Of a stretch of 64,000 bases of DNA, positions 1-64,000 are shown in pieces (position 1 is the stretch's first letter; every line of letters starts with the position of its first letter). The translations under genes were made by a program, and so were the position numbers. Source of the DNA: Fibrobacter sp. UWR3 (lineage in GTDB: Bacteria > Fibrobacterota > Fibrobacteria > Fibrobacterales > Fibrobacteraceae); assembly GCF_900143055.1 (NCBI RefSeq), contig NZ_FRCW01000004.1, positions 186,001-250,000 on the forward strand, read 5' to 3'. The notes beneath the pieces were generated by a model. That model was not told the origin of the DNA, made no database searches, and worked only from the letters and a program-made list of their open reading frames with translations.

Positions 1-327
1 GAACATCTCCTTGATGTAGCGGTCGGGCATGTCCATCGGCACTATTTTCTTGGTGGCGAGTTCGTAGTCGTACCAGAATTCAAAGTGGTGCTTGTTCCTG
101 CCCTTGTGGTGCATCCACGCGAGGCTCATTCCCGTATCGCGGCGTTCCCCGTTGTTCGGGGATTCCTTGCCGCTGTAGTAGCGCGCTCCCGGGATAAATT
201 CCGTGGGCGAGTACTTGGAAAGGTCGTGGAACAGTCCCTGGAACCCGATTCCCGCCTTGAAGCAGAGGCGCACGACCTCGTTCCTGTGCTTTGTGATGGT
301 GATAAAGTGGCGTATTGGGTGGAACAT
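1..327 (-). CDS. DUF5662 family protein (partial, runs off left edge)
   Basis: Only the first 109 codons are in the window. The product starts MFHPIRHFITITKHR and contains FHDLSKYSPTEF, SPNNGERR and AWMHHKGRNKHHFEFW. I know this His-rich pattern from DUF5662, a family of small cytoplasmic proteins of unknown function. The FHD and HHKGRNKHH clusters suggest a metal site, which is inference. The gene is divergent from the neighbouring phosphatase. A -10-like TATCTT on the minus strand (334-339) ends six bases before the ATG, so the message may be leaderless. Family call is fairly sure; function is not known. Confidence 0.8.
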   Translation of the reverse strand, partial: MFHPIRHFITITKHRNEVVRLCFKAGIGFQGLFHDLSKYSPTEFIPGARYYSGKESPNNGERRDTGMSLAWMHHKGRNKHHFEFWYDYELATKKIVPMDMPDRYIKEMF

Positions 328-369
328 GCGAAAAAGATAAAAAATGCCGACGGGCGGGCAAATAGAAAT

Positions 370-375
370 TATATT
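370..375 (+). promoter_or_regulatory. -10 element (TATATT) of the metallophosphatase gene
   Basis: TATATT sits six bases before the ATG at 382, so transcription would start at or next to the start codon. No clear -35 is visible. Part of a recurrent pattern in this window. Confidence 0.45.
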
Positions 376-381
376 TCAGTC

Positions 382-1374
382 ATGAATTCCTCAGTTGATT
401 TTATCGGCGATATACACGGGCACTGCACCGAGTTGCGGCTGTTGCTGGCAAAGCTCGGGTACGAGGAATCCATGGGCGCGTTCCGCTATCCGGGTGGCGC
501 GCGTTCTGTCGTATTTCTGGGGGACTACATCGATCGCGGGAGCCAGTCGCGCGAAGTGATTGACCTGGTGCGTGCCATGCGCGACGCAGGTTCGGCGGTC
601 GCCCTGATGGGAAACCACGAATTCAATGCGCTCTGCTTCTGGCAACTGAACGGCGCAGGCGGCTCTCACGTGATTCACTGCATTCCCGGGGGCTACCTGC
701 GCGAGCACAGCTTCAACAAGGTGGCAATCCACACGAGGACGGTTGAAAGCTACAAGGGGCGCAAAAAGGAATTCGAGGACATGCTCGACTTCTTGAAGAC
801 GCTTCCGTTCTTTATCGAAGAGGATTCGTTCCGGGCGCAGCATGCCTGCTTTGACTTGGGTGCCGCACGTGCGCTAGATGCAGCGGGCATCCGCAGTTTT
901 GCTGACGGGAACTTTGATGAACTTATTGCCTGCGCGAACGACCAGTTTAACGAATACGATGATTCACTCTTTGATCCGATAAACTACTTCTTGAAGGGGC
1001 CCGAGATGAACTTGCCCGACGGGATTACATTCCGCGATGGGGAAAACGTGCTTCGTAGGCGGGCGCGGGTAAAATGGTGGATTGACCCGAAGGGCTGCAG
1101 CCTGCGGGAACTGGCCTTCCAGCCGGGAGTGGAACTGCCGGCCTGCGATGCGCCCGCGGAAGTCCTTGGGCATGGCTATTACGGCGAGAACGAACGGCCC
1201 GTGTTCTTCGGGCACTACTGGCTTACGGGCCTCCCGAAGCTTATACGCGACAACGTGTGTTGCCTGGACTACAGTGTGGCGGGTTACCGTGGCGATGGAC
1301 GGCTTGTCGCTTATCGTTTTGATGGCGAACAGAAACTCGACGAAAGCAAGTTCGTTTGGGTGGAGGCTGTTTAG
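382..1374 (+). CDS. Calcineurin-like metallophosphoesterase (PrpA/ApaH-like)
   Basis: The 330-residue protein has the three metal-binding motifs of the metallophosphoesterase superfamily in order near its N-terminus: GDIHGH, GDYIDRG and GNHEF. This arrangement is typical of PPP-type serine/threonine phosphatases and of diadenosine tetraphosphatases, so it should use two metal ions to hydrolyse a phosphoester; the substrate cannot be read from sequence. No signal peptide, so cytoplasmic. The frame is open further upstream, but homology starts at the ATG at 382 (MNSSVDFIGDIHGH). TATATT at 370-375 lies six bases before that ATG. The cytochrome synthase gene starts seven bases after its stop, suggesting co-transcription. 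Confidence 0.9.
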   Translation: MNSSVDFIGDIHGHCTELRLLLAKLGYEESMGAFRYPGGARSVVFLGDYIDRGSQSREVIDLVRAMRDAGSAVALMGNHEFNALCFWQLNGAGGSHVIHCIPGGYLREHSFNKVAIHTRTVESYKGRKKEFEDMLDFLKTLPFFIEEDSFRAQHACFDLGAARALDAAGIRSFADGNFDELIACANDQFNEYDDSLFDPINYFLKGPEMNLPDGITFRDGENVLRRRARVKWWIDPKGCSLRELAFQPGVELPACDAPAEVLGHGYYGENERPVFFGHYWLTGLPKLIRDNVCCLDYSVAGYRGDGRLVAYRFDGEQKLDESKFVWVEAV

Positions 1375-1380
1375 ACGAAA

Positions 1381-3609
1381 GTGGAAAGACGAAGAACGAA
1401 AGAATTTTTGAAAAAGTTGGCTTCGCTGAAGGTGACTGTGGTTTTGCTTGTCGCGTTCCTGGTGCTCACGTTCTGGGGAACCCTGGCGCAGGCGAATGCG
1501 GAGGCGGCGGGTTATCCGGCATCGATAGCGGTAGACCGCTTCTTTGACAGTTACTTTATATGGGCACTGGGCGTGGTGCCGTTGCCTGCGTTCAAGAGTA
1601 TTGCGATTCTTGCGTGCGTGAACCTTGTCGCGAGTATGGTTTTCCGGATGCCCCGAGGCTGGAAGAACGCGGGCCTCTGGCTCATGCATGTTGCCCTGCT
1701 CGTGTTGCTTGCGGGTGGTGTTGTCGGCAGCGAAATCAAGCGGGAGTATAACGGGTTCGAAGTGCTTTCTTTGAATTCGGTAGAACTCCTTGATTCTAGC
1801 GGAACTGCGCAAAAGCTCAAGTTCTATGCGGCAGACGATAGCCTGGGCGCAGAACCCGCGAATCTGGATGAATCCGTATTGCTCGCGGGTTGGCCCTACT
1901 ACGCGCATTTCCGGGGTGACCTGCCTATGTCGAAGGACAAGGTCATCTCGATGTACAAGGTTTATTACGACCCGTTGCACTTTGTGCCGTACGCATTCAT
2001 GGTGCTGTTCCTGTTGGGAGCGGTGTTCCATTATGTGGTGAAGGTGCGCAGTGCGCGGAAGAGCGTTGCGCAAACGTCGGCTACTCGCGTGGTTTCAAAA
2101 ATCGTGCCGTTAGTTGCACTTGTGATGTTCGCAATGCCGATGAATGCACGTGCGGATGAGATCCCGAGTGATGCCTTGGTATGGTTCTCGGTGGGGCGCG
2201 ACGCCCCGGTAATTGTGGATGGCGTAGTGCGCCCGTTCGATTCGTTTGCCCGCGGGTTCCTCGATGATTTGAGCGGGCGCGTGACATTCAAGTGCGGGAA
2301 AAATGATTTTTGCGATGGGAAGGAACCTGCCGTAAACATTGTTGGGTGGATAAAGGATTTACCAGAAAAAACAAGCGGCCTTGCGCTGTTCAAGGTCTTG
2401 CGCAGCGATGTGCTGGAAGCCTTGCGTTTGCCGGCTGATTCTCGCTATGTAAGTTATGCGGAGTTGGCGCCATCGCGGAATTTGCTGGAACTCTATGCGA
2501 GCCGGGATGACAGCCATCCGGCAACATCCGAAATGAAGCGGCTTTATGCGAATGTGCTGCAATATGAAGCGGTGAAAAATGGAACTGCGTTTTCCATTGT
2601 CGAGGAATCTTCTTCGGAGTCGGTGACGGTTGATGAAAACCGGCTTGCGGCGGAAGTGTTTTACCACAAGGCGAATTTTGCATTGATTGCCTTTATCTTG
2701 GCGTTTGTCGCCAGCCTGCTTGCTTCGTTGAATATGATTTTCAGGTCGCGGAAGTTGGATGTTGCCGCAAATTTGGCCTGCATCGCGACGGCAGGTATAC
2801 TTGCGGTTCTGTTTGCCTTGCGCACGTATGTAGCTGCCCGCGTTCCTCTTTCTAGTTTGTACGAAATTGTGTTGCTCGTGGCTATGCTATTGATGGCGTT
2901 CGAATCGGGTGCGTTTATATTCTGTAAGCGTCGCACGTTCTCGCTCATGATTCCTGTGACGTTCATGGCGGCTCTCCTATTGTTCTTCGCAAAGTTCGTG
3001 CTGGAACCGGGCGATACCTTCCGGCCGATTCCTGCCGTATTGAATTCCTCGGTTTTCCTCACGGTTCACGTGTTCACGATTGCGCTCGGATTTGCGGGCA
3101 TGATTCTTTCGGGAGTTGTCGCGCACATGGCGCTGTTCCGTTCCCGCGGGCAATTTGCTGGCTTGGATGCATCTTCAGAAGAGAACTGCGCGGTATCTTC
3201 GGGTGAATCGCCGCGCACCCCGCTCGATTCGCTCCTGTATGGCACGCTCGTCTTTGGCGCAGTATTCACAATGCTTGGTACGCTCCTGGGCGGCGTGTGG
3301 GCCGATTTCGCATGGGGTCGCTTCTGGGGGTTCGACCCGAAGGAATGTGGTGCGCTTTTTGTAATCCTGTGGGCGATGCTCCTGCTTCATTTGCGTGTTG
3401 GCCGCCTGGTGGATACGCACGGATTTGCCTTGCTCAACTGTTTCAACGTAATCGTGACGTTCCTTTGCTGGTTCGGCGTGAACTTGCTCGGGGTTGGCTT
3501 GCACAGTTACGGGTTCCAGGGTGGAACCGCCATGTGGCTTGCCATATTTGTGGCGGTCGATGTGCTGCTTATCGTGCTTATTGAACGTCTTGTCGCGCGA
3601 CGCTCCTGA
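1381..3609 (+). CDS. ccsBA: ResB-CcsA fused cytochrome c synthase (system II, NrfI-like)
   Basis: A 742-residue multi-spanning membrane protein. The first 250 residues are ResB-like: a first TM segment with VVLLVAFLVLTFWGTLAQ, further TM segments, and a short periplasmic part. After a periplasmic region of roughly 180 residues, the last 310 residues are CcsA-like, with the haem-handling motif WGRFWGFDPKECGALF at about 644-660. A His before it (FLTVHVFTIALG, about 563) and a His after it (GVGLHSYGF, about 708) match the P-His positions. It should carry haem out and ligate it to CXXCH apocytochromes. Fused forms are known in epsilonproteobacteria (NrfI, CcsBA). The start is GTG; no in-frame ATG lies near. 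No cytochrome c gene is in the window, so its client is unknown. Confidence 0.88.
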   Translation: MERRRTKEFLKKLASLKVTVVLLVAFLVLTFWGTLAQANAEAAGYPASIAVDRFFDSYFIWALGVVPLPAFKSIAILACVNLVASMVFRMPRGWKNAGLWLMHVALLVLLAGGVVGSEIKREYNGFEVLSLNSVELLDSSGTAQKLKFYAADDSLGAEPANLDESVLLAGWPYYAHFRGDLPMSKDKVISMYKVYYDPLHFVPYAFMVLFLLGAVFHYVVKVRSARKSVAQTSATRVVSKIVPLVALVMFAMPMNARADEIPSDALVWFSVGRDAPVIVDGVVRPFDSFARGFLDDLSGRVTFKCGKNDFCDGKEPAVNIVGWIKDLPEKTSGLALFKVLRSDVLEALRLPADSRYVSYAELAPSRNLLELYASRDDSHPATSEMKRLYANVLQYEAVKNGTAFSIVEESSSESVTVDENRLAAEVFYHKANFALIAFILAFVASLLASLNMIFRSRKLDVAANLACIATAGILAVLFALRTYVAARVPLSSLYEIVLLVAMLLMAFESGAFIFCKRRTFSLMIPVTFMAALLLFFAKFVLEPGDTFRPIPAVLNSSVFLTVHVFTIALGFAGMILSGVVAHMALFRSRGQFAGLDASSEENCAVSSGESPRTPLDSLLYGTLVFGAVFTMLGTLLGGVWADFAWGRFWGFDPKECGALFVILWAMLLLHLRVGRLVDTHGFALLNCFNVIVTFLCWFGVNLLGVGLHSYGFQGGTAMWLAIFVAVDVLLIVLIERLVARRS

Positions 3610-3636
3610 AAAAAACTCTGCACCGGAGTAATTTTA

Positions 3637-3642
3637 TATATT
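3637..3642 (+). promoter_or_regulatory. -10 element (TATATT) before the YbjQ gene
   Basis: TATATT followed by a short leader with the ribosome site AAGGAGG (3651-3657), nine bases before the ATG at 3666. The element overlaps the short repeat CCGGAGTAATTTTATATA (3623-3640), which recurs at the ends of the downstream inverted repeats. Confidence 0.5.
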
Positions 3643-3665
3643 CGTGCAAAAAGGAGGCATGGAAC

Positions 3666-3989
3666 ATGCAGATTGTAACGACAGATTTTATTACGGGCAA
3701 GGAAATTGAGACCATTCAGGTGGTGAAGGGCAGTGTCGTGTTCAGCAAGAACGTGGTGCGCGATATCTTTGCGGGCCTCAAGACGATTATCGGTGGCGAA
3801 ATTGCCGGTTATACTGAGATGCTGAACGACGCCCGCAACATCGCGATGCAGCGCATGATAGAGGAAGCGTCCCGTATCGGTGGTGACGCTGTGGTAAACG
3901 TGCGGTTTGCGACGTCATCTGTCATGGCGGGGTCGTCCGAAATTATCGTGTACGGGACTGCCGTGAAGTTTAGCGACCGTTCGCGCTAA
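3666..3989 (+). CDS. YbjQ/UPF0145 family protein
   Basis: A 107-residue cytoplasmic protein with the full UPF0145 pattern: an N-terminal strand TTDFITGKEIE, then GLKTIIGGEIAGYTEML, then ARNIAMQRMIEEA, then GGDAVVNVRFATS, ending in VYGTAVKF. UPF0145 (YbjQ) proteins form pentameric rings; the 'heavy-metal binding' label in databases is not a proven function. Length is normal for the family. Start is fixed by the AAGGAGG site. The last codons and the stop lie inside a 51-bp repeat arm, so the C-terminal residues SDRSR may have been donated by the repeat. Confidence 0.9.
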   Translation: MQIVTTDFITGKEIETIQVVKGSVVFSKNVVRDIFAGLKTIIGGEIAGYTEMLNDARNIAMQRMIEEASRIGGDAVVNVRFATSSVMAGSSEIIVYGTAVKFSDRSR

Positions 3990-4025
3990 TATTCTGTATT
4001 AAATTACTCCGGTTTGCGCTCACTC
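3975..4025 (+). repeat. 51-bp inverted repeat, left arm
   Basis: Matches the reverse complement of 6270-6320 at equal length: 13 identical bases (GACCGTTCGCGCT), 8 divergent bases, then 29 of 30 identical (core GTATTAAATTACTCCGGTT). It covers the stop codon of the YbjQ gene. Confidence 0.85.
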
Positions 4026-4116
4026 CCACCTAAAGGTGGCCATGCCCACTAAGCAACAAGTTGCCAAGTGGTCAAAGGTCGCGACCAACGCGGCACACTT
4101 GCGTAGTGCCGCTTTT
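4026..4116 (+). other. Run of four hairpins, last one terminator-like
   Basis: Four consecutive inverted repeats: CCACC/GGTGG (4026-4039); CCACT-GCAAC/GTTGC-AGTGG (4046-4071); the palindrome GGTCGCGACC (4077-4086); and GCGGCAC/GTGCCGC (4090-4112), followed by TTTT. The last could terminate the YbjQ transcript. The density of stems exceeds what a terminator needs, so a structured RNA is possible. Confidence 0.5.
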
Positions 4117-4140
4117 GGCTCACGTAGTAGATTCTTGTTT

Positions 4141-4174
4141 GCTTCAAGAGTCTATTCACACGTTCACACATTCA
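4141..4174 (+). repeat. 34-bp direct repeat, copy 1
   Basis: Identical over 34 bases to 4401-4434 (begins GCTTCAAGAGTC, ends CACACATTCA). Both copies lie in the non-coding stretch between the YbjQ gene and the FAD oxidoreductase. Confidence 0.9.
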
Positions 4175-4236
4175 CTTCGTTCGAGTGTTCACTTTGTAAA
4201 TAGCCTCTCTACGCAAAGAATACAACATTTGCTCCG

Positions 4237-4391
4237 GCAGAAACTAGTTTATCGCAAGGGATTTGCAATAGGCGGGTTCTGCAGAAGTCCTTGTGACTGT
4301 TAGTCCCTTCGGACTTCTACGAAAATCAATAGGGATTTAAACATCGGAGAGGTGTTATTCGTATAAGGCCTTCACGAGGCCTGTTTTTTTT
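4237..4391 (+). ncRNA. Candidate structured RNA ending in an intrinsic terminator
   Basis: The 3990-4495 interval (506 bp) has no convincing gene; a 79-codon open frame in it matches nothing. It instead holds nested stems: GCAGAA (4237-4242) with TTCTGC (4277-4282), enclosing GCAA/TTGC; and AGAAGTCC (4283-4290) with GGACTTCT (4311-4318), enclosing GACT/AGTC. A strong terminator ends the run at 4391. No good promoter was found upstream, and no known RNA family was recognised. Strand is set by the terminator. Confidence 0.35.
4366..4391 (+). terminator. Intrinsic terminator
   Basis: AGGCCT, a TCACG loop, AGGCCT, then G and eight T (4384-4391). The T-run is on the + side only, so something transcribed rightwards ends here although no gene lies upstream of it in the interval. 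Confidence 0.75.
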
Positions 4392-4400
4392 GAAGGATGT

Positions 4401-4434
4401 GCTTCAAGAGTCTATTCACACGTTCACACATTCA
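4401..4434 (+). repeat. 34-bp direct repeat, copy 2
   Basis: Perfect copy of 4141-4174, starting ten bases after the terminator T-run. Confidence 0.9.
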
Positions 4435-4495
4435 AACAACAGCAAATTGCTAGCGGGTTTGCCGTTCACGAATTTCGTTTATTGCAATATTGGGT

Positions 4496-6157
4496 TTACT
4501 TGCTTCTCTTTGCTCGAACGGCAAGTCTTACGCCGTCTGCGGCGCTCGTGACGATTCCGCCGGAATAGCCTGCGCCCTCGCCGAGCACGAAAAGCCCCAG
4601 CGTGTTGATGCTTTCGAGCGTATCGTTGTTGCGCGTGATGCGTACCGGCGAACTCGTGCGCGTTTCGGGGGCGACAATCAGCCCTTGCTCGATAAATCCA
4701 GGAATCTTGCGGTCAAAATTCTGGAAACCTTCGGCGAGCGAACTGCAGATTTTCTTGTCGAGCCAGTCCCACATGTTGCAGGCGACAAGCCCGCAGGGGT
4801 AAGTTGTCTTGGGCAGGTTGCGGTCTGCATGGTGGGCGAGGAAGGCCTTGATGGTCTGCGCGGGGGCTGCGTATTCCTTGCCGCCGACATCGAATGCGTC
4901 GCGTTCCGTCTTGCGCTGGAAATTGAGCCCGCCGAAGGTCGTTTCGCTCGCCTCTACGGGTACTACAATCGCACCGTTTGCGGTGGGGCCGTTGCGACGG
5001 CTGTAGCTCATGCCGTTGGTGGCGAGCGTTCCCGGTTCCGATGCGCAGGGCACCAGCACGCCACCCGGGCACATGCAGAAACTGTAGGCACTGCTCGTCT
5101 TGTTAAGCGTCGGGGTGGCGAGAAAATATTCTGCGGCTCCCGTGAGGCGCGTGTCTACGCCCTTCCCGAGCTGGCGCAGGTTGATAAGTGCCTGCGGGTG
5201 TTCTACGCGTACGCCCATCGCGAACGCCTTGCTTTCGAGCGCAACCCCGCGGGCTGCCAGGAGTTCATAGATCCCGCGGGCGGAATGCCCCGTGGCAAGT
5301 ACCAGCGCCTCGCACTTTTGCCAGCGGGCGGCGCTGTTTAATGCCGGCGCGCTGTTTAACGACTGCGCTGAGTCCGCAGCGCTGTTTAACGCCGGCGATA
5401 CACTGGAAACGTCGCGCATCTTGATTGCGGCAATGCGCCCATCTTTTATCTCCACATCCTCAAGCGCGGTATTGAAGTGTATCTTCCCGCCGAGGCGTGC
5501 AATCTCTGCGCGAATCTGGCGCAGCATCAGCACGAGCCTGTCGGTACCGATATGCGGTTTGGCGAAGGTCACGACGTTTTCATCCACGCCGAATTCCACC
5601 ATGTCGCGCAGGACGGTTTCCGAGAAGATATTGCGGCTGCGGGTATTGAGCTTGCCGTCACTGAATGCGCCGGCCCCGCCTTCGCCGAACAGCACGTTGG
5701 AATGCTCGTTGAATTTCCGTTCGGCGAAGAACCTGCGGATGTCGCGGAATCGTTCTTCCACGGGCTTGCCCTGCTCGTACAGGTCTACGGTAAATCCGCG
5801 ACGCAGCAGGTGGAGGGCTGCCCACAGCCCTGCGGGGCCCGCCCCGATAACATCCACGTGACTTGCCATCGGAACACTGCCTGTAAGCGGGTCGCTTTCG
5901 AGAGTTTCGCGTTCCCGTGAAGCCGCAATTAGTCCGCGGGCCGCATTGCCCGAAGCTCGCAGCGGGCGTTCCGTTTCAAAAATTACGTTGTAGCTCCAGT
6001 GGGGCGCGCCCTTCCGGCGGCTATCCAGTGCGAATCGCTCCACTTCCAGGTTGAAAATCTGTTCTGGGTTCAGGCGAAGTTCACGCGCCAGTGCACTGCG
6101 TACTTCGCCCTTCTTTTCGAGGGCGACAGGCAATTCTCTGTAGCGGTACGTGAACAT
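4496..6157 (-). CDS. FAD-dependent oxidoreductase (COG2509-like)
   Basis: A 553-residue protein. An N-terminal domain of about 100 residues is followed by the FAD/NAD-binding motif GAGPAGLWAALHLLRRG, then VDLYEQGKPVEERFRD and GEGGAGAFSDGKLNTRS, and the C-terminal FAD contact GEGAGYSGGIVTSAADG. This is the pattern of the uncharacterised FAD-dependent dehydrogenases of COG2509; substrate unknown. The frame is open to a TTG three codons upstream, but the ATG at 6157 begins the conserved MFTYRYRELPV. A linker inserted near residue 270 contains three ALNSA-type repeats encoded by 5332-5395. The gene lies inside the 51-bp inverted repeats. TATTTT (6166-6171) ends eight bases before the ATG. Confidence 0.85.
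   Translation of the reverse strand: MFTYRYRELPVALEKKGEVRSALARELRLNPEQIFNLEVERFALDSRRKGAPHWSYNVIFETERPLRASGNAARGLIAASRERETLESDPLTGSVPMASHVDVIGAGPAGLWAALHLLRRGFTVDLYEQGKPVEERFRDIRRFFAERKFNEHSNVLFGEGGAGAFSDGKLNTRSRNIFSETVLRDMVEFGVDENVVTFAKPHIGTDRLVLMLRQIRAEIARLGGKIHFNTALEDVEIKDGRIAAIKMRDVSSVSPALNSAADSAQSLNSAPALNSAARWQKCEALVLATGHSARGIYELLAARGVALESKAFAMGVRVEHPQALINLRQLGKGVDTRLTGAAEYFLATPTLNKTSSAYSFCMCPGGVLVPCASEPGTLATNGMSYSRRNGPTANGAIVVPVEASETTFGGLNFQRKTERDAFDVGGKEYAAPAQTIKAFLAHHADRNLPKTTYPCGLVACNMWDWLDKKICSSLAEGFQNFDRKIPGFIEQGLIVAPETRTSSPVRITRNNDTLESINTLGLFVLGEGAGYSGGIVTSAADGVRLAVRAKRSK
5332..5395 (-). repeat. Three in-frame PALNSA-type repeats inside the FAD oxidoreductase
   Basis: CGCTGTTTAATGCCGG (5332-5347), CGCTGTTTAACGACTG (from 5350) and CGCTGTTTAACGCCGG (5380-5395) are read on the minus strand as ALNSA units within a low-complexity Ser/Ala insert. 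A near match lies in recG at 33284-33299. Confidence 0.75.
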
Positions 6158-6170
6158 CAGTGTCAAAAAT

Positions 6171-6197
6171 AAAAAAAGCGAGCCCTTCGGCCCGCTT
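6171..6197 (-). terminator. Intrinsic terminator overlapping the FAD oxidoreductase promoter
   Basis: On the minus strand GCGGGCC, loop GAAG, GGCTCGC, then seven T. It serves the barrel gene ending at 6319. Its T-run merges with the TATTTT that precedes the FAD oxidoreductase ATG, so termination of one gene and initiation of the next share about 20 bases. Confidence 0.75.
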
Positions 6198-6240
6198 CAA
6201 GAATTCCCTTTATTCGTTAAAACACGCCGTGAGCAACAAA

Positions 6241-6262
6241 GCCCCAGTTATTAAACTGGGGC
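6241..6262 (-). terminator. Hairpin downstream of the barrel gene
   Basis: Perfect nine-base stem GCCCCAGTT/AACTGGGGC with an ATTA loop, followed on the minus strand by TTTGTT. Weak T-run, so it is probably the first of two tandem terminators. Confidence 0.55.
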
Positions 6263-6269
6263 GGTTCGA

Positions 6270-6320
6270 GAGTGAGCGCTAACCGGAGTAATTTAATACC
6301 CTAGTTAAGCGCGAACGGTC
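6270..6320 (-). repeat. 51-bp inverted repeat, right arm
   Basis: Reverse complement of 3975-4025 (44 of 51 aligned identical, equal length). It begins within the stop codon of the barrel gene, mirroring the left arm, which covers the stop of the YbjQ gene. Confidence 0.85.
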
Positions 6321-9300
6321 AGAATACAAAATGTGCGTTCACGCCCAGGTAGATATCGTTGTATTCGTTGCTCAGGTTGTCCGGGCGGAAGTAAATCGCC
6401 GTGCCGGTATACCATTCCGTGTAGAAGCGCTTGTTGTGGTTCACGCGCAGGTTCACGCCACCGAGGATGTCGGTTTCGGTCTCGTCGTACGATTCGTCTT
6501 CTTCTTCCCAGTCGGTAGTCATGTAGCGGAAGCCTGCGTTCACGCCGAGCACAAAGAAGTTGTTCTTGAACGGCATCTCGAATTCGTCTTCGATGGTGAT
6601 TTCGAATTCGCTCATGTCGTCGCGGTTGTAGCTCTTGAAGCGCGGAGTGAGCGAGAACCTGTTCTGGAGAATCGGAAGCGTCGTAGTTACCGACATGGGG
6701 TAGGTCTGCTCAAAATAGTCAGAGCCGCCGAAGTAGTAACCCAGCTTGTCCCATGTCGTGTTTTCGAGATCCATGTCCTTGATCAGGCTATCCCTGTGGA
6801 ACTTGGAACCGTCGGTACGGTATGTCCACTGTCCTCCGACTTTGAACACGGAATTGTATGCGCGGATCGATGTTCCCAGATTCCATGTGTGCTTGAAGAG
6901 TCGTTCCTGGAATCGTGTCGCAAGGAACGGCTCCTTGGCTAGGGCCACGTATTCGCTCCAGCGCTCGGCATCCACGTAGGATGTGTCATCGACATCGACA
7001 ATCATTGTTGTGTCACGTCCCTTGCGGGCATTGAACCAGTCGTCCTTATAAATGCCGTCTTCGAGCGTGTAGTTGTAGTGCAACTGGAACGGCCTGTATT
7101 GGGTCTTGTATTCGAAGTTGTAACCCACGCTCACGTCCACATTCTTGTTAATCTTGAACGTGTTGTCGATGCCTGCGTTTTGGATGTACTTGGTGCGGTC
7201 GTTGTCAAGTTCGTGCTCGTCGAACCACTTGGAGTTCTCGTCGGGGAACAGGCCCCAGTGGGTACCTTCGCCAAGCCCGAAGATGTTCGTCTTGTTGCCC
7301 TTGGCTGCGTTCTCGACGTTAATCTGGTACGAAATTCCCAAATCCCAGAATCCGAGAATGTCCTGCTCGATGCGGCCTCCGAATTCACGCGTGTCCGAAA
7401 GCTGGTTCGGGGAGCCTGCACTGTAGAAGTCTTCGCCCACGTACTTGATATGGCCATTGATGCTGGTCTTGTAGATGTTCCAGTTGAGCGATGCGCCAAT
7501 GGCGAAGTTCTGGCTGCCCCAGTTGAGCCCGAGTACGCGGTCTTCGTCGCGGTCGTCTTCTTCGTCTCTCTGCACTTCCTTTGCTTCGCGGATAAGCGCA
7601 CGGAGGGAGTCGCGCATTTCGCTCCTGCTGAGGGTCGTGTTGTCGCCGAAGATGTTTGCGAGTTCTGCATCGGAAAGCGAGTTGATGCGGTTCTGGTTCT
7701 GCATCAGCTGGCGCATGGTGCTGTACGAAACCGGAGTGATTCTCGCGTCGCTGAACACCTTGTTGATGGCGCGCTGGCGTGTTACGTCGGCGGTGTCGGC
7801 ACGGCCCACTGCAATCTGTCCGTTAAGTTCGATATCGCCAGGGAAGAATAGCCAGTTACCGTCGGCGTAGAGCGTGAACGATTCCTGCATCGGGTCGCTC
7901 GTTGTCCACTTTTCGCTGGCACCGTCACGGAGCAGCGGGTCCTTGAGTTCGTCGTTTGCGTAGAGTGCCCCGAACTTCGCGTCAAAGCGGCGTACCGGAG
8001 CCCACTTGATGAATCCTCCGTAGGCGAGGCGCTGGGCCTGGAGTTCGCCATCGTCAATGTAGTCGTTGTAGAGGTAGGGGTGGCGTGCGCCTTCTACAAG
8101 GCTGCGCTGTGCTTCGCCGAAGAACCCGCCTAGCTGGAACAGGGGCTGGTCGGCATTGTTCTTCAAAAGCGAAAGTGTGTAGTCGATACCGAATATCGGC
8201 AAGCCAGCCATGTAGGTGTCGCCGCCCATGAGCTGGAAGTCACCGAGGGTCGCCCTGTTGTAGGCGTCGGTATAGGTGAGGGAGACTGGGTTCGGGGAGA
8301 ACTTGTTCCACGAATCAATGGAGAGGTCTGTGTTGAATTCAATTGTTTTGCCATCAATAGACTGCATAAACATGTAGACACTGGCGCGTGAGGCGAGGCC
8401 CGGAACTTGGAAATTGTTGCTGAACTTATCGCCCGGTGCAATGGTGTCCGTGTCAATTTCGATTGTTTCGTCGCTGTCGTTCTTGCTCGTGTTCACGAAG
8501 TGGTATCCGGTTCCGAGCATTACGTTTCCGATAACGCTCCAGCGGGCAACCGTGGAGTCGCTCCTGGTTTCGGCTTCAAGCCTTTGCGCCACGATGTCGC
8601 CAATCTTGTCGGAAGCGCGGAGCGGCCTTTGCTCGATGCCCGGAATTTCGGGTGCGGGCGGGAGTGTGGATACTGTTGCTTCGGCCTGGTTGTCGAGATC
8701 GAGCGTATTGCCCTTGACGCGCTCGATGATTTCGGGCGCGAGAACTTCGGCAGAAGATACACCCTGCCCGTTCTTCGTGATTTCGGTGTTGTTGAACGTG
8801 ATGAGGCTGTTCGCCATGTTGAGCAAGCCGACTTCGTTATCCTCGATCTTGGAGGAAGAAACGTGCGCTTCGGCGAGTTCGGAATTCATGATGGCGACCT
8901 TGTTCTTTTCGAAGGTGGCTCGGTCGATAATTGCGTTTGCGTAATTTGCAACCTGCAATGCGACAGGGTTGTTCCTGAATTCAACGTCGCTCACCGCGAT
9001 GGATGCGTTGCGTGCATAGACGCCGCGAACCGAAGTGTTCTCGATTTTTGCATCCTTTATGTCCATCGAGCCGTTTTCGACGGCAATGCCGACGGCCGCG
9101 TCGCTAATCTGCACGTTGCGGATTTCTGCACGCTGGTCGCCCGTGATGGTTACGCCGAGCCAGTCGCCTGCCTTGGGGCGGTCGTAGGCCGAACGGAACG
9201 TGACCGGGGAAACTGCGGAACCGGCGATGACCAGCTGGCCCTTGTTCACCTGCAGGCCGGTGCCGGGCTTGAAGTAGATGATTACGCCCGGTTCAACGAC

Positions 9301-9918
9301 GAGGCTCATGTTGGGAGAAACGATAAGCATGTCGGTCGCGAGATAGGGCGACTTGTCAAGTTTCAGGAACCCATGAATGTCTCCGGCAATCTCGGTACCT
9401 TCAAGAAGTGTGGGCGGGGGAGTTGTCGTGTCGGCGACGAATCCGCCTGTTGCAGAATCTGCAGGAGCGACTGCGGCGACGGTGCTGTCCGGGGCCTTTT
9501 GTGCCGTATCGGCGGGCACGGTCGCTGCGGTTTGTTCTGCAGTCGCTGCGGGTGCCTGTTCTGCTGCTGCAGGGGCTGCGGCAACGGAATCTGGCTTGGT
9601 GGTGGTTTCGGGGGCTGCTTCTGCGGTTGTTGCAGGAGCGGTTTCTGCTGCGGGAGCAGCCGGCGCGTTAGTCGCCGGCGCGGTAGTCGCGGACGAAGCC
9701 TCGGCGGCCGGTGCAGCTTCTGCAGGGGCCGGTGCAGCTTCTGCGGGTGCCTGTTCTGCGGCTGCAGGGGCTGCAGCTTGTTCCGCCGTTGCAGGGGCCG
9801 CTGCTTGTACAGCAGGTGTGGCCTGCGCGGTGGCCTCGGGTGCTGCCGGTGCCTGTGCGAAGATTACTGCCGAACCGAGGGCGATGGTCGAAAGGAGAGT
9901 CTTGTATGCGTACTTCAT
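6319..9918 (-). CDS. Outer-membrane protein: Ala-rich linker, beta-helix domain, C-terminal barrel
   Basis: 1199 residues. A signal peptide (to AQAPAAP, about residue 22) is followed by about 130 residues rich in Ala, Pro, Glu and Thr. A parallel beta-helix-like part comes next, about 175-405, with short repeating strands such as EIRNVQISDAAVGIAV, DIKDAKIENTSVRGVY and IAVSDVEFRNN. The rest is long alternating strands rich in Tyr, Trp and Asp, ending YLGVNAHFVF, the C-terminal Phe usual for outer-membrane barrels. Likely a surface or periplasm-facing beta-helix tethered by a barrel; no enzymatic motif was recognised. The start codon overlaps the stop of the FecR gene in TAATG, so the two are translationally coupled. 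Confidence 0.75.
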   Translation of the reverse strand: MKYAYKTLLSTIALGSAVIFAQAPAAPEATAQATPAVQAAAPATAEQAAAPAAAEQAPAEAAPAPAEAAPAAEASSATTAPATNAPAAPAAETAPATTAEAAPETTTKPDSVAAAPAAAEQAPAATAEQTAATVPADTAQKAPDSTVAAVAPADSATGGFVADTTTPPPTLLEGTEIAGDIHGFLKLDKSPYLATDMLIVSPNMSLVVEPGVIIYFKPGTGLQVNKGQLVIAGSAVSPVTFRSAYDRPKAGDWLGVTITGDQRAEIRNVQISDAAVGIAVENGSMDIKDAKIENTSVRGVYARNASIAVSDVEFRNNPVALQVANYANAIIDRATFEKNKVAIMNSELAEAHVSSSKIEDNEVGLLNMANSLITFNNTEITKNGQGVSSAEVLAPEIIERVKGNTLDLDNQAEATVSTLPPAPEIPGIEQRPLRASDKIGDIVAQRLEAETRSDSTVARWSVIGNVMLGTGYHFVNTSKNDSDETIEIDTDTIAPGDKFSNNFQVPGLASRASVYMFMQSIDGKTIEFNTDLSIDSWNKFSPNPVSLTYTDAYNRATLGDFQLMGGDTYMAGLPIFGIDYTLSLLKNNADQPLFQLGGFFGEAQRSLVEGARHPYLYNDYIDDGELQAQRLAYGGFIKWAPVRRFDAKFGALYANDELKDPLLRDGASEKWTTSDPMQESFTLYADGNWLFFPGDIELNGQIAVGRADTADVTRQRAINKVFSDARITPVSYSTMRQLMQNQNRINSLSDAELANIFGDNTTLSRSEMRDSLRALIREAKEVQRDEEDDRDEDRVLGLNWGSQNFAIGASLNWNIYKTSINGHIKYVGEDFYSAGSPNQLSDTREFGGRIEQDILGFWDLGISYQINVENAAKGNKTNIFGLGEGTHWGLFPDENSKWFDEHELDNDRTKYIQNAGIDNTFKINKNVDVSVGYNFEYKTQYRPFQLHYNYTLEDGIYKDDWFNARKGRDTTMIVDVDDTSYVDAERWSEYVALAKEPFLATRFQERLFKHTWNLGTSIRAYNSVFKVGGQWTYRTDGSKFHRDSLIKDMDLENTTWDKLGYYFGGSDYFEQTYPMSVTTTLPILQNRFSLTPRFKSYNRDDMSEFEITIEDEFEMPFKNNFFVLGVNAGFRYMTTDWEEEDESYDETETDILGGVNLRVNHNKRFYTEWYTGTAIYFRPDNLSNEYNDIYLGVNAHFVF

Positions 9919-11894
9919 TAGTTGGCCTTGTAAGTCTTGCCGGAGTTATACTTTTTGCCGTTCATCATTTCGACATAAATTTTGACAAAGGACGTTGTTC
10001 CGCGGGAAAGCGTTACCGGCACATCGTAGTCGAGTTCGGTAATCTGGTCTCCGGTCAGGTCCAGGAGTGTCTTGTTTTCTTGCGTAACCCTGATGTGCTT
10101 GATGTGTGCGGGGTCTTGCTGCAACACTCCAATCAACCTGAAGCGCATTGTTTTGCGGATTTCGTCGGATGTCCTCGGCGGCGGAGGAGGCAAAGGGATG
10201 TACTCGTAAGTACCGCCAACCACTTCGATCGTAGCAGAGTGCGGCGGGAAGCATCCGAGTTTCCTGGAAATTTGCGTGGAGTTCCCTGCCTGGTCGGTCG
10301 CCTTGAGTGTGTACTTGTGGATGCCCGGGGTTAGCTTGATGGCGAGGTTCGAATTTTGCCTGTACGTTGTCTCGCCGTATGCGTTGCCGTCGATTTCCTT
10401 GGAAACGATGACGATGTCGTCTGTCGCTTCGGCAAGCGCGAACCTGGCATCGCAGCGGATGGGACTCGTGCTTGCGAAGGTGAGGGCCGGACGCTTCATG
10501 TTGACCTGCTTGCAGGTCTTGTTTACGTTCAGGAGGACTGTCGCTTTGTGGTTTCCGCTTGCGCCGCTATATTCAACCGTTACCTTCGTTTCGTTCCAGT
10601 TGCCGGCCATGTCGCTGATGTTTATCGTGTGTGCGAATTCACCGTTTGCGCTCAGGGGCACGAGGTTCCTGGACTTGTATTTGCCCATCTTTACGTAGAG
10701 GGTTCCCTTGGGGTCAGTCTGGTCAAACGTGCCTTCGATGGTCACGGAACCGGGTTCGCAGACGGTTACCGGCGATGGGGTCTTTACGGAGAATTTCTTT
10801 ACGCTGGAAGAATCGACTGCAGCGCTATCCGTTTTCGCTGTGTCGGCCTTGACCGTGTCGGCGGGATTCTTGTAGAATGTCGTGAGCGTCCCGCATTCAA
10901 AGGAAACTTCCTTCTTGCAAAGGGGCTGCTTGCCTTTCTTTCCCTTTTGCTGTTTGCAGGGGACTTCTAGACTGCCGGTGCAGGTCGCATTGAATTTCTT
11001 GGGGCCATTGGCGTCCGCTTTCCAATCCAGCGTGATATCGTATGTATTGTTATTGTTTTTGAGAGTCGCTCCCGATATGGACAGTTGCACTCCCTCAGGG
11101 CAGGTGGCCTTGGTGCTTACCTTGTTCACGGTGATGGTGTCTTCGAGCGGCTCGAACTTGCAGGAGATGGATTCGAAGGCCTTGCTTATCCGCTCCTGGA
11201 GGTCGGCGTCAAGCTTGCCGAGGGTTTCCTTGAGCTTTTCTTCGGTGATGGTTTCGTTGTCGAGCAGGGTGTCGAGTGCGTTTACCAATTCCTTGTTACC
11301 CGAGTTCTTTATGTCGAGAACCAGGCAGCTGCCCTTTTCGCCCCGGAATATTGCCGTTTGGCCTCCGTTGACCTCGCATTCCTGTCCAGTGGTGTTGTGG
11401 CGCAAGATTGCGTTGCCTCGCCCGAGCGAAAGGTATGTAGCCTTGTCCTTGATTGTCTTTCCGAAGGTACCGTCCGTACCGCGGATGGCAGCAGTCGCCG
11501 TTGCGGTCTTGAACTTGAAACTTCCGCCGGAGTGCTGCTTTTGCGCGTCAAACCTGACTTTACCGGTCTTGATGTCGGTGAGGGCGGTCTGGATGCCGTC
11601 TTCGGCCTGGAGCGTGGTGAATTCCACGAGTGAGTTTTCCTGGACCACGATGGAACTACCGTCAGAAAGCGTGATAGCCACGTGGGATTCTATCCCGGTG
11701 CGAATCTGGTCCTTTTCCCTGACCCTGTTTCCGACGTTTATTTCGTCCCAGACGCCTATCTTGGTCGATTTTTGGAGTTTGGCGTCGCCTAGTTTGTCAA
11801 TAACCTTGCCGGAAGTTCCCTTGGCGGCGAAGGCGACCGACGAAACTGCCAGAAGCAGAACCATGGAAGCCTTGATTTTTCCAGAAAAAGACAT
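9918..11894 (-). CDS. Exported FecR-domain protein
   Basis: 658 residues with a signal peptide (MSFSGKIKASMVLLLAVSSVAFA). Residues about 30-160 have the FecR domain: KLGDAKLQKS, VGNRVREKDQIRTG, VAITLSDGSSIVVQENSLVEF, then AAIRGTDGTFG. Later parts have Ig-like stretches and a poly-Pro segment. Classical FecR proteins are inner-membrane anti-sigma regulators; this one has no N-terminal anti-sigma region and no sigma factor nearby, so it is more likely a periplasmic or surface structural protein. It is the first gene of a two-gene unit with the barrel protein. GAGG lies shortly before the ATG, and TATATT (minus, 11928-11933) is a likely -10. Confidence 0.78.
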   Translation of the reverse strand: MSFSGKIKASMVLLLAVSSVAFAAKGTSGKVIDKLGDAKLQKSTKIGVWDEINVGNRVREKDQIRTGIESHVAITLSDGSSIVVQENSLVEFTTLQAEDGIQTALTDIKTGKVRFDAQKQHSGGSFKFKTATATAAIRGTDGTFGKTIKDKATYLSLGRGNAILRHNTTGQECEVNGGQTAIFRGEKGSCLVLDIKNSGNKELVNALDTLLDNETITEEKLKETLGKLDADLQERISKAFESISCKFEPLEDTITVNKVSTKATCPEGVQLSISGATLKNNNNTYDITLDWKADANGPKKFNATCTGSLEVPCKQQKGKKGKQPLCKKEVSFECGTLTTFYKNPADTVKADTAKTDSAAVDSSSVKKFSVKTPSPVTVCEPGSVTIEGTFDQTDPKGTLYVKMGKYKSRNLVPLSANGEFAHTINISDMAGNWNETKVTVEYSGASGNHKATVLLNVNKTCKQVNMKRPALTFASTSPIRCDARFALAEATDDIVIVSKEIDGNAYGETTYRQNSNLAIKLTPGIHKYTLKATDQAGNSTQISRKLGCFPPHSATIEVVGGTYEYIPLPPPPPRTSDEIRKTMRFRLIGVLQQDPAHIKHIRVTQENKTLLDLTGDQITELDYDVPVTLSRGTTSFVKIYVEMMNGKKYNSGKTYKAN

Positions 11895-11927
11895 ATTGCC
11901 TCACTTGCAAGATGTAAACCTGATACA

Positions 11928-11933
11928 AATATA
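11928..11933 (-). promoter_or_regulatory. -10 element (TATATT) of the FecR-barrel operon
   Basis: TATATT followed by TG on the minus strand, about 33 bases before the ATG at 11894. The -35 is not obvious. Confidence 0.45.
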
Positions 11934-12009
11934 TCTTAATAATGTTCTTTTGCGTACAATAATTGTATCTTTGGTATAAGAATTTTTGTGTTTTTTAAAG
12001 AGGTTACTC

Positions 12010-12300
12010 ATGAGCATGGAAACTGAAGAACCCACCGTCGAAATGGTCGATACCGAAACGGGCGAACAGGTCATCAAGGAACTGGACAAGGCTGTCCTTA
12101 CCAAGGTTGCCTGGCAGACCATGATGTTCCTTTGTCAGGAAAAAAACGCTAAAACGGGCGAATTTGGCGAACCGAAGGTGTACCTGCGCCGTTACCAGAA
12201 GGCCGGCGGGGCGTTCAAGGCCCGTAGCAAGTTCAATATCAGTGGCAAGGCCCAGGCCGAAGCCATTATCGAGAATTTAAAGAAGTGGTACAACATTTAA
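12010..12300 (+). CDS. Small conserved-looking protein of unknown function
   Basis: 96 residues, acidic N-terminus (MSMETEEPTVEMVDTETGEQ) and a basic C-terminal half with KVYLRRYQKAGGAFKARSKF and an amphipathic end AEAIIENLKKWYNI. I do not recognise the family. No signal or membrane segment. The start at 12010 is preceded by AGAGG; an in-frame upstream start (MCFLKRLL) is less likely. Its stop overlaps the ybeY start (TAATG), so it is made with YbeY and the CorC-like protein, hinting at RNA or ribosome-related work, but that is only context. Confidence 0.75.
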   Translation: MSMETEEPTVEMVDTETGEQVIKELDKAVLTKVAWQTMMFLCQEKNAKTGEFGEPKVYLRRYQKAGGAFKARSKFNISGKAQAEAIIENLKKWYNI

Positions 12301-12758
12301 TGGCAGACCCTGCTAGTAGTAAAAAGAAGAAATACAAGATAGATTTCCTTTGTGAAGGAAACATCGAGTCTTTCCCGTGGAAGGATCGGCTCGAATCCGT
12401 TGCCCGTAAGCTCTTGCACGAGGAGGGCACGGAAAACAATGTTAACGTGGTCCTCTGTACAGACGAATTTGTCCGCGAGATGAACAAGAACTATCGCGGT
12501 CTGGACAAGGTAACAGACGTGCTTTCTTATGAATGGCACGAAGAGGACTTTCTGGGCGAAATCTACATCGCCCGCGACCAGGTGAAGCGCCAGGCTCCGG
12601 AGTACGGTAACACGTTCTATGCCGAACTCAAGCGCGTGCTCGTGCACGGGCTCCTGCATCTTTCGGGCTACGACCACATCAAGGCCGCCGACCGCAAGGT
12701 GATGCGCAAGCGCGAATGCGAATTCCTCGGGCTCGACCTGTACAAGGAAGGTAAGTAA
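12300..12758 (+). CDS. ybeY: Endoribonuclease YbeY (rRNA maturation)
   Basis: 152 residues with the UPF0054 zinc motif HGLLHLSGYDH (H116, H120, H126), preceded by VLCTDEFVREMNKNYRG and TDVLSYEWH. YbeY is a zinc-dependent single-strand RNase needed for 16S rRNA 3' maturation and ribosome quality control. The start overlaps the previous stop and the stop overlaps the next start, both as TAATG. The ybeY-corC order also occurs in proteobacteria (phoH-ybeY-ybeX), though no phoH is seen here. The N-terminus KKKKYKIDF is slightly longer than usual. Confidence 0.95.
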   Translation: MADPASSKKKKYKIDFLCEGNIESFPWKDRLESVARKLLHEEGTENNVNVVLCTDEFVREMNKNYRGLDKVTDVLSYEWHEEDFLGEIYIARDQVKRQAPEYGNTFYAELKRVLVHGLLHLSGYDHIKAADRKVMRKRECEFLGLDLYKEGK

Positions 12759-14086
12759 TGGATAATTCCGAAATACTTGCCATCGTATTCCTTTGCGTGT
12801 TCGTCCTTACCTCGGCAATGTTCTCTGCGACCAAGTGCGCGTTCAGCCTGATTTTCGCGAAGCGTGACCCCAAGGAACGCAACGAGCGCGAAGAAAAAAT
12901 TGCGGAAATCGTGAAATGGAACGGCTTCAACGAGTGCGTGTCCATAGGGCGCATTTTTGGCAATGTGAGCGCGGGCGTGCTCGGGTTCTTCGTGCTGGGC
13001 AATTCCAACATCGCGCTGGTCGAGACGTACCCCTATATCTCGGTGGCGGCGTACCTGATTATCGCCTGCGCCGTGCTGTACGTGCTTACGGTGTTTATCC
13101 CGTATTTGCTGGCGAGTCTCAAGCCCGATACGTTGTCTATCGTTCTTGTGCCTCTGTTTAGGCTGGTAAGGCTCCCGTTTGTGCCCGCGGCAAAGTTCTG
13201 CCACGTGGTTTTCGTGAAGTTGCTTGACCTCTTCGGCTACGATTCCAAGCTGAGCTTCTTGCCCGAAGAAATGCGCGATGCGGTCCAGGCGGACCTCTCC
13301 GACGTGACCGATGGTGAAGACGAAGGCCTCGAGAAAGAGGAACAGCAGATGATCCTCAATATCTTCGACTTCGTGGAAACTCCGGTACGCGAAATCATGA
13401 CCCCGCGTGTGGACATGTGCGCCATTGACGTGGATACGCCGCTCGAAGACCTGGTGAAGGTGCTGAACAGCGAGCGCCATTCCCGCCTGCCCGTGTACAA
13501 GGACACGATGGACAACATCGTGGGTATCCTTTCGAACCGCGACTTCCTGGAGTGGTACACCGAGCATGGGGAAGAACCGTTCGACATCATGAAGATTGTG
13601 ATGCCGCCGGTGTTCGTGCCCTACCACAAGAAGATAGACGACCTGCTTACCGAACTGCGCAAGACGGGTAACCAGCTGGCCATCGTTATCGACGAATACG
13701 GTGGAACGGCGGGCCTCGTGACTCTCGAGGATATCCTGGAAGAAATCGTCGGCGAAATCCGCGACGAGGATGACGTGGACGAAGAAGACGACGTGCAGAA
13801 GTTGAAGGATGGTCGCTACATTCTCGACCCGCTCATGAGGCTTTCGGAACTCGAGGACGAATTCGGCGTGGAACTTGTCCCGCCCGAAGGTTCGCATGTC
13901 GAGACTCTTTCGGGCCTAATCCAGGCGACTCTTGGCGTGATTCCCTCCCCGGGTGCAGAAGTCAAGCTCAAGGGCTATACCTTCCGCGTGCTCAAGATGG
14001 ACGGCACCCGCATGGAGAAGGTCATGATGATTCTCCCTCCGGGTGAAGTTTCGCCGACCGGCAAGTTCAAGGCCGTAGGGAAGTAA
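12758..14086 (+). CDS. CNNM/CorC-like transporter (DUF21, CBS pair, CorC_HlyC)
   Basis: 442 residues. An N-terminal membrane part has about four hydrophobic segments (DUF21). A CBS pair follows at about 205-330, with the family motif [15 protein letters not shown] and SRLPVYKD...[10 protein letters not shown], plus [19 protein letters not shown]. The last 90 residues are the CorC_HlyC domain ([16 protein letters not shown]). Members are linked to magnesium or cobalt export or to cation sensing; the 'hemolysin' name is historic. It is the last gene of a coupled three-gene unit. Length is normal. Confidence 0.92.
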
Positions 14087-14111
14087 TTCCCTGCATTCTG
14101 CCAACTAAGTT

Positions 14112-15881
14112 CTAGAGATACATAGCCTCAATCTGCTGGGAATAGACTTCCTCGGCAACCTTGCGGCGTATCTTTAGCGTGGGCGTAAGCAGCCCGGATT
14201 CTACGGTGAGTTCGTCACCGACGAGGGTCCACTTGCGGATTTGTTCCCAGTGGTTCAGCTTCTTGTTGACGCGGGTGATGTGCCTGTTGATGGCCTCGCG
14301 CACGCGTTCCGACTGCATTGCACGTTCGACGCTGAATTCCTCTTTCTGGAATTTCAGGAGCCTGCGGGCGCCTTCGGGGTTGAGCCACACGATCGCGGAG
14401 GCGAACTTGCGGTTGTTCGCAATCACGAGCGCCTGCTCGATTACGGGGTGCCGGCTGATTTCGAGCTCGATGGGGCTCGGGCACACGTACTTGCCGGTAC
14501 TCGTTTTCAGGAGCTCCTTTATGCGGCCCGTGAAGTTGAGAAAGTCATCGCTGTCGAAGAATCCCTGGTCGCCTGTCTTGAAGAACCCGTCCTCGGTAAA
14601 GACTCTCTTGTTGGTTACGGGGTCGTTGTGGTAGCCGACAAACACGCTGTCGCCTTTCACCCAGATTTCGCTGTTGTCTCCAATCTTTACTTCGAGCAGC
14701 GAGAGGGGTTTCCCGATGGTGCCCGCCTTCGAGACCTTCGGGCAGTTCGCAGAAACGACCGGGCTACATTCCGTCATCCCGTAGCCTTCGTACACGGGGA
14801 GCCCGATGTTCAGGAGGAACCTGAGGATGGACTTGTTGAGTGCGCAGCTTCCGCTCACGATAAGCTTGAACTTTCCACCGAGGGCATCGCGCATCTTGCG
14901 GTACACGAGCCTGTCGTAAATGCGCTGCATTAAGGACCTGCCCTTCCCGGGTTCGCTGATTTTTGCGAGCTTGACCGCATTCTGGATAACGAGACGCTTG
15001 AATCCCTTCGCCTTGTCGCCAATCATGGTCATGCTTTCGTACAGGCGTTCCAGTATGCGCGGCACCACGATCATCACGGTGGGGTGGACCTCAGTAAGCA
15101 TCGTGGCCACGTTTTTCGGTGTGTCGCCGAAGTAAATGCGCACTCCGTTCAGCATGTAGAAGTAGACCGCCATGCGTTCGAGAATGTGGGCGACCGGCAA
15201 AATCGTGAGGCAGACGTCTTCTTCGCTATTTAGCGGGAAGAGTTCCATCAGGTTCTGGATTTGTGCCAGCATGTTGCGCTGCGAGAGGTCAACACCTTTC
15301 GGGGAACCCAGGGAACCGCTCGTGTAGATGATGCTGAAGAGGTCGTCGGGGCGAATGGACTGAATCTGGTCATCGACCCAGCTGAAGTAGCGGTTGCTTT
15401 CGGCGAGTTCCTTGCCCTCGTCGATAAGGTTGTTCCAGTAGATGCCGTTTTCGGGCAGTTCCGATGCTGGATTGATGCAGATGATAAGCTTGAACCGGGG
15501 TAGGAACTTGTGTAAAGGCTCGTCCAGTTCGGCGATGGTGTTCACGAAGAGAATCTGTGCGCCCGAATCGTCGCACTGGAACGTGAAATTCTCGGAAGAA
15601 ATGTTCGGGAATAGCGGGGCCACCTGCGCGTGGTTGATTTGCGTCGCGATATCCGCGATGAACCATTCCGGAGAGCTCGGGGCGATAATGCTCACGCTGT
15701 CGTGCGGTTTTAGCCCGCGGTTGTTGAGCGCTATGGAAAGGTAGATGGCGCTATCCCTCAAGAAATCGCGCGAGTAGTGGAGCCACTGGCCGTCGGTGCG
15801 CTTGTACCACCCGCCAAAGTCGTCGCGGGAACATGTTGCAAAGAACATTGAGACAAGCGATGTGTACTGTAGCGGCTCCAT
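14112..15881 (-). CDS. Long-chain acyl-CoA synthetase / AMP-dependent ligase
   Basis: 589 residues with the adenylation signature YTSGSLGSPKGVDLSQRN at about 185-202, then PVAHILERM, YGMTECSPVVSANCP and the hinge region GRIKELLKTSTGKYVCP. It should activate a fatty acid to acyl-AMP and then acyl-CoA. No signal peptide; peripheral membrane association is usual. The frame extends two codons to a TTG, but ATG at 15881 is preferred, and TATTTT (minus, 15888-15893) ends six bases before it. It is convergent with the CorC-like gene (25-base gap) and not in an obvious operon. Confidence 0.92.
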   Translation of the reverse strand: MEPLQYTSLVSMFFATCSRDDFGGWYKRTDGQWLHYSRDFLRDSAIYLSIALNNRGLKPHDSVSIIAPSSPEWFIADIATQINHAQVAPLFPNISSENFTFQCDDSGAQILFVNTIAELDEPLHKFLPRFKLIICINPASELPENGIYWNNLIDEGKELAESNRYFSWVDDQIQSIRPDDLFSIIYTSGSLGSPKGVDLSQRNMLAQIQNLMELFPLNSEEDVCLTILPVAHILERMAVYFYMLNGVRIYFGDTPKNVATMLTEVHPTVMIVVPRILERLYESMTMIGDKAKGFKRLVIQNAVKLAKISEPGKGRSLMQRIYDRLVYRKMRDALGGKFKLIVSGSCALNKSILRFLLNIGLPVYEGYGMTECSPVVSANCPKVSKAGTIGKPLSLLEVKIGDNSEIWVKGDSVFVGYHNDPVTNKRVFTEDGFFKTGDQGFFDSDDFLNFTGRIKELLKTSTGKYVCPSPIELEISRHPVIEQALVIANNRKFASAIVWLNPEGARRLLKFQKEEFSVERAMQSERVREAINRHITRVNKKLNHWEQIRKWTLVGDELTVESGLLTPTLKIRRKVAEEVYSQQIEAMYL

Positions 15882-15963
15882 ACCCAAAAAATACTATTCT
15901 ATTTTTGGAACGTACATAAAAAATCGTTATTTTTTACTTTAATTTGTAACTGAAGGGTTGAAT

Positions 15964-16290
15964 ATGCTGAAAAAATTGCGGGATTACGAGCAAAGTCTGC
16001 AAAAAAGGCTTGAGGAAGGCACCCCGGTGAGCGATGCCGAACTGCTTTCGGTGCGGACCCGCATCGCCTTTTTCCAGCATGAACGGCTCGCGCACGAGTT
16101 CGTGATGATCCTGTTTGCGCTTTTGAGTGTGGGCGGGGTGTTCTTCTTCGTGGCGTTCCCCGAAATCCCGATTTTCTGCCTGGACGTGCTGTTCTTTGCG
16201 CTCCTCGTGCCCTACATAAAGCATTATTACGGGCTCGAGAACGGCGTGCAGCGCCTGTACGACCTGTACGCAGAACTCGAAAACCTATAA
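15964..16290 (+). CDS. Small two-span membrane protein, unknown
   Basis: 108 residues. A charged N-terminal helix (MLKKLRDYEQSLQKRLEEG) is followed by two hydrophobic segments at about 44-60 and 64-82 (FVMILFALLSVGGVFFFVAF; FCLDVLFFALLVPYI), and a short tail ends LYDLYAELENL. I do not recognise the family. ATG at 15964 is chosen over an in-frame TTG two codons upstream. A bidirectional terminator follows the stop directly. Confidence 0.75.
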   Translation: MLKKLRDYEQSLQKRLEEGTPVSDAELLSVRTRIAFFQHERLAHEFVMILFALLSVGGVFFFVAFPEIPIFCLDVLFFALLVPYIKHYYGLENGVQRLYDLYAELENL

Positions 16291-16318
16291 AAAAACGCGC
16301 CCTTTCAGGCGCGTTCTT
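16291..16318. terminator. Bidirectional intrinsic terminator
   Basis: AACGCGCC/GGCGCGTT stem with a CTTTCA loop. On the minus strand it is followed by TTTTTTT, ending the lipoprotein operon; on the + strand by TTCTTC, ending the small membrane protein gene. Confidence 0.8.
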
Positions 16319-16388
16319 CACTTATACTCGTGTATGTGCGAGCGGTCTCTTGTGAGCCGTAGGCGACTCATCTTAATGAGTCGTCGTC

Positions 16389-16616
16389 CTAATCCTCTTC
16401 GCACCCGGAAGCGGAACACTTGTACGTTTCCCCATCGTCGGTGCAGTAGTACGTGGTGTACGAACCCGAAACAGATACCTTTTCGTAGAAATGGCAGTAG
16501 CTGTCGATGGTTGTGCCCATGCGGGGGCTCGTGATGGTGCTGTTGTCTGCGGCGGAACAGGCAGAGAGTGCGGCTATCGCCATGGAGCCGAGTAATGTTG
16601 CAATCGCTTTTTTCAT
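16389..16616 (-). CDS. Small lipoprotein, second of a duplicated barrel/lipoprotein pair
   Basis: 75 residues: lipoprotein signal MKKAIATLLGSMAIAALSAC with lipobox LSAC, then a Cys-containing tail (YCHFYEKVS, YYCTDDGETYKCSASGC) that may form two disulfides. A strong AGGAGG lies eight bases before the ATG. The segment after the lipid Cys (NSTITSP) matches DSTITGP at the same place in the Ser-rich lipoprotein upstream, and both genes follow a barrel gene with near-identical spacing. Function unknown; probably outer-membrane anchored. Confidence 0.8.
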   Translation of the reverse strand: MKKAIATLLGSMAIAALSACSAADNSTITSPRMGTTIDSYCHFYEKVSVSGSYTTYYCTDDGETYKCSASGCEED

Positions 16617-16631
16617 GATTTATCCTCCTGC

Positions 16632-17987
16632 CTAGAAGTAGATGAATGCGCCGAAGTTAGCGATGAAGTCGTTGTTCGTGTCGCTAAACCCGGTGAACGG
16701 GTTGGAGTAGAAGTTGTCCTCGATGGAGGCTTCCACGGCGAAACTTGCGTACTGGAAACGTGCACCGAGGCTAGCCGTCGCGACTCCGGTACGGGAAGAC
16801 ATCCTGGTGATGCTGCTCTTCACGATATCGAGTTCGTCGTTGTAGTCGGTAATGAACTCTTCCGATTCCATGGAGAACACGGCCCAGGTGTAGTTAGCTC
16901 CGCCAAAGACGCGCCAGCAGTTGCCGAGCTTGAGTTCGGCAAAGATGTTCGGTGTGGCGTAAACGCCCATCGTGAAGTAGCTGTCCTTGTTGTGGTTGCT
17001 TTCGTCCTTGAATTCGTCGTAGAATATAAAGGGAGCGCGGCTGTTCACGCCGAGCAACACGCGGGCGAATTCGTTACGGAGAATCGTGCCGCCGATGTTG
17101 AAGGAGGGCTGGATGTAGATGTGCGCGTCCTTGCCTGTGGTTTCGGTCTTGGTGGAAGACGAACCGGACTTGCTTTCGCGGTAGTAGGAATTCTCGTGAC
17201 GGGTGAAGTTCACGCCGGCGTTCCAGAAGATGTTCTTTGCGGAGGGGTCGTTACTGATGGCGACCGTTGCACCGAGATCCCAGTAGTCGTATTCGGTTTC
17301 GGTGGTTGACTTGCTGTCGGCGTCCTTCTGTTCGGTATCGGTTGAGGTCTCGTTCTGGTAGGTGAGCCAGAATGCGGATGCATTGAAGTCAAAGGCTCCG
17401 AGGGGGAGGGCTAAACGCAGGCGCAGAATGTCGTTCGCGCCAACGGTGTAGGTGTCCTCGTCTTCTTTCTCGTAGGGGTCCTTCGTCTCGGTGAAGGTAA
17501 GTTCCTTGGCGAGCGCGTAGCTAAGAGAAATGCCCAGGCCCCTGCTGGCAAGACCGACGGTAGCCATGGCGAGGTTGTTGTAGTTCTCGAAGGAAATGAA
17601 CTTCGTGTTGCCCGAACCGAATGCCACCGCGCTGAATTCGCTCGTGGGTTCCATGTACACGAGGTTGATGCCTGCCATCTTGTAGGGCTTGTCGAGGTTG
17701 TCGCGGATGGTGGGGCTTGCCGCGGGGTTACCCACGTTGTTGTAGGCGATGCCGTGCGGTTTTGCTGGCGCCTTGGCCGTGGTCGCTGTGTCTACTGCAG
17801 GTGCAGGCTTTGCTGCGGGGGCAGGAGCGGGAGCCGCCTTTGCGGTAGCTGCGGTTGTCTGGCTTGTCGAAACTTCGGCGGCAGGAGCGGAATTCTGTTC
17901 CGGTGCTGCCTGTGCCGTATCGCCTTCTTGGGCCATGGCGCTCGCGATGGCGAATGCCGCAGTCAAGGTAATCAGTTTGATATCCAT
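16632..17987 (-). CDS. Outer-membrane barrel-like protein, copy 2
   Basis: 451 residues. Signal peptide (MDIKLITLTAAFAIASAMAQ), an Ala/Pro/Thr-rich linker to about residue 85, then alternating beta strands ending FIANFGAFIYF, with an aromatic C-terminus typical of barrels. Body strands correspond to those of the protein at 18609-19826, for example YKMAGINLVYMEPTSEFSAV against YLMYGNSLVYLAPSDNQAV, and FTETKDPYEKEDED against FFDEKDAYHKDERT. Start chosen at the signal peptide, with AAAGGA seven bases upstream of the ATG; the frame is open further. No substrate can be inferred. Confidence 0.75.
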   Translation of the reverse strand: MDIKLITLTAAFAIASAMAQEGDTAQAAPEQNSAPAAEVSTSQTTAATAKAAPAPAPAAKPAPAVDTATTAKAPAKPHGIAYNNVGNPAASPTIRDNLDKPYKMAGINLVYMEPTSEFSAVAFGSGNTKFISFENYNNLAMATVGLASRGLGISLSYALAKELTFTETKDPYEKEDEDTYTVGANDILRLRLALPLGAFDFNASAFWLTYQNETSTDTEQKDADSKSTTETEYDYWDLGATVAISNDPSAKNIFWNAGVNFTRHENSYYRESKSGSSSTKTETTGKDAHIYIQPSFNIGGTILRNEFARVLLGVNSRAPFIFYDEFKDESNHNKDSYFTMGVYATPNIFAELKLGNCWRVFGGANYTWAVFSMESEEFITDYNDELDIVKSSITRMSSRTGVATASLGARFQYASFAVEASIEDNFYSNPFTGFSDTNNDFIANFGAFIYF

Positions 17988-18009
17988 TGTTTTTCCTTTT
18001 GTTATTGTT

Positions 18010-18594
18010 TTAAACTTCACTGCTGGAGGATTCTGCGAGATCTTCGCTGCTCGAAGAACTTTCTGCATCCTCGCTGCTGGACGATTCAAATGTATCGCTC
18101 GAGGAACTGTCTATCTCGAACGAAGAACTGGATTCCTCTTCGCTGGACGAGCTTTCGATAGCGTCGCTACTGGAGGATTCCGCGAAGTCGCTCGAGGAAC
18201 TTTCCGTAACATCGCTGCTGGAAGATTCTGCGATATCGCTCGAGGAACTTTCTGCAACTTCGGAGGAACTGGATTCCGGAGCGCTGCTCGAACTACTCAC
18301 GGAACTTGAAGAGGCGATGCTGCTCGAGCTGCTGACCGAACTCGAGGATGCCGTGCTCGACGAACTTTCTTCCTCGTCGGAACTGGAAGAACTCGAGTAG
18401 CTGCTCGAAGACTTTGCCGAAGAACTCGAACTTTCTGCGCTGCTCGACGAACTCTTTTTCGAGGAACTGCTCCGGAGGCTCGTGTCCCCGTGCGGGGTCT
18501 TGCTGTTGTGCGGCCCTGTGATGGTCGAATCTGTGGAGCATGCGATTACAAGGGCGAAAACCAGGCTAATAACGAGAATGACTGCTTTTTTCAT
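18010..18594 (-). CDS. Ser-rich lipoprotein
   Basis: 194 residues: lipoprotein signal MKKAVILVISLVFALVIAC with lipobox VIAC, a short conserved-looking DSTITGP segment, then about 160 residues of SSSS units separated by acidic residues (ESSSSEV, ESSSSDVTE). Such tracts look like the Ser linkers of Fibrobacter exported proteins, but here the tract is nearly the whole mature protein and nothing follows it. It may be a flexible spacer or glycosylation platform (inference). GGGAGG precedes the ATG. It is co-oriented between the two paralogous barrel genes. Confidence 0.75.
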   Translation of the reverse strand: MKKAVILVISLVFALVIACSTDSTITGPHNSKTPHGDTSLRSSSSKKSSSSSAESSSSSAKSSSSYSSSSSSDEEESSSSTASSSSVSSSSSIASSSSVSSSSSAPESSSSEVAESSSSDIAESSSSDVTESSSSDFAESSSSDAIESSSSEEESSSSFEIDSSSSDTFESSSSEDAESSSSSEDLAESSSSEV

Positions 18595-18608
18595 GGCTAT
18601 CCTCCCGG

Positions 18609-19826
18609 CTAGAATGTTACGGTTCCGCTGAAGTCCATAAGCATGGAACCTCCGTCGAAACCTCTAAAGGGGTTGCGGTACAGCGCAGACTGGATGCCCG
18701 CTTCAAGTATCAGTTTCTTGTACTTGAAAAGCAGGCCCGTGCTCAAACCGAGCGTGTTTGTCTTTGTCGAAATCTGCGTAAGGTAGTTCTTTACCGTGAA
18801 GTCCTTGTCCTCGTCTTCGACTACGTATGCCTCCTGGTATTCTTCGCGGTTGAAGGAATTGCTCCAGGTGTAGTAGGAACCGCCCCAAATCATCCAGTTC
18901 TCGTTGAATGCATATTCTGCAAGGATGTGGGGAGTGAGGTAGAGGTTGCTCTGTATGTAGAAGTCCTTGCGTCGGTTATCATTGTCCTTGACGCGGTCGT
19001 AGATGTATGCGTTAACGGAAGTGTTGTTGCCGACGTGGACGCGTGCGTTTGCGGATCGCAGGACGATGTAGCCGAAGTTGTAGAAAAAGGATGCGTAGAT
19101 GTAGTTCGAGGTCCCCCGGAGTTTTTCCTTGTAGTTGTCATCGGGGTCGATGGAGCTTTTCAAGGAGGTTTTTACGGTTTCGATATTGCGGGCGGCGGTT
19201 CCTCCGGTGCTCCAGGAGAAGTCCTTGGCGGAAGGCTTGTTTGTGAAGGTGACAGACCCGGAAATATAGTGGTCGTGGCTATGGTATTCCTTCTTTATTT
19301 TGCCGTCGTTGTCGGCGTACTCGACCTTGGCGAGGGAATCGTTGTATTGGCTGTACCGCAGGGTGGCCAGGAAGTCGGTGGTCTGGAAGGGGAGCGAAAA
19401 GCGGAAGGTGAATTCGTTGCCATGACCGCTGACAGATGTCCTTTCGTCCTTGTGATAGGCGTCCTTTTCGTCAAAAAATTCCACTTTTTCGTCGAGATCG
19501 AGCGAAAAACTGAAACCGAATGACTTAGTGGCGATGCCGAGCATGGCACGGCTGTTCAGGTAGGCGAAAAACGACGTGTGCTCGCCAGACGCGTAACTGG
19601 CAACGGCCTGGTTGTCCGATGGAGCGAGATAAACCAGGCTGTTTCCGTACATGAGGTATGGGGTGTAGAGGTTCCTCAATACGGAGGGCGCTTCGCCCGG
19701 CGTTCTCGCTGTGGTGTAGTATGCGTTTCCGTGAAGAACGTTGAAATTTGCGGTATCTGACGGAGTTTCCGCAATTGCGGCTGCGACAATCGTTGCTAAC
19801 GCGAAAAGGTGCAGTTTTAATCTCAT
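18609..19826 (-). CDS. Outer-membrane barrel-like protein, copy 1
   Basis: 405 residues with a signal peptide (MRLKLHLFALATIVAAAIAE), then barrel-like strands directly without the Ala-rich linker seen in its paralogue, ending FDGGSMLMDFSGTVTF. It is the first gene of a four-gene minus-strand run: barrel, lipoprotein, barrel, lipoprotein. The junction to the next gene (stop TAG, then GGGAGGATA, then ATG) is nearly the same as at the other pair, which supports duplication of the whole pair. A TATAAT-like -10 lies at 19887-19892 on the minus strand. Confidence 0.75.
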   Translation of the reverse strand: MRLKLHLFALATIVAAAIAETPSDTANFNVLHGNAYYTTARTPGEAPSVLRNLYTPYLMYGNSLVYLAPSDNQAVASYASGEHTSFFAYLNSRAMLGIATKSFGFSFSLDLDEKVEFFDEKDAYHKDERTSVSGHGNEFTFRFSLPFQTTDFLATLRYSQYNDSLAKVEYADNDGKIKKEYHSHDHYISGSVTFTNKPSAKDFSWSTGGTAARNIETVKTSLKSSIDPDDNYKEKLRGTSNYIYASFFYNFGYIVLRSANARVHVGNNTSVNAYIYDRVKDNDNRRKDFYIQSNLYLTPHILAEYAFNENWMIWGGSYYTWSNSFNREEYQEAYVVEDEDKDFTVKNYLTQISTKTNTLGLSTGLLFKYKKLILEAGIQSALYRNPFRGFDGGSMLMDFSGTVTF

Positions 19827-19886
19827 AATTTGTCCGAAATGTTTTCTCCAGCAACAAAGATAACTTAACGAAGGGAGTTTGCGGGG

Positions 19887-19892
19887 ATTATA
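19887..19892 (-). promoter_or_regulatory. -10 element (TATAAT) of the barrel/lipoprotein run
   Basis: Perfect TATAAT on the minus strand about 60 bases before the ATG at 19826, in the AT-rich divergent region 19827-20047. No convincing -35. Confidence 0.4.
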
Positions 19893-19989
19893 ATGAAATT
19901 AAAAATGTTATGTTTTACAACAATTTTATAAATTTTGAGAACAATTTGTTTCTAAAAACCTTGTTTTTGTAAAAATTTAAGAAAAGTTG

Positions 19990-20018
19990 TTGCTTTTTGA
20001 TTGAATTGTGATTATATT
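19990..20018 (+). promoter_or_regulatory. Promoter of the pectate lyase gene
   Basis: TTGCTT (19990-19995), 17-base spacer, TATATT (20013-20018). The ATG follows at 20048 after a leader of about 23 bases with AAAAAGGGATG. Divergent from the barrel gene. Confidence 0.5.
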
Positions 20019-20047
20019 TAGTGAGAACAATAAAAAGGGATGTGATT

Positions 20048-22114
20048 ATGAAATCTTGTACGACAGTTCTCGCTTGCCTCGGTTTGGTGACCGTGGCGGG
20101 TGCCCAGGTGACCCTCGGCGATGCCGGTGGCTGGCTCGAATCTGCCTATGCCCAGTGGGCCTCGGACGGCTCCGACAGTTACAACGTGTATTACTCGGGT
20201 AATGGCAAGAGCAATGTTAAGGTCGATGCGGAACTTGTCCGCAAGTACGGCTCTACCTGGCGCGTAGACGTTCCGGGGCTCAAGGCGGGCGACTACACGC
20301 TCAAGATTGTGGGCGTGAAGAGCGGCAAGGAAGGCGCTTCTGCCACTACAAAGACGCTTTCGGTAAAGGCGCACGACCGCAGCGGTTTTGCTTTTGCCAA
20401 CGGGCGCGTTCCCGGTGCGTACAAGGCCGACGGCACGCTCAAGGATGGCGCCGTGGTACTCTACATTACCGAAAGCACCAAGAATACCGTGACGATGGAC
20501 GTGGCTACAAGTTCAAAGGGTGCAAAGACAACTTGCAAGAGCTTCCAGGGCATATTGAACTGCTTCAAGAAGGGCTACGAGACGACTCCGCTTGACCTGC
20601 GCTTTGTCGGCAACGTGACGGATTCCGACTCGCTCGTGCAGGGCGACATGGTGATTGACCTCGGCAAGTCTGAAACCTCCTACGTGACGGTGGAAGGTGT
20701 CGGGCCCGATGCTACGGTGAACGGCTGGGGCATTCGTGTCAAGAACGCGCAGAACGTGGAAATCCGTAATCTCGGAATCATGAACGTGAACAGCGATGAA
20801 GGCGACAACGTTGGCCTGCAGCAGAACAACCAGTACGTGTGGGTGCACAACTGCGACTTCTTCTACGGCGATGCGGGCAGCGACAAGGACCAGGTGAAGG
20901 GCGATGGCGCGCTTGACTGCAAACTTTCCACGTACATTACGTTCAGCTACAACCATTTCTGGGACAACGGTAAGTCGAACTTGCTTGGCCTTAAGGAAGG
21001 TACGAACGATGGCTACTACATCACGTATCACCACAACTGGTACGACCATTCCGACAGCCGCCACCCGCGCGTGCGCTACTACAGCGCCCACGTGTACAAC
21101 AACTATTACGACGGCAATGCGAAGTATGGCGCGGGCTCTACGCTGGGTTCCTCGGTGTTCATGGAAAACAACTACTTCCGCAACTGCAAGTACCCGATGC
21201 TCACGTCGATGCAGGGGACTGACGTGTATGCGAGCGGCACCAAGCGCGACCCGACGAACAACGGCACGTTCAGCAAGGAAGCGGGCGGAACCATCAAGGC
21301 TTACGGCAACCATTTTGAAGGTTCCTACACGTTCATTCCGTATGGCGCGACCTCGTACAAGGTAAAGGGTGTGGAAACGACGGCGGCAAGCCAGGGAATC
21401 AATACCTCCGAGGATTTCGATGCGTACGTTGTGGATAGCCGTGGCACGAAGGTGCCCTCTACGGTCAAGTCGTATGACGGCGCAAACACCTACAACAACT
21501 TCGATACCGACAATTCCGTTATGTACAGCTACAAGGCGGACGATGCCGCAACGGCTAGGGACAACGTTGTACGGTATGCGGGGCGCGTGCAGGGCGGCGA
21601 TTTTAAGTGGACTTTCGACAATTCTGTTGATGATGCTTCTTCTGATGTGAACCAGCCGCTCAAGGATGCGCTCGTAGCGTACAAGGGCTGGAACGGGAAT
21701 GTTGTGCCGGTTGAATCGTCATCCTCGACTCTCGCTTCTTCGTCATCCTCGGCACCGGTCGAGGATCTGTCCAGCAGCAGTTCTCTTGCCTCGTCATCCT
21801 CGGCACCGGTCGAGGATCTGTCTAGCAGCAGTTCTTCTAGCGTCACACTGCAGTCAAGCGACAGCGAGACAAGTGTGTCCATTGCAGAATCCTTGCGCGC
21901 CCCCGCAATGCGTTACATCGCCGCTGATCGCCGTCTTGAAATCGGCGTTGCAGGCATGTTCCGTGTGGATGTCGTGCGGATGGACGGTACGAAGGTACTC
22001 TCCAGCGCCTCCCGCGTTGTCGACCTCTCGGGCCTGCGTGCGGGTGTGTACGTGGTCCGTCTGGTGTCGGCTGGCTCTGCGCTCCAGTTAAAAATCCTGA
22101 AGTCCGCACCATAG
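20048..22114 (+). CDS. Secreted pectate lyase, family PL1, with Ser linker and C-terminal sorting domain
   Basis: 688 residues. Signal peptide to AGA (about 19); an N-terminal beta domain (about 20-110, fibronectin-like by appearance); the PL1 beta-helix about 110-470 with WGIRVKNAQNVEIRNLGI and the key DHSDSRHPRVR (catalytic Arg region, 338-343); Ser-rich linker about 557-615; then a C-terminal domain ending LRAGVYVVRLV...LKILKS, like the type A sorting domains of type IX secretion. It should cleave de-esterified pectin by beta-elimination outside the cell. The linker contains a recent 51-bp period duplication. A terminator follows. Confidence 0.92.
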   Translation: MKSCTTVLACLGLVTVAGAQVTLGDAGGWLESAYAQWASDGSDSYNVYYSGNGKSNVKVDAELVRKYGSTWRVDVPGLKAGDYTLKIVGVKSGKEGASATTKTLSVKAHDRSGFAFANGRVPGAYKADGTLKDGAVVLYITESTKNTVTMDVATSSKGAKTTCKSFQGILNCFKKGYETTPLDLRFVGNVTDSDSLVQGDMVIDLGKSETSYVTVEGVGPDATVNGWGIRVKNAQNVEIRNLGIMNVNSDEGDNVGLQQNNQYVWVHNCDFFYGDAGSDKDQVKGDGALDCKLSTYITFSYNHFWDNGKSNLLGLKEGTNDGYYITYHHNWYDHSDSRHPRVRYYSAHVYNNYYDGNAKYGAGSTLGSSVFMENNYFRNCKYPMLTSMQGTDVYASGTKRDPTNNGTFSKEAGGTIKAYGNHFEGSYTFIPYGATSYKVKGVETTAASQGINTSEDFDAYVVDSRGTKVPSTVKSYDGANTYNNFDTDNSVMYSYKADDAATARDNVVRYAGRVQGGDFKWTFDNSVDDASSDVNQPLKDALVAYKGWNGNVVPVESSSSTLASSSSSAPVEDLSSSSSLASSSSAPVEDLSSSSSSSVTLQSSDSETSVSIAESLRAPAMRYIAADRRLEIGVAGMFRVDVVRMDGTKVLSSASRVVDLSGLRAGVYVVRLVSAGSALQLKILKSAP
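21740..21835 (+). repeat. Tandem duplication in the pectate lyase Ser linker
   Basis: 45-base segments 21740-21784 and 21791-21835 differ at one base; period 51. They encode two SSSSAPVEDLSSSSS units. In-frame, so the linker simply lengthened. Confidence 0.85.
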
Positions 22115-22140
22115 ATTTCCTCACCGAAGGTGCGCATGCA

Positions 22141-22164
22141 AAGGTCGCTTCGGCGGCCTTTTCC
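22141..22164 (+). terminator. Intrinsic terminator after the pectate lyase gene
   Basis: AAGGTCGC, TTCG loop, GCGGCCTT, then TT; a TATATT -10 for the next gene starts three bases later (22167-22172). Confidence 0.65.
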
Positions 22165-22166
22165 TG

Positions 22167-22172
22167 TATATT
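22167..22172 (+). promoter_or_regulatory. -10 element (TATATT) of the TPR gene
   Basis: TATATT 15 bases before the ATG at 22188; a second TATATT at 22208-22213 lies seven bases before the alternative ATG at 22221. Confidence 0.45.
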
Positions 22173-22187
22173 CGGGTAAGGACAGCG

Positions 22188-23654
22188 ATGTCCATGATGA
22201 AAATTGCTATATTACTTCGTATGAACATCAGACTTTCCGTGGCCGCTACGGCCCTTGCGCTTGCATTTTCGTTTGGTACTTCCTTCGCTGCCGACCCCCG
22301 CATAGAACAGGGGGCGATTTTCGAGGCCAAGGGCGAATACGAAATGGCCCTCGGTGAATACAGGGCTATCCTTGCGGAACAGCCCCAGAATTCCGAGGCG
22401 TATTTCCTTGCTGCGGAAGTCTACCTCAAGATGCCCAAGCAGGACTTGGCCCGCGCCCTTGCCAATTACCGTCTGGCGTACAAGTTTACGCCGACAATGA
22501 GCAAGGCGTACGAGGGTGCCGCGAGGGTCTATGAACTGATGGGCAAGAAGGCGAAGGCCGAAGAGGAACGCGCGAAGGACCCGAAGAACAAGCCTACGGA
22601 AGAGGTTACCGCCCCTGCGGTGGAACTTTCGGAAGCTCCGTCTGCGGAATCCAAGGCCGCTGAACCTGCGAAGCCTGCCGAGACGAAGATTGCCGAACCT
22701 GCAAAGCCGGAAAGTGCGCCGGCAGCGGTCGAAACGAAGGCCGCGGAAAAGGCTCCGGAACCGGTAAAGGTCGCTGAACCTGCGAAGGCCGCCGAGGCAA
22801 AACCCGCTGAGCCGGTGAAGGCTGCGGAACCTGCGAAGGCTGAAACTGTGGTGCCGACCGACCCGTTCGAGAAGGGCAAGAAGCTGCTTGCCGAGGGCAA
22901 GTACAAGGATGCCGCCCCGCTCTGGCGCGAAGTGCTCGCCAAGAAGCCCGGCGACAAGGGTGCCTATTTTTATGCCGGTGTCACGCGCTACTACATGGGC
23001 GAGTACGACAAGGCGGAATTTAACCTGAAGAAGGGCCTTGAATACAAGGAAGAGGGCAACGATGCCAACTACTACCTTGCGTTAATTTATCAGAAAGGCA
23101 AGAAGAACGACCTTGAAAAGAAGGCCCTGGCCGCCTACCTGAAGAAGGCCGCTCCGGATGCCAAGTTCCGCAAGCCCGCGGAAGACCGTCTTGCCGAGAT
23201 GAAGGCTGCCGCCGATTCTGCGAAGGTGGCGAGTGCTGCCCCTGCAACAGAAGCTGCTGCGCCCGCTAAGGAATCTGCTCCTGTTGCCGAGAAGGCTGCT
23301 CCGGTGGAAACGGCCCCTGCCGCGCCTGTGGCGAGCGAAGCGAAGGGACCGTCCGATACGCCGACGATTGCGAACGCGAACCTGCTTTTCAAGGCGGGGA
23401 GTTACGAGGCCGCGCTCCAGATGTACAAGGCTCTCCTCGAAACGGAAATTTCGCCTGACGAACGTTACTTTGCCACGCTCCAGATGGGCAACATCTACCG
23501 CGAACTGCGCGACTTCCATAGCGCTGTGACCCGCTACCGCACCGTGGTGCAGCAGTACCCGGAATCGGATTGGGCGACCGAGGCGGAACGCGCCCTCGAA
23601 GATGCCGTGTGGCTCGAGAAGCATGCGTCCGAGCTCCCGCGCCGCACAAGATAA
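22188..23654 (+). CDS. Exported TPR-repeat protein
   Basis: 488 residues (477 if the ATG at 22221, MNIRLSVAATALALAF, is the true start, which gives a more typical signal peptide). After the signal come TPR units: GEYEMALGEYRAILAEQPQ, LARALANYRLAYKFTP, then a Lys/Glu/Ala/Pro-rich linker of about 100 residues, GKYKDAAPLWREVLAKKPG, GEYDKAEFNLKKGLEYK, a second Ala/Pro-rich linker, and GSYEAALQMYKALLE with FHSAVTRYRTVVQQYPESDW. Periplasmic protein-protein scaffold by family; partner unknown. It sits between two secreted polysaccharidases. Confidence 0.82.
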   Translation: MSMMKIAILLRMNIRLSVAATALALAFSFGTSFAADPRIEQGAIFEAKGEYEMALGEYRAILAEQPQNSEAYFLAAEVYLKMPKQDLARALANYRLAYKFTPTMSKAYEGAARVYELMGKKAKAEEERAKDPKNKPTEEVTAPAVELSEAPSAESKAAEPAKPAETKIAEPAKPESAPAAVETKAAEKAPEPVKVAEPAKAAEAKPAEPVKAAEPAKAETVVPTDPFEKGKKLLAEGKYKDAAPLWREVLAKKPGDKGAYFYAGVTRYYMGEYDKAEFNLKKGLEYKEEGNDANYYLALIYQKGKKNDLEKKALAAYLKKAAPDAKFRKPAEDRLAEMKAAADSAKVASAAPATEAAAPAKESAPVAEKAAPVETAPAAPVASEAKGPSDTPTIANANLLFKAGSYEAALQMYKALLETEISPDERYFATLQMGNIYRELRDFHSAVTRYRTVVQQYPESDWATEAERALEDAVWLEKHASELPRRTR

Positions 23655-23680
23655 ACGTTTAAAAAAGTTTTCTTGAAAAT

Positions 23681-23702
23681 GCCCCGAAATCGGGGCGTTT
23701 TT
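23681..23702 (+). terminator. Intrinsic terminator after the TPR gene
   Basis: GCCCCG, AAAT loop, CGGGGC, then GTTTTT. Confidence 0.75.
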
Positions 23703-23724
23703 GCGTTTGTGCGGGGGCGCTCTA

Positions 23725-23751
23725 TTGCGTTTTTGTACAAAAGAGTATAGA
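23725..23751 (+). promoter_or_regulatory. Possible GH16 promoter with a palindrome in its spacer
   Basis: TTGCGT (23725-23730), 15 bases, TATAGA (23746-23751). The spacer contains the perfect 12-base palindrome TTTTGTACAAAA (23731-23742), a plausible operator. The spacer is short, so the -35 call is weak. Confidence 0.35.
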
Positions 23752-23813
23752 TTAAGCGAGGTAATAAAAGGTGGGATGTCGGAAAAAAAGTTTGGATGAG
23801 GTTGGATTAGGAT

Positions 23814-25346
23814 ATGAAAAGAAAATTCTTGGTTCTCGCGGGTGCGGTTGCAGCAACGCTAGCTTTTGCAGACCCGCCGGCGAATTTCAGCGGTTGGGAG
23901 AAGGTGTTCGAGGACAACTTCGACGGTACTTCTCTTGACAAGAAGAAATGGAACCCCACGTACAACTGGGGCCCAACGCACAACCATCGCGCCTACTGTG
24001 CCGAAGAGAACGTGATTGTCTCTGACGGTACGCTCAAGCTGAAGGGCGAAAAGAAGGTGCACCCGGATGCCAACGGGCGCAAGGCGAAGTTCAACAACAA
24101 GGAAATCCCGGTCGACTATACGAGCGGCGCGATTGACACGAAGGGCCATTTCGAGGTGAAGTACGGCTACATCGAGGGCCGCTTCAAGGCCCCGTGGCAG
24201 AAGGGGACCTGGCCCGCGTTCTGGACCCTGCAGGACGGCTGGCCTCCGGAAATCGACATTCTCGAAATCCCTGCGTCGCGCAAGCAGCACCACTACTACC
24301 TGCACTACACCGACCCGAGCTGGTATAGCAGTCACGGCTCTGCATGGGATCACGAGGCGTCCTTCGGCGGACACAAGGACGATGACGTGGACCGCTCTGC
24401 AGGTTTCCACAACTACGGCGTGGAATGGGACGAGTCGACCCTCAGTTTTTACTTTGACGACAAGCGGTTTGCAAGTTACACGCGCCCGACAGAAATCAAG
24501 CAGCTTGCGGCTCAGTACATCATCGTGAACCTCGCCATCGGTGGCTGGGCGGGCGATGATATCGAGATTACCTCCGACAAGCCGGCGTATTTCGAGGCGG
24601 ACTGGGTGCGCGTGTGGCAGGCCAAGCCCGCGAAACCCGATACGGTGCGCATCATGTCGATGAATTTTGGTACCTGCATGGTCCGTACATCCGAAGACAA
24701 ACTTGCGTTGGGCGATTGCAATGGCGAGAATGCTGTTGCGACGGTTACGCCGCTATCTTCGACGACGTTCCGCATCAACTTCGGCGACATTTCTCTCGAT
24801 ACCCCGAACGAATCTACGGATGCGGGCATCACGATGGGTCTTTACAAGTGGAATGGGGGCGCTCACCAGAAGGTGGTAATGGAAAAACAGTCCGGGTACG
24901 AGGGCTCCGTGGTGCGCATGAAGATGCAGCACAGCAACATGTACCTGCGTGCGACAACAGACGGCGAACGCGTGGTGCAGAGCTGGGCCGACGACTGGGA
25001 ATGGAACCAGATGTGGCGCCTGGTGGGCAAGGACGATGTTGTTCCCTCGAAGGATACGACGAAGAAGGATACGGCAAAAACCGACACGGGTACGACTGCG
25101 CTGGGTAATTTCGCAAGCGTGTACGGAACTTCGGTCCATTATGCTGGCAACCATCTGTTTGTAGAACTCGGAAGCACGTTTATTGATGGTGCGACGGTGC
25201 GCATTCTTGACCTGCAGGGGCGCGAGGTGATGCGCAAAATTGCTGCGCGGTCTGCTGCATTCGACGTGCAGGCTTTGCCCGCGGGCATTTACCACGTTGC
25301 CGTGCAGAACAAGAACCGCACGGAAATCCGGCGGTTCAAGAAATAG
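23814..25346 (+). CDS. Secreted GH16 beta-glucanase with C-terminal sorting domain
   Basis: 510 residues. Signal peptide to FAD (about 20). The GH16 domain (about 26-270) has the catalytic motif EIDILE with E146, D148 and E151, plus GYIEGRFKAPWQKGTWPAFW and GVEWDESTLSFYFDDK, so it should hydrolyse beta-1,3 or mixed beta-1,3-1,4-glucans. Residues about 285-405 form a second domain of unknown type (RICIN-like by feel, unproven). A Thr/Lys linker leads to a sorting-like C-terminal domain (VRILDLQGREVMRKI, LPAGIYHVAVQN). GH16 in Fibrobacter is often circularly permuted; this one has the ordinary strand order. Substrate between licheninase and laminarinase cannot be decided. Confidence 0.92.
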   Translation: MKRKFLVLAGAVAATLAFADPPANFSGWEKVFEDNFDGTSLDKKKWNPTYNWGPTHNHRAYCAEENVIVSDGTLKLKGEKKVHPDANGRKAKFNNKEIPVDYTSGAIDTKGHFEVKYGYIEGRFKAPWQKGTWPAFWTLQDGWPPEIDILEIPASRKQHHYYLHYTDPSWYSSHGSAWDHEASFGGHKDDDVDRSAGFHNYGVEWDESTLSFYFDDKRFASYTRPTEIKQLAAQYIIVNLAIGGWAGDDIEITSDKPAYFEADWVRVWQAKPAKPDTVRIMSMNFGTCMVRTSEDKLALGDCNGENAVATVTPLSSTTFRINFGDISLDTPNESTDAGITMGLYKWNGGAHQKVVMEKQSGYEGSVVRMKMQHSNMYLRATTDGERVVQSWADDWEWNQMWRLVGKDDVVPSKDTTKKDTAKTDTGTTALGNFASVYGTSVHYAGNHLFVELGSTFIDGATVRILDLQGREVMRKIAARSAAFDVQALPAGIYHVAVQNKNRTEIRRFKK

Positions 25347-25390
25347 GAAGCAACTTTCGCGAGCCCGCTGTCGTGCTCGCTCAAACGTTG

Positions 25391-25425
25391 TCATGCCCGA
25401 TCAAGTCGGGCATCTTCTGTTTTAA
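25391..25425. terminator. Bidirectional terminator between GH16 gene and rlmI
   Basis: ATGCCCGA, TCAAG loop, TCGGGCAT (25393-25413); short T-rich tail on the + side. The genes converge here. Confidence 0.6.
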
Positions 25426-25433
25426 GAGAATGG

Positions 25434-26627
25434 TTAAACGACTTGTACGAGCAATCCCTTGAGGTACTGACCTTCGGGGAATGCCGTGTTTACGGGATGG
25501 TCGGCGGGTTGGCCGAAGCGTTCAATGATTTGAACGCGCCGATGTGCATCGGCGGCGGCATCCGCGATAATCTTCTGGAACAGGTCCATCTCCATTAGCC
25601 CGGAACAACTGAAGGTCGCGAGCATGCCGCCTTCGGCCAACAGCTTCATTGCAAGTAGATTGATGTCCTTGTACCCGCGGGCGCCCTTCTGCAGGTTATC
25701 CTTGCTTTCCACGAACTTGGGCGGGTCCAGCACGATGAGGTCGAACGTTTCCGCCTTGTCGCGGCACTTGCGCAGGTACTGGAATACATCCGCTTCTACG
25801 TGCGTGGCATGTGCGGTGCTGAGCTTGTTCCGCATGATGCCTTCCTTCGCGAGCTTGAGGGCGTCTTTCGAGACGTCTACCTGGTAAACCTTCTCGCAAC
25901 CGCCACGGAGGGCGTATAGCCCGAACCCGCCGGTATAGCAGAAGCAGTTCAGGACCTTCTTGCCCTTCGAGAGTTCGCCAATGCGGCGGCGGGCGTCGCG
26001 CTGGTCCAGATAGTAACCCGTCTTGTGACCGTTCTTCACGTCGATGGGGAAGAGGATGCCGTTCTCGTTGATGATTACGGGCTCGTCGCTCACTTCGCCA
26101 TAAACTACACCCGTGCGCAGTTGCAGGCCTTCCTTGCGGCGCACCTCGGAATCGCAGCGCTCGTAGATGCCCTTGCAGTGCGTCTTTTCGGCAAGCAACT
26201 CGTAAATCGTTTCGCGGTGGACTTCCGCACCGGCTGCAAGGATTTCGACAGAATAGATGTCGGCGTACTTGTCGATGATGCAGCCCGGAATGCCGTCGTT
26301 CTCGGCGTTAATCAGGCGGAAAGCGGATTCCTTGTCTTCGATGTCGAAGCCGCGGCTCTTGCGGGCGGCAATCGCACGGTCCAGAATGTCGCTGAAGAAT
26401 TCGCGGTCGATGTTCGCCTTCTCGCCGAACGTCCAGAAGCGCCCGCGAATCTGGGACTTGGGCGAGTACGCCGCAAGACCCAGAAAATCGCTCCGGTAGC
26501 TGTACACCTCGACGGTATCGCCGAGTTCCGGGTCGCCGACGACTTCGTCGACGGCCCCGCTAAAGATCCACGGGTGGTAACGCAATGCGGACTTCTCGCG
26601 TCCGGCCTTCAGGGTAATCGCTTTCAT
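25434..26627 (-). CDS. rlmI: Class I 23S rRNA (cytosine-C5) methyltransferase, RlmI-like
   Basis: 397 residues. The N-terminal PUA domain (about 1-75) begins MKAITLKAGREKSALRYHPWIFSG; then NGHKTGYYLDQRDARR, the SAM motif VLNCFCYTGGFGLYAL, VDVSKDALKLAKEG and the catalytic-site motif FDLIVLDPPKFV. This matches the RlmI/YccW family, which methylates C1962 of 23S rRNA in E. coli. The frame is open far upstream, but homology starts at the ATG at 26627. TACATT (minus, 26635-26640) ends seven bases before it. Divergent from the VanZ gene. Confidence 0.92.
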   Translation of the reverse strand: MKAITLKAGREKSALRYHPWIFSGAVDEVVGDPELGDTVEVYSYRSDFLGLAAYSPKSQIRGRFWTFGEKANIDREFFSDILDRAIAARKSRGFDIEDKESAFRLINAENDGIPGCIIDKYADIYSVEILAAGAEVHRETIYELLAEKTHCKGIYERCDSEVRRKEGLQLRTGVVYGEVSDEPVIINENGILFPIDVKNGHKTGYYLDQRDARRRIGELSKGKKVLNCFCYTGGFGLYALRGGCEKVYQVDVSKDALKLAKEGIMRNKLSTAHATHVEADVFQYLRKCRDKAETFDLIVLDPPKFVESKDNLQKGARGYKDINLLAMKLLAEGGMLATFSCSGLMEMDLFQKIIADAAADAHRRVQIIERFGQPADHPVNTAFPEGQYLKGLLVQVV

Positions 26628-26671
26628 GCATACAAATGTAGAAAAATGGCAGTTTGGGCGGGGCGTTTTTT

Positions 26672-26677
26672 TATATT
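26672..26677 (+). promoter_or_regulatory. -10 element (TATATT) of the VanZ gene
   Basis: TATATT followed by TGG, ten bases before the ATG at 26688, after a T-rich stretch. Confidence 0.4.
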
Positions 26678-26687
26678 TGGCGTCAAG

Positions 26688-27110
26688 ATGTTTGAAAGCC
26701 TTTTTGACAAGTACCCGTTTTTCCGTGCCGTTCCCGCTGTTCTCTGCATGGCGATAATCTTCAAGATATCTTCGCTCACAAACGAGCAACTGGAAGATTT
26801 TCCGCAGGTCTGGGACAAGCTGGCGCATTTCTGCGAATACGCGACTCTTGCCGGTTGCTATGCCATGCTCTGGTCCCGCGCCGAGTGGTCCAAGCGGCAG
26901 TGGCTGCGCGTACTTGTTGTGGGCGTACTCGCGCTTGCATACGGTTGCACGGATGAATTCCACCAGAGTTTCGTGGATGGTCGCGAAAGCAGCGTGTTTG
27001 ACCTCGTGGCCGACCTTACCGGTGGCTTGATTGGCGGAATTGTCTATGCGGTTGTTGTCCGCATCCTGAACCGCTTTGATCCGGTCCCACCTCCGCCCGA
27101 AGAAAAGTAG
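26688..27110 (+). CDS. VanZ family membrane protein
   Basis: 140 residues with four hydrophobic segments and the VanZ pattern: WDKLAHFCEYATLAGCYAMLW, then YGCTDEFHQSFVDGRESSVF and DLVADLTGGLIGG. VanZ-like proteins are small membrane proteins; the founder affects teicoplanin resistance, most are uncharacterised. Homology starts at the ATG at 26688. The stop codon sits inside a 16-base repeat (AAAGTAGCCCGAACAA) that recurs 27 bases later. Confidence 0.88.
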   Translation: MFESLFDKYPFFRAVPAVLCMAIIFKISSLTNEQLEDFPQVWDKLAHFCEYATLAGCYAMLWSRAEWSKRQWLRVLVVGVLALAYGCTDEFHQSFVDGRESSVFDLVADLTGGLIGGIVYAVVVRILNRFDPVPPPPEEK

Positions 27111-27146
27111 CCCGAACAAGGCGGCTTTACAAAGTAGCCCGAACAA
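27104..27146 (+). repeat. Direct repeat spanning the VanZ stop codon
   Basis: AAAGTAGCCCGAACAA at 27104-27119 and 27131-27146. The motif resembles minus-strand repeats after the alcohol dehydrogenase (59671-59718). Confidence 0.75.
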
Positions 27147-27148
27147 CG

Positions 27149-27799
27149 TTACTTTATATATTGCTCTAGAATGTACGAGAGAATCATTGCCGGTACGGCA
27201 AAGAGCGTTGCCGCCTTTGAGCATTTCTCGTATTCTTCTGCACTGTAGTCCGGAGCGAGCCTTTTCATGATGAATGCTGAAGTATAGCCGCAGAGCAAAA
27301 GATAGACGAGCGCTTGCCCGAGTGTCGTAAAGGCCTGGAGAATGCTTGCCGAGTTCCCGTGCAGGGGAAGCTTTTCGATGAGCTTCTTGAGGTCGAGTAT
27401 GTTCATGAGGATGGTGAATGCTGCCATCGAGGATACGTACGCTCCGATGAATTTCAGCATGGAACTTTTTTTCAGGATTTCTTTCCGGTGGAAGAAAGCT
27501 ACGTAGAAAGGCACGAGGAATATGGCGTAGGCGCCCGCTCCGAGAATGGCTGCGCACCACATGAAGTTTCCTGCGGGGTGTTTGGCGACTTTTGCTTCGC
27601 CTTCTTCGTCTAGTTCCCTGTGTTCCTCGGGTATCCTGCTGAGGATGATGTTGTCTACGTGCTGCTGCACATCAAGAACTTCGGAGATGTCGACCGTTTC
27701 GGGAACTTCGGGCGGAACATGGTGTTCGTTGGGCGCGTCACACCAGAGGCAATTGAACATGTCGTCAGCGTATTCCCTGCCGCATTTTTTGCAGATCAT
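27149..27799 (-). CDS. Zinc-ribbon membrane protein, unknown
   Basis: 216 residues. N-terminal zinc ribbon MICKKCGREYADDMFNCLWC (two CXXC knuckles), an acidic linker to about residue 75, then four hydrophobic segments ending SYILEQYIK. The ribbon would be cytoplasmic. Such proteins are common and uncharacterised. AAGGAGAAAAGAGG lies upstream of the ATG. It converges on the VanZ gene and is divergent from the OmpA gene; a CRP/FNR-like palindrome lies about 67 bases upstream of its start. Confidence 0.78.
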   Translation of the reverse strand: MICKKCGREYADDMFNCLWCDAPNEHHVPPEVPETVDISEVLDVQQHVDNIILSRIPEEHRELDEEGEAKVAKHPAGNFMWCAAILGAGAYAIFLVPFYVAFFHRKEILKKSSMLKFIGAYVSSMAAFTILMNILDLKKLIEKLPLHGNSASILQAFTTLGQALVYLLLCGYTSAFIMKRLAPDYSAEEYEKCSKAATLFAVPAMILSYILEQYIK

Positions 27800-27865
27800 T
27801 TAAAGCCTCTTTTCTCCTTGTCTGGTGCGCTCGATAAAGTCGTGTTTTGCACGTGTGCATTATTG

Positions 27866-27881
27866 TGTGACGTACGTTACA
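27866..27881. promoter_or_regulatory. CRP/FNR-type palindrome
   Basis: TGTGACGTACGTTACA is symmetric at 14 of 16 positions and close to TGTGA-N6-TCACA. A second palindrome, TGCAC-GT-GTGCA, lies at 27848-27859. Both fall in the 219-bp divergent region between the zinc-ribbon and OmpA genes. Confidence 0.45.
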
Positions 27882-28018
27882 AAAATATGAAAACTGCGTC
27901 CGTCGGTTTGTAAATAATTCCTGCTATTGCGTAAAAATACGCTTCTTGGGCCTTTTATCAATATTGGAATATAGGAATAACTTTCTAAATTTGGCGATGA
28001 ATTTTTAATCGAAATATT

Positions 28019-29923
28019 ATGAAAATACGTTTTTTTACTTTCTTTCTTTTGATGGCCGCGGGCTTAGCCTTTGCTCAAAGTGGCCTTATGGGCGGAACCG
28101 ACGGTATCCACCAGATCAATTCGAAAACGCTGGGCAAGTACAGGTTCTCGCTCGGAACCGGCGGTAACGTGACTATCGACCCGTGGGCGCTTACCCGCGG
28201 TGGCGTTTTTTACGATGATGGTGTCGAGCAGCACTTGCAGGATTTCAAGATCTCTGCGACGGGTAACTTCTACATCGGGTTTGGCTTGGCCGATAATATC
28301 GATGTGGCGGTTGCGCTCCCTATCAACTATGACCGCTCCTATGCGGAAGACTACCTGGAAGCGACCGGCAACATACGTCCGGGTGACATTGACTTGTTCA
28401 TGAAGGTGTCTGCTCCGTTCCTGGCCGAAGACAACATTCTCGGGCTTGCGATGCAGTTGCACATGATGCTGCCGACGGGCTCGAAGGAAATTGGTCTGCG
28501 TCCGCGCCATGCCTGGATGCTTAAGGATAAAGGATATACCAATCCCTATACCGCCGACGAAGTCGTGGTGGGTGCTCACGCCATCATGACTCTTGACTTT
28601 ACCAAGCGCGACGTTCCCTTGCGGTTTAACTTGGAGGGCGGGTTCATGTACGCGAACCTGGGCTCGAACACTATTGTTTATTCGACGGGCCTTAACTGGT
28701 TCATGACCGACTGGATTATCCCGTTTATCGAATTTTCCGGCGAGTTCCGCGTAGAAGGCGAAAAGTACCCGATTGATTTCTTCGAAGACCCGATGACGCT
28801 TACTCCGGGTATTCGCCTGCATACTCCGTTCGGTGTGGATATTGCTGGCGGTTTCGACCTGTCTGTGCGCTCCATGCGTAACTTTGGCCGCAGCAAGTCG
28901 ACGGAAATGCGCGGGACCGAGGACTACACGATTACTTACAAGGACGAGAAGGGCTACGTGAAGACTTACGGCTACGTGCCTACCGCGACCTATGCGTTCA
29001 CCGGGTTGCTCACGTGGTACTTTGGCGGAGCGGAAAAGGCTCCGGAACGCGAATGCCCGCAGGGGCTGCCGCCGCAGGATACGGTCGCGAAGACGGATAC
29101 CCTGTTCAAGGTCGATACGCTTGTGCATGTGGATACTCTCGTGAAGGTCGATACGGTCGAGAAGACGGAATCGTTCGTGAAGGTTCTGCCGATGTCCGAT
29201 ACGGATGAAGATGGCGTCTCGGACGACCTGGATAAGTGCCCGGATTCCCCGAAGGGTATTACCGTGGATACTACGGGTTGCCCGCGTGACTTTGACGTGG
29301 ATGGCGTGCCCGACTACCAGGATATGTGCCCCAACACGCTCCCGAACATCGGCGTGGATTCGACCGGATGCGCGAAGGACGAGGACCGCGATGGCGTTGC
29401 CGACGATAACGACAAGTGCCCGGCGACAGGGAAGGGAATACCCGTGGATACGACCGGCTGCCCGATGGATACCGACAAGGACGGCGTGCCCGATTACCAG
29501 GATAAGTGCCCCAACACGCTCCGCGGCGTGAAGATAGACAAGAAGGGCTGCCCCGTGAACAAGAGGGAAGACCTGGAACGCCTCAAGAAGGGAATCAACT
29601 TCAAGAGCGGGTCGACCGTGCTCACCAAGCCGAGTTTCAAGACCCTGGACGACATTGTTTCGCTGTTGAACAAGTTCCCCGAGGTGAACCTCGAAATTCA
29701 GGGCCACACGGACAACGTGGGCGAGGAAGAATACAACATGAACCTCTCGCAGGGCCGTGCCCAGTCGGCGGTAGATTACCTTATCCGTAAGGGGATTCCT
29801 GTGGAACGCCTGCGCGCGAAGGGATTCGGCCCCACGAAGCCCATTGCCGACAACAAGAAAAAGGCCGGCCGTGCGAAGAACCGCCGCGTGGAACTCGTGC
29901 CGTTCTACAACGACGAACAGTAG
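28019..29923 (+). CDS. OmpA-family protein with type 3 thrombospondin repeats
   Basis: 634 residues. Signal peptide to AFA (about 20). A beta-rich N-terminal domain of about 320 residues; a short repeat of VDTL units (about 355-390); Asp-rich TSP type 3 calcium repeats (about 392-520) such as DTDEDGVSDDLDKCPDSP and DVDGVPDYQDMCP; and an OmpA peptidoglycan-binding domain (about 525-630) with LEIQGHTDNVGEEEYN, LSQGRAQSAVDYL and AKNRRVEL. It should link the outer membrane to peptidoglycan. Start at the signal peptide. It ends against the shared terminator with rnpB. Confidence 0.92.
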   Translation: MKIRFFTFFLLMAAGLAFAQSGLMGGTDGIHQINSKTLGKYRFSLGTGGNVTIDPWALTRGGVFYDDGVEQHLQDFKISATGNFYIGFGLADNIDVAVALPINYDRSYAEDYLEATGNIRPGDIDLFMKVSAPFLAEDNILGLAMQLHMMLPTGSKEIGLRPRHAWMLKDKGYTNPYTADEVVVGAHAIMTLDFTKRDVPLRFNLEGGFMYANLGSNTIVYSTGLNWFMTDWIIPFIEFSGEFRVEGEKYPIDFFEDPMTLTPGIRLHTPFGVDIAGGFDLSVRSMRNFGRSKSTEMRGTEDYTITYKDEKGYVKTYGYVPTATYAFTGLLTWYFGGAEKAPERECPQGLPPQDTVAKTDTLFKVDTLVHVDTLVKVDTVEKTESFVKVLPMSDTDEDGVSDDLDKCPDSPKGITVDTTGCPRDFDVDGVPDYQDMCPNTLPNIGVDSTGCAKDEDRDGVADDNDKCPATGKGIPVDTTGCPMDTDKDGVPDYQDKCPNTLRGVKIDKKGCPVNKREDLERLKKGINFKSGSTVLTKPSFKTLDDIVSLLNKFPEVNLEIQGHTDNVGEEEYNMNLSQGRAQSAVDYLIRKGIPVERLRAKGFGPTKPIADNKKKAGRAKNRRVELVPFYNDEQ

Positions 29924-29945
29924 TACTCTGTAAAAGATACAAGTG

Positions 29946-29973
29946 AAAACCCCCGCGATTAGCGGGGGTTTCC
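29946..29973. terminator. Bidirectional terminator between the OmpA gene and rnpB
   Basis: AACCCCCGC, GATTA loop, GCGGGGGTT, with T-tails of three (+) and four (-) bases. Confidence 0.75.
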
Positions 29974-29978
29974 ATATT

Positions 29979-30350
29979 GAGTAGTTATAAGCCGGGTTCT
30001 GTACCCCTTGCGGGGCGATGACCATCTCTCTGGGCCAGTCGTTACCGACCGCCTCAAGCGACCTACCCGGATATCCAACAGCCGCGAGCCGCAGCCGGTC
30101 CTTGCGGACGGATTCCTGCTTGGTCTTGCACCGGATGAGGTTTACCGTGCCATCCCTGTCACCAGGAATGCGGTGAGCTCTTACCTCGCCGTTTCACCCT
30201 TACCTTGCCCGGGCTTGCGCCCGAACCTGGCGGTTTGCTTTCTGTTGCACTGTCTGTCGCGTTTCCGCGCCTGGACGTTATCCAGCATCCTGCCCTGTGG
30301 TGCCCGGACTTTCCTCCAGCATTGCTGCCGGCGGCCATCCGCTACCCGCA
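29979..30350 (-). ncRNA. rnpB: RNase P RNA, bacterial type A
   Basis: Read on the minus strand it contains the universal core GAGGAAAGTCCGGGC near the 5' end, AAACCGCCAGG and GGTAAGGGTGAAACGG in the middle, AGAGAGATGG and the 3' core CAGAACCCGGCTTAT. The outer helix P1 is GGGTAG (30347-30342) with CTACTC (29984-29979). Length about 372 nt, normal for type A. It is the catalytic RNA that trims tRNA 5' leaders. Ends are set by P1 and the adjacent terminator, so they are good to a few bases. Confidence 0.95.
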
Positions 30351-30354
30351 GGCA

Positions 30355-30383
30355 AATTTAAAAACAATCGCTCCGGCCGGCAA
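30355..30383 (-). promoter_or_regulatory. rnpB promoter
   Basis: On the minus strand TTGCCG (30383-30378), 17-base spacer, TAAATT (30360-30355), ending a few bases before the expected RNA 5' end. Confidence 0.6.
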
Positions 30384-30499
30384 GTGCGAAGTGGTCTGTA
30401 TGGAATACGGTTTTGCGCGTTTTTGCGCTTCTTCGCGCTTTTTTCGGCCTGCCTTTTTTGCTTTCTTTCTATATTAGACCTGCCTTTGGGGATTTCACT

Positions 30500-32323
30500 G
30501 TGCATAAACTTGTTTGTTCTCTGTTTCTTGCTTTTTTTGCGGCGGTCGCCTTTGCCGAGCCCGTTTCCTCTGTTGCGGATTCCTCTGCTGTAGATTCCGC
30601 TACGGTCGATTCTTCTGTCGCGGCTTCTCTTGACCCGTCGGTAACAAGTCCGTCTCGCGATTCATCCGCACTTTTTCGCGTCGATAGCATTGTCTACGAT
30701 ATCGGCGATGCCTTTGACGATTCGAAGGTGCATACCAAGTACGATAAACTGGTTTACGACATCCTGAACATTGTGCATATCGAGACCCGCGAGCACACCG
30801 TCCGCAAGTTGCTCCTCTTCAATACGGGCGACATGGTGAATCTCGACCTGATGCTCGAATCGGAGCGGTTCCTGCGCGAACAGCGCTTCTTGAGCGATGC
30901 CACCATCACGGTGGAACAGGATAGCGGGAAGAATGTGGTGAACGTGCACACGAGCGACAACTGGACGTTGAATGTGCTGACAAGTTTCGGGTTCGGTGGC
31001 CGCGAATGGAAGTACAAGAACCTGGTGTGGGGTGTCGGCGTGCAAGAAAGCAACTTCCTCGGGCTCGGACAACTGCTCGGGTTCTATTTCGGGCACAACG
31101 AGTTCCGCGACATGTGGCAGGTGGAATACGGCGCGCCGCACTTTATATTCCGCTACAACCATTTGGATTTCCTCTACAGTTACAATACCGACGGCTACCT
31201 CGCCAGCTGGACAATGTACGTGCCGTTCCTCAGCAGGAGCGTGAACCAGTGGGCCTACACGCTCGCGGGCCTCAAGAACGAGAGTTACTATTACGTTTAT
31301 GGCAGTGGCGACTTGCCCGCAGGTACGGTTCTTTCGCCGACCGATTTGCCGCTCGATTCGCTCCAGCAGTATAACGGCGACGAGACTGTGGAACTCATGA
31401 AGGTGAAGGGATTCATCAGTGACTCGCTCAGTTTTCGCGTGAGTCGCTCCTTCGGGGGCACGCAGCGCAAGTTCTACCTCGGGGCGACATACGACTACCG
31501 CAGGCTCACTGCAAGCAAGGGCGAACTGTTGCGCTACAGGTTTACCGACGGCGAAAATTCGTACGCGATTGATTCCGCGTCTGCCTGGAACGAGTGGCTC
31601 CCGGAACGCAAGGATTCCCGCCTGGGCGCCTATATCATGTATTCGGATTTGCGCTACGAGAAACTCCGCAACTTCCATAACGTGAAGTGGAACGAGGATG
31701 TGGACAAGGGCTGGACCGCGAAGGTGCAACTTTCGAAAAACTACGAACAGATAGGCGCGCACGACAACGATATACGGCTCGACTTCTGGCTGAACCTTTA
31801 CCTGGGCGCGGGGATGCACTACCTGACGCTGCTTTCGTACAGCAACTTCTACCTGGACCACGGCGAAATGCGCGACATGTACACCCGCGTGAAGGGCGAA
31901 TATATTTTCCACCCGAACAACAGGTTCTCTACGGCGCTTACCGGGCTTGTCGACTTCTATGACGAGGCGCGTTACGGTTACCAGCTTTCTCTCGGCGGTA
32001 CGGATGGCTTTGTCGGGTTCCCGACCGGGTTCTACACGGGGCAGGCCCGCGTCTACGGAAGCCTGGAACAGCGCTGGTTCCCGGATTTCGAAATCGCGAC
32101 GCTCGTTCCCGTGTTCGTGGGCTATGCGAGCGTGGGCGAGACTGCGTGGAAAATTGGCGATATCCGACGCAAGGACCTGATTTACGTGCTTGGCTTTGGC
32201 GCGCGTTTTGTACAGACAAAGTCAATAAGCAAGTTGATAAACAAACTCGATGTGAGCTTCCCCTTGAACGGCGCGCGCAAGGCTGAACCGCACTACTCGA
32301 TTACGACAAGCTATACGCTGTAA
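30500..32323 (+). CDS. Omp85-like outer-membrane protein with one POTRA-like domain
   Basis: 607 residues from a GTG start chosen because it opens a signal peptide (HKLVCSLFLAFFAAVAFAE) and follows TATATT (30470-30475) by about 25 bases; an in-frame start further upstream lies within the promoter. A Ser/Val/Asp-rich linker is followed by a POTRA-like unit (about 80-160) with THTVRKLLLF-type sequence, LDLMLESERFLREQRFLSDA and VVNVHTSDNW. The remaining 440 residues are barrel strands rich in aromatic residues, ending YSITTSYTL. It resembles small Omp85 or patatin-free BamA relatives; role in outer-membrane assembly or export is inference. Confidence 0.75.
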   Translation: MHKLVCSLFLAFFAAVAFAEPVSSVADSSAVDSATVDSSVAASLDPSVTSPSRDSSALFRVDSIVYDIGDAFDDSKVHTKYDKLVYDILNIVHIETREHTVRKLLLFNTGDMVNLDLMLESERFLREQRFLSDATITVEQDSGKNVVNVHTSDNWTLNVLTSFGFGGREWKYKNLVWGVGVQESNFLGLGQLLGFYFGHNEFRDMWQVEYGAPHFIFRYNHLDFLYSYNTDGYLASWTMYVPFLSRSVNQWAYTLAGLKNESYYYVYGSGDLPAGTVLSPTDLPLDSLQQYNGDETVELMKVKGFISDSLSFRVSRSFGGTQRKFYLGATYDYRRLTASKGELLRYRFTDGENSYAIDSASAWNEWLPERKDSRLGAYIMYSDLRYEKLRNFHNVKWNEDVDKGWTAKVQLSKNYEQIGAHDNDIRLDFWLNLYLGAGMHYLTLLSYSNFYLDHGEMRDMYTRVKGEYIFHPNNRFSTALTGLVDFYDEARYGYQLSLGGTDGFVGFPTGFYTGQARVYGSLEQRWFPDFEIATLVPVFVGYASVGETAWKIGDIRRKDLIYVLGFGARFVQTKSISKLINKLDVSFPLNGARKAEPHYSITTSYTL

Positions 32324-32349
32324 GACGCGCAGTTTTTAATATTGGTAAT

Positions 32350-32679
32350 ATGGAAGAACAGAAAAATATGACTCGCGCCAAGTTGCGCCAGATAAAGAAC
32401 ATGATTCTGCGCGTCGAACTCATCATCGGGTTCTTTGCGATGGTGGCGGGCGTCATCGTTACCGTGATGGTCTGGAGCGAGGGCTACTTTGCGGGGGCGC
32501 TCATGATGGTGCTTACCGGCGCGCTCAATATTTACCTCGCGTTCAAGGAACTTGTCGCCCCGACCGACCACCTGCTCCATTGGCAGGCGGTGTTCTTCAT
32601 GATTGTGCGCAGGGCGATGTTCTTCTTGAATATTGCGCTTTTGGCGCTCGTGCTCGGCACGTTTACCAATTTAATCTAG
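32350..32679 (+). CDS. Small membrane protein, unknown
   Basis: 109 residues: a basic N-terminal helix (MTRAKLRQIKNMILRVE), then three hydrophobic segments (IIGFFAMVAGVIVTVMVW; ALMMVLTGALNIYLAF; MFFLNIALLALVLG). I do not recognise the family. It starts 26 bases after the Omp85-like gene. TAATAT (32337-32342) ends seven bases before its ATG, so it may have its own leaderless message. Confidence 0.7.
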   Translation: MEEQKNMTRAKLRQIKNMILRVELIIGFFAMVAGVIVTVMVWSEGYFAGALMMVLTGALNIYLAFKELVAPTDHLLHWQAVFFMIVRRAMFFLNIALLALVLGTFTNLI

Positions 32680-32726
32680 TTGCGGAATTATCGCGCGGTT
32701 TAAATCGCGTATAGAATTGCGCGGGC

Positions 32727-34886
32727 CTAGTGCACGCCGTCTTCGTTCGCGAAATCCCTTTCGCCGTACCACGCCTGTATCTGCTCGCGGGCGGTGTCGT
32801 CGAAGGATTCTTTGTCGTGCAGTATGTGCTCGGCGGTCTCGAGCGTCTGGCTGATGAGTTCCTGGTCGGCTATCCAGTCGAACCAGCGGAACACCCACGC
32901 GCCGCTCTGTTCGTTGCCTTCGAGGTTGCCTGCGCCGCGCGTCTGCAGGTCGAGTTCCGCAATCTCGAAGCCGTCCTCGGTCTGCGAGAATTGGGAGAGC
33001 CGCTCCATGCTGGTATCGGCGGTGTCGCCCTCGGGCATCATCAAGAAGCACCACGCTTCCCGATCGCCGCGGCCAACGCGGCCGCGCAACTGGTGCAGTT
33101 GCGCGAGCCCGAACCTGTCGGGCTGATCGATGACCATCAGGTTTGCCGCGGGCACGTTCACGCCCACCTCTATTACGGTCGTTGCCACAAGGATGTGTAT
33201 CTTTCCGGCGGCGAACTGCGCGATAATCGCATCCCGCTCGTTTTCGTCCATCTGGCCGTGCACGCCCGCGACCTTCAGCGTGTCGCCGTTTAAAGCCGGC
33301 CCTAAAACGGCGCGGCCCGGCCCTGCGACATACGCCCGCAGTTCCTCGACAATCTCGTCGACGGTTCTTGCGCTGTTATCGCCGGTTGCTGAGCTTGCCG
33401 AAGCGTCGTCACTCCCGACGCGGCTCGCAATCCAGTAGCACAGGTTCCCGGTGGCGGCTTCCTTGCATATAAACTTCTTCATGTCCTCGCGCTTGCTTGC
33501 GTTCACGAGGCGCGTCTTGATGGGCTTGCGGCCCGCGGGCTTTTCTTTGATGCTGATGACCTTCAGGTCGCCGTAGAGCGTCATCGCGAGGCTTCGCGGA
33601 ATCGGCGTCGCGCTCATCACGAGCATGTCGGGGTAGTCGCCCTTCGCGAGCAGGGCCTCGCGCTGGCCCACGCCAAAACGGTGCTGTTCGTCGATGACAA
33701 CGAACCCGAGACGCGAGAAAATCACGTCCTTGCTGAATAGCGCGTGCGTGCCTATCACGATATCGGCGAGCCCCATCTGGATTTCCCCGAGTATTACCTT
33801 CTTCTCGGCGGCGGGTGTGGCGCCGACCAGCAGGCGTACGTTCAGGCCTGCGGCATCGAAGAACGGCTTGAGACTCTTGTAGTGCTGTCGCGCGAGAATG
33901 TCTGTCGGCACCATCAGCGCGCACTGCTCGCGCATCCCGTTATCGGCGGGCATATTAGAACCGGCGACAAGCCTTCCGCCGCCGCATACGGCCATCATCG
34001 CGAGCATCGCGACCACGGTCTTTCCACAGCCGACGTCGCCCTGCAAAAGCGCGTGGAACTGCTTCTTGCCGTTAAGACCTGCTACAATCGTGTCGAGAGC
34101 TTCTTCTTGCCCGCGGGTCAGCGCGAACGGCAACTGCGCCTTCGCCGCCATTACCGTCCCGAGGTCAATCTGCCGCTCGTGCCCGCGCAACTTCTGGTTC
34201 TCGCGCCGCTTCACCATGCGCAGGCAGAACGGCAGCAGTTCAAGGACCTTCAGTTCGCGCTTCGCCTTGTATATCGCGGGGAATTCCTTGGGCAGGTGGA
34301 GCGTGCGCAGGTTCTGCATGACCGGCGCAAAACGGAGGTAGTCCGTGAGCGCCTTCGGGCATAGCCCGGGCAGCGTGAGTCCCGGGAACCCGAAAATGGT
34401 CTTGTACAGCTTGCGGAAGAACTTCTGCTCCATGCGGGCTTCGCGGCAGGCTTCGCTGATGGGGTACACCGGGAGAATCGCTCCGGTGAATTCCTCGTCG
34501 TCATCGAACGGCTGCATGTCGGGGTGTGTCATCTGGAGGCCGCGGTATTCACCGACCGCACCCGAGACGCACCAGCGCGTATCGTTCTTGATGCGCCTTG
34601 CCCAGTAGCTCGTCCCCTGGAAAAACAACAACTGGATTTCGCCCGTGCCGTCGGTGAGCGTCGCCATGAATCGGGAACGTCTCCCGCGCACCACGCCCGC
34701 GCGCTTGATGGTGCCGATAAGCACCACCTTGTCGCCGGCGCGGCACTGCCCGATGGGGGTGACCTTCGTGTGGTCGAGGTATGTGCGCGGAATGTTGTAC
34801 AGCAGGTCGGCAACGGAACCGAGCCCCGCCTTGCGGAGCGCTTCTGCGCGTTTGGGCCCGAGCCCCGGTAGTTGCGAAATTTCCAT
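32727..34886 (-). CDS. recG: ATP-dependent DNA helicase RecG
   Basis: 719 residues. N-terminal HhH and wedge/OB domain (LPGLGPKRAEALRKAG; KVVLIGTIKRAGVVRGRRSR), Walker A LLQGDVGCGKTVVAMLAM, the family's VVIDEQHRFGVGQR box, VMSATPIPRSLAMTLYGDL, and the C-terminal helicase motifs VATTVIEVGVNVPAANLM and QLRGRVGRG. It drives fork reversal and branch migration. Small in-frame insertions relative to usual RecG lie near ASASSATGDNSA and AVLGPALNGDTL; the latter is encoded by a relative of the repeat in the FAD oxidoreductase. It follows the MCE gene by 33 bases. Confidence 0.95.
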   Translation of the reverse strand: MEISQLPGLGPKRAEALRKAGLGSVADLLYNIPRTYLDHTKVTPIGQCRAGDKVVLIGTIKRAGVVRGRRSRFMATLTDGTGEIQLLFFQGTSYWARRIKNDTRWCVSGAVGEYRGLQMTHPDMQPFDDDEEFTGAILPVYPISEACREARMEQKFFRKLYKTIFGFPGLTLPGLCPKALTDYLRFAPVMQNLRTLHLPKEFPAIYKAKRELKVLELLPFCLRMVKRRENQKLRGHERQIDLGTVMAAKAQLPFALTRGQEEALDTIVAGLNGKKQFHALLQGDVGCGKTVVAMLAMMAVCGGGRLVAGSNMPADNGMREQCALMVPTDILARQHYKSLKPFFDAAGLNVRLLVGATPAAEKKVILGEIQMGLADIVIGTHALFSKDVIFSRLGFVVIDEQHRFGVGQREALLAKGDYPDMLVMSATPIPRSLAMTLYGDLKVISIKEKPAGRKPIKTRLVNASKREDMKKFICKEAATGNLCYWIASRVGSDDASASSATGDNSARTVDEIVEELRAYVAGPGRAVLGPALNGDTLKVAGVHGQMDENERDAIIAQFAAGKIHILVATTVIEVGVNVPAANLMVIDQPDRFGLAQLHQLRGRVGRGDREAWCFLMMPEGDTADTSMERLSQFSQTEDGFEIAELDLQTRGAGNLEGNEQSGAWVFRWFDWIADQELISQTLETAEHILHDKESFDDTAREQIQAWYGERDFANEDGVH
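33284..33299 (-). repeat. PALN-type repeat copy inside recG
   Basis: CGCCGTTTAAAGCCGG matches CGCTGTTTAACGCCGG of the FAD oxidoreductase insert at 14 of 16 positions and is read in the same frame, giving PALNGD. Confidence 0.5.
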
Positions 34887-34919
34887 CTGGGTGCGCTTCC
34901 GTTGGTTTGCGCTTTCGGG

Positions 34920-35939
34920 CTATTCGCCCTCGACCTCTTCCGAACCCGGCAGTGCTTCGCCCTTCTCGGCGCGGAGTTTCGCCTTCTCGCGGGCAGTCTT
35001 GCCGATAAGGTTCGTGTTCTTCCAGGTAAAGAGCTTTACTTCCTTGCCCTGGTCGTCGTACATCTTGATTCCCTTCGTGTCGATGGCCGCGATGAGCTCG
35101 TTCATCTTCTTGGTGAGGTCGGCGACCTTGTCCACGATTTCGGTGGAATTCATGAGCTTGTTCATGGCGGGGGAGTTCTCGATGTCGGCAATCATCTTCT
35201 CGGCTTTTTCCGTACCCTCGGCGATGGATTTGATGACGTTCTCGGCTTCGCCTATCTTGGCATTCAGGGCGTCAGTCGTCGTCTTCACCGTGGTATCGAC
35301 CTGGTCTGTCATGGTTGCTACCGTGTTGCCCGCCTCGTTTATCTGCTTCACGAGACCGTTTATGGCGGGGTTCAGCTTGTCGATGGTCTTGTCGGCGTTC
35401 TCGAGGATTCCCTCGATGGTACCCATCACGTTCTCGTAGAGTTCCTGCGCGGACTGGTGGGTGGAATCCCCGTTCGCGATAAGCATTATCACCTCGCGGA
35501 CGCGGGTAATCTGCGCGTTCACGTCTTCCATGTAGCGGAGCGCCTCGGAAATTCCCGGCTCGAACGTTCCCTGGTGGATAAAGTCCTGCGGGAGCACCTT
35601 GCCGTGCTTGTTCGGCACAATCTCGAGCCTGCGCTGGCCCATGATGGCGTAGTTCACGTTGTTGAACTGCGTGCCCTCGCGGATGGTGCGGGGCTCGTCG
35701 AACTTGATTTCCACGCGGGCGCGGTCGCCCAGCCATGTTACCTTGCCGATAGTGCCCACGTTGTAGCCGCGGATGACCACCGGGTCTTCGGGCTGTAGCG
35801 AGCCCAGTTCGTCAAAATCGACGTATGCCTTGTAGGTCACGTGCTCGTGCGCCTCGAACATGCCGTAGGCAATGCCCGCAAAGAGGGCGAGGAGCGCCAG
35901 GAGCGAAATGTAGCCTATAATCCTGTCGGACTTGTTCAT
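34920..35939 (-). CDS. MlaD/MCE-family lipid transport protein
   Basis: 339 residues. N-terminal TM anchor (IIGYISLLALLALFAGIAYG) followed by an MCE domain (about 35-115): AYVDFDELGSLQPEDPVVIRG, NVGTIGKVTWLGD and MGQRRLEIVPN. The rest is a long helical, coiled-coil-like periplasmic region. MCE proteins bind lipids between the two membranes together with an MlaE permease and MlaF ATPase, which are not in the window. The ATG at 35939 is preferred to an upstream TTG; TATTTT (minus, 35947-35952) ends seven bases before it. recG follows in the same direction. Confidence 0.88.
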   Translation of the reverse strand: MNKSDRIIGYISLLALLALFAGIAYGMFEAHEHVTYKAYVDFDELGSLQPEDPVVIRGYNVGTIGKVTWLGDRARVEIKFDEPRTIREGTQFNNVNYAIMGQRRLEIVPNKHGKVLPQDFIHQGTFEPGISEALRYMEDVNAQITRVREVIMLIANGDSTHQSAQELYENVMGTIEGILENADKTIDKLNPAINGLVKQINEAGNTVATMTDQVDTTVKTTTDALNAKIGEAENVIKSIAEGTEKAEKMIADIENSPAMNKLMNSTEIVDKVADLTKKMNELIAAIDTKGIKMYDDQGKEVKLFTWKNTNLIGKTAREKAKLRAEKGEALPGSEEVEGE

Positions 35940-36043
35940 GTGCGGAAAAATAGTTTTTTTCGCATGGATTTCTTTGTTGAACGGCAAAATAACGTAGAAA
36001 ACGAAAAAAATAGAGAAAATTTGATTTTGTTTCTGAAATTATA

Positions 36044-36049
36044 TATATT
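36044..36049 (+). promoter_or_regulatory. -10 element (TATATT) of the AbiE operon
   Basis: TATATT within an alternating AT stretch, 20 bases before the ATG. TTATA/TATAA arms flank it, a possible site for AbiEi autoregulation. Confidence 0.4.
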
Positions 36050-36069
36050 TGTATAACAACGGAAATAAA

Positions 36070-36696
36070 ATGAATTTTTTGCAGTTTAAAGAAGCTTTTT
36101 TCCCGTTGGTTTGCTTTACGACGAACCAGGTGCTTGCGAAGTATACTGATTTCAGTCAGATGAACTTGACGCACTGGCTAAAGCAGGGATATATCGTGCG
36201 CCTGCGCCGGGGGTGGTTTTCTTTTCCGGAGTTCGGCAAAAATCCTGACTTTGTGAGGCTTGCCGCTAACAAGATTTACAAGCCTTCTTACATTTCGCTC
36301 CAGTATGCGCTTGCGTTCTACGGGATGATTCCCGAAACGGTGGTGCAACTGACCTGCGTGGCGTCGCTAAAGACCGCCTCGTTCGAAAATGGCTGGGGGC
36401 AGTTCGTTTACCAGAACCTAAAGCCGTCGTTGTTTTTTGGCTATGCGCCGTACCCTATAGAGCATCCGTCGGCAAATGGCCAGTATTTCTTGATGGCGAC
36501 ACCCGAAAAGGCGCTGCTGGATTTCTTGTACTTGAACCCGTTTTACAAGACACAAGATGATTTCGAGGCGCTCCGCCTGGACGAAGATTTTATGACGAAT
36601 TCGCTGGACCGCGAGAGAATGGATGCCTATTTGAGGAAATTTGCTAATAAGGCGTTGGACAAGCGCGTCGCAAGTTTGTTGAGGTTGTATGATTGA
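36070..36696 (+). CDS. abiEi: AbiEi-family antitoxin of a type IV toxin-antitoxin pair
   Basis: 208 residues. N-terminal winged-helix-like part (FFPLVCFTTNQVLAKY, LTHWLKQGYIVRLRRGWFSFPE), then the AbiEi core ANKIYKPSYISLQYALAFYG, IPETVVQLTCVAS, and ATPEKALLDFLYLNP. AbiEi represses its own operon and counters AbiEii without direct binding. The frame is open to a TTG seven codons earlier inside the promoter; ATG at 36070 is preferred. It overlaps the toxin gene by eight bases. The region is more AT-rich than its neighbours, suggesting transfer. Confidence 0.88.
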   Translation: MNFLQFKEAFFPLVCFTTNQVLAKYTDFSQMNLTHWLKQGYIVRLRRGWFSFPEFGKNPDFVRLAANKIYKPSYISLQYALAFYGMIPETVVQLTCVASLKTASFENGWGQFVYQNLKPSLFFGYAPYPIEHPSANGQYFLMATPEKALLDFLYLNPFYKTQDDFEALRLDEDFMTNSLDRERMDAYLRKFANKALDKRVASLLRLYD

Positions 36697-37474
36697 TTTG
36701 AACTACATCAAGAATTTCTTTCCGCCACAAATTGCGAACAATCCTCTGTTTGCAAAGCAGATGCTCAAGGAGTATCTGTTGCTGATGATTCTTGACTACA
36801 TTTCTAGTTCGGAATATGTGAGTCGTCTCTCCTTTATTGGCGGAACAAATCTCCGGCTAATCAAGAAGATAGACAGGTTCTCCGAAGACCTGGATTTTGA
36901 CTGCAAGGATCTTTCCAAGGAAGACTTTATTTTACTTACAGACAACATAATTCGATACCTGCAGGGGAATGGGTTGAATGCAGTCGTCAAGCAAAAGGAA
37001 AGTGAACGGATAACCGCATTCCGGCGAAGCATCTATTTCCCGGAACTGCTCTTTACACTGAAGTTGAGCGGCCATAGGGAAGAACGTTTGCTGGTAAAGA
37101 TTGAAGCCGAAGATCAGGGTGTTGGATACAAGCCTCAGATAGTAAACGTGAGCGGATGCGGGTTCTTTTTCCCGTTGCAGGTTCCTCCTGATGACATTCT
37201 TTGCGCAATGAAAATTTCAGCGCTTTTGTCCCGTGGCAAGGGGCGGGATTTTTACGATTGTATGTTCCTTTTGCCTCAAGTTAGCCCGAATATGGATTTC
37301 TTGCAAAAGAGAAACGGCATCAAGGATTTGCGTAGTCTAAAAAAAGAACTCCTGAAAGTCGCCGATACCGTTGACCTAAACATGAAAAAGCGGGATTTCG
37401 AACATCTGCTGTTCAATGTCCACTCTAGCGAAAAAATCCTGCAGTTCAAGGAATTCGTAGAAAACTGGTTGTAA
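36689..37474 (+). CDS. abiEii: AbiEii/AbiGii-family nucleotidyltransferase toxin
   Basis: 261 residues. Nucleotidyltransferase motif I-like GGTNLRLIKKIDRFSEDLDF (51-70) with the acidic pair D67 and D69, then later CAMKISALLSRGKGRDFYD (about 174-192), the conserved Lys and RD-YD part of the family. AbiEii proteins are nucleotidyltransferase toxins that halt growth, some by modifying tRNA acceptor ends, and can block phage. All motifs are present, so it looks active. ATG overlaps the antitoxin's stop region, the usual coupling. No phage gene is next to it. Confidence 0.9.
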   Translation: MIDLNYIKNFFPPQIANNPLFAKQMLKEYLLLMILDYISSSEYVSRLSFIGGTNLRLIKKIDRFSEDLDFDCKDLSKEDFILLTDNIIRYLQGNGLNAVVKQKESERITAFRRSIYFPELLFTLKLSGHREERLLVKIEAEDQGVGYKPQIVNVSGCGFFFPLQVPPDDILCAMKISALLSRGKGRDFYDCMFLLPQVSPNMDFLQKRNGIKDLRSLKKELLKVADTVDLNMKKRDFEHLLFNVHSSEKILQFKEFVENWL

Positions 37475-37563
37475 CTCTTGCGATTGGCTCCTGTATAAAA
37501 AAACATTATTGTTTCCATTTAGCTAGAAAAAACATATATTCCTCGTAAAGGAGTGTTTAAGGT

Positions 37564-38703
37564 ATGGTGTTTGCTGGAAAGAAATCTTTTCTGTTTACAG
37601 TAGGCCTTCTGGGCCAACTCGCTTTCGCGGTAACCCTCTACGACGAGGTTCCACAGGATACTTTCGGCATCGAGAAGTTCTACCCCACGAAGGAGGGCTC
37701 GGTCGAGTGGAATTCTGCCCACTGGAACAATGGGCATGCCCGCGGTATCGAATGGGATGGCGATGCCGACGATCCGCTGGAGTGGACGGACAACCGTAGC
37801 GCTGGCGATGCGTCTCCCTTTTTTAAGATAGACGGCAACGGCGTGATGCAGATGATGAGCTCCGGCCCGCGCTTCCATATCAATAGCCAGACGGAATGGG
37901 CGGCAAAGAAGCAGTTCTATCGCGATGTGGAATTCACTGCCTACTACCGCAGGGGCGAGGCTTCGGCAAACGGCCCCGACTACGGCGGCATGGTGATGGG
38001 CGTACGGAGCGGTGCGCTCGGGCATGCAAGTGGCGGGGGCAACAACTGCGATGCAAATACATACTATGCGCGCTTTAGGCACGATGGCAAGTGGGATTTC
38101 GAGAAGGAATGGAAGCACCCCGGCAGCTACTACCAGAGCGAGGGCGTGGTGGGCAGGCAGACGCCTCTTTGGGGTGGCGCGAAACTCCCGACCGACCGCT
38201 GGATCGGCATGAAGTTTATAGTGTACAATAGTGCATACCCGGATAATGGTGGCCCCGACGAATCTAGGACATCTGTCCGTCTGGAACTCTACATTGACTC
38301 GACCTCGAACGGCGAGCCCGCAAGTGCCAAGTGGGAGAAGGTAGGCGAGGCGCTCGACAGGGGGAAGGACTGGTCGGGGGCCTCGGGCGGGGCTGCGACC
38401 ATCGATGGCTGCAAGGACTACAACGGGCTCGAGGACGCTTTTGCCCCCATCCTCAAGGGCGGGGGAATTGCCCTGATGCGCACCGACGGCAGCACGAACA
38501 ACGTGGTCCAGGGCGAATACAAGTATGTAAGTATCCGCGAAATCGACCCGTATGGATCCTTTGCGGGCGGTACGACCGGCATCCGCCGTTCCCCCTACAC
38601 GTACAGGGGCGTTTTCCCCTCGAAACCGGCAAAGTTCGACCTCAATGGGCGGTCCGTGCCCCAAAATGCCGCTCCCGGCATGTATCTTTTCCGCAGGAAT
38701 TGA
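37564..38703 (+). CDS. Secreted protein, possible carbohydrate-active beta-sandwich
   Basis: 379 residues with a signal peptide (FLFTVGLLGQLAFA). The body is rich in Trp, Gly and Asn (VEWNSAHWNNGHARGIEWDG, FYRDVEFTAYYRRGE, TYYARFRHDGKWDFEKEWKH, WIGMKFIVYN), which reads like a concanavalin-type beta-sandwich such as lyases or binding modules; I cannot assign a family. The end KFDLNGRSVPQNAAPGMYLFRR resembles the last strands of a sorting domain. AAGGAG lies before the ATG. The rpsF promoter begins three bases before its stop. Confidence 0.75.
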   Translation: MVFAGKKSFLFTVGLLGQLAFAVTLYDEVPQDTFGIEKFYPTKEGSVEWNSAHWNNGHARGIEWDGDADDPLEWTDNRSAGDASPFFKIDGNGVMQMMSSGPRFHINSQTEWAAKKQFYRDVEFTAYYRRGEASANGPDYGGMVMGVRSGALGHASGGGNNCDANTYYARFRHDGKWDFEKEWKHPGSYYQSEGVVGRQTPLWGGAKLPTDRWIGMKFIVYNSAYPDNGGPDESRTSVRLELYIDSTSNGEPASAKWEKVGEALDRGKDWSGASGGAATIDGCKDYNGLEDAFAPILKGGGIALMRTDGSTNNVVQGEYKYVSIREIDPYGSFAGGTTGIRRSPYTYRGVFPSKPAKFDLNGRSVPQNAAPGMYLFRRN

Positions 38704-38727
38704 CAAAAAGTCCCCGTTTTCTATATT
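38700..38727 (+). promoter_or_regulatory. rpsF-rpsR-rplI promoter
   Basis: TTGACA (38700-38705), 16-base spacer, TATATT (38722-38727). The -35 overlaps the stop codon of the preceding gene. The best consensus promoter in the window. Confidence 0.8.
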
Positions 38728-38733
38728 TGGCAC

Positions 38734-38803
38734 ACCGATTTTTTAATCGGAACCCTCCCGGAGCCAATGTCGGTACCCGGGCGATAGACCAAAGGGACTC
38801 ATT
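38734..38803 (+). promoter_or_regulatory. Structured rpsF leader, possible S6:S18 autoregulatory element
   Basis: The 70-base leader holds the perfect stem CCGATT/AATCGG (38735-38750, TTTT loop) and a second stem CCCGG/CCGGG (38757-38781) next to ACCCG. Leaders that bind the S6:S18 complex through CCG and ACC bulges are known in many phyla; identity here is a guess from position and shape. Confidence 0.35.
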
Positions 38804-39175
38804 ATGAGACAATACGAAACGATGGTGATCATCGACGCTATGATCTCTGACGACGCTATCAATGCCGAAGTCGAGACGATTGGCAAGAGCATCACCGACG
38901 GCAACGGCGAAATTCTCCGCCGTGACGACTGGGGCAAGCGCAAGCTCGCTTACACCATCAACAAGCGCCAGCACGGTTACTACGTGATCTTCTACTACAA
39001 GGCAGAAGCCGCTGTGGTCGCCGCTATGGAAGCCGCTCTCAAGCTTAACGAAAACGTCCTCCGCTGGATGACTCTCGCTGATTATCCGATGAGCGAAATC
39101 GTCTACAACAAGGACATGGCTCAGTCTACCGAGGAAATCATCCCGGTTGACGCAGAAGAAGGGGAGGCTGAATAA
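38804..39175 (+). CDS. rpsF: 30S ribosomal protein S6
   Basis: 123 residues: [14 protein letters not shown] start, [20 protein letters not shown] in the middle and [11 protein letters not shown], all typical of bS6, with an acidic tail (VDAEEGEAE). It binds S18 in the 30S platform. First gene of a three-gene ribosomal operon; its stop overlaps the rpsR start (TAATG). Confidence 0.98.
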
Positions 39176-39426
39176 TGGCTTTTGAAGATAAGAAGCAGGC
39201 TACCCGTGTCCGCCGCAAGAAGACTTGCTGGTTCACGGAAAACAACGTCAAGTTCATTGACTACAAGGACGAGAAGACTCTCCGTCGCTTCATCTCTGAA
39301 CGTGGCAAGATCATCCCGCGCCGCATCTCCGGCACCTCTGCCAAGTACCAGCGTATGCTGAACGAGGCTATCAAGCGTGCCCGTCAGATGGCCATTCTCC
39401 CGTTCGTTTCGGACAGTCTGCGCTAA
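39175..39426 (+). CDS. rpsR: 30S ribosomal protein S18
   Basis: 83 residues with the S18 core [35 protein letters not shown] and [12 protein letters not shown]. The usual CXXC-type N-terminal knuckle is reduced to one Cys ([10 protein letters not shown]), so this is a zinc-free form. No ssb or priB gene separates it from rpsF, unlike in many bacteria. AAGGAGG for rplI begins at the stop. Confidence 0.97.
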
Positions 39427-39440
39427 GGAGGAACTAGACT

Positions 39441-39887
39441 ATGGAAATTATTCTTAAGGCCAACGTTCCTCACTTGGGCAAGATGCTCGACGTCGTGAAG
39501 GTTAAGGACGGTTACGCTCGTAACTACCTCTTCCCGCGCAAGCTCGCTGTCCGTGCAACCAAGGAAGCCAAGCTCCAGATTGAAACCAACCGCGCTGCTC
39601 TCGAAGCTCAGTTCCAGAAGGAACTCGCCGCCGCTGGTGACGTCGCTGCCAAGCTTTCTCAGATTTCTGTCAACCTCGAACGCCGCGTTGTCGAAGGCGA
39701 TCGTCTCTACGGTTCTGTGACCGCTGGTGACATTGCCGACGCCATCACTAAGGCCGGTGTCAAGGTTACCCGTGCTCAGGTCGAACTTGCTGAACCTATC
39801 AAGCAGGTCGGCGTGTTCACCGTCACCATCAAGGTGTTCGGCGATGTCGAAGCACAGGTCAAGGTTTGGGTGGTCGCCGCGAAGTAA
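39441..39887 (+). CDS. rplI: 50S ribosomal protein L9
   Basis: 148 residues: MEIILKANVPHLGKMLDVV, VKDGYARNYLFPRKLAV, the long central helix and a C-terminal domain with ITKAGVKVTRAQVEL. Full-length bL9. Preceded by AAGGAGG and followed by an intrinsic terminator. Confidence 0.98.
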   Translation: MEIILKANVPHLGKMLDVVKVKDGYARNYLFPRKLAVRATKEAKLQIETNRAALEAQFQKELAAAGDVAAKLSQISVNLERRVVEGDRLYGSVTAGDIADAITKAGVKVTRAQVELAEPIKQVGVFTVTIKVFGDVEAQVKVWVVAAK

Positions 39888-39913
39888 TTCCGGCTACAAC
39901 TGAACTTTAGAAA

Positions 39914-39941
39914 GTCGCTCCCTCTGCGGGGGCGATTTTTG
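39914..39941 (+). terminator. Intrinsic terminator after rplI
   Basis: TCGCTCCC, TCTGC loop, GGGGGCGA, then TTTTT. The next start codon is only 17 bases later. Confidence 0.8.
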
Positions 39942-39956
39942 CTATTTTATAGCCGT

Positions 39957-41393
39957 ATGCATAAGTTTCATTTAGTGGCATGTTTTGCCGGTCTTTTGGC
40001 AGTGCAGTCCTTTGCGCAGCCGCGTGACCTTTTTGCGGAGTTCGAGGCGGAAGCCGAGGCTGCCCAGTCGAGCGAGACGGTTGTTTCGTCCAGTTCGGCG
40101 GCTGTCTCCAGCAGTAGCGTCGCACCTGTTTCTAGTGCAGCGCTGTCATCGAGTTCTGTGGCACCCTCCAGTTCGAGTGTGGCGAACAGTTCTTCTGTAG
40201 AGGCTTCTTCAAGTTCTGTGGCTCCGGCTGATACTGCCGCCCCTGTTGTTGCAGACACGACCGCCCCTGCCGTCGCGGATACGACTGCTCCGGCCGACAC
40301 CACTGTTGCAGATTCCGCTGCCGGCGATTCTGCGAAGCCGATGACCCCCGAAGAGGCCTATGCAGCAGAGATGAGGAGACTTTCGGAAGAAAACCGTATC
40401 CGCGATTCGCTTGCGGCCCTCAGTTCCAGCAGTTCCGAACAGCCTGCACCGGATATTTCGTCCAGTTCCATGAGTCGCCGAGACCTGCTTGGCCCGGTGA
40501 AGGTTTCGAAGGTCTATGGCATTGACGATATGAAGGGCCGTTACAAGAGCCCGCGCAAGGCGCTGTTCATGTCGCTCGTGGTGCCGGGTTCCGGCCAGCT
40601 CTATGTGGGCGGTTCGACGTTCACGTATGTGCGCGGTGGTGCCTACCTTGCGCTCGAAGCGGCCCTGTGGGGCAGTTGGGCCTATTTCTCGGTGTACAAG
40701 TACAACGACCAGGTCAAGAAGTACAAGAAGTTTGCCAGGGAACACTATTCCATTGGCCGTTACGAGGCGGGCATGCGTGAACTTGTGGGCCAGCTTTCTG
40801 ACGAGACGGAAGAATCCCGCTTCGAGACCCGCTACATGAATAGTCGTGAAAGTTTCTGCGAGGCCATCTACGGCAACGCGTCTTCGGCGGGTTGCTATAC
40901 GGCGAACAGGCTTTTCTACAACGACAAGAGCCATTACGACCGCTTCTCTGTGGGCAACCCCACGTCGCTCGAGAACGAAATCGAGTCGGTCGGTTCGTTC
41001 TATGATGGTTCTGCGGTCTACCAGCAGATTGCGGACAGGGCTTATGTGCTCGGTTGGGACGATGTGGAAGAACCGGCGGTTGCCATGAACCTCGAACTCG
41101 AGGACGACGAGCCTTCCGACGGAATTGTGCCGCTCGCGAAATCCTCGAACATGGACGAGTACCGCTCCATGCGCAGCAAGGCGAATGACTACGCCGATTT
41201 GCAGGTGTGGTTCTTCGGCGGGCTTATCCTCAACCACATTGTTTCGGCCATCGACGCCGCGTTTACGGCGAACGCTCACAACAAGACGCTCTACTCCGAG
41301 GAACTTTCGTGGTATGACCGCCTTCACTTCGATAGCTACGTGAGCATCTTTAACGGGCTCGACGTGGGCGTGCAGGCTAGTTGGGGATTCTAG
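39957..41393 (+). CDS. Envelope protein with Ser/Ala-rich linker, DUF5683-like
   Basis: 478 residues. Signal peptide (MHKFHLVACFAGLLAVQSFAQ), a Ser- and Ala/Thr-rich linker to about residue 170, then SPRKALFMSLVVPGSGQLYV, a pattern of DUF5683-like envelope proteins, with hydrophobic stretches ALEAALWGSWAYFSVY and FFGGLILNHIVSAIDAAF and an aromatic end DVGVQASWGF. Function unknown. The next gene starts on the base after its stop and encodes a shorter paralogue with LLPGMGELYLDE at the same place. Confidence 0.75.
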   Translation: MHKFHLVACFAGLLAVQSFAQPRDLFAEFEAEAEAAQSSETVVSSSSAAVSSSSVAPVSSAALSSSSVAPSSSSVANSSSVEASSSSVAPADTAAPVVADTTAPAVADTTAPADTTVADSAAGDSAKPMTPEEAYAAEMRRLSEENRIRDSLAALSSSSSEQPAPDISSSSMSRRDLLGPVKVSKVYGIDDMKGRYKSPRKALFMSLVVPGSGQLYVGGSTFTYVRGGAYLALEAALWGSWAYFSVYKYNDQVKKYKKFAREHYSIGRYEAGMRELVGQLSDETEESRFETRYMNSRESFCEAIYGNASSAGCYTANRLFYNDKSHYDRFSVGNPTSLENEIESVGSFYDGSAVYQQIADRAYVLGWDDVEEPAVAMNLELEDDEPSDGIVPLAKSSNMDEYRSMRSKANDYADLQVWFFGGLILNHIVSAIDAAFTANAHNKTLYSEELSWYDRLHFDSYVSIFNGLDVGVQASWGF

Positions 41394-42104
41394 ATGCGCC
41401 TTTTGATGGTCATTCTTCTGGTTGCGGTCTCAGCCTTTTCGCAGGTAGTTATTACCGTCGACGAGAACGTGAGCAAGAACCAGGACAAGAGCCTCTGGCT
41501 TGCGCTCGGGGCGTCGGCCTTGCTACCCGGTATGGGCGAACTTTACTTGGACGAGCGCTCGCTGGTCAAGCCGTTCGTGTGGACGGATGCCGCCCTCTGG
41601 CTTACTGCAATCGGGTCGTATTTCATTGGTGAACGCTACATCACCTCGGCGCACGGCTACGCGGTGCGCCATGCGGGCCTCACTACGGATAGCAAGGATG
41701 TTTCTCTCCTCAATACTGTGGGCGACTACCGCAGCCGCGGGGGAGTCGCCGGCCAGAATTCCTCTCCCGATATGGACGAGGACTACAACCAGGCGATGAT
41801 CCGTGCGGGCAAGGCGATTGACGACGAATACAGCGAGAGCATCCAGTGGGACTGGGGCTCGAGCGACAATCCCGAATCGACCGAGCGTATCGAGGAGTAC
41901 AAGAGCCGCCTGCGCCATTTCCGCGTGAGCCGCATTGTATTCCAGGTTTCTGTCGGCGCGCTGGTGCTTAACCGCGTGGTCTCGATTCTTGACGTGATGC
42001 GCGTCTACCGGGCGACATCGTCCAGGTCCTTTTCGCAGCGGATGGAATTTGCGCCCGAGTTCCTGGAAGACGGCGGCGGAATCCTGATGAACGTGAAGTT
42101 CTAG
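41394..42104 (+). CDS. Envelope protein, short paralogue of the preceding gene
   Basis: 236 residues with a signal peptide (MRLLMVILLVAVSAFSQ), then SLWLALGASALLPGMGELYL, TDAALWLTAIGSYFIGERY, a polar middle part, and VSVGALVLNRVVSILDVMRVY, ending ILMNVKF. The order and spacing of these hydrophobic blocks match the upstream protein, so the two genes arose by tandem duplication; this copy lacks the Ser linker. The ATG directly abuts the preceding TAG, so it is co-translated. Confidence 0.75.
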   Translation: MRLLMVILLVAVSAFSQVVITVDENVSKNQDKSLWLALGASALLPGMGELYLDERSLVKPFVWTDAALWLTAIGSYFIGERYITSAHGYAVRHAGLTTDSKDVSLLNTVGDYRSRGGVAGQNSSPDMDEDYNQAMIRAGKAIDDEYSESIQWDWGSSDNPESTERIEEYKSRLRHFRVSRIVFQVSVGALVLNRVVSILDVMRVYRATSSRSFSQRMEFAPEFLEDGGGILMNVKF

Positions 42105-42126
42105 GCTGTGGTTGCGGGGTATCGCG

Positions 42127-43269
42127 GTGAAGAATATTCTCGTCATGGCGTTGCTCTGTTCCCTTTGCCTAGCTTCTTGCAGCAACAGTGTTTCCTATTC
42201 AGAAGATTCTACCGATGTTCCCGTGCTGGAATGGACTTGGGTCCCTTATGATTCGGACGTATTGCAGATTTCCGGGCGCACCAATTACGAAAAAGGCGAC
42301 TTCCTGATTCTTTCGTGGTCGGCGTCTTCCGTTACGATTGCCTTTCGCGGAACCGCCCTGGAGATGAAGGGCTGGACAAACAATATCGTCTATCTTGATG
42401 TCTTTGTGGATGGGGAAGAAGACCCTTCCTCCCTGATAAAGCTTACCTATTCCGAGGAAGATTCGCTGAACGAGCCTGTATCTGTACCTGTAGTTTCGGA
42501 CCTGCCCTATGGCGAACATGTTGTTACTTTGTATAAAAGGACTGGCAGCAACTTTGGTGACTGGCGCGTGTATGGAATGCGGGTGCTGGGCCGTGCGGAG
42601 AAGGATTTGTTGCCCGCTAGGCCGGAGCGCCGGATTGAGTTTGTCGGGAATTCTATTGCCTGCGGTTGCGATGTGCTGATGCCTGTGCCGGGGCAGGAAT
42701 TTGACCTGTATTTTGAAAGCTCATACTACAGTTATGCAGGGCAGACGGCAAAGATGCTACATGCGGAGGAACATAACATCTGTAGCGGCGGTCACGGGGT
42801 CTATCTCAATTACGATGGTTCTACGGCCCTTGCTCTTCCGGTTGTGTATAACAGGACGGCGACGCTGTCGCTCGATGCGGTTGCATGGGACCATAGCAAG
42901 TGGCATCCCGATATTGTCGTGGTAAACCTGGGCACGAACGATTTTGCAAGCAGGATGATTGATTCTACCCGATTTGTGAACGCGACCGTAAACTTTATCC
43001 GAAAGATACGTTCTTACCATCCGGAGGCAAAGATTGTATTGCTGGATGGCCCGATGCTTACCGGGGATTACATGGTGAGATGCCGCCAGTACCTGGACAC
43101 CGCGAAGGCGATTCTTGAAGGCGAGGGTGTTGATGAATTGTACAGGTTCTCGTTTGACCCGCATGGAGAGTCTGCGTATAACGTTTACTACCACCCGACA
43201 AGGGAAGAGGCCGCTGCGGATGCCCAAAGCCTGACCGCGTGGATACGCTCGGAATTCGGGTGGAATTAG
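42127..43269 (+). CDS. Lipoprotein SGNH esterase, CE2-like
   Basis: 380 residues from a GTG that opens a lipoprotein signal (KNILVMALLCSLCLASC, lipobox LASC); the frame continues upstream to a TTG inside the intergenic part. An N-terminal jelly-roll-like domain (about 35-155) precedes an SGNH hydrolase domain: RIEFVGNSIACGCD (Ser; block I has GNS rather than GDS), VVVNLGTNDFA (block III) and a C-terminal YYHPTREEA with the His. This two-domain order is that of family CE2 acetyl esterases, which remove acetyl groups from xylan or mannan. Surface anchoring would suit a polymer substrate. Family call fairly good; substrate inferred. Confidence 0.8.
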   Translation: MKNILVMALLCSLCLASCSNSVSYSEDSTDVPVLEWTWVPYDSDVLQISGRTNYEKGDFLILSWSASSVTIAFRGTALEMKGWTNNIVYLDVFVDGEEDPSSLIKLTYSEEDSLNEPVSVPVVSDLPYGEHVVTLYKRTGSNFGDWRVYGMRVLGRAEKDLLPARPERRIEFVGNSIACGCDVLMPVPGQEFDLYFESSYYSYAGQTAKMLHAEEHNICSGGHGVYLNYDGSTALALPVVYNRTATLSLDAVAWDHSKWHPDIVVVNLGTNDFASRMIDSTRFVNATVNFIRKIRSYHPEAKIVLLDGPMLTGDYMVRCRQYLDTAKAILEGEGVDELYRFSFDPHGESAYNVYYHPTREEAAADAQSLTAWIRSEFGWN

Positions 43270-43318
43270 GGGCGAGGTTTTGTTTTTTTCTAGATTTTGC
43301 AACCAATTGATACCCTCT

Positions 43319-44449
43319 ATGCATCTAAATAGCGTGAAAAAGTTTACTGTATTCGTTTTTGTAGCCCTTTTCCTTGCCGCCTGCGGTGGCGAAGATTCCG
43401 CTGCGAGCGGTGCGAAGGGTGCCGGTGCTCCGGGCAAGGGTGGCCCGAGCGGGAAAGGCGGACCGGGAGGCAGGCCTGCACGCGAGATTGCTGTGGAAGG
43501 CTATATTGCCGAAGCCCACGAGGGCGGCAAGACGTTCTCTGCGATGGCGACGCTCGAACCCCTCAACAGTGTGGAACTGACCGCGGCAACATCCGGCAGA
43601 CTCATGAACCTTTATGCGAAGGACGGCGCCCAGGTGCAGAAGGGCACGCTCCTTGCAAAGATTGACGATTCCGAACTCAGGGCGCAGCTCAAGCAGGCGG
43701 AATCGAACAAGCAGCTCGCCCAGCAGAAGTACGACCGCGCGAAGGGGCTCTACGAGAAGGATGGTGCGACGAAGGCCGACATGGAAGCGGCGGAAGCGTC
43801 GCTCAAGTCTGCGGAAGCGTCGGTGGAACTCATCAGGGCGCAGATTGCGAAGACCGAAGTTCGTGCCCCGTTCGCTGGCAAGCTCGGTTTCGTGAACGTT
43901 TCGGTGGGCGCGTGGCTCACGACCGGGACCTCGGTCGCAACTCTCAGCGAAGTGAAGAAGTTGAAGGCGAAATTCGCCCTCCCGCAGCGCTATGCATCGG
44001 CCCTCAAGCCGGGCGATGCCGTGGAACTCAAGGACGAGGAACGCAATATTTCTGCAAGCGGCAAGGTGAAGGCCCTGGAAGCGGGACTTTCGGAAAGTAG
44101 CCGTACCCGCCAGGTGTTGGTGGAAGTCAATAACGCAGGGGGCGAACTCCTTGCGGGTTCTTATGCGAAGGTGAATGTGACTATGCAGGCGGGAGTCGCA
44201 AAGAGCATCCCGATTCCGGCCGAGGCGTTTACGCTGGACAAGGACGGCGCCTACGTGTTCGTGGCTACGGGCGGGAAGGCGAAAATCAAGCACGTACAGA
44301 CCGGGCTCCGCACGCCGATTACGGTCGATGTGACCGGAGGGCTCGACGAGGGCGATACCGTGATTACTTCGGGCCTCATTAGCCTGCGCGAAGGCATTTC
44401 CGTGCGCATCCGTGAAATCCGCCACAACGCCGATTACGAAGTGGAGTAA
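43319..44449 (+). CDS. RND efflux membrane-fusion lipoprotein
   Basis: 376 residues. Lipoprotein signal (KKFTVFVFVALFLAAC), a Gly/Lys-rich linker, then the adaptor pattern: lipoyl half VELTAATSGRLMNLYAKDGAQVQKG, a helical hairpin (QAESNKQLAQQKYDRAKGLY), lipoyl half RAPFAGKLGFVNVSVG, and beta-barrel and membrane-proximal parts. It bridges the inner-membrane pump to an outer-membrane channel, which is not encoded here. A GTG at 43334 is an alternative start. The pump gene follows by six bases. Confidence 0.92.
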   Translation: MHLNSVKKFTVFVFVALFLAACGGEDSAASGAKGAGAPGKGGPSGKGGPGGRPAREIAVEGYIAEAHEGGKTFSAMATLEPLNSVELTAATSGRLMNLYAKDGAQVQKGTLLAKIDDSELRAQLKQAESNKQLAQQKYDRAKGLYEKDGATKADMEAAEASLKSAEASVELIRAQIAKTEVRAPFAGKLGFVNVSVGAWLTTGTSVATLSEVKKLKAKFALPQRYASALKPGDAVELKDEERNISASGKVKALEAGLSESSRTRQVLVEVNNAGGELLAGSYAKVNVTMQAGVAKSIPIPAEAFTLDKDGAYVFVATGGKAKIKHVQTGLRTPITVDVTGGLDEGDTVITSGLISLREGISVRIREIRHNADYEVE

Positions 44450-44455
44450 ACGCGG

Positions 44456-47400
44456 ATGAGTGTCGCGAACCTTTCCGTACGTCGCCCGGTACTCATGACG
44501 GTGATGGCGCTTGTCATCATCCTGCTCGGTGCGTTTGGCGCAAGCAACCTGGGCGTGCGCGAATACCCGAACGTCGACTATCCCTTGATTCAGGTGCGTA
44601 CCTCGTACCCGGGCGCGAACGCCGCGGTGGTGGAGGCCGAAGTCACCGAAATCTTGGAAGCATCCATCAACAGTGCGTCGGGCATCAAGGCGCTTACCTC
44701 CACGAGCCGAGACGGCTTCTCGTTCATCAACATCGAGTTTGAAACGGGAATGGACTTGGAGGCGGCTGCGAACGAAATCCGCGACCGCGTGAGCCGCGTG
44801 CGCCGCAGACTCCCCGACGATGTGGACGAGCCGACGGTCTACAAGTCTGATAGCGATAACGACCCAATTTTGATGGTGAGCCTCGTGAGCGACAAGCTCG
44901 ATCCGATGGAAGTTTCCGAAATCGCGAACAACTTTGTAAAGGAACGCCTGCAGACCATCAACGGTGTGTCTGAAGTCGCCATCTGGGGCGAAAAGCGCCC
45001 GACGGTGCGCCTGTGGATTGATCCGGTGCGCCTGCAGGCACTTGGCGTTTCGGGAGCCGAGATGTCGGCGGCGCTCAAACGCGGCAACCTGGAACTGCCC
45101 TCCGGTTCTATCGAGGGTAGCGAGACGACGCTTTCTATCCGCACGCTGGGCCGCATTCTGGACCCGAAAGCGTTCGAGAATATCGCGGTAAAGACGGCTG
45201 CCGACGGGACCGTCATCCGCATTTCCGATGTGGCGGATATCCATTACGAACCGAAGGACACGCGTACCGGGTTCCGCCGTAACGGCAAGAACTCCATCAC
45301 GCTCGCCCTGATGGCGCAGCCGGGTAGTAACCACGTGGAAATTGCGAACGAGTTCTACAGGCGCGTGGAGGATATCCGCCGCGAGATTCCCGAGGGCGTG
45401 CAGGTGCTTTACGGGCGTGATACCTCCATCAACATCCGCGCTTCCATCAAGGAGGTGGTGGAAACCATCTTCATCGCGTTCCTGCTGGTGATTGCGATTA
45501 TCTTTGCCTTCCTGCGGCAGGCCCGCACGACGCTCATCCCGATGGTGGTGGTGCCGGTGGCCGTTATCGGAAGCTTCTTCGTGCTGTACCTGTGCGGGTT
45601 CAGTATCAACGTGCTGACCCTGCTTGCGATGGTCTTGGCGATTGGCCTCGTGGTGGACGATGCCATCGTGATTGTGGAAAACATCTACCACAAGATTGAA
45701 CGCGGAATGACGCCCAAGCAGGCGGCGGTCGCGGGTACAAACGAAATCTTCTTCGCGGTGATTGCGACCTCGGTCGTTTTGATGGCGGTGTTCGTGCCGG
45801 TGCTTGCGCTGGGCGGTACAACGGGCTTACTTTTCCGCGAGTTCGTGGCGGTGATGATCGGGACTGTTTTCCTCTCGACGCTCTGTGCGCTTACGCTCTC
45901 GCCGATGCTCTGTTCCAAGTTCCTGAGCCGCCAAAAACAGGGCTGGTTCTTCCGCGTTACCGAGCCGTTCTTTGACTGGCTCAACCGCATTTACGCTGTG
46001 CTTCTCGGTGGGTTCCTCAAGTTGCGATTCTTGCTTTTCCCGGTAGTGGCGGGCCTCCTGGCTATTGCGTACCTCTGCTTCAACAACATGAGTAGCGAGA
46101 TGGCCCCGACGGAAGACTCCAACGCGGTCATGGTGAACCTGAACATGCCCGAAGGCGTGACGCTCACGCGCACCAAGCGCATGGCCGATGCCTTTGCTGA
46201 AGAAGTCATCGCGCTCATGGATACCAACGAGTATACCGAAATTCAGGCGGGCGCTTGGAACGCGGGCAACTCCAGAATGCGCATATTCCTGAACGCTGAC
46301 AAGAAAGCGCGCCGCCCGCAGAGCGAAATCGCCCGCAGCATCCAAGTGCTCGGTAATGAGTACCCCGATTTGCGCGTGATGGTTTTTGAACCGCAGAGCA
46401 TCAGCACGCAGCGCGGTGGCCTCCCGGTACAGTTTGTGTTGCAGGCCCCGAATATTGAAATCTTGCGCACGCTCGTGCCCAAGTTCGAGGAAGAGGCGAG
46501 CAAGAGCCCGGTGTTCAGCGTGGTGAACACGAACCTGAGATTCACGAAGCCCGAATTGCATATCGAGATTCTGCGCGACAAGGCGAACGAGGAAGGCGTT
46601 TCGGTGAACGACATCGCGCAGGCGGTGCAACTTGCGATAAGCGATCAGAGTTATGGCGAATTCTACAAGGACGGACGCCAGTACGATATCATCGGTGCGG
46701 TGGGTTACCAGTATCGCAGTATGCCCGAGAACATCTCGATGCTCACGGTCAAGAACGCGAAGGGCGAACTTGTGAGTCTCGATAACTTCATTACGTTCAG
46801 CGAGCAGTCCGCATCGCCGTCGCTCCCGCGATTCAACCGATTCTCTGCGGCCACCATCCAGGCGGGCCTTGTTCCCGGGAAGACGATTGGCGACGGCGTG
46901 GAGGAGATGCGCCGGATTGCGAAGCACCTCCTGAAGGATTACCCGAGCGTGAGTACCGCATTGAGCGGGTCGTCGAAGGAGTTCGAGGAAAGTTCCAGCG
47001 GGCTCTACATCGTGTTCCTCTTGGCGCTTGCGCTTGTGTTCCTGGTGCTTGCGGGGCAATTCGAAAGTTTCCGCGCTCCCTTCGTGATATTCTTTACGGT
47101 GCCTCTTGCGCTTGCGGGCGCGCTCGCCTGCCTGTTCATTACCGGCCAGACGCTCAATATCTTTAGCGAGATTGCGCTCATCTTGCTTATCGCACTCGTG
47201 ACGAAGAACGGCATATTGATTGTGGAATTTGCAAACCAGATTGCGGCGAATACCGGGTGCTCTAAGCTCGAGGCGGCTCGGCTAGCGGCTGAACGCCGCT
47301 TCCGCCCAATCCTCATGACGAGCCTTTCCACAGTGTTGGGCGCGGTGCCGCTCATCATGACCGGCACCCCGAGCCGCATTGCGATGGGCATCGCCATTGC

Positions 47401-47515
47401 GGGTGGCCTCACGTTTGCCACGTTCCTCTCGCTGTTTATTGTGCCTGCGGCCTACAGCTTCTTTGCGGGCAAGGTCGATGCAACGACTGCTACCGACGCG
47501 TCGAAAATGGCATAG
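44456..47515 (+). CDS. RND-family efflux pump, inner-membrane permease
   Basis: 1019 residues with the AcrB/MdtB layout: MSVANLSVRRPVLMTVMALV, a periplasmic porter part (RTSYPGANAAVVEAEVTEIL), the TM4 motif LAIGLVVDDAIVIVENI with the two proton-relay Asp, an internal second half, and C-terminal LIALVTKNGILIVEFANQI. It exports drugs or other amphiphiles using the proton gradient. Sequence looks intact. The regulator and TolC-like partner are elsewhere. Confidence 0.95.
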   Translation: MSVANLSVRRPVLMTVMALVIILLGAFGASNLGVREYPNVDYPLIQVRTSYPGANAAVVEAEVTEILEASINSASGIKALTSTSRDGFSFINIEFETGMDLEAAANEIRDRVSRVRRRLPDDVDEPTVYKSDSDNDPILMVSLVSDKLDPMEVSEIANNFVKERLQTINGVSEVAIWGEKRPTVRLWIDPVRLQALGVSGAEMSAALKRGNLELPSGSIEGSETTLSIRTLGRILDPKAFENIAVKTAADGTVIRISDVADIHYEPKDTRTGFRRNGKNSITLALMAQPGSNHVEIANEFYRRVEDIRREIPEGVQVLYGRDTSINIRASIKEVVETIFIAFLLVIAIIFAFLRQARTTLIPMVVVPVAVIGSFFVLYLCGFSINVLTLLAMVLAIGLVVDDAIVIVENIYHKIERGMTPKQAAVAGTNEIFFAVIATSVVLMAVFVPVLALGGTTGLLFREFVAVMIGTVFLSTLCALTLSPMLCSKFLSRQKQGWFFRVTEPFFDWLNRIYAVLLGGFLKLRFLLFPVVAGLLAIAYLCFNNMSSEMAPTEDSNAVMVNLNMPEGVTLTRTKRMADAFAEEVIALMDTNEYTEIQAGAWNAGNSRMRIFLNADKKARRPQSEIARSIQVLGNEYPDLRVMVFEPQSISTQRGGLPVQFVLQAPNIEILRTLVPKFEEEASKSPVFSVVNTNLRFTKPELHIEILRDKANEEGVSVNDIAQAVQLAISDQSYGEFYKDGRQYDIIGAVGYQYRSMPENISMLTVKNAKGELVSLDNFITFSEQSASPSLPRFNRFSAATIQAGLVPGKTIGDGVEEMRRIAKHLLKDYPSVSTALSGSSKEFEESSSGLYIVFLLALALVFLVLAGQFESFRAPFVIFFTVPLALAGALACLFITGQTLNIFSEIALILLIALVTKNGILIVEFANQIAANTGCSKLEAARLAAERRFRPILMTSLSTVLGAVPLIMTGTPSRIAMGIAIAGGLTFATFLSLFIVPAAYSFFAGKVDATTATDASKMA

Positions 47516-47537
47516 TCGCTCACGGTGGCGTAGCCGT

Positions 47538-47819
47538 TTACTTTACCATCTGGAAAACTTTCTCGCCTTCGCGGCTCATGCCGTACTTGGTGCGGAGTAT
47601 TTCTTCCTTGTAGAGCGAGTCGTTCTGGAGGCGTTCAATTTCGGACTTGTAGTCATCGATGATGCCCTTGAGCGAATCTACCTTGTACTCGTATTCCGTT
47701 ATCAGGTGCTCGATCTTTTTTTGCTCGAAGAGGTTGCCCTTGCTGAAGAACAACTGCAGCACAAGAACGCCTATGAAGAACAGGAAGGCGAGTATAAAGA
47801 TGTAGATTCTCTTGTGCAT
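47538..47819 (-). CDS. FtsB/DivIC-family septum protein
   Basis: 93 residues: one TM segment (IYIFILAFLFFIGVLVLQLFF) followed by a coiled coil (YEYKVDSLKGIIDDYKSEIERL) and LRTKYGMSREGEKVF, the usual FtsB/DivIC ending (R-x-G-x-x-x-x-G-E). It should act with FtsL and FtsQ at the division site. The ATG overlaps the dprA stop (TGATG). Confidence 0.85.
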   Translation of the reverse strand: MHKRIYIFILAFLFFIGVLVLQLFFSKGNLFEQKKIEHLITEYEYKVDSLKGIIDDYKSEIERLQNDSLYKEEILRTKYGMSREGEKVFQMVK

Positions 47820-48733
47820 CAGGTGGCTCCGTTGAAATGGAAACTGAAGTTGTCTTCGGTGTAGGCAAGCCCAGCCATTTCTAGTTCCGTCAATATAGTT
47901 AAAAGTTGATTCACGTCAAGGCTAGATTCCGATTGAAGTTCAGAAAATGTTTTGCGGAATCCGTTAACTTTCAAAAAGAACTTTTTGGTGTCGTCGCTCA
48001 GGTTGCAGCCTGCAAGCGAGAGTTCCTCGAAACTGATGCCCCCGCTCTTGGGGAGCCCGAGTGCGGTACATAAACTTTCTGGCCGGAATATCGGCTTGGC
48101 GATGCCCCTGTCGAGCAAGTCGTTCGCGCCGCTCGCCACTTCGCTGTCGAAATCTCCGGGAACGGCGAACAGTTCCCGCGAATCCTTGCGCGCGAATTCC
48201 GCAGTAAGCAGAGCCCCTCCTTTTTTCTTGCTCTGGACGATGACTGTTGCCCTGCTGAGGCCCGCAATAATCCTGTTCCTTGCAGGGAAATTGCTCTTGT
48301 ATGCGACTACGTCGGGTTCGAACTGGCTTACGAGTGCTCCGCCTGCATCCAAGATGCGCTTGGCGAGGTCCCCGCGGCTTCCCTCGATTCTCGTGTTCAG
48401 TCCCTGCGCGAGGACTGCGATTGTCGGGATGCCTGCCTCGAGTGCCGCCTCGTGGCACAGGCTGTCGATGCCCTGCGCGAGTCCCGAGATGACGATGGCA
48501 TGAGTCCCCTTGAGCGAGAATACGAGCCGCTTGCAGAGTTCGCGAGCGTTGTTGCCTGGCCTGCGGGTGCCGACCATCGCAATCCCCACGGGAGTCTTAC
48601 TGGCGTCACTTTCCGGCGATGTCGGGGGAGGGAGCGTTCCCCTTGCGTAGATGAATTCGGGTTTGTGTGTGGAACTGCCGAGCAGGAGCGGAAAATCCCC
48701 TGCCTCGATGCGGTAAATATCAGTGCTGTTCAT
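47819..48733 (-). CDS. dprA: DNA-processing protein DprA (short form)
   Basis: 304 residues. Rossmann-like core with AMVGTRRPGNNARELCKRL, ISGLAQGIDSLCHEAAL, IAVLAQGLNTRIEGSRGDL, NFPARNRIIAGLSRATVIVQ and ELFAVPGDFDSEVASGAN, followed by a C-terminal winged-helix-like part (TFSELQSESSLDVNQLLTIL). DprA loads RecA on incoming single strands in natural transformation. The N-terminal SAM-like domain found in many DprA proteins is almost absent here (the core begins near residue 45). It is followed by a division gene in the same coupled unit. Confidence 0.92.
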   Translation of the reverse strand: MNSTDIYRIEAGDFPLLLGSSTHKPEFIYARGTLPPPTSPESDASKTPVGIAMVGTRRPGNNARELCKRLVFSLKGTHAIVISGLAQGIDSLCHEAALEAGIPTIAVLAQGLNTRIEGSRGDLAKRILDAGGALVSQFEPDVVAYKSNFPARNRIIAGLSRATVIVQSKKKGGALLTAEFARKDSRELFAVPGDFDSEVASGANDLLDRGIAKPIFRPESLCTALGLPKSGGISFEELSLAGCNLSDDTKKFFLKVNGFRKTFSELQSESSLDVNQLLTILTELEMAGLAYTEDNFSFHFNGAT

Positions 48734-48947
48734 GGTGAATCCAGTGAAAGCGCTATAAGGAACATGCCGCGCGTTTTTTGATAAACGTTTGTGGCAATCG
48801 CCCGGGTCCGGAAAGTCCGGTACCTGTATTTAGCCTAGGCCCAAGAGGAATATAGTAATTATGTGAGGTGTGTAATGTGTGATGTGGAAATTATAATTAG
48901 TCATTTCACATTCCACATTTCACATTTGATTATCTATCTTTGATATT

Positions 48948-49745
48948 ATGAAATATACCTTTGCCGACTTAGTCGATATTTTGAAGCGTCTCCGTGCCGA
49001 AGATGGATGCCCGTGGGACCGTGCTCAGGATACGCACACGCTCTTGCCGTACCTGGTAGAAGAAAGCAGCGAGTTTATCGATGCCGCGATGGAAGGCGAC
49101 AAGGCTCACATGTGCGAGGAACTCGGCGACGTGCTTTTGCAGGTGGTTTTCCATGCGCAGGTTTGCAAGGAAAGTGGCGATTTCAATATCGACGACGTGG
49201 TGCAGGGAATTTGCGAGAAGATGATTCGCAGGCATCCGCACGTTTTTGGCGATGCGCAGGTGGATACGGCAGGCGAGGTGAGCCGACGTTGGGAAAAGAT
49301 CAAGGCCCAGGAAGCGCTACACCAGAAGGATGCCGACAAGTCCGTTATGGATAAGGTAAGCAAGAGCATGCCGACGCTCGCCCGCACGCAGGATATCATC
49401 CGCAGGGTAGCGAAGGTCGGCTTTGATTGGGGCGAATCCGCTCCCGTATTCGACAAGGCTCAGGAGGAATTCGCGGAATTTCGTGCCGAGATGGAGAAGG
49501 TCACTCCCGAAAATGCGAATACCGACCGCCTGGAAGACGAGTTCGGCGATATCATGTTCTGCCTCGTGAACGTGGCGCGCCATAGCGGGTTCAATGCCGA
49601 CGTGGCACTCCGCCGCGCAAATGCGAAGTTCGAAAAACGCTTCCGCGAGGTGGATCGCCTTGCCCGCGAGCAGGGGAAGGCCCTGCCCGAATTTGGTCTG
49701 GAAGGCCTGCAGCAGCTGTGGAAGCAGGCTAAGCAGAAAACCTGA
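48948..49745 (+). CDS. mazG: Nucleoside triphosphate pyrophosphohydrolase MazG
   Basis: 265 residues, the length of E. coli MazG. First MazG domain: RLRAEDGCPWDRAQDTHTL, YLVEESSEFIDAAMEGD and CEELGDVLLQVVFHAQ; second: QEEFAEFRAEME and EDEFGDIMFCLVNVARH. It hydrolyses NTPs to NMP and pyrophosphate, clearing non-canonical nucleotides. TATCTT (48935-48940) lies seven bases before the ATG. An imperfect inverted repeat TGTGATGTGGAA (48878-48889) with TTCCACATTTCACA (48911-48924) lies just upstream. Confidence 0.95.
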   Translation: MKYTFADLVDILKRLRAEDGCPWDRAQDTHTLLPYLVEESSEFIDAAMEGDKAHMCEELGDVLLQVVFHAQVCKESGDFNIDDVVQGICEKMIRRHPHVFGDAQVDTAGEVSRRWEKIKAQEALHQKDADKSVMDKVSKSMPTLARTQDIIRRVAKVGFDWGESAPVFDKAQEEFAEFRAEMEKVTPENANTDRLEDEFGDIMFCLVNVARHSGFNADVALRRANAKFEKRFREVDRLAREQGKALPEFGLEGLQQLWKQAKQKT

Positions 49746-49753
49746 TGTAACTT

Positions 49754-49812
49754 ATTCCACGTTGGAATGTTCCTTGCGGGAACTGCTTCTTGTGAAAAAC
49801 TTTGTTCACAAG
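49754..49812 (+). other. Three tandem hairpins after mazG
   Basis: ATTCCA/TGGAAT (49754-49768), GTTCC/GGAAC (49769-49783) and CTTGTGAA/TTCACAAG (49789-49812), all perfect. No T-run follows, so this is not a classical terminator. It lies directly before the candidate small-RNA promoter. Confidence 0.6.
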
Positions 49813-49832
49813 GGCGTTTTATGGGGTATATT
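49805..49832 (+). promoter_or_regulatory. Promoter of an orphan transcript
   Basis: TTCACA (49805-49810), 16-base spacer, TATATT (49827-49832). No open reading frame starts behind it; a strong terminator follows about 105 bases later. The -35 overlaps the third hairpin. Confidence 0.4.
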
Positions 49833-49837
49833 ATGGA

Positions 49838-49957
49838 TGTGCTTCCAGTCAGTCCTGGTTCTAGAGAAGGGATGCCGGATCGAATCGCGGGGTAGGACTC
49901 ATTGGGTGTACGCTTTCTATTCCAAAAAAAGCACTCGGTCTTCGGGCCGGGTGTTTT
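49838..49957 (+). ncRNA. Candidate small RNA with a long hairpin
   Basis: Transcript defined by the promoter at 49805-49832 and the terminator ending at 49957. Its first 80 bases fold into one long imperfect hairpin: AGTCCT pairs with AGGACT, flanked by two more helices of six and about five pairs separated by single mismatches (5' arm from about GTGCTTCCAG, 3' arm to GGGTGTACG). It lacks the SRP RNA core, and is too short for 6S RNA, so I cannot name it. Confidence 0.4.
49931..49957 (+). terminator. Intrinsic terminator of the orphan transcript
   Basis: CACTCGGTC, TTCG loop, GGCCGGGTG with G-T pairs, then six T. Strong form. Confidence 0.8.
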
Positions 49958-49995
49958 TTGTGGTGTAAACCCGCAATTTATTGGTGTTTTGGATA

Positions 49996-50024
49996 TTGAA
50001 ACTTGCTCAAATGTTTAGTATATT
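49996..50024 (+). promoter_or_regulatory. uvrA promoter, predicted leaderless
   Basis: TTGAAA (49996-50001), 17-base spacer, TATATT (50019-50024), six bases before the ATG at 50031. With normal spacing transcription would begin on the start codon. Confidence 0.65.
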
Positions 50025-50030
50025 TGGGAC

Positions 50031-53000
50031 ATGACTAAGTCCATCGAAATCCGCGACGCGCACGAGCACAATTTACGCCATGTAAACCTTTCCATTCCCC
50101 GCGATTCCATCGTGGTGGTAACCGGCGTGTCGGGTTCGGGCAAGTCGAGCCTCGCCTTCGATACGGTGTTCCAGGAAGGTCAGAGGCGATTCGTGGAGTC
50201 GCTCTCGGCGTACGCGCGCCAGTTCATCGGCCGCATGAAACACCCCGAGGTGGAGAGCGTGCGCGGCATTTCGCCGACAATCTCGATTGACCAGAAGACG
50301 GTGAACCGTAACCCGCGTTCGACGGTGGGTACGGTGGTTGAAATTTTGGACCATTACCGTTTGCTTTTTGCCCGCCTCGGCGTGCCGCATTGCCCCGATT
50401 GCGGGCGAGTGATCCAGGCGCAGACGGTGGACCAGATTGTCGATAATTTGTATGTGAGTGACGAGGGCAAGCAGATTACGGTGATGGCCCCGATTGTGCA
50501 GGAGCGCAAGGGCGAATACCGCAAGGAACTGGCCGAACTCAAGGAAAACGGATTTGTGCGTGCCCGTGTGGACGGGACGATTTATCGCCTGGAAGATGTT
50601 CCTGCGCTTGTGCGTTACGAAAAACACACGATTGAAGCGGTGATTGACCGCTTGACGCTTGAACGCAAGAATATGAGCCGCCTGCGCGAGGCATTGGAAG
50701 GCGCACTGAAATTGACCGACGGGAAGTTGGTGAGTTTCTTGCTGTCGGCGGGCGGTTCTGGCAAGGATGGCGCCGGAGAGGCTGGTGCTGGAACTGTGCC
50801 GGGAAAGGACGGCGTCGAGGAGTACCGCCTGCAGGGTACACTGCTCGCTTGCCCCAAGTGCGGCATCTCCATCCCGGAACTGGAACCGCGGTTCTTCAGC
50901 TTTAATGACCCGAAGGGCCGTTGCCCCGCCTGTAAGGGTATGGGCGAAAGTTACAAGTTTGATTTGGACTTGATTATCCCGGACAAGACGAAGTCCATCA
51001 AGGAAGGCTGCATTGCGACCATCAAGAAGGACGACGGTACGCTGATTTTTAGCGACTTTGGCCGCCGCAACTTGAGGAACATTGCGAACGAGATGCATTT
51101 TTCGTTGGATACGCCGTGGAACAAGCTCAAGAAGGCGCAGCAGGATGCCGTCTTGTACGGCACGCCCAGCGAATCGGAACGCGGGATTATCCCCATTATG
51201 CAGGAACTGTGGGATATGTGGCATATTTTCCACTTCCGCAAGTACATGCAGATAGGCGTTTGCCCCGAATGCCACGGTACGCGAATCAACCGCACGGCGA
51301 ATGCGGTCACGTTCCATGGTGTGAATCTGACCGAGATGACGGAATGGTCCGTCGAGAAGTCGGTGAAATTTTTCAATAAGATTGACTTGTCCGAAAAGGA
51401 AAAGCGAATCGGCAAGGAGATTCTGAAAGAAATCCGCGGGCGTTTGAGTTTCCTCAATGCGGTGGGGCTGGGTTACTTGACTATTAACCGTAAGGCTTCT
51501 ACTTTGAGTGGCGGCGAGGCCCAACGCATTCGTTTGGCGAGCGCTGTGGGCGCCGGCCTGCAGGGCGTGCTTTACGTGCTTGATGAGCCGAGCATCGGGC
51601 TCCACCCCCGCGATAACGATAAACTGCTCGGGATGTTGGAACATTTGCGTGCGCAGGGCAATTCCCTGATTATTGTGGAACACGACGAAGACACCATGCG
51701 TCATGCGGACTGCGTGATTGACGTGGGGCCGGGTGCCGGCGTGGAAGGCGGTCGCGTGATTGCGGCAGGGACTGTCGAGGAGCTCGAAAAGAATAAGGCG
51801 TCGCTGACGGGTGCGTACTTGAGTGGCCGCAAGGCCATCGAGATTCCCGAAAAGCGCAAGAAGATTGACAAGAATACGCCGAAACTCAAGATTTGCGGTG
51901 CCGCTGAAAATAACCTCAAGAATATCGATGTGGAAATCCCGCTGGACGGCGCGCTAACGGTGGTGACGGGCGTGTCGGGCTCCGGCAAGAGTACGCTGAT
52001 TAACCAGATTCTGCGCCGCGAATTGGCCCGCGTGTTCTACAATTCCGAAGAGCCGGTCGGCAAGTTTGACCATCTGGAAGGCCTCGAGAATATCGACAAG
52101 GTAATTGAAATCGACCAGACGCCCATTGGCCGCACGCCGCGAAGCAACCCGGCAACGTACACGAAAATTTGGGACGATATCCGCGACCTTTTCGCCAGCA
52201 TGGAAGAAAGCAAGATTCGCGGTTACAGCAAGAGCCGATTCAGTTTTAACGTGAAGGGCGGACGCTGCGATGCCTGCGAAGGCGCGGGCGTGAAAATCGT
52301 GGATATGCACATTTTGCCCAGCGTGCAGGTGACTTGCGAAGTCTGCGGTGGCAAGCGCTTTAACGATGCCACGCGCGAAGTGTATTTCAAGGGCAAGAAC
52401 GTCTCCGAAATTCTCGATATGAGCATTGCCGATGCGGCGGAATTCTTCAAGGATATTCCGAAGATTGCAGAACCGCTGAATTTGCTTGTGGAAGTGGGCC
52501 TCGGCTACCTTACTTTGGGCCAGCCTTCGACAACGCTCAGCGGCGGTGAAGCGCAGCGCATTAAAATTGCTTCTGAACTGCGTCGCCCGGGTACAGGCAA
52601 GACGCTTTACCTGCTCGACGAACCGACGACGGGCTTGCATTTCGAAGATATCCGCAAGCTCATGGATTGCCTGAATCGCCTGCGTAGCCTCGGCAACAGC
52701 GTCGTGATTATCGAGCATAATCTGGACGTGATCAAGTGCGCCGACTGGATTATCGACTTGGGCCCGGATGCGGGTATTCACGGCGGTCGCGTGATTGCGA
52801 CAGGTACGCCGGAACAGATTGCGAAATGCAAGAAGTCCGAGACGGGTAAGTACCTCGCGCCGGTGCTTGCGAAAAAGCACGGCGAAAATCGGCATTTTGA
52901 CCGTACGCTTAAGGGCGGCGAAGACTTGTCGCTCGATATCGAGGTGCATGGCGCCCGCAAGCATAACCTGAAGAATATTGACGTGACGATTCCGCGTCAC

Positions 53001-55355
53001 AAGCTTACGGTGGTCACAGGCGTTTCGGGCTCCGGCAAGTCGAGCCTCGCGTTCCATACGCTCTTTAGCGAAGGCCAGCGCCGCTTTGTCGAGACGTTGA
53101 GCACGTATGCCCGCCGCTTCTTGGGCCGCCCTGACCACGGGAGCATCGATTCCATTTCGGGCTTGGCGCCTGCGATTGCGATTGACCAGAAGAGTGCAAG
53201 CAAGAGCCCGCGCAGTACGGTGGCGACCCTCACCGAAATTTATGACTACTTCCGCATTTTCTGGGCGAGGGTCGGCACCCCGCATTGCTTGAAATGCGGG
53301 AAGCCTGTGTCTTCGTACAGCGCGGGCGACCTGATGCAATACGCCTTCGACCGCGACTTGAACAAGAAAGTCACGGTTCTTGCCCCGTTCGAAATCAAGG
53401 ACGTGCTGAAGCTTTCCAAGATTCTCACGGAAAAAGGCTACCGCAAGGTTTACCTCGGCAATAAGCTGGTGGAACTTCCGCTGCCGAAAATCCCGACCCG
53501 CGAAAAGCAGTTGTTCGCTGTGGTCGATACGGTCGTGGTCAAGGAAGAAAACCGCGCCCGCCTGGTAGAAGCCTTTGAACGCGGCTACCGCGACGGTAAC
53601 GGAATCCTTTATGTGGAAGACGAAAAGGGTGGTCGCTTGGCCTGCTCCGAAAAGCCGGGTTGCCCCGATTGCGGTTGGTACATGGATTCGGCGCTGAATC
53701 CGAAGCACTTCAGTTTCAATACGCACTGGGGCGCTTGCGAAACCTGCCTTGGCCTCGGTCATTTTAAGGACGGCGAAGTCTGCCCCGATTGCCACGGCGA
53801 ACGCTTGAAACCGGAATATTTGGCGGTCCGCATCGGCGACAAGAACATCATGGACGTGAACCACATGAGCATCGCCCAGGCGCTCGAATGGTTCAGCAAC
53901 GAAAACTTCAAGCGCGACAATTTCGGGAAAGACAAGAATGCCGACGGCAAGATGACGGTCGCCGAACCTTTGCTCCGCGAAATTGTCGGGCGTCTCAACT
54001 TCTTGAAGGGAGTGGGCCTCGGCTACATCGGTCTTGACCGCGCGGGCGACACGCTCAGTGGCGGTGAATCCCAGAGAATTCGTCTCGCAAGCCAGATCGG
54101 TAGCGGCCTCGAAGGCGTGCTCTATGTGCTTGACGAACCCACGGTAGGCCTGCACGAAAGCGATACCGCCATGCTGCTCGATACGCTTTACCGCCTGCGC
54201 GATTTGGGTAACACGCTCGTGGTGGTGGAACACGACATGAAGATGATGCAGGCTGCCGACCACATTATCGATATGGGCCCGGCGGCGGGCGAGTTTGGTG
54301 GCGAGGTCGTTGCCGAGGGTTCTCCCGCACAGCTTTCCAAGCCTTACGCCTTACAGCAGTTCCCGCGTAGCGAGACTGTCAAGTACCTCACGCATACCAT
54401 CCCGATGGCGAACGAAATTGCGGCAAAGCCCATTACCGATTCTACGGAATTCTACGAGTTCGAAAAACTCAAGCACAACAATTTGAAGAATTTGTCTGTA
54501 AAGTTCCCGAAGGGCGCGATTAGCGTTGTCTGCGGTGTTTCGGGTTCGGGCAAGAGCTCCATGGTCATGGACGAAATCTACCCGCGCCTCAAGAAGAATT
54601 TTCAGGCACGCGGTCGCAAGAAGCAGAGCGGCGAAGTGTTGCTGGTGGACCAGAGCCCGATTTCAGGGACGCCTCGCAGCACGCCCGCCAGTTTCACGGG
54701 CGTGTTTGACGAAATCCGTAGGCTTTTCGCCAAACTGCCGCAAGCTAAGTTGAAGGGCTTCGATTATGGCCGCTTCAGCTACAACTTGGCTCGCGGCCGC
54801 TGCGAGGCCTGCGAGGGCCGCGGCGCCATCTCGGTGGAAATGCACTTCCTTTCGGACGTGTGGGAAGTCTGCGATGTCTGCGGCGGCAAGCGCTACAATC
54901 AGGAGACTCTCACCGTCACCTTCAAGGGTAAAAATATCGCCGACGTGCTCGACATGCGCGTGGCCGAAGCCTGCGAATTCTTCAAGGACCAGCCGAAAAT
55001 CCTCCCGAAACTGGAATGCCTGCGCGATGTGGGCCTTCCGTACGTAAAGCTCGGCCAGTCCGTGACGACCCTCAGCGGCGGCGAATCCCAGCGCCTCAAG
55101 TTGGCTGCGGAACTTGCCCGCAAGCCTGCCCAAGAAATGGTCTACCTGCTCGATGAACCGACTACCGGCCTCCACCTCAAGGATATCCAAATCCTCTGGA
55201 ACATGCTCCGCAAACTTTCTGCCCGCGGCGATACGGTCATCGTTATCGAACACCACCCCGATATCATCCGCCTCGCCGACTGGAAGGTGGAACTCGGGCC
55301 TGTCGGTGGCGAAAAGGGCGGATATTTGCTCGAAATGGGCGAAAATGCCCGCTAA
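50031..55355 (+). CDS. uvrA: Excinuclease ABC subunit A, double-length tandem fusion
   Basis: 1774 residues, about twice the usual 940. Residues 1 to about 955 are a complete UvrA: Walker A TGVSGSGKSS (31-40), zinc pairs, signature LSGGEAQRIRLASAVG, a second Walker A near 644 and LSGGEAQRIKIASELRRPG. From about 965 a second, shorter UvrA follows with its own Walker A motifs near 995 and 1500 and signatures LSGGESQRIRLASQIG and LSGGESQRLKLAAELA. So four ATPase sites in one chain, in effect a covalent dimer. UvrA finds bulky lesions and loads UvrB. Similar double-length UvrA is known in Chlamydia. The frame is intact throughout. Confidence 0.95.
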   Translation: MTKSIEIRDAHEHNLRHVNLSIPRDSIVVVTGVSGSGKSSLAFDTVFQEGQRRFVESLSAYARQFIGRMKHPEVESVRGISPTISIDQKTVNRNPRSTVGTVVEILDHYRLLFARLGVPHCPDCGRVIQAQTVDQIVDNLYVSDEGKQITVMAPIVQERKGEYRKELAELKENGFVRARVDGTIYRLEDVPALVRYEKHTIEAVIDRLTLERKNMSRLREALEGALKLTDGKLVSFLLSAGGSGKDGAGEAGAGTVPGKDGVEEYRLQGTLLACPKCGISIPELEPRFFSFNDPKGRCPACKGMGESYKFDLDLIIPDKTKSIKEGCIATIKKDDGTLIFSDFGRRNLRNIANEMHFSLDTPWNKLKKAQQDAVLYGTPSESERGIIPIMQELWDMWHIFHFRKYMQIGVCPECHGTRINRTANAVTFHGVNLTEMTEWSVEKSVKFFNKIDLSEKEKRIGKEILKEIRGRLSFLNAVGLGYLTINRKASTLSGGEAQRIRLASAVGAGLQGVLYVLDEPSIGLHPRDNDKLLGMLEHLRAQGNSLIIVEHDEDTMRHADCVIDVGPGAGVEGGRVIAAGTVEELEKNKASLTGAYLSGRKAIEIPEKRKKIDKNTPKLKICGAAENNLKNIDVEIPLDGALTVVTGVSGSGKSTLINQILRRELARVFYNSEEPVGKFDHLEGLENIDKVIEIDQTPIGRTPRSNPATYTKIWDDIRDLFASMEESKIRGYSKSRFSFNVKGGRCDACEGAGVKIVDMHILPSVQVTCEVCGGKRFNDATREVYFKGKNVSEILDMSIADAAEFFKDIPKIAEPLNLLVEVGLGYLTLGQPSTTLSGGEAQRIKIASELRRPGTGKTLYLLDEPTTGLHFEDIRKLMDCLNRLRSLGNSVVIIEHNLDVIKCADWIIDLGPDAGIHGGRVIATGTPEQIAKCKKSETGKYLAPVLAKKHGENRHFDRTLKGGEDLSLDIEVHGARKHNLKNIDVTIPRHKLTVVTGVSGSGKSSLAFHTLFSEGQRRFVETLSTYARRFLGRPDHGSIDSISGLAPAIAIDQKSASKSPRSTVATLTEIYDYFRIFWARVGTPHCLKCGKPVSSYSAGDLMQYAFDRDLNKKVTVLAPFEIKDVLKLSKILTEKGYRKVYLGNKLVELPLPKIPTREKQLFAVVDTVVVKEENRARLVEAFERGYRDGNGILYVEDEKGGRLACSEKPGCPDCGWYMDSALNPKHFSFNTHWGACETCLGLGHFKDGEVCPDCHGERLKPEYLAVRIGDKNIMDVNHMSIAQALEWFSNENFKRDNFGKDKNADGKMTVAEPLLREIVGRLNFLKGVGLGYIGLDRAGDTLSGGESQRIRLASQIGSGLEGVLYVLDEPTVGLHESDTAMLLDTLYRLRDLGNTLVVVEHDMKMMQAADHIIDMGPAAGEFGGEVVAEGSPAQLSKPYALQQFPRSETVKYLTHTIPMANEIAAKPITDSTEFYEFEKLKHNNLKNLSVKFPKGAISVVCGVSGSGKSSMVMDEIYPRLKKNFQARGRKKQSGEVLLVDQSPISGTPRSTPASFTGVFDEIRRLFAKLPQAKLKGFDYGRFSYNLARGRCEACEGRGAISVEMHFLSDVWEVCDVCGGKRYNQETLTVTFKGKNIADVLDMRVAEACEFFKDQPKILPKLECLRDVGLPYVKLGQSVTTLSGGESQRLKLAAELARKPAQEMVYLLDEPTTGLHLKDIQILWNMLRKLSARGDTVIVIEHHPDIIRLADWKVELGPVGGEKGGYLLEMGENAR

Positions 55356-55411
55356 ATGACCATAATCACGTACAACGTCATTATTAAGATATTATTTTTA
55401 TGTAACGAACT

Positions 55412-55434
55412 GGCGCCCGGACTTGTCCGGTGCC
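55412..55434 (+). other. Hairpin in the leader of the FGE-like gene
   Basis: GGCGCCCGGA, CTTG loop, TCCGGTGCC (one bulge, one G-T pair). No T-run, so more likely a leader structure than the uvrA terminator. Confidence 0.4.
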
Positions 55435-55459
55435 TATAGGTTTATCAACAGGAGATGTT

Positions 55460-57736
55460 ATGTCTTTTGCCCGTTTGCTACCTCTTTTGCTGTTGGTCCC
55501 GGCCCTCTCTTTTGCCGATGCCGACAAGAATTTCAAGGTTGCACCGAATCAGTTCTCGACCGGAAGCGTGGTCGAACCTGTCGCCAACATGGCCGTCGAG
55601 GCCAAGGGTGCCGCGATGGTTTCCCAGAAGCCGGTCTTCCCGCTCAAGAGCAATAACCTCTACTGGCGTCACAAGAAAGGCCCCAAGGAATACCAGTGGG
55701 TGCAGGGCCAGGTGAACTTCACGAATTTCAAGAAACTCCATGCCTTCAGTCTCGGACAGGCGCACCTGAACTCCTTCGAAGTCGCCCAGATGCGCTTCTA
55801 CGCCTCTCAGAACAAGAAGGCGTTCCAGGACGAAGACGACCTCTACTTCGACAAGTACTTCATTTACTCCCCGCGTGTGCCCAAGCTGTTCTTTATCAAG
55901 AACGGAAAGTGGCAAATCCTGAATGAAACGGATCTTCCGGGCGTAGCCGTCATCAAGAGCGACCGCAAGGATGTCTATGCCGCATTTGAAGATGCTCCGA
56001 CCAAGAAACTGCCCAAGGCGGTTTACCCCCTGCAGCCCGATACTTACGTGTTTATGTTCTCTGCTCCCGGTACGCTTCCGGTGGCCGATATCGGCGTTGT
56101 CAAGTCTGGTGAAGTGTTGGTGATGAAACCCCAGCTGGTGGCTATCGATGCAGATGCCAGCAAGGCTCCTGATCTTTCTGTCGGTATTTCTGACGTGAAG
56201 AAGACCAAGAATCTCGAAGAAACCGAAATCCTGTTTGACCAGTTTATTGCCGAACTGCAGAAGGTGGTCGACCTTGTCGACACGAACGAGTTTGTGAAGC
56301 TGTATCCGAAGATGAAGTCCGCTGAATCCGTGGGGCTCTACTCCGGCGAACCGAATTACGAAACCTACAGGTCCGCATATGAAGGCACTCGCATGAAGGC
56401 CAAGTCTGACTGGCTGAATTCTAACATGAAGGGCGTGCCCGAACTCAATACTGCGTTCAAGAAGAAGCTCGATAGCCTGCAGGCACTCCCGCTGCGCGGT
56501 TCTATGGCTCCCACGTCGTTCGAGCCGGTGACCGACAAGGTTGTCGAGGGCGAGGATTCTACAGCCGCGAAGATGAAGGCCGTCAGGTTCAAGTTTGGCA
56601 AGGACAAGGAACGTTTCGATTTTGCTTGGGAAGGTACTGCCAAGGGCCTGACCGCCGAAGAACTCTACAAGTTGTTCACCGAACATGCAAGCGAGGTGAC
56701 CGTCTATATTACCATCAAGCAGAACAAGCCTGTCTGGATTCGTAAGGACGGCGTTATTACGGGCCGTCACCACTACCGCTACACCCGCATCGAGTTTGAA
56801 TACCAGGGTAATAACATGGTTGGCCTGGGTGATTTCTCGCTCCCCGGCTACATTGTGGACGAACCGGAGGTGCAGGAATGGCTGAATCATTACGATGCCG
56901 AAGATATTGCTCTCCAGCAGGGTGCTGCCGCCGAGGCCAAGGCCAAGGCCGCTGCCGCTAAGGAATCCGCGAAGAACGACACCGTGTACGCGAAGGATGC
57001 CTACATGCCGGAATTCACCAAGATGAGCATTCCGCGCATTATCCGTGACAACACGTTCGGTGCCGTGGCGCTCATTGACTCGGGCATGTTCCGTTACCGC
57101 GGTAGCGTAGTCCGCCTGTCTCCGTTCGCCATCATGACGACCGAAATGACGCAGAAACTCTTTGACCAGACGATGCTCCGCCAGCAGGATTCTACCAAGC
57201 GCATCAAGGATCGCTCGTCGTTCAAGAATCCGTCCAAGCCGGTCCACAACATCACGTGGGACGATGCTCGCGCTGCCTGTAAGCTTTTGGGCGGCGACCT
57301 GCCGACTGAAGCCCAGTGGGAATTTGCCGGCCGCGCCGACAACAACGAAGGCGCCCTCTGGACAATCGACGAAACTGCAGACGTGGGCGACTACGCCATC
57401 TATCGCGAGAACTCTTACAAGATGGGCAAGAAGAGCCAGGCCTACGGCCCGCAGATGGTTGCTTCCAAGAAGCCGAATGCCTGGGGCATTTACGACATGT
57501 CCGGTAACGTTGCGGAATGGACCCGCGACAAGTACTTCATGTTCTCGTTCTGGGTGGAATCCTCTAACCCGACTGGCGCCATGATGGGCTTCTCGAAGGT
57601 GTACAAGGGCGGTTCCTGGAAGGACGGCGAATCTGCGCTCAACCTCACGAAGAGCGATGACGAAGACCCGAGATACTGGTCCGATGCAATTGGATTCCGC
57701 TGCGTATTCCCGCGCAAGCTGTTCGAGGGCCGTTAA
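55460..57736 (+). CDS. Exported protein with a C-terminal FGE-sulfatase-like domain lacking active-site Cys
   Basis: 758 residues. Signal peptide (MSFARLLPLLLLVPALSFA), about 500 residues of unrecognised sequence with an Ala/Lys helix near 495-515, then a C-terminal domain of about 220 residues of the formylglycine-generating enzyme type: FAIMTTEMTQKLFDQTM, PVHNITWDDARAACKLLGG, DLPTEAQWEFAGRA, WGIYDMSGNVAEWTRDK, VYKGGSWKDGESALNL and AIGFRCVF. The two catalytic Cys expected between GGSW and GFRC are absent, so it is probably non-catalytic. AGGAGA precedes the ATG; its stop overlaps the next start (TAATG). Confidence 0.82.
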   Translation: MSFARLLPLLLLVPALSFADADKNFKVAPNQFSTGSVVEPVANMAVEAKGAAMVSQKPVFPLKSNNLYWRHKKGPKEYQWVQGQVNFTNFKKLHAFSLGQAHLNSFEVAQMRFYASQNKKAFQDEDDLYFDKYFIYSPRVPKLFFIKNGKWQILNETDLPGVAVIKSDRKDVYAAFEDAPTKKLPKAVYPLQPDTYVFMFSAPGTLPVADIGVVKSGEVLVMKPQLVAIDADASKAPDLSVGISDVKKTKNLEETEILFDQFIAELQKVVDLVDTNEFVKLYPKMKSAESVGLYSGEPNYETYRSAYEGTRMKAKSDWLNSNMKGVPELNTAFKKKLDSLQALPLRGSMAPTSFEPVTDKVVEGEDSTAAKMKAVRFKFGKDKERFDFAWEGTAKGLTAEELYKLFTEHASEVTVYITIKQNKPVWIRKDGVITGRHHYRYTRIEFEYQGNNMVGLGDFSLPGYIVDEPEVQEWLNHYDAEDIALQQGAAAEAKAKAAAAKESAKNDTVYAKDAYMPEFTKMSIPRIIRDNTFGAVALIDSGMFRYRGSVVRLSPFAIMTTEMTQKLFDQTMLRQQDSTKRIKDRSSFKNPSKPVHNITWDDARAACKLLGGDLPTEAQWEFAGRADNNEGALWTIDETADVGDYAIYRENSYKMGKKSQAYGPQMVASKKPNAWGIYDMSGNVAEWTRDKYFMFSFWVESSNPTGAMMGFSKVYKGGSWKDGESALNLTKSDDEDPRYWSDAIGFRCVFPRKLFEGR

Positions 57737-58350
57737 TGCCTGAAAAAACATCCGTATCCGCTACGGAAGAACTCAAGAACGATACGCGATTCAAGTTTTT
57801 CCGCCGGATTATTTCTGCCCCGTACTTGCTGGCATTGCTCGGGCTCTTGCTGCCCCTGATGAATGTTTCTTGCGCCGAGAAGGTGATTGCCGAACCCTCG
57901 TTCTATGAGGTTGCGACAGGCGCCGACTTGCGCGAAACCTTGAAGGAACCTGCGAAGGGTTACCTCCTGAAGATGGAGAAAGATAACCCGAAGGCGCTAG
58001 ACCGCTTCCGCACATCGATGCCCGAATTCCCGAAGCTCCAGCCGATGCCGGTGCTGTTCGGGATTGTTGCCGCTCTTGTGCTTGCTGCTGTGTTTGCTTG
58101 GTTCACTCCGCTCGGGTCACTTACCCTCGGGATACTTGCGATGTGCGCCTTGTGGGCTCTGCTTGCCCAGATGGGTTCGATATGCGCGAATATCGGAATG
58201 CAGGTGTTGCAGGTTGAACCTGGTCATGGCATCTATGCGGCATCCGTGCTAATCCTGATTGGAACCGCGATGAATCTCGCGGCGATAATCCGCCCGATTG
58301 TGGTAGAGGTGAAGGCGAAGCGCGCGGTGAAGAATGCCGTTGGTCAATAG
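57736..58350 (+). CDS. Membrane protein, partner of the FGE-like protein
   Basis: 204 residues: hydrophobic segments at about 29-46 (YLLALLGLLLPLMNVSC), 107-123, 126-147 and 163-185, with a soluble loop of about 55 residues after the first. I do not recognise the family. The 1-nt overlap with the preceding gene suggests a joint role, with the loop on the outer side next to the exported FGE-like protein (inference). Confidence 0.72.
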   Translation: MPEKTSVSATEELKNDTRFKFFRRIISAPYLLALLGLLLPLMNVSCAEKVIAEPSFYEVATGADLRETLKEPAKGYLLKMEKDNPKALDRFRTSMPEFPKLQPMPVLFGIVAALVLAAVFAWFTPLGSLTLGILAMCALWALLAQMGSICANIGMQVLQVEPGHGIYAASVLILIGTAMNLAAIIRPIVVEVKAKRAVKNAVGQ

Positions 58351-58381
58351 CTATTGGTCAATGGTCATTGGTTATTTATAG

Positions 58382-58418
58382 CCGCTCGTTCATCCTGGAC
58401 ACAACGTGTCACGAGCGG
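58382..58418 (+). other. Nested hairpin between converging genes
   Basis: CCGCTCGT (58382-58389) pairs with ACGAGCGG (58411-58418) around GACAC/GTGTC (58398-58410). Flanked by low-complexity ATTGGTCAATGGTCATTGG and AACTAATGACTAACAACTA stretches. No T-run. Confidence 0.55.
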
Positions 58419-58469
58419 TTATATACAAGCGCTTGAACTAATGGCCAACAACTAATGACTAACAACTAA

Positions 58470-59567
58470 TTACACGTTAAACAGGAAGTACATGATGTCG
58501 CCATCCTGTACCAGGTAGTCCTTGCCTTCGGTGCGGACGAGGCCGGCTTCCTTCGCGGCATTCCAGCTGCCGTGCTTCAGGAAGTCTGCGTAGCTCAGCG
58601 TTTCTGCGCGGATGAAGCCGCGTTCGAAGTCCGTGTGGATGACGCCTGCGCACTGCGGTGCCTTGTAGCCCGCGTGGAACGTCCAGGCGCGGCATTCCTT
58701 TTCGCCTGCGGTAAAGAACGTGCGGAGTCCGAGAATCTCGTAGCCCTTGCGCACCACGGCGTCGAGGCCCGATTCCTTCATGCCGAGTTCCTTCAGGAAT
58801 TCAGCCTTGTCGGCAGGTTCCATCGCAGATAGTTCTTCTTCGATCTTCCCGCTAATCACGATGACTTCGTGGCCGTTCTTGGCGGCGTAATCCTTCAGCT
58901 GGTCCACATAGGCGTTGCCCGTGAGGATGTCGTCTTCCTTCACGTTCGCGCAGTAGAACAGCGGCTTTGCGGTGAGGAGGCCCAAGTCCTTCACGATGCC
59001 TTCCATCTCTTCGCTGTCGTGCATCACGGTGCGTGCGGCCTTGCCCTCTTCCATGGTCTTCTTCAAAAGTTCGCAGGCGGCAAGGCGTGCCTTCGCTTCG
59101 GCGTTGCCGGTGCGGGCGCTCTTCGCTTCGGTGGAAAGTCGCTTCTCGACGGTGTCGAGGTCCTTCAGGATGAGCTCGGTCTCGATGACTTCCACGTCAC
59201 GCACCGGGTCCACGGAGCCGCTCACGTGCACGATGTTCTCGTCGTCGAAGCAGCGGATGACTTCCATGATGGCTTCGCACTCGCGGATGTGGGTGAGGAA
59301 CTGGTTGCCGAGGCCTTCGCCCTGGGCGGCGCCCTTCACGAGGCCGGCGATGTCCACGAATTCCGTAACGGCGGGGACGATGGACTTCGGGTTGTAGACC
59401 TTCACGAGTTCGTCGAGGCGGCTATCCGGCACGCTCACCATGCCCACGTTCGGCTCGATGGTGCAGAACGGGTAGTTCGCGGCCTCGGCTCCGGCGTTGG
59501 TGATTGCGTTAAAGATGGTGGACTTGCCTACGTTCGGGAGGCCTACGATACCGCATTTGAAACCCAT
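58470..59567 (-). CDS. ychF: Redox-regulated ATPase YchF (OLA1 family)
   Basis: 365 residues: P-loop GIVGLPNVGKSTIFNAIT (6-23), the switch region FVDIAGLVKGAAQGEGLGN, VIRCF, and the C-terminal TGS domain with AGYKAPQCAGVIHTDFERGF and ALSYADFL-type sequence (AETLSYADFLKHGS). YchF binds ATP rather than GTP and associates with ribosomes. Full length. On the minus strand CGGAG lies before the ATG, and the leader holds the stem ACCCGCG/CGCGGGT (59597-59619). Confidence 0.95.
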   Translation of the reverse strand: MGFKCGIVGLPNVGKSTIFNAITNAGAEAANYPFCTIEPNVGMVSVPDSRLDELVKVYNPKSIVPAVTEFVDIAGLVKGAAQGEGLGNQFLTHIRECEAIMEVIRCFDDENIVHVSGSVDPVRDVEVIETELILKDLDTVEKRLSTEAKSARTGNAEAKARLAACELLKKTMEEGKAARTVMHDSEEMEGIVKDLGLLTAKPLFYCANVKEDDILTGNAYVDQLKDYAAKNGHEVIVISGKIEEELSAMEPADKAEFLKELGMKESGLDAVVRKGYEILGLRTFFTAGEKECRAWTFHAGYKAPQCAGVIHTDFERGFIRAETLSYADFLKHGSWNAAKEAGLVRTEGKDYLVQDGDIMYFLFNV

Positions 59568-59670
59568 GATAATCTCCGGTTTGATTTGCGCGGATAACCC
59601 GCGCTCTTTGAACGCGGGTAAATTTAGAAAGAAAACCTATATCAGGGCGAGTGATTTGTCGCAAATGCGG

Positions 59671-59718
59671 GTGTAAAATAAGGCTGCTTTGCAGGTACAA
59701 AATCGGGCTGCTTTGCGG
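59671..59718 (-). repeat. 24-bp tandem repeat after the alcohol dehydrogenase
   Basis: 59671-59694 and 59695-59718 agree at 19 of 24 bases; each contains GGCTGCTTTGC (minus GCAAAGCAGCC). On the minus strand it starts four bases after the stop codon, like the AAAGTAGCCCGA repeat at the VanZ stop. Confidence 0.65.
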
Positions 59719-59721
59719 GCG

Positions 59722-60828
59722 CTATTCCACGATCAGGGACTTCTCGTAAATAAAGTCGACTTCCTCGGGCGTGATTCCGCCTGGGACGAGGTCCAGTTTG
59801 GAGCGGTTCACCTTCATGGCGGCGGCGAACTTGTCGCGCATTTCGCGCGTAACCTTGCATTTGCCTATGAGCCTTTCGAGCATCGCGGCGAAATCGGCGG
59901 TGCTTTCGAGGCCCAACAGTGTCAAGATGCGCTTGACATCTTCGGGAACTTTCTTTTCGCAGATTTCCACGTAGGCAGCGAGGAAGTAACCGACGGCGGG
60001 GCCGTGCGGCACGCCCTGATGCAGCGTGAGATCGTAGCTCATGCCGTGCGGTACGGCAGTGCTCGTGTGCGCGATGGACATGCCCGCGATAGTCGAGGTG
60101 AGCATGAGTTTTTCGTAAAGGTTTTCGCTTACGGGGGCGTCGGAGAGGAGTGCTTCCTTGAATTCGCCCCAGAGCTTGAGGCCGTATTCTGGGCACATGC
60201 GGTTGAACGCGTTGGAATAGACGTTCAGGATGCTTTCGACCATGTGGGCGAGGGCATCGACCGCGGTGTTGATAATCAGCGTCTTCTTGGCCGAGGCGAG
60301 GTACTTGCCGTCGACAAGCGCGAGTGCTGGGAAAATCTTGTGCGGGATGCTCTTCTTCAGTTGAATCTTGTGGTTCGTGATGATGGCGACCGGCGTTGCC
60401 TCGGAACCCGTTCCGCAGGTAGTCGGTACAGCAACGACAGGTACGTGGCCGAGCGGCTTTTCGGGAGCCTTGTGCAAGTTGTCTGCGTCAACACTCGGGT
60501 TTGCAAGGAGCAATGCAACAGCCTTTGCTGCGTCAATGGCGGAACCGCCCCCGATGCCGATGATGTAATCGGCGCCGAATTCGCGGGCTTGTTTTGCGGC
60601 GTTCCCCACGGTATCGGTAGAAGGATTTTCCTCGACTTGGTCAAAAACCTGGTACGGCACGTGGCCTACATCCAGAACGGCGGTGACATCGTTCAATGAA
60701 CCGTTCTTCTTGGCAGAAGTTTTGCCCGTCATGATGAACGCACGTTTCCCCATCGCAAGCAGGTTTTGCGCGTGGTTTTTCACGCAGTCCTTTTCAACAT
60801 AGATATCCGTGGGTACATAGAAACGCAT
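59722..60828 (-). CDS. Iron-containing alcohol dehydrogenase
   Basis: 368 residues of the group III Fe-ADH family: NAD-binding IIGIGGGSAIDAAKAVALL, VPVVAVPTTCGTGSEATPVA, then the metal ligands in NTAVDALAHMVESIL (D, H), HTSTAVPHGMSYDL (H) and LHQGVPHGPAVG (H). It should interconvert an alcohol and aldehyde with NAD(P); substrate unknown. A truncated copy of its first 52 codons lies upstream at 61859-62065, with another gene between. AGGA lies before the ATG. Confidence 0.93.
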   Translation of the reverse strand: MRFYVPTDIYVEKDCVKNHAQNLLAMGKRAFIMTGKTSAKKNGSLNDVTAVLDVGHVPYQVFDQVEENPSTDTVGNAAKQAREFGADYIIGIGGGSAIDAAKAVALLLANPSVDADNLHKAPEKPLGHVPVVAVPTTCGTGSEATPVAIITNHKIQLKKSIPHKIFPALALVDGKYLASAKKTLIINTAVDALAHMVESILNVYSNAFNRMCPEYGLKLWGEFKEALLSDAPVSENLYEKLMLTSTIAGMSIAHTSTAVPHGMSYDLTLHQGVPHGPAVGYFLAAYVEICEKKVPEDVKRILTLLGLESTADFAAMLERLIGKCKVTREMRDKFAAAMKVNRSKLDLVPGGITPEEVDFIYEKSLIVE

Positions 60829-60896
60829 AGAATTGTCCTGAAATTATGAGAGTATGCAAAAAAAAATAGTAAATCGAGGTTGGAAAATTTTGCCGG

Positions 60897-61823
60897 CTAG
60901 AACCTGCGGACTACAAGGATTTCGAAGGCCGCTACGTATTTTTGCTCCAGATGTTCGCCAAACGCGATGGCGGAATATCCGCTTTTAAGAACGATGTTCC
61001 AAGCCCATTTTTCCCCGATGTAGCCCAAAGCGGTCTTTATGTCCGATTCGGGTAAGAGCAGGTTGCCGTCGTCAGCGTTCTCGCGTCCGTACGCAATGCC
61101 TACAACGCCCCAGAGGTTCCAGAAATACCCGTTGCTGAAAACGAAGGTGTAGGTGTACCCGACGTCACCCCAGATGGAGGTGATGTCGCGCTTGTCGTTT
61201 ACGTAATCGAGCACTCCGTCGTTGTCTTCGGCAATGTTTCGTTGCAGGCGCCCGCCGATAATCAAGCTCCCGGCTGATTTTTTTTGTCGGCGATCCAAAA
61301 AGTAGGCGCTCCTGGGTGCAAAAATTTCTTTCGCGGTCGCCATCCAGAGCATCGAGAAATACATGTCCGCAAACCAGAGGTCTATGAATTCCTGCTCCTT
61401 TTCGCCGTCGCGCTCGACTTCCGCGGTAAAGCCGCTGTAAAAGCGGAGCTTTGCCGTAAGCCACCAGTTCCCGGGGAAAAAGTCAAGCCCCGTCTCGAAA
61501 GCCTGGGTGTCTGATTTTCCATTCGAGGTGGTAAAAGGGAGGCTGTACTTGAAATCGGCGGACACGTCCCACGAAATCCCGAATGTGGTAAACAGACTGT
61601 CGTAACCGACGCCGATGCCCACATCGACCGGGCGGTTCGAATTGAGCATCGAGTTGTTGTAGGCGGAATTCCAGGTGGCCACGAAATTGTAATCGCACAA
61701 GAAACGCAGCGAGAATCGTTCACGGAACTTGGAAACCGAAGGCTCGTCGCTGTCTTGCGCTTCGGCAAAGGCAAACCCCGCGAACACCAGGGCAAACAGG
61801 AATATTTTCAGGACGCACTTCAT
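60897..61823 (-). CDS. DUF4421-like outer-membrane protein
   Basis: 308 residues with a signal peptide (MKCVLKIFLFALVFAGFAFAE), then barrel-like strands: FSLRFLCDYNFVATWNSAYN, DVGIGVGYDSLFTTFGISW, FFPGNWWLTAKLRFYSGF, and NIVLKSGYSAIAFG, ending AAFEILVVRRF. It fits my memory of DUF4421, porin-like proteins of Bacteroidota and Fibrobacter; function unknown. The frame is open 19 codons upstream, but the signal peptide fixes the ATG at 61823. It lies between the intact dehydrogenase and its broken copy. Confidence 0.7.
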   Translation of the reverse strand: MKCVLKIFLFALVFAGFAFAEAQDSDEPSVSKFRERFSLRFLCDYNFVATWNSAYNNSMLNSNRPVDVGIGVGYDSLFTTFGISWDVSADFKYSLPFTTSNGKSDTQAFETGLDFFPGNWWLTAKLRFYSGFTAEVERDGEKEQEFIDLWFADMYFSMLWMATAKEIFAPRSAYFLDRRQKKSAGSLIIGGRLQRNIAEDNDGVLDYVNDKRDITSIWGDVGYTYTFVFSNGYFWNLWGVVGIAYGRENADDGNLLLPESDIKTALGYIGEKWAWNIVLKSGYSAIAFGEHLEQKYVAAFEILVVRRF

Positions 61824-61858
61824 CAGGGGCCTTGAAAAGATAATAACATAAAGAGCCC

Positions 61859-62065
61859 CTAGCGCATCAGTCTGTTCCAAAGAGCATCTTCTAGATTGCG
61901 TCTGGAATCTACGACGGCGGTGACATCGTTCAAGGAACCGTTCTTCTTGGCAGATATTTTGCCCGTCATAATGAACGCACGCTTTCCAACCGCAAGTAAA
62001 TTAGGGGCGTGGCTCTTCACGCAGTCTTTTTCAACGTAGATATCCGTGGGCACGTAGAAACGCAT
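61859..62065 (-). pseudogene. Truncated copy of the iron alcohol dehydrogenase 5' end
   Basis: 68 codons. The first 52 residues match the dehydrogenase at 59722-60828 almost exactly (MRFYVPTDIYVEKDCVK, then KRAFIMTGKISAKKNGSLND VTAVVD), with few substitutions; the reading then changes to unrelated sequence (SRRNLEDALWNRLMR). DNA identity over about 155 bases is high but not perfect, so the event is not brand new. All catalytic residues are missing. It may still be translated because start and frame are intact. Confidence 0.85.
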
Positions 62066-62086
62066 AGAAAATACATTTCCTGATTA

Positions 62087-62266
62087 TTATAATCCGAGTC
62101 CTTCGATTATTGAGCGAACAGATGACTCGTCAGTAATTTCCACTTTGGCAAGAATGATTTTTATTCCATCAATGTTTTTTGTTCGGACGAATTCATCAAA
62201 TTGGTTCATAAAACCGCCGAGATATAGCCGTTCGTTTACCGTCATGCCTTTATATTTTTCAGTCAT
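62087..62266 (-). CDS. Small protein of 59 residues, unknown
   Basis: Short gene starting MTEKYKGM with a second Met; core VNERLYLGGFMNQFDEF, then VRTKNIDGIKIILAKVEI and a C-terminal SIIEGLGL. The helix-rich pattern (TVNERLY...F..F), with a two-helix hairpin and a final LGL, resembles small uncharacterised proteins I have seen in several phyla, often near transferred genes. It ends 21 bases before the dehydrogenase fragment. The coding potential rests on this pattern and an uninterrupted frame. Confidence 0.65.
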   Translation of the reverse strand: MTEKYKGMTVNERLYLGGFMNQFDEFVRTKNIDGIKIILAKVEITDESSVRSIIEGLGL

Positions 62267-62316
62267 TCAATCATCCGCTTTAAAACTATAAGTCTTGTCT
62301 TGAATATACAAATCTT

Positions 62317-62350
62317 GTCGTTCGAACACCTGTCACGGTTCCAGAACGAC
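62317..62350 (-). other. Inverted repeat after the membrane protein gene
   Basis: GTCGTTC (62317-62323) and GAACGAC (62344-62350), 20-base loop, no T-run. Possible weak end of the membrane protein transcript. Confidence 0.35.
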
Positions 62351-62358
62351 TTGATTGA

Positions 62359-63054
62359 CTAAGGCTTAATTACTTCTTGCTGTAGCTGGTAGAGCTTATT
62401 CCCCTGTTCTACACAGGGGCGTAATACGCGCAACCAGGTTACCATAATCCCAATAATCGAGGCACACATTGCAAAACAGCCGGGCCTGGTGGCTACAATC
62501 CCTTCATACGCCACAATGTTGGCGAGGAGAAGGAAGATGACGAAAAGAACCAAGTCGCGCCTGGCCACGGGAGTGTATTGAATGCCGAGCACGTCTAGCA
62601 GCTTCTGCTGCCGCCGCGCGATATCCCACAAAATAAAGATGCCAATAAGATACCCGATATCAGGAATAGCCGCGCACAAGATTGCAATGGTCGGGGAAAA
62701 AGTTGTCTTGGTGAGGCAACGCAGGTTCGTCAAGGCATGGTCGAGCCACGATGGCCAGTAAATGGAAAACAGCACCCCCATAAGTGCGCCTATGACCGAA
62801 GAAGCGATTATTAGAACTATATTCACTATCGTCAAATAGTAGAGATAGTAGAGAAACCGAGCGGTATCTGCATCATTCCCGTCTGCGTTCGCCATATAGC
62901 CAGCAATCTCCATGGCGATAATGCATAGCACTATGCATACAACAATAAGGATAAGCCAAAGTTTCAAGAAGAACATGGTGCGGGCGCCTCGCCGGGAATT
63001 GTCTTCCAGACGCTTGCTATCTGAACTTGTATTTTTTGGTTGCAACGACGGCAT
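62359..63054 (-). CDS. Membrane protein, possibly DUF4328-like
   Basis: 231 residues. A polar N-terminus of about 26 residues (a second ATG gives MFFLKLWLI directly), then six hydrophobic segments with a soluble loop containing WPSWLDHALTNLRCL and FILWDIARRQQKLLDVLG. The arrangement recalls DUF4328 proteins, but I am unsure. TATATT (minus, 63062-63067) ends seven bases before the ATG. The GNAT gene ends 14 bases upstream of the start. Confidence 0.65.
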   Translation of the reverse strand: MPSLQPKNTSSDSKRLEDNSRRGARTMFFLKLWLILIVVCIVLCIIAMEIAGYMANADGNDADTARFLYYLYYLTIVNIVLIIASSVIGALMGVLFSIYWPSWLDHALTNLRCLTKTTFSPTIAILCAAIPDIGYLIGIFILWDIARRQQKLLDVLGIQYTPVARRDLVLFVIFLLLANIVAYEGIVATRPGCFAMCASIIGIMVTWLRVLRPCVEQGNKLYQLQQEVIKP

Positions 63055-63068
63055 TGAAAAAAATATAA

Positions 63069-63647
63069 TTACGGGTACTTCGCTCCGGGGATGTCCTTGA
63101 GGATTTCTTTCCAGAAATCGCGGAATTCCTTTTCGGTGACGGGGCCGCCAGCGCTGAGTAGGCGGTAGTGCTCGCCTTGCCAGACGTAATCGACGGGGGA
63201 GGAGTCAAAGCCGTTGTGGGTGTAAAATTCGCGACGGCGGTTCCTGAGTTCGAGTTCTTCTGTGTCCTTGGAATCTTCTTCGACTTCGATATCGACGACG
63301 ATGCGCGTGTCGGGGTGTTGCCTGCGGATGGCCTGCAGGATTTGTGAACCGTACCCACGGCTGCGCAGCTCTGGAACGACTGCGAAATAAACGATGTTCG
63401 TGATGCTCCCGTGCGTGATGGAGTTCGAGAACCCGCAGAACATGGGGGTCGCGGCAATTTTTTTCCCGACTTCAGCGTGATTCTCGCCTTCCTCCTTGTC
63501 GAAAAACGCCCAAAATTCCCGCTTGATTTTATCGTCGAGTAAATGCTTTATCGGGATGCGTTCGTTCGCCGGGAACGCCGATTCGTACAGCGCCTTGACC
63601 TGCGGCAACCACGGAGATTTCTTTGTGATGTCGAAAAACTGGAGCAT
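63069..63647 (-). CDS. GNAT-family N-acetyltransferase
   Basis: 192 residues with the acetyl-CoA motif YFAVVPELRSRGYGSQILQAI (R-x-R-G-Y-G) at about 87-107, an N-terminal LYESAFPANERIPI, and FYTHNGFD near residue 141. Cytoplasmic; acceptor unknown. TATTCT (minus, 63656-63661) lies eight bases before the ATG. Complete. Confidence 0.85.
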   Translation of the reverse strand: MLQFFDITKKSPWLPQVKALYESAFPANERIPIKHLLDDKIKREFWAFFDKEEGENHAEVGKKIAATPMFCGFSNSITHGSITNIVYFAVVPELRSRGYGSQILQAIRRQHPDTRIVVDIEVEEDSKDTEELELRNRRREFYTHNGFDSSPVDYVWQGEHYRLLSAGGPVTEKEFRDFWKEILKDIPGAKYP

Positions 63648-63715
63648 CCGCAGAAAGAATAGGATAATGTAGTTCGCTCGTCAAGTAGGGGAGTGCGCTT
63701 CGGAGCGTTTTAGTG

Positions 63716-63721
63716 TATATT
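63716..63721 (+). promoter_or_regulatory. -10 element (TATATT) of the SDR gene, predicted leaderless
   Basis: TATATT seven bases before the ATG at 63729, after a GCGCTTCGGAGCG stem region. Confidence 0.45.
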
Positions 63722-63728
63722 TTCTCTC

Positions 63729-64000
63729 ATGAAATCGTTTGAAAATAAAGTGGTTGTGGTGACGGGCGGGGCGCGCGGGATTGGCGCTGCCGTCGTGAGT
63801 GAATTCGAGAAAGAGGGCGCGAAGGTCGCCTACATCGACATTCGCGAGAATCCCTGCTTTGTGGGGGACTTGTCGAAGAAGGATGTGCTCGAAAAATTCG
63901 CGCAGTTCGTTATCGAAAAGTACGGGCGCGTGGATGTGCTGGTAAACAACGCGCTTCCGCTGATGAAGGGCATTGACGAGTGCAGCTACGAAGAATTCAG
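63729..64000 (+). CDS. Short-chain dehydrogenase/reductase (partial, runs off right edge)
   Basis: The first 90 codons are present. The N-terminal NAD(P) motif TGGARGIGAAVVSEFEKEG (TGxxxGIG), VAYIDIREN, a shortened second strand GDLSKKDV and the NNA-type motif VDVLVNNALP match the classical SDR family. The active-site YxxxK would lie beyond the window. An Asp after the second strand (YIDIRE) suggests NAD preference. No operon partner visible. Confidence 0.88.
   Translation, partial: MKSFENKVVVVTGGARGIGAAVVSEFEKEGAKVAYIDIRENPCFVGDLSKKDVLEKFAQFVIEKYGRVDVLVNNALPLMKGIDECSYEEF

Follow-up and report, generated by a model that had tools for sequence, protein, structure and literature searches.

A probable new family of structured non-coding RNA in Fibrobacteraceae, with its own promoter and terminator

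Positions 49754–49957 of the window, by which we mean the whole 64,000-nucleotide stretch analysed here (186001–250000 of contig C4 in genome G000, which measures 3.55 Mb), read as an independent gene that encodes a structured non-coding RNA and has a promoter and a terminator of its own, a conclusion that the comparison of homologues supports. The RNA very likely represents a real and new family, with a fold that evolution has kept across the Fibrobacteraceae. In the rumen and gut, members of Fibrobacter play a major part in breaking down cellulose. The conserved core of the RNA covers 77 nt (49836–49912, + strand) and scores 88.1 bits with covariance model R1 and 85.7 bits with model R3, and 65 distinct sequences have been aligned to it. 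Counted on the sequence from the −10 box to the terminator, the transcript is predicted to be ~120 nt long. Several features expected of a stand-alone structured bacterial RNA are found here: a fold backed by covariation, a promoter and a terminator in the homologues, and no fixed downstream gene. The RNA has no match in Rfam 15 and the literature search gave no description of it. That search, which covered mainly papers outside subscription, returned no small RNA from Fibrobacter, and the accessible parts of PMC2864571 and PMC9029176 describe none either.

But how can a stretch of intergenic DNA be recognized as an RNA gene? Folded on its own, the 89-nt hairpin does not stand out from its shuffles in stability (z = −0.88; 35 of 200 shuffles equal or exceed it), so one sequence would not prove an RNA, and the evidence for the predicted fold is the covariation among relatives and not single-sequence stability. 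The original prediction of a hairpin thus fell to the level of shuffles in this copy, but is strongly upheld by the homologues. When 45 distinct copies were aligned by MAFFT without structure, RNAalifold, again given no structure, recovered the hairpin and found a compensatory change in 15 of 23 pairs. Across these 45 sequences the named structure leaves 91.7% of cells paired, compared with 81.6% after shuffling and 28.5 to 43.0% when it is slid along the alignment, and cells changed on both sides number 127 against 42.2 in shuffles. A larger set, 81 copies from 82 loci, was realigned and contains the 65 distinct sequences; this alignment was made to fit the model and is biased in its favour, and in it 92.6% of cells are paired (78.9% shuffled), double-change cells reach 245 (75.6 in shuffles, with 0 of 500 attaining the real count), and 20 of the 27 pairs are changed on both sides, which answers the call for a covariance check on homologues. 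RNAalifold run on all 81 of these model-fitted sequences gives compensatory changes in 17 of 24 pairs. Is the region instead coding? The prediction had seen no sensible reading frame. Short frames of 42, 124 and 38 amino acids do cross the region, but a coding role for them is unlikely because the stem shows compensatory changes.

The basal stem, P1, is formed by 49839–49856 pairing with 49894–49911 (+), 18 pairs with scattered 1x1 mismatches. Two-sided changes are seen in 17 of the 18 and 89.4% of cells are paired; P1 appears to be conserved as a helix alone, with a sequence free to vary. Above it stands the short helix P2, whose 5′ strand GGUUC (49857–49861) pairs with 49882–49886 (+), read as GAAUC in this copy and GAACC in the family; among homologues its pairs change from U-A to C-G and from G-C to G-U. 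Between the P2 strands, after a bulge of 1–2 nt, lies the apex GAGAAGGGAUGCCGGAUC (49864–49881, +). The long imperfect hairpin was anticipated correctly, but the three helices ascribed to it make up the basal stem only, and the conserved apical domain had been missed. Read inwards, the apex has a G-C pair, an A-U or C-G pair, GA facing GA, one variable pair, two G-C/G-U pairs and a GANG loop; the facing GA steps are probably tandem G.A pairs. Nine of its positions (alignment columns 31, 34, 36, 37, 38, 39, 41, 42 and 49) are invariant in 65 of 65 distinct sequences, and in eight of the distinct sequences, which come from two genera, columns 32 and 48 have C-G in place of A-U. A kink-turn usually has a three-nucleotide bulge beside its G.A pairs; reasoning from the alignment, we rejected this motif, as the G.A pairs of the apex have no such adjoining bulge. 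On the 3′ side, at the top of P1, is a conserved single-stranded G-rich bulge of 7 nt, GCGGGGU (49887–49893, +). The hairpin is followed by a pyrimidine-rich linker, CUUUCUAUUCCAA (49913–49925, +). A pseudoknot between bulge and linker was considered and dropped: their longest complement averages 4.85, against 4.94 in shuffles.

Upstream, the RNA is set apart from mazG by three hairpins (49754–49768, 49769–49783 and ~49785–49815, +), just as the original prediction had it; the stretch 49754–49815 has z = −3.8, and 0 of 200 shuffles are as stable. Terminator-like sites are called at 49769–49783 and 49787–49814 (+). The third hairpin overlaps the upstream part of the promoter region of the RNA and probably ends mazG transcription. 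The promoter had been given as TTCACA-N16-TATATT. Its −10 box, TATATT at 49827–49832 (+; predicted start ~49838–49840), is conserved, but the −35 element TTCACA is not: base counts over 69 distinct promoters show as conserved parts TATATTA(T) and a run rich in T that closes with C, 20 nt upstream of the −10. Of 76 distinct copies, 69 have a TATATT-like box 6–10 nt upstream of the first stem pair, a spacing that would put the start of the RNA at the base of P1. At the other end, the strong terminator that had been claimed is there (49926–49959, +), with 15 pairs, a UUCG loop and −20.8 kcal/mol (z = −6.0; equalled in stability by 0 of 200 shuffles), and terminators occur in 76 of 79 distinct homologous downstream stretches compared with 14 of 237 simple shuffles. 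Promoter box and terminator, together with the strong covariation and the independence of the neighbouring genes, bear out the claim of a stand-alone small RNA gene.

The upstream neighbour is mazG (48948–49745, +), encoding a nucleoside triphosphate pyrophosphohydrolase and identified by its reading frame and by NCBIfam (PRK09562.1, 306.8 bits; TIGR00444, 295.4 bits; both over cut-off). The short gap before it carries tandem-like repeats at 48898–48930, TTCACATT / TTCCACAT. Downstream, in this species, comes a double-length uvrA (50031–55355, +; reading frame and NCBIfam). Its product of 1774 amino acids is matched by the full UvrA model in several stretches, and apparently holds two UvrA-like halves in one protein. 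A promoter-like site, TTGAAA-N17-TATATT at 49996–50031 (+), ends 6 nt before the uvrA ATG, and uvrA may for this reason be made as a leaderless messenger. Does this neighbourhood matter for the RNA? It was surveyed for 81 hits, many of them with only 1.5 kb of flank, and the genes around the RNA vary from one genus to another. The names mazG, UvrA, EF-G and L25 were assigned by NCBIfam, the L25 piece scoring below the cut-offs as only 90 residues were supplied, while serC and an HD-type gene, seen together nearby in 4 of 81 hits, are readings of the sequence and not profile matches. In the scanned loci of genera g10 and g2 (L100–L104 and L053) a tRNA-Arg (UCU) gene lies at most ~250 nt from the RNA.

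Where does the RNA occur? By BLASTN the stretch was detected in 67 of 101 Fibrobacteraceae genomes, and by R1, at E ≤ 0.01, in 90 of the 167 Fibrobacterota genomes, or 89 once a false match was dropped (25.9 bits, locus L065 in genome G037, sitting in a coding frame); the 89 include one 32-nt fragment at a contig end, in G148. The R1 matches fall in 76 of the 80 genomes of the window's genus and in 14 of other genera of the same family, the dropped G037 being one of the 14, nearly always as one copy per genome, and at this threshold none was seen in any other family among the 167. The broader model R3, run with laxer filters, recovered nothing from 17 R1-negative Fibrobacteraceae genomes outside the window's genus (genera g3, g4, g5, g6, g8 and g11), from two R1-negative genomes within it, or from the genomes searched in sister families f2, f3 and f4. 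An R3 match of 23 bits in G165, of family f5, was set aside, its fold being unlike that of the RNA family. On these searches the RNA appears to be restricted to a single family, Fibrobacteraceae, and there to most of the genera. It was not found in genera g5, g6, g8 and g11 or in genome G013; either the family can do without it, or in these genomes it has diverged too far to be detected. A search of genome_contigs with a core pattern returned 75 stretches, 63 from records titled Fibrobacter, Fibrobacteraceae or similar and 12 from other organisms. R1 was run on all 12 of the latter, which stayed at or below 24.8 bits or were not matched at all, and on 8 of the former, which reached 70.5 to 91.4. 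Among the records with the core are F. intestinalis ATCC 43854 and numerous isolates under the name F. succinogenes; viral contigs had 0 matches to the pattern.

Is it a known RNA in a new place? In the whole window, the only Rfam 15 match over threshold is RNase P RNA, class A (29974–30350, − strand, 272 bits), and the search that had been proposed to reveal a known family came back empty for the core, in this copy as in 12 homologous loci. Relaxing the threshold to E ≤ 10 yields, at this stretch, weak matches on the terminator and flanks, and a single one on the core, to SOX2OT (11 bits, 18 bases on the 3′ side), which is at chance level; at E ≤ 1 none of the 12 homologous loci has a match on the 77-nt core. 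Sub-threshold matches near homologues, to the ylbH leader (32.2 bits, L059) and to Acido-Lenti-1 and Thr_leader (L102), all lie outside the cores. The assertion that the RNA is none of SRP RNA, tmRNA or RNase P RNA holds: RNase P RNA is elsewhere in the window, ARAGORN finds no tRNA or tmRNA within it, and a genome search places the single SRP RNA (RF00169) at 44776–44872 of the same contig (42.3 bits, over cut-off). The small SRP RNA is likewise a single hairpin with a variable base and a conserved apex, but the apex differs. In its TATATTTT box and its terminator, the SRP RNA of this genome (L039:1501–1597, −) closely resembles the new RNA. CsrA binds a GGA motif, which the loop AGGGAUG resembles, but CsrB/RsmZ-type RNAs have many such sites where this one has one, and the type was rejected, the genome having no CsrA over cut-off (best 13.9 bits, cut-off 27). 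Bacterial Y RNA (YrlA), a protein scaffold with a stem formed by its two ends, offers a similar layout and a similar scaffold idea; it too was rejected, as the genome has no Ro60/TROVE match at E ≤ 1 and the RNA no match in Rfam. A TPP riboswitch was met in the Fibrobacteraceae genome G006 (L270:1934–2031, −).

What, then, does the RNA do? A conserved, aptamer-like core followed by a terminator could be the riboswitch or leader of a downstream gene, and in genus g3 a tRNA-Gln and the L25 gene do follow the RNA in its own orientation. However, the downstream gene varies: it is EF-G, on the other strand, in 58 of 81 hits (in one, EF-G lies upstream), uvrA in 2 and L25 in 2, and many copies have no adjoining co-directional gene. 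Since no co-directional gene follows the RNA in every case, this is the least probable of the explanations that we weighed, and the 'before uvrA' setting in the original prediction proves incidental. It is nearly as improbable that the RNA belongs to the mazG messenger and has been retained at its 3′ end for stability or regulation. Same-strand mazG is indeed upstream, within 1200 nt, in 45 of the 81 hits, many short-flanked, but the RNA has its own conserved −10 box, a terminator-like hairpin stands before it, and there are genera in which mazG is not adjacent. A base-pairing small RNA, whose linker or G-rich bulge would pair with the ribosome-binding sites of several mRNAs without Hfq, deserves more weight, though we still consider it unlikely. 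Its own promoter and the succession of hairpin, linker and terminator are those of Hfq-dependent small RNAs, and the single-stranded linker carries UUCUA(A)UUCCA, which recurs, like a possible pairing seed, in several groups of the window's genus and is absent in others, or UUCAUUGAUCAUCCUCCU in genus g10. On the other hand, such RNAs have an open seed, whereas conservation here sits in the structured apex; the linker is replaced in the L016 and L047 groups while the apex stays near-invariant. Hfq has no match at E ≤ 1 in the genome (control over cut-off in 5 of 14), although lack of Hfq does not exclude pairing RNAs. The best explanation, to which we would give about an even chance, is a stand-alone structured RNA of ~120 nt that acts in trans and presents its apex and bulge to a protein. 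Transcription would start at the foot of P1 and end in the terminator, and the RNA so made would act away from its gene. Less certainly, and judging by the pattern of conservation, the invariant apex and the G-rich bulge would form a three-dimensional binding site, and the RNA would hold or regulate the bound protein instead of pairing with messenger RNAs. The invariant letters concentrate in the apex and bulge and leave out the linker, a pattern suggesting that shape is what is recognized; protein binding, itself near an even chance, is favoured over pairing, at about a quarter, because this invariance falls in structured parts while the linker is replaced between groups, a weaker inference than that of transcription and action in trans.

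Could the protein be RNA polymerase, and the RNA a shortened or functionally equivalent 6S RNA? 6S RNA binds RNA polymerase and templates pRNA; it has a closing stem, a large central bubble and a terminal arm, usually well over 100 nt in all. Like the new RNA it is a long imperfect hairpin from a stand-alone gene, and it is found in other families of the phylum. The Rfam model (RF00013) detects it at E ≤ 0.01 in 22 of 167 Fibrobacterota genomes; only 3 of these 22 matches are over the cut-off, Fibrobacterota 6S RNAs mostly scoring below it. Model R2, a phylum-specific model built from 20 of the 22, detects it at E ≤ 0.1 in 40 of 167 genomes from nine families. Neither search finds 6S in Fibrobacteraceae, the window's genome included, and this is the sole family carrying the new RNA. 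There is also a weak alignment to the apical part of the 6S RNAs of families f4 and f5 (best score 34, with an f4 sequence, against a 99th percentile of 29). However, RF00013 does not appear at E ≤ 10 at this stretch or at E ≤ 1 at 12 homologous loci, R2 gives the new RNA at most 16.6 bits, which is background, and profile tests failed both ways: the 6S profile reported 0 of 65 real sequences as opposed to 20 shuffles, and the profile of the new RNA picked up 1 of the 23 genuine 6S sequences, with 0.0 bits, a score below that of many shuffles. Homology to 6S was thus rejected, despite the complementary distribution and the suggestive hand alignment. The two RNAs have no profile or model similarity, and with 77 nt against ~170 the new RNA is less than half as long, with a one-sided bulge of 7 nt in place of a central bubble. 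Besides, 6S is also undetected in Fibrobacteraceae genera without the new RNA, in f2, in f3 and in nearly all of f4, and its absence may be a detection limit: a 177-nt 6S-like RNA in the f4 genome G163 receives only 29.9 bits from R2, so a divergent 6S could be missed. This diverged RNA lies directly before a gene that reads as folD-like. An improbable reading would have the new RNA as a lineage-specific functional replacement, acting on RNA polymerase or the translation machinery, the 6S gene having been lost or changed beyond recognition in Fibrobacter ancestors and a small hairpin having taken over its global role; the shortened or equivalent 6S is equally doubtful.

What does the work of 6S in Fibrobacteraceae, where it goes undetected though other families of the phylum have it? 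The finding raises this question for the whole family. Mostly single-copy, with 65 distinct aligned sequences and a near-invariant apex, the RNA is ready to be entered in Rfam, and it offers a bait for finding an RNA-binding protein not yet known.
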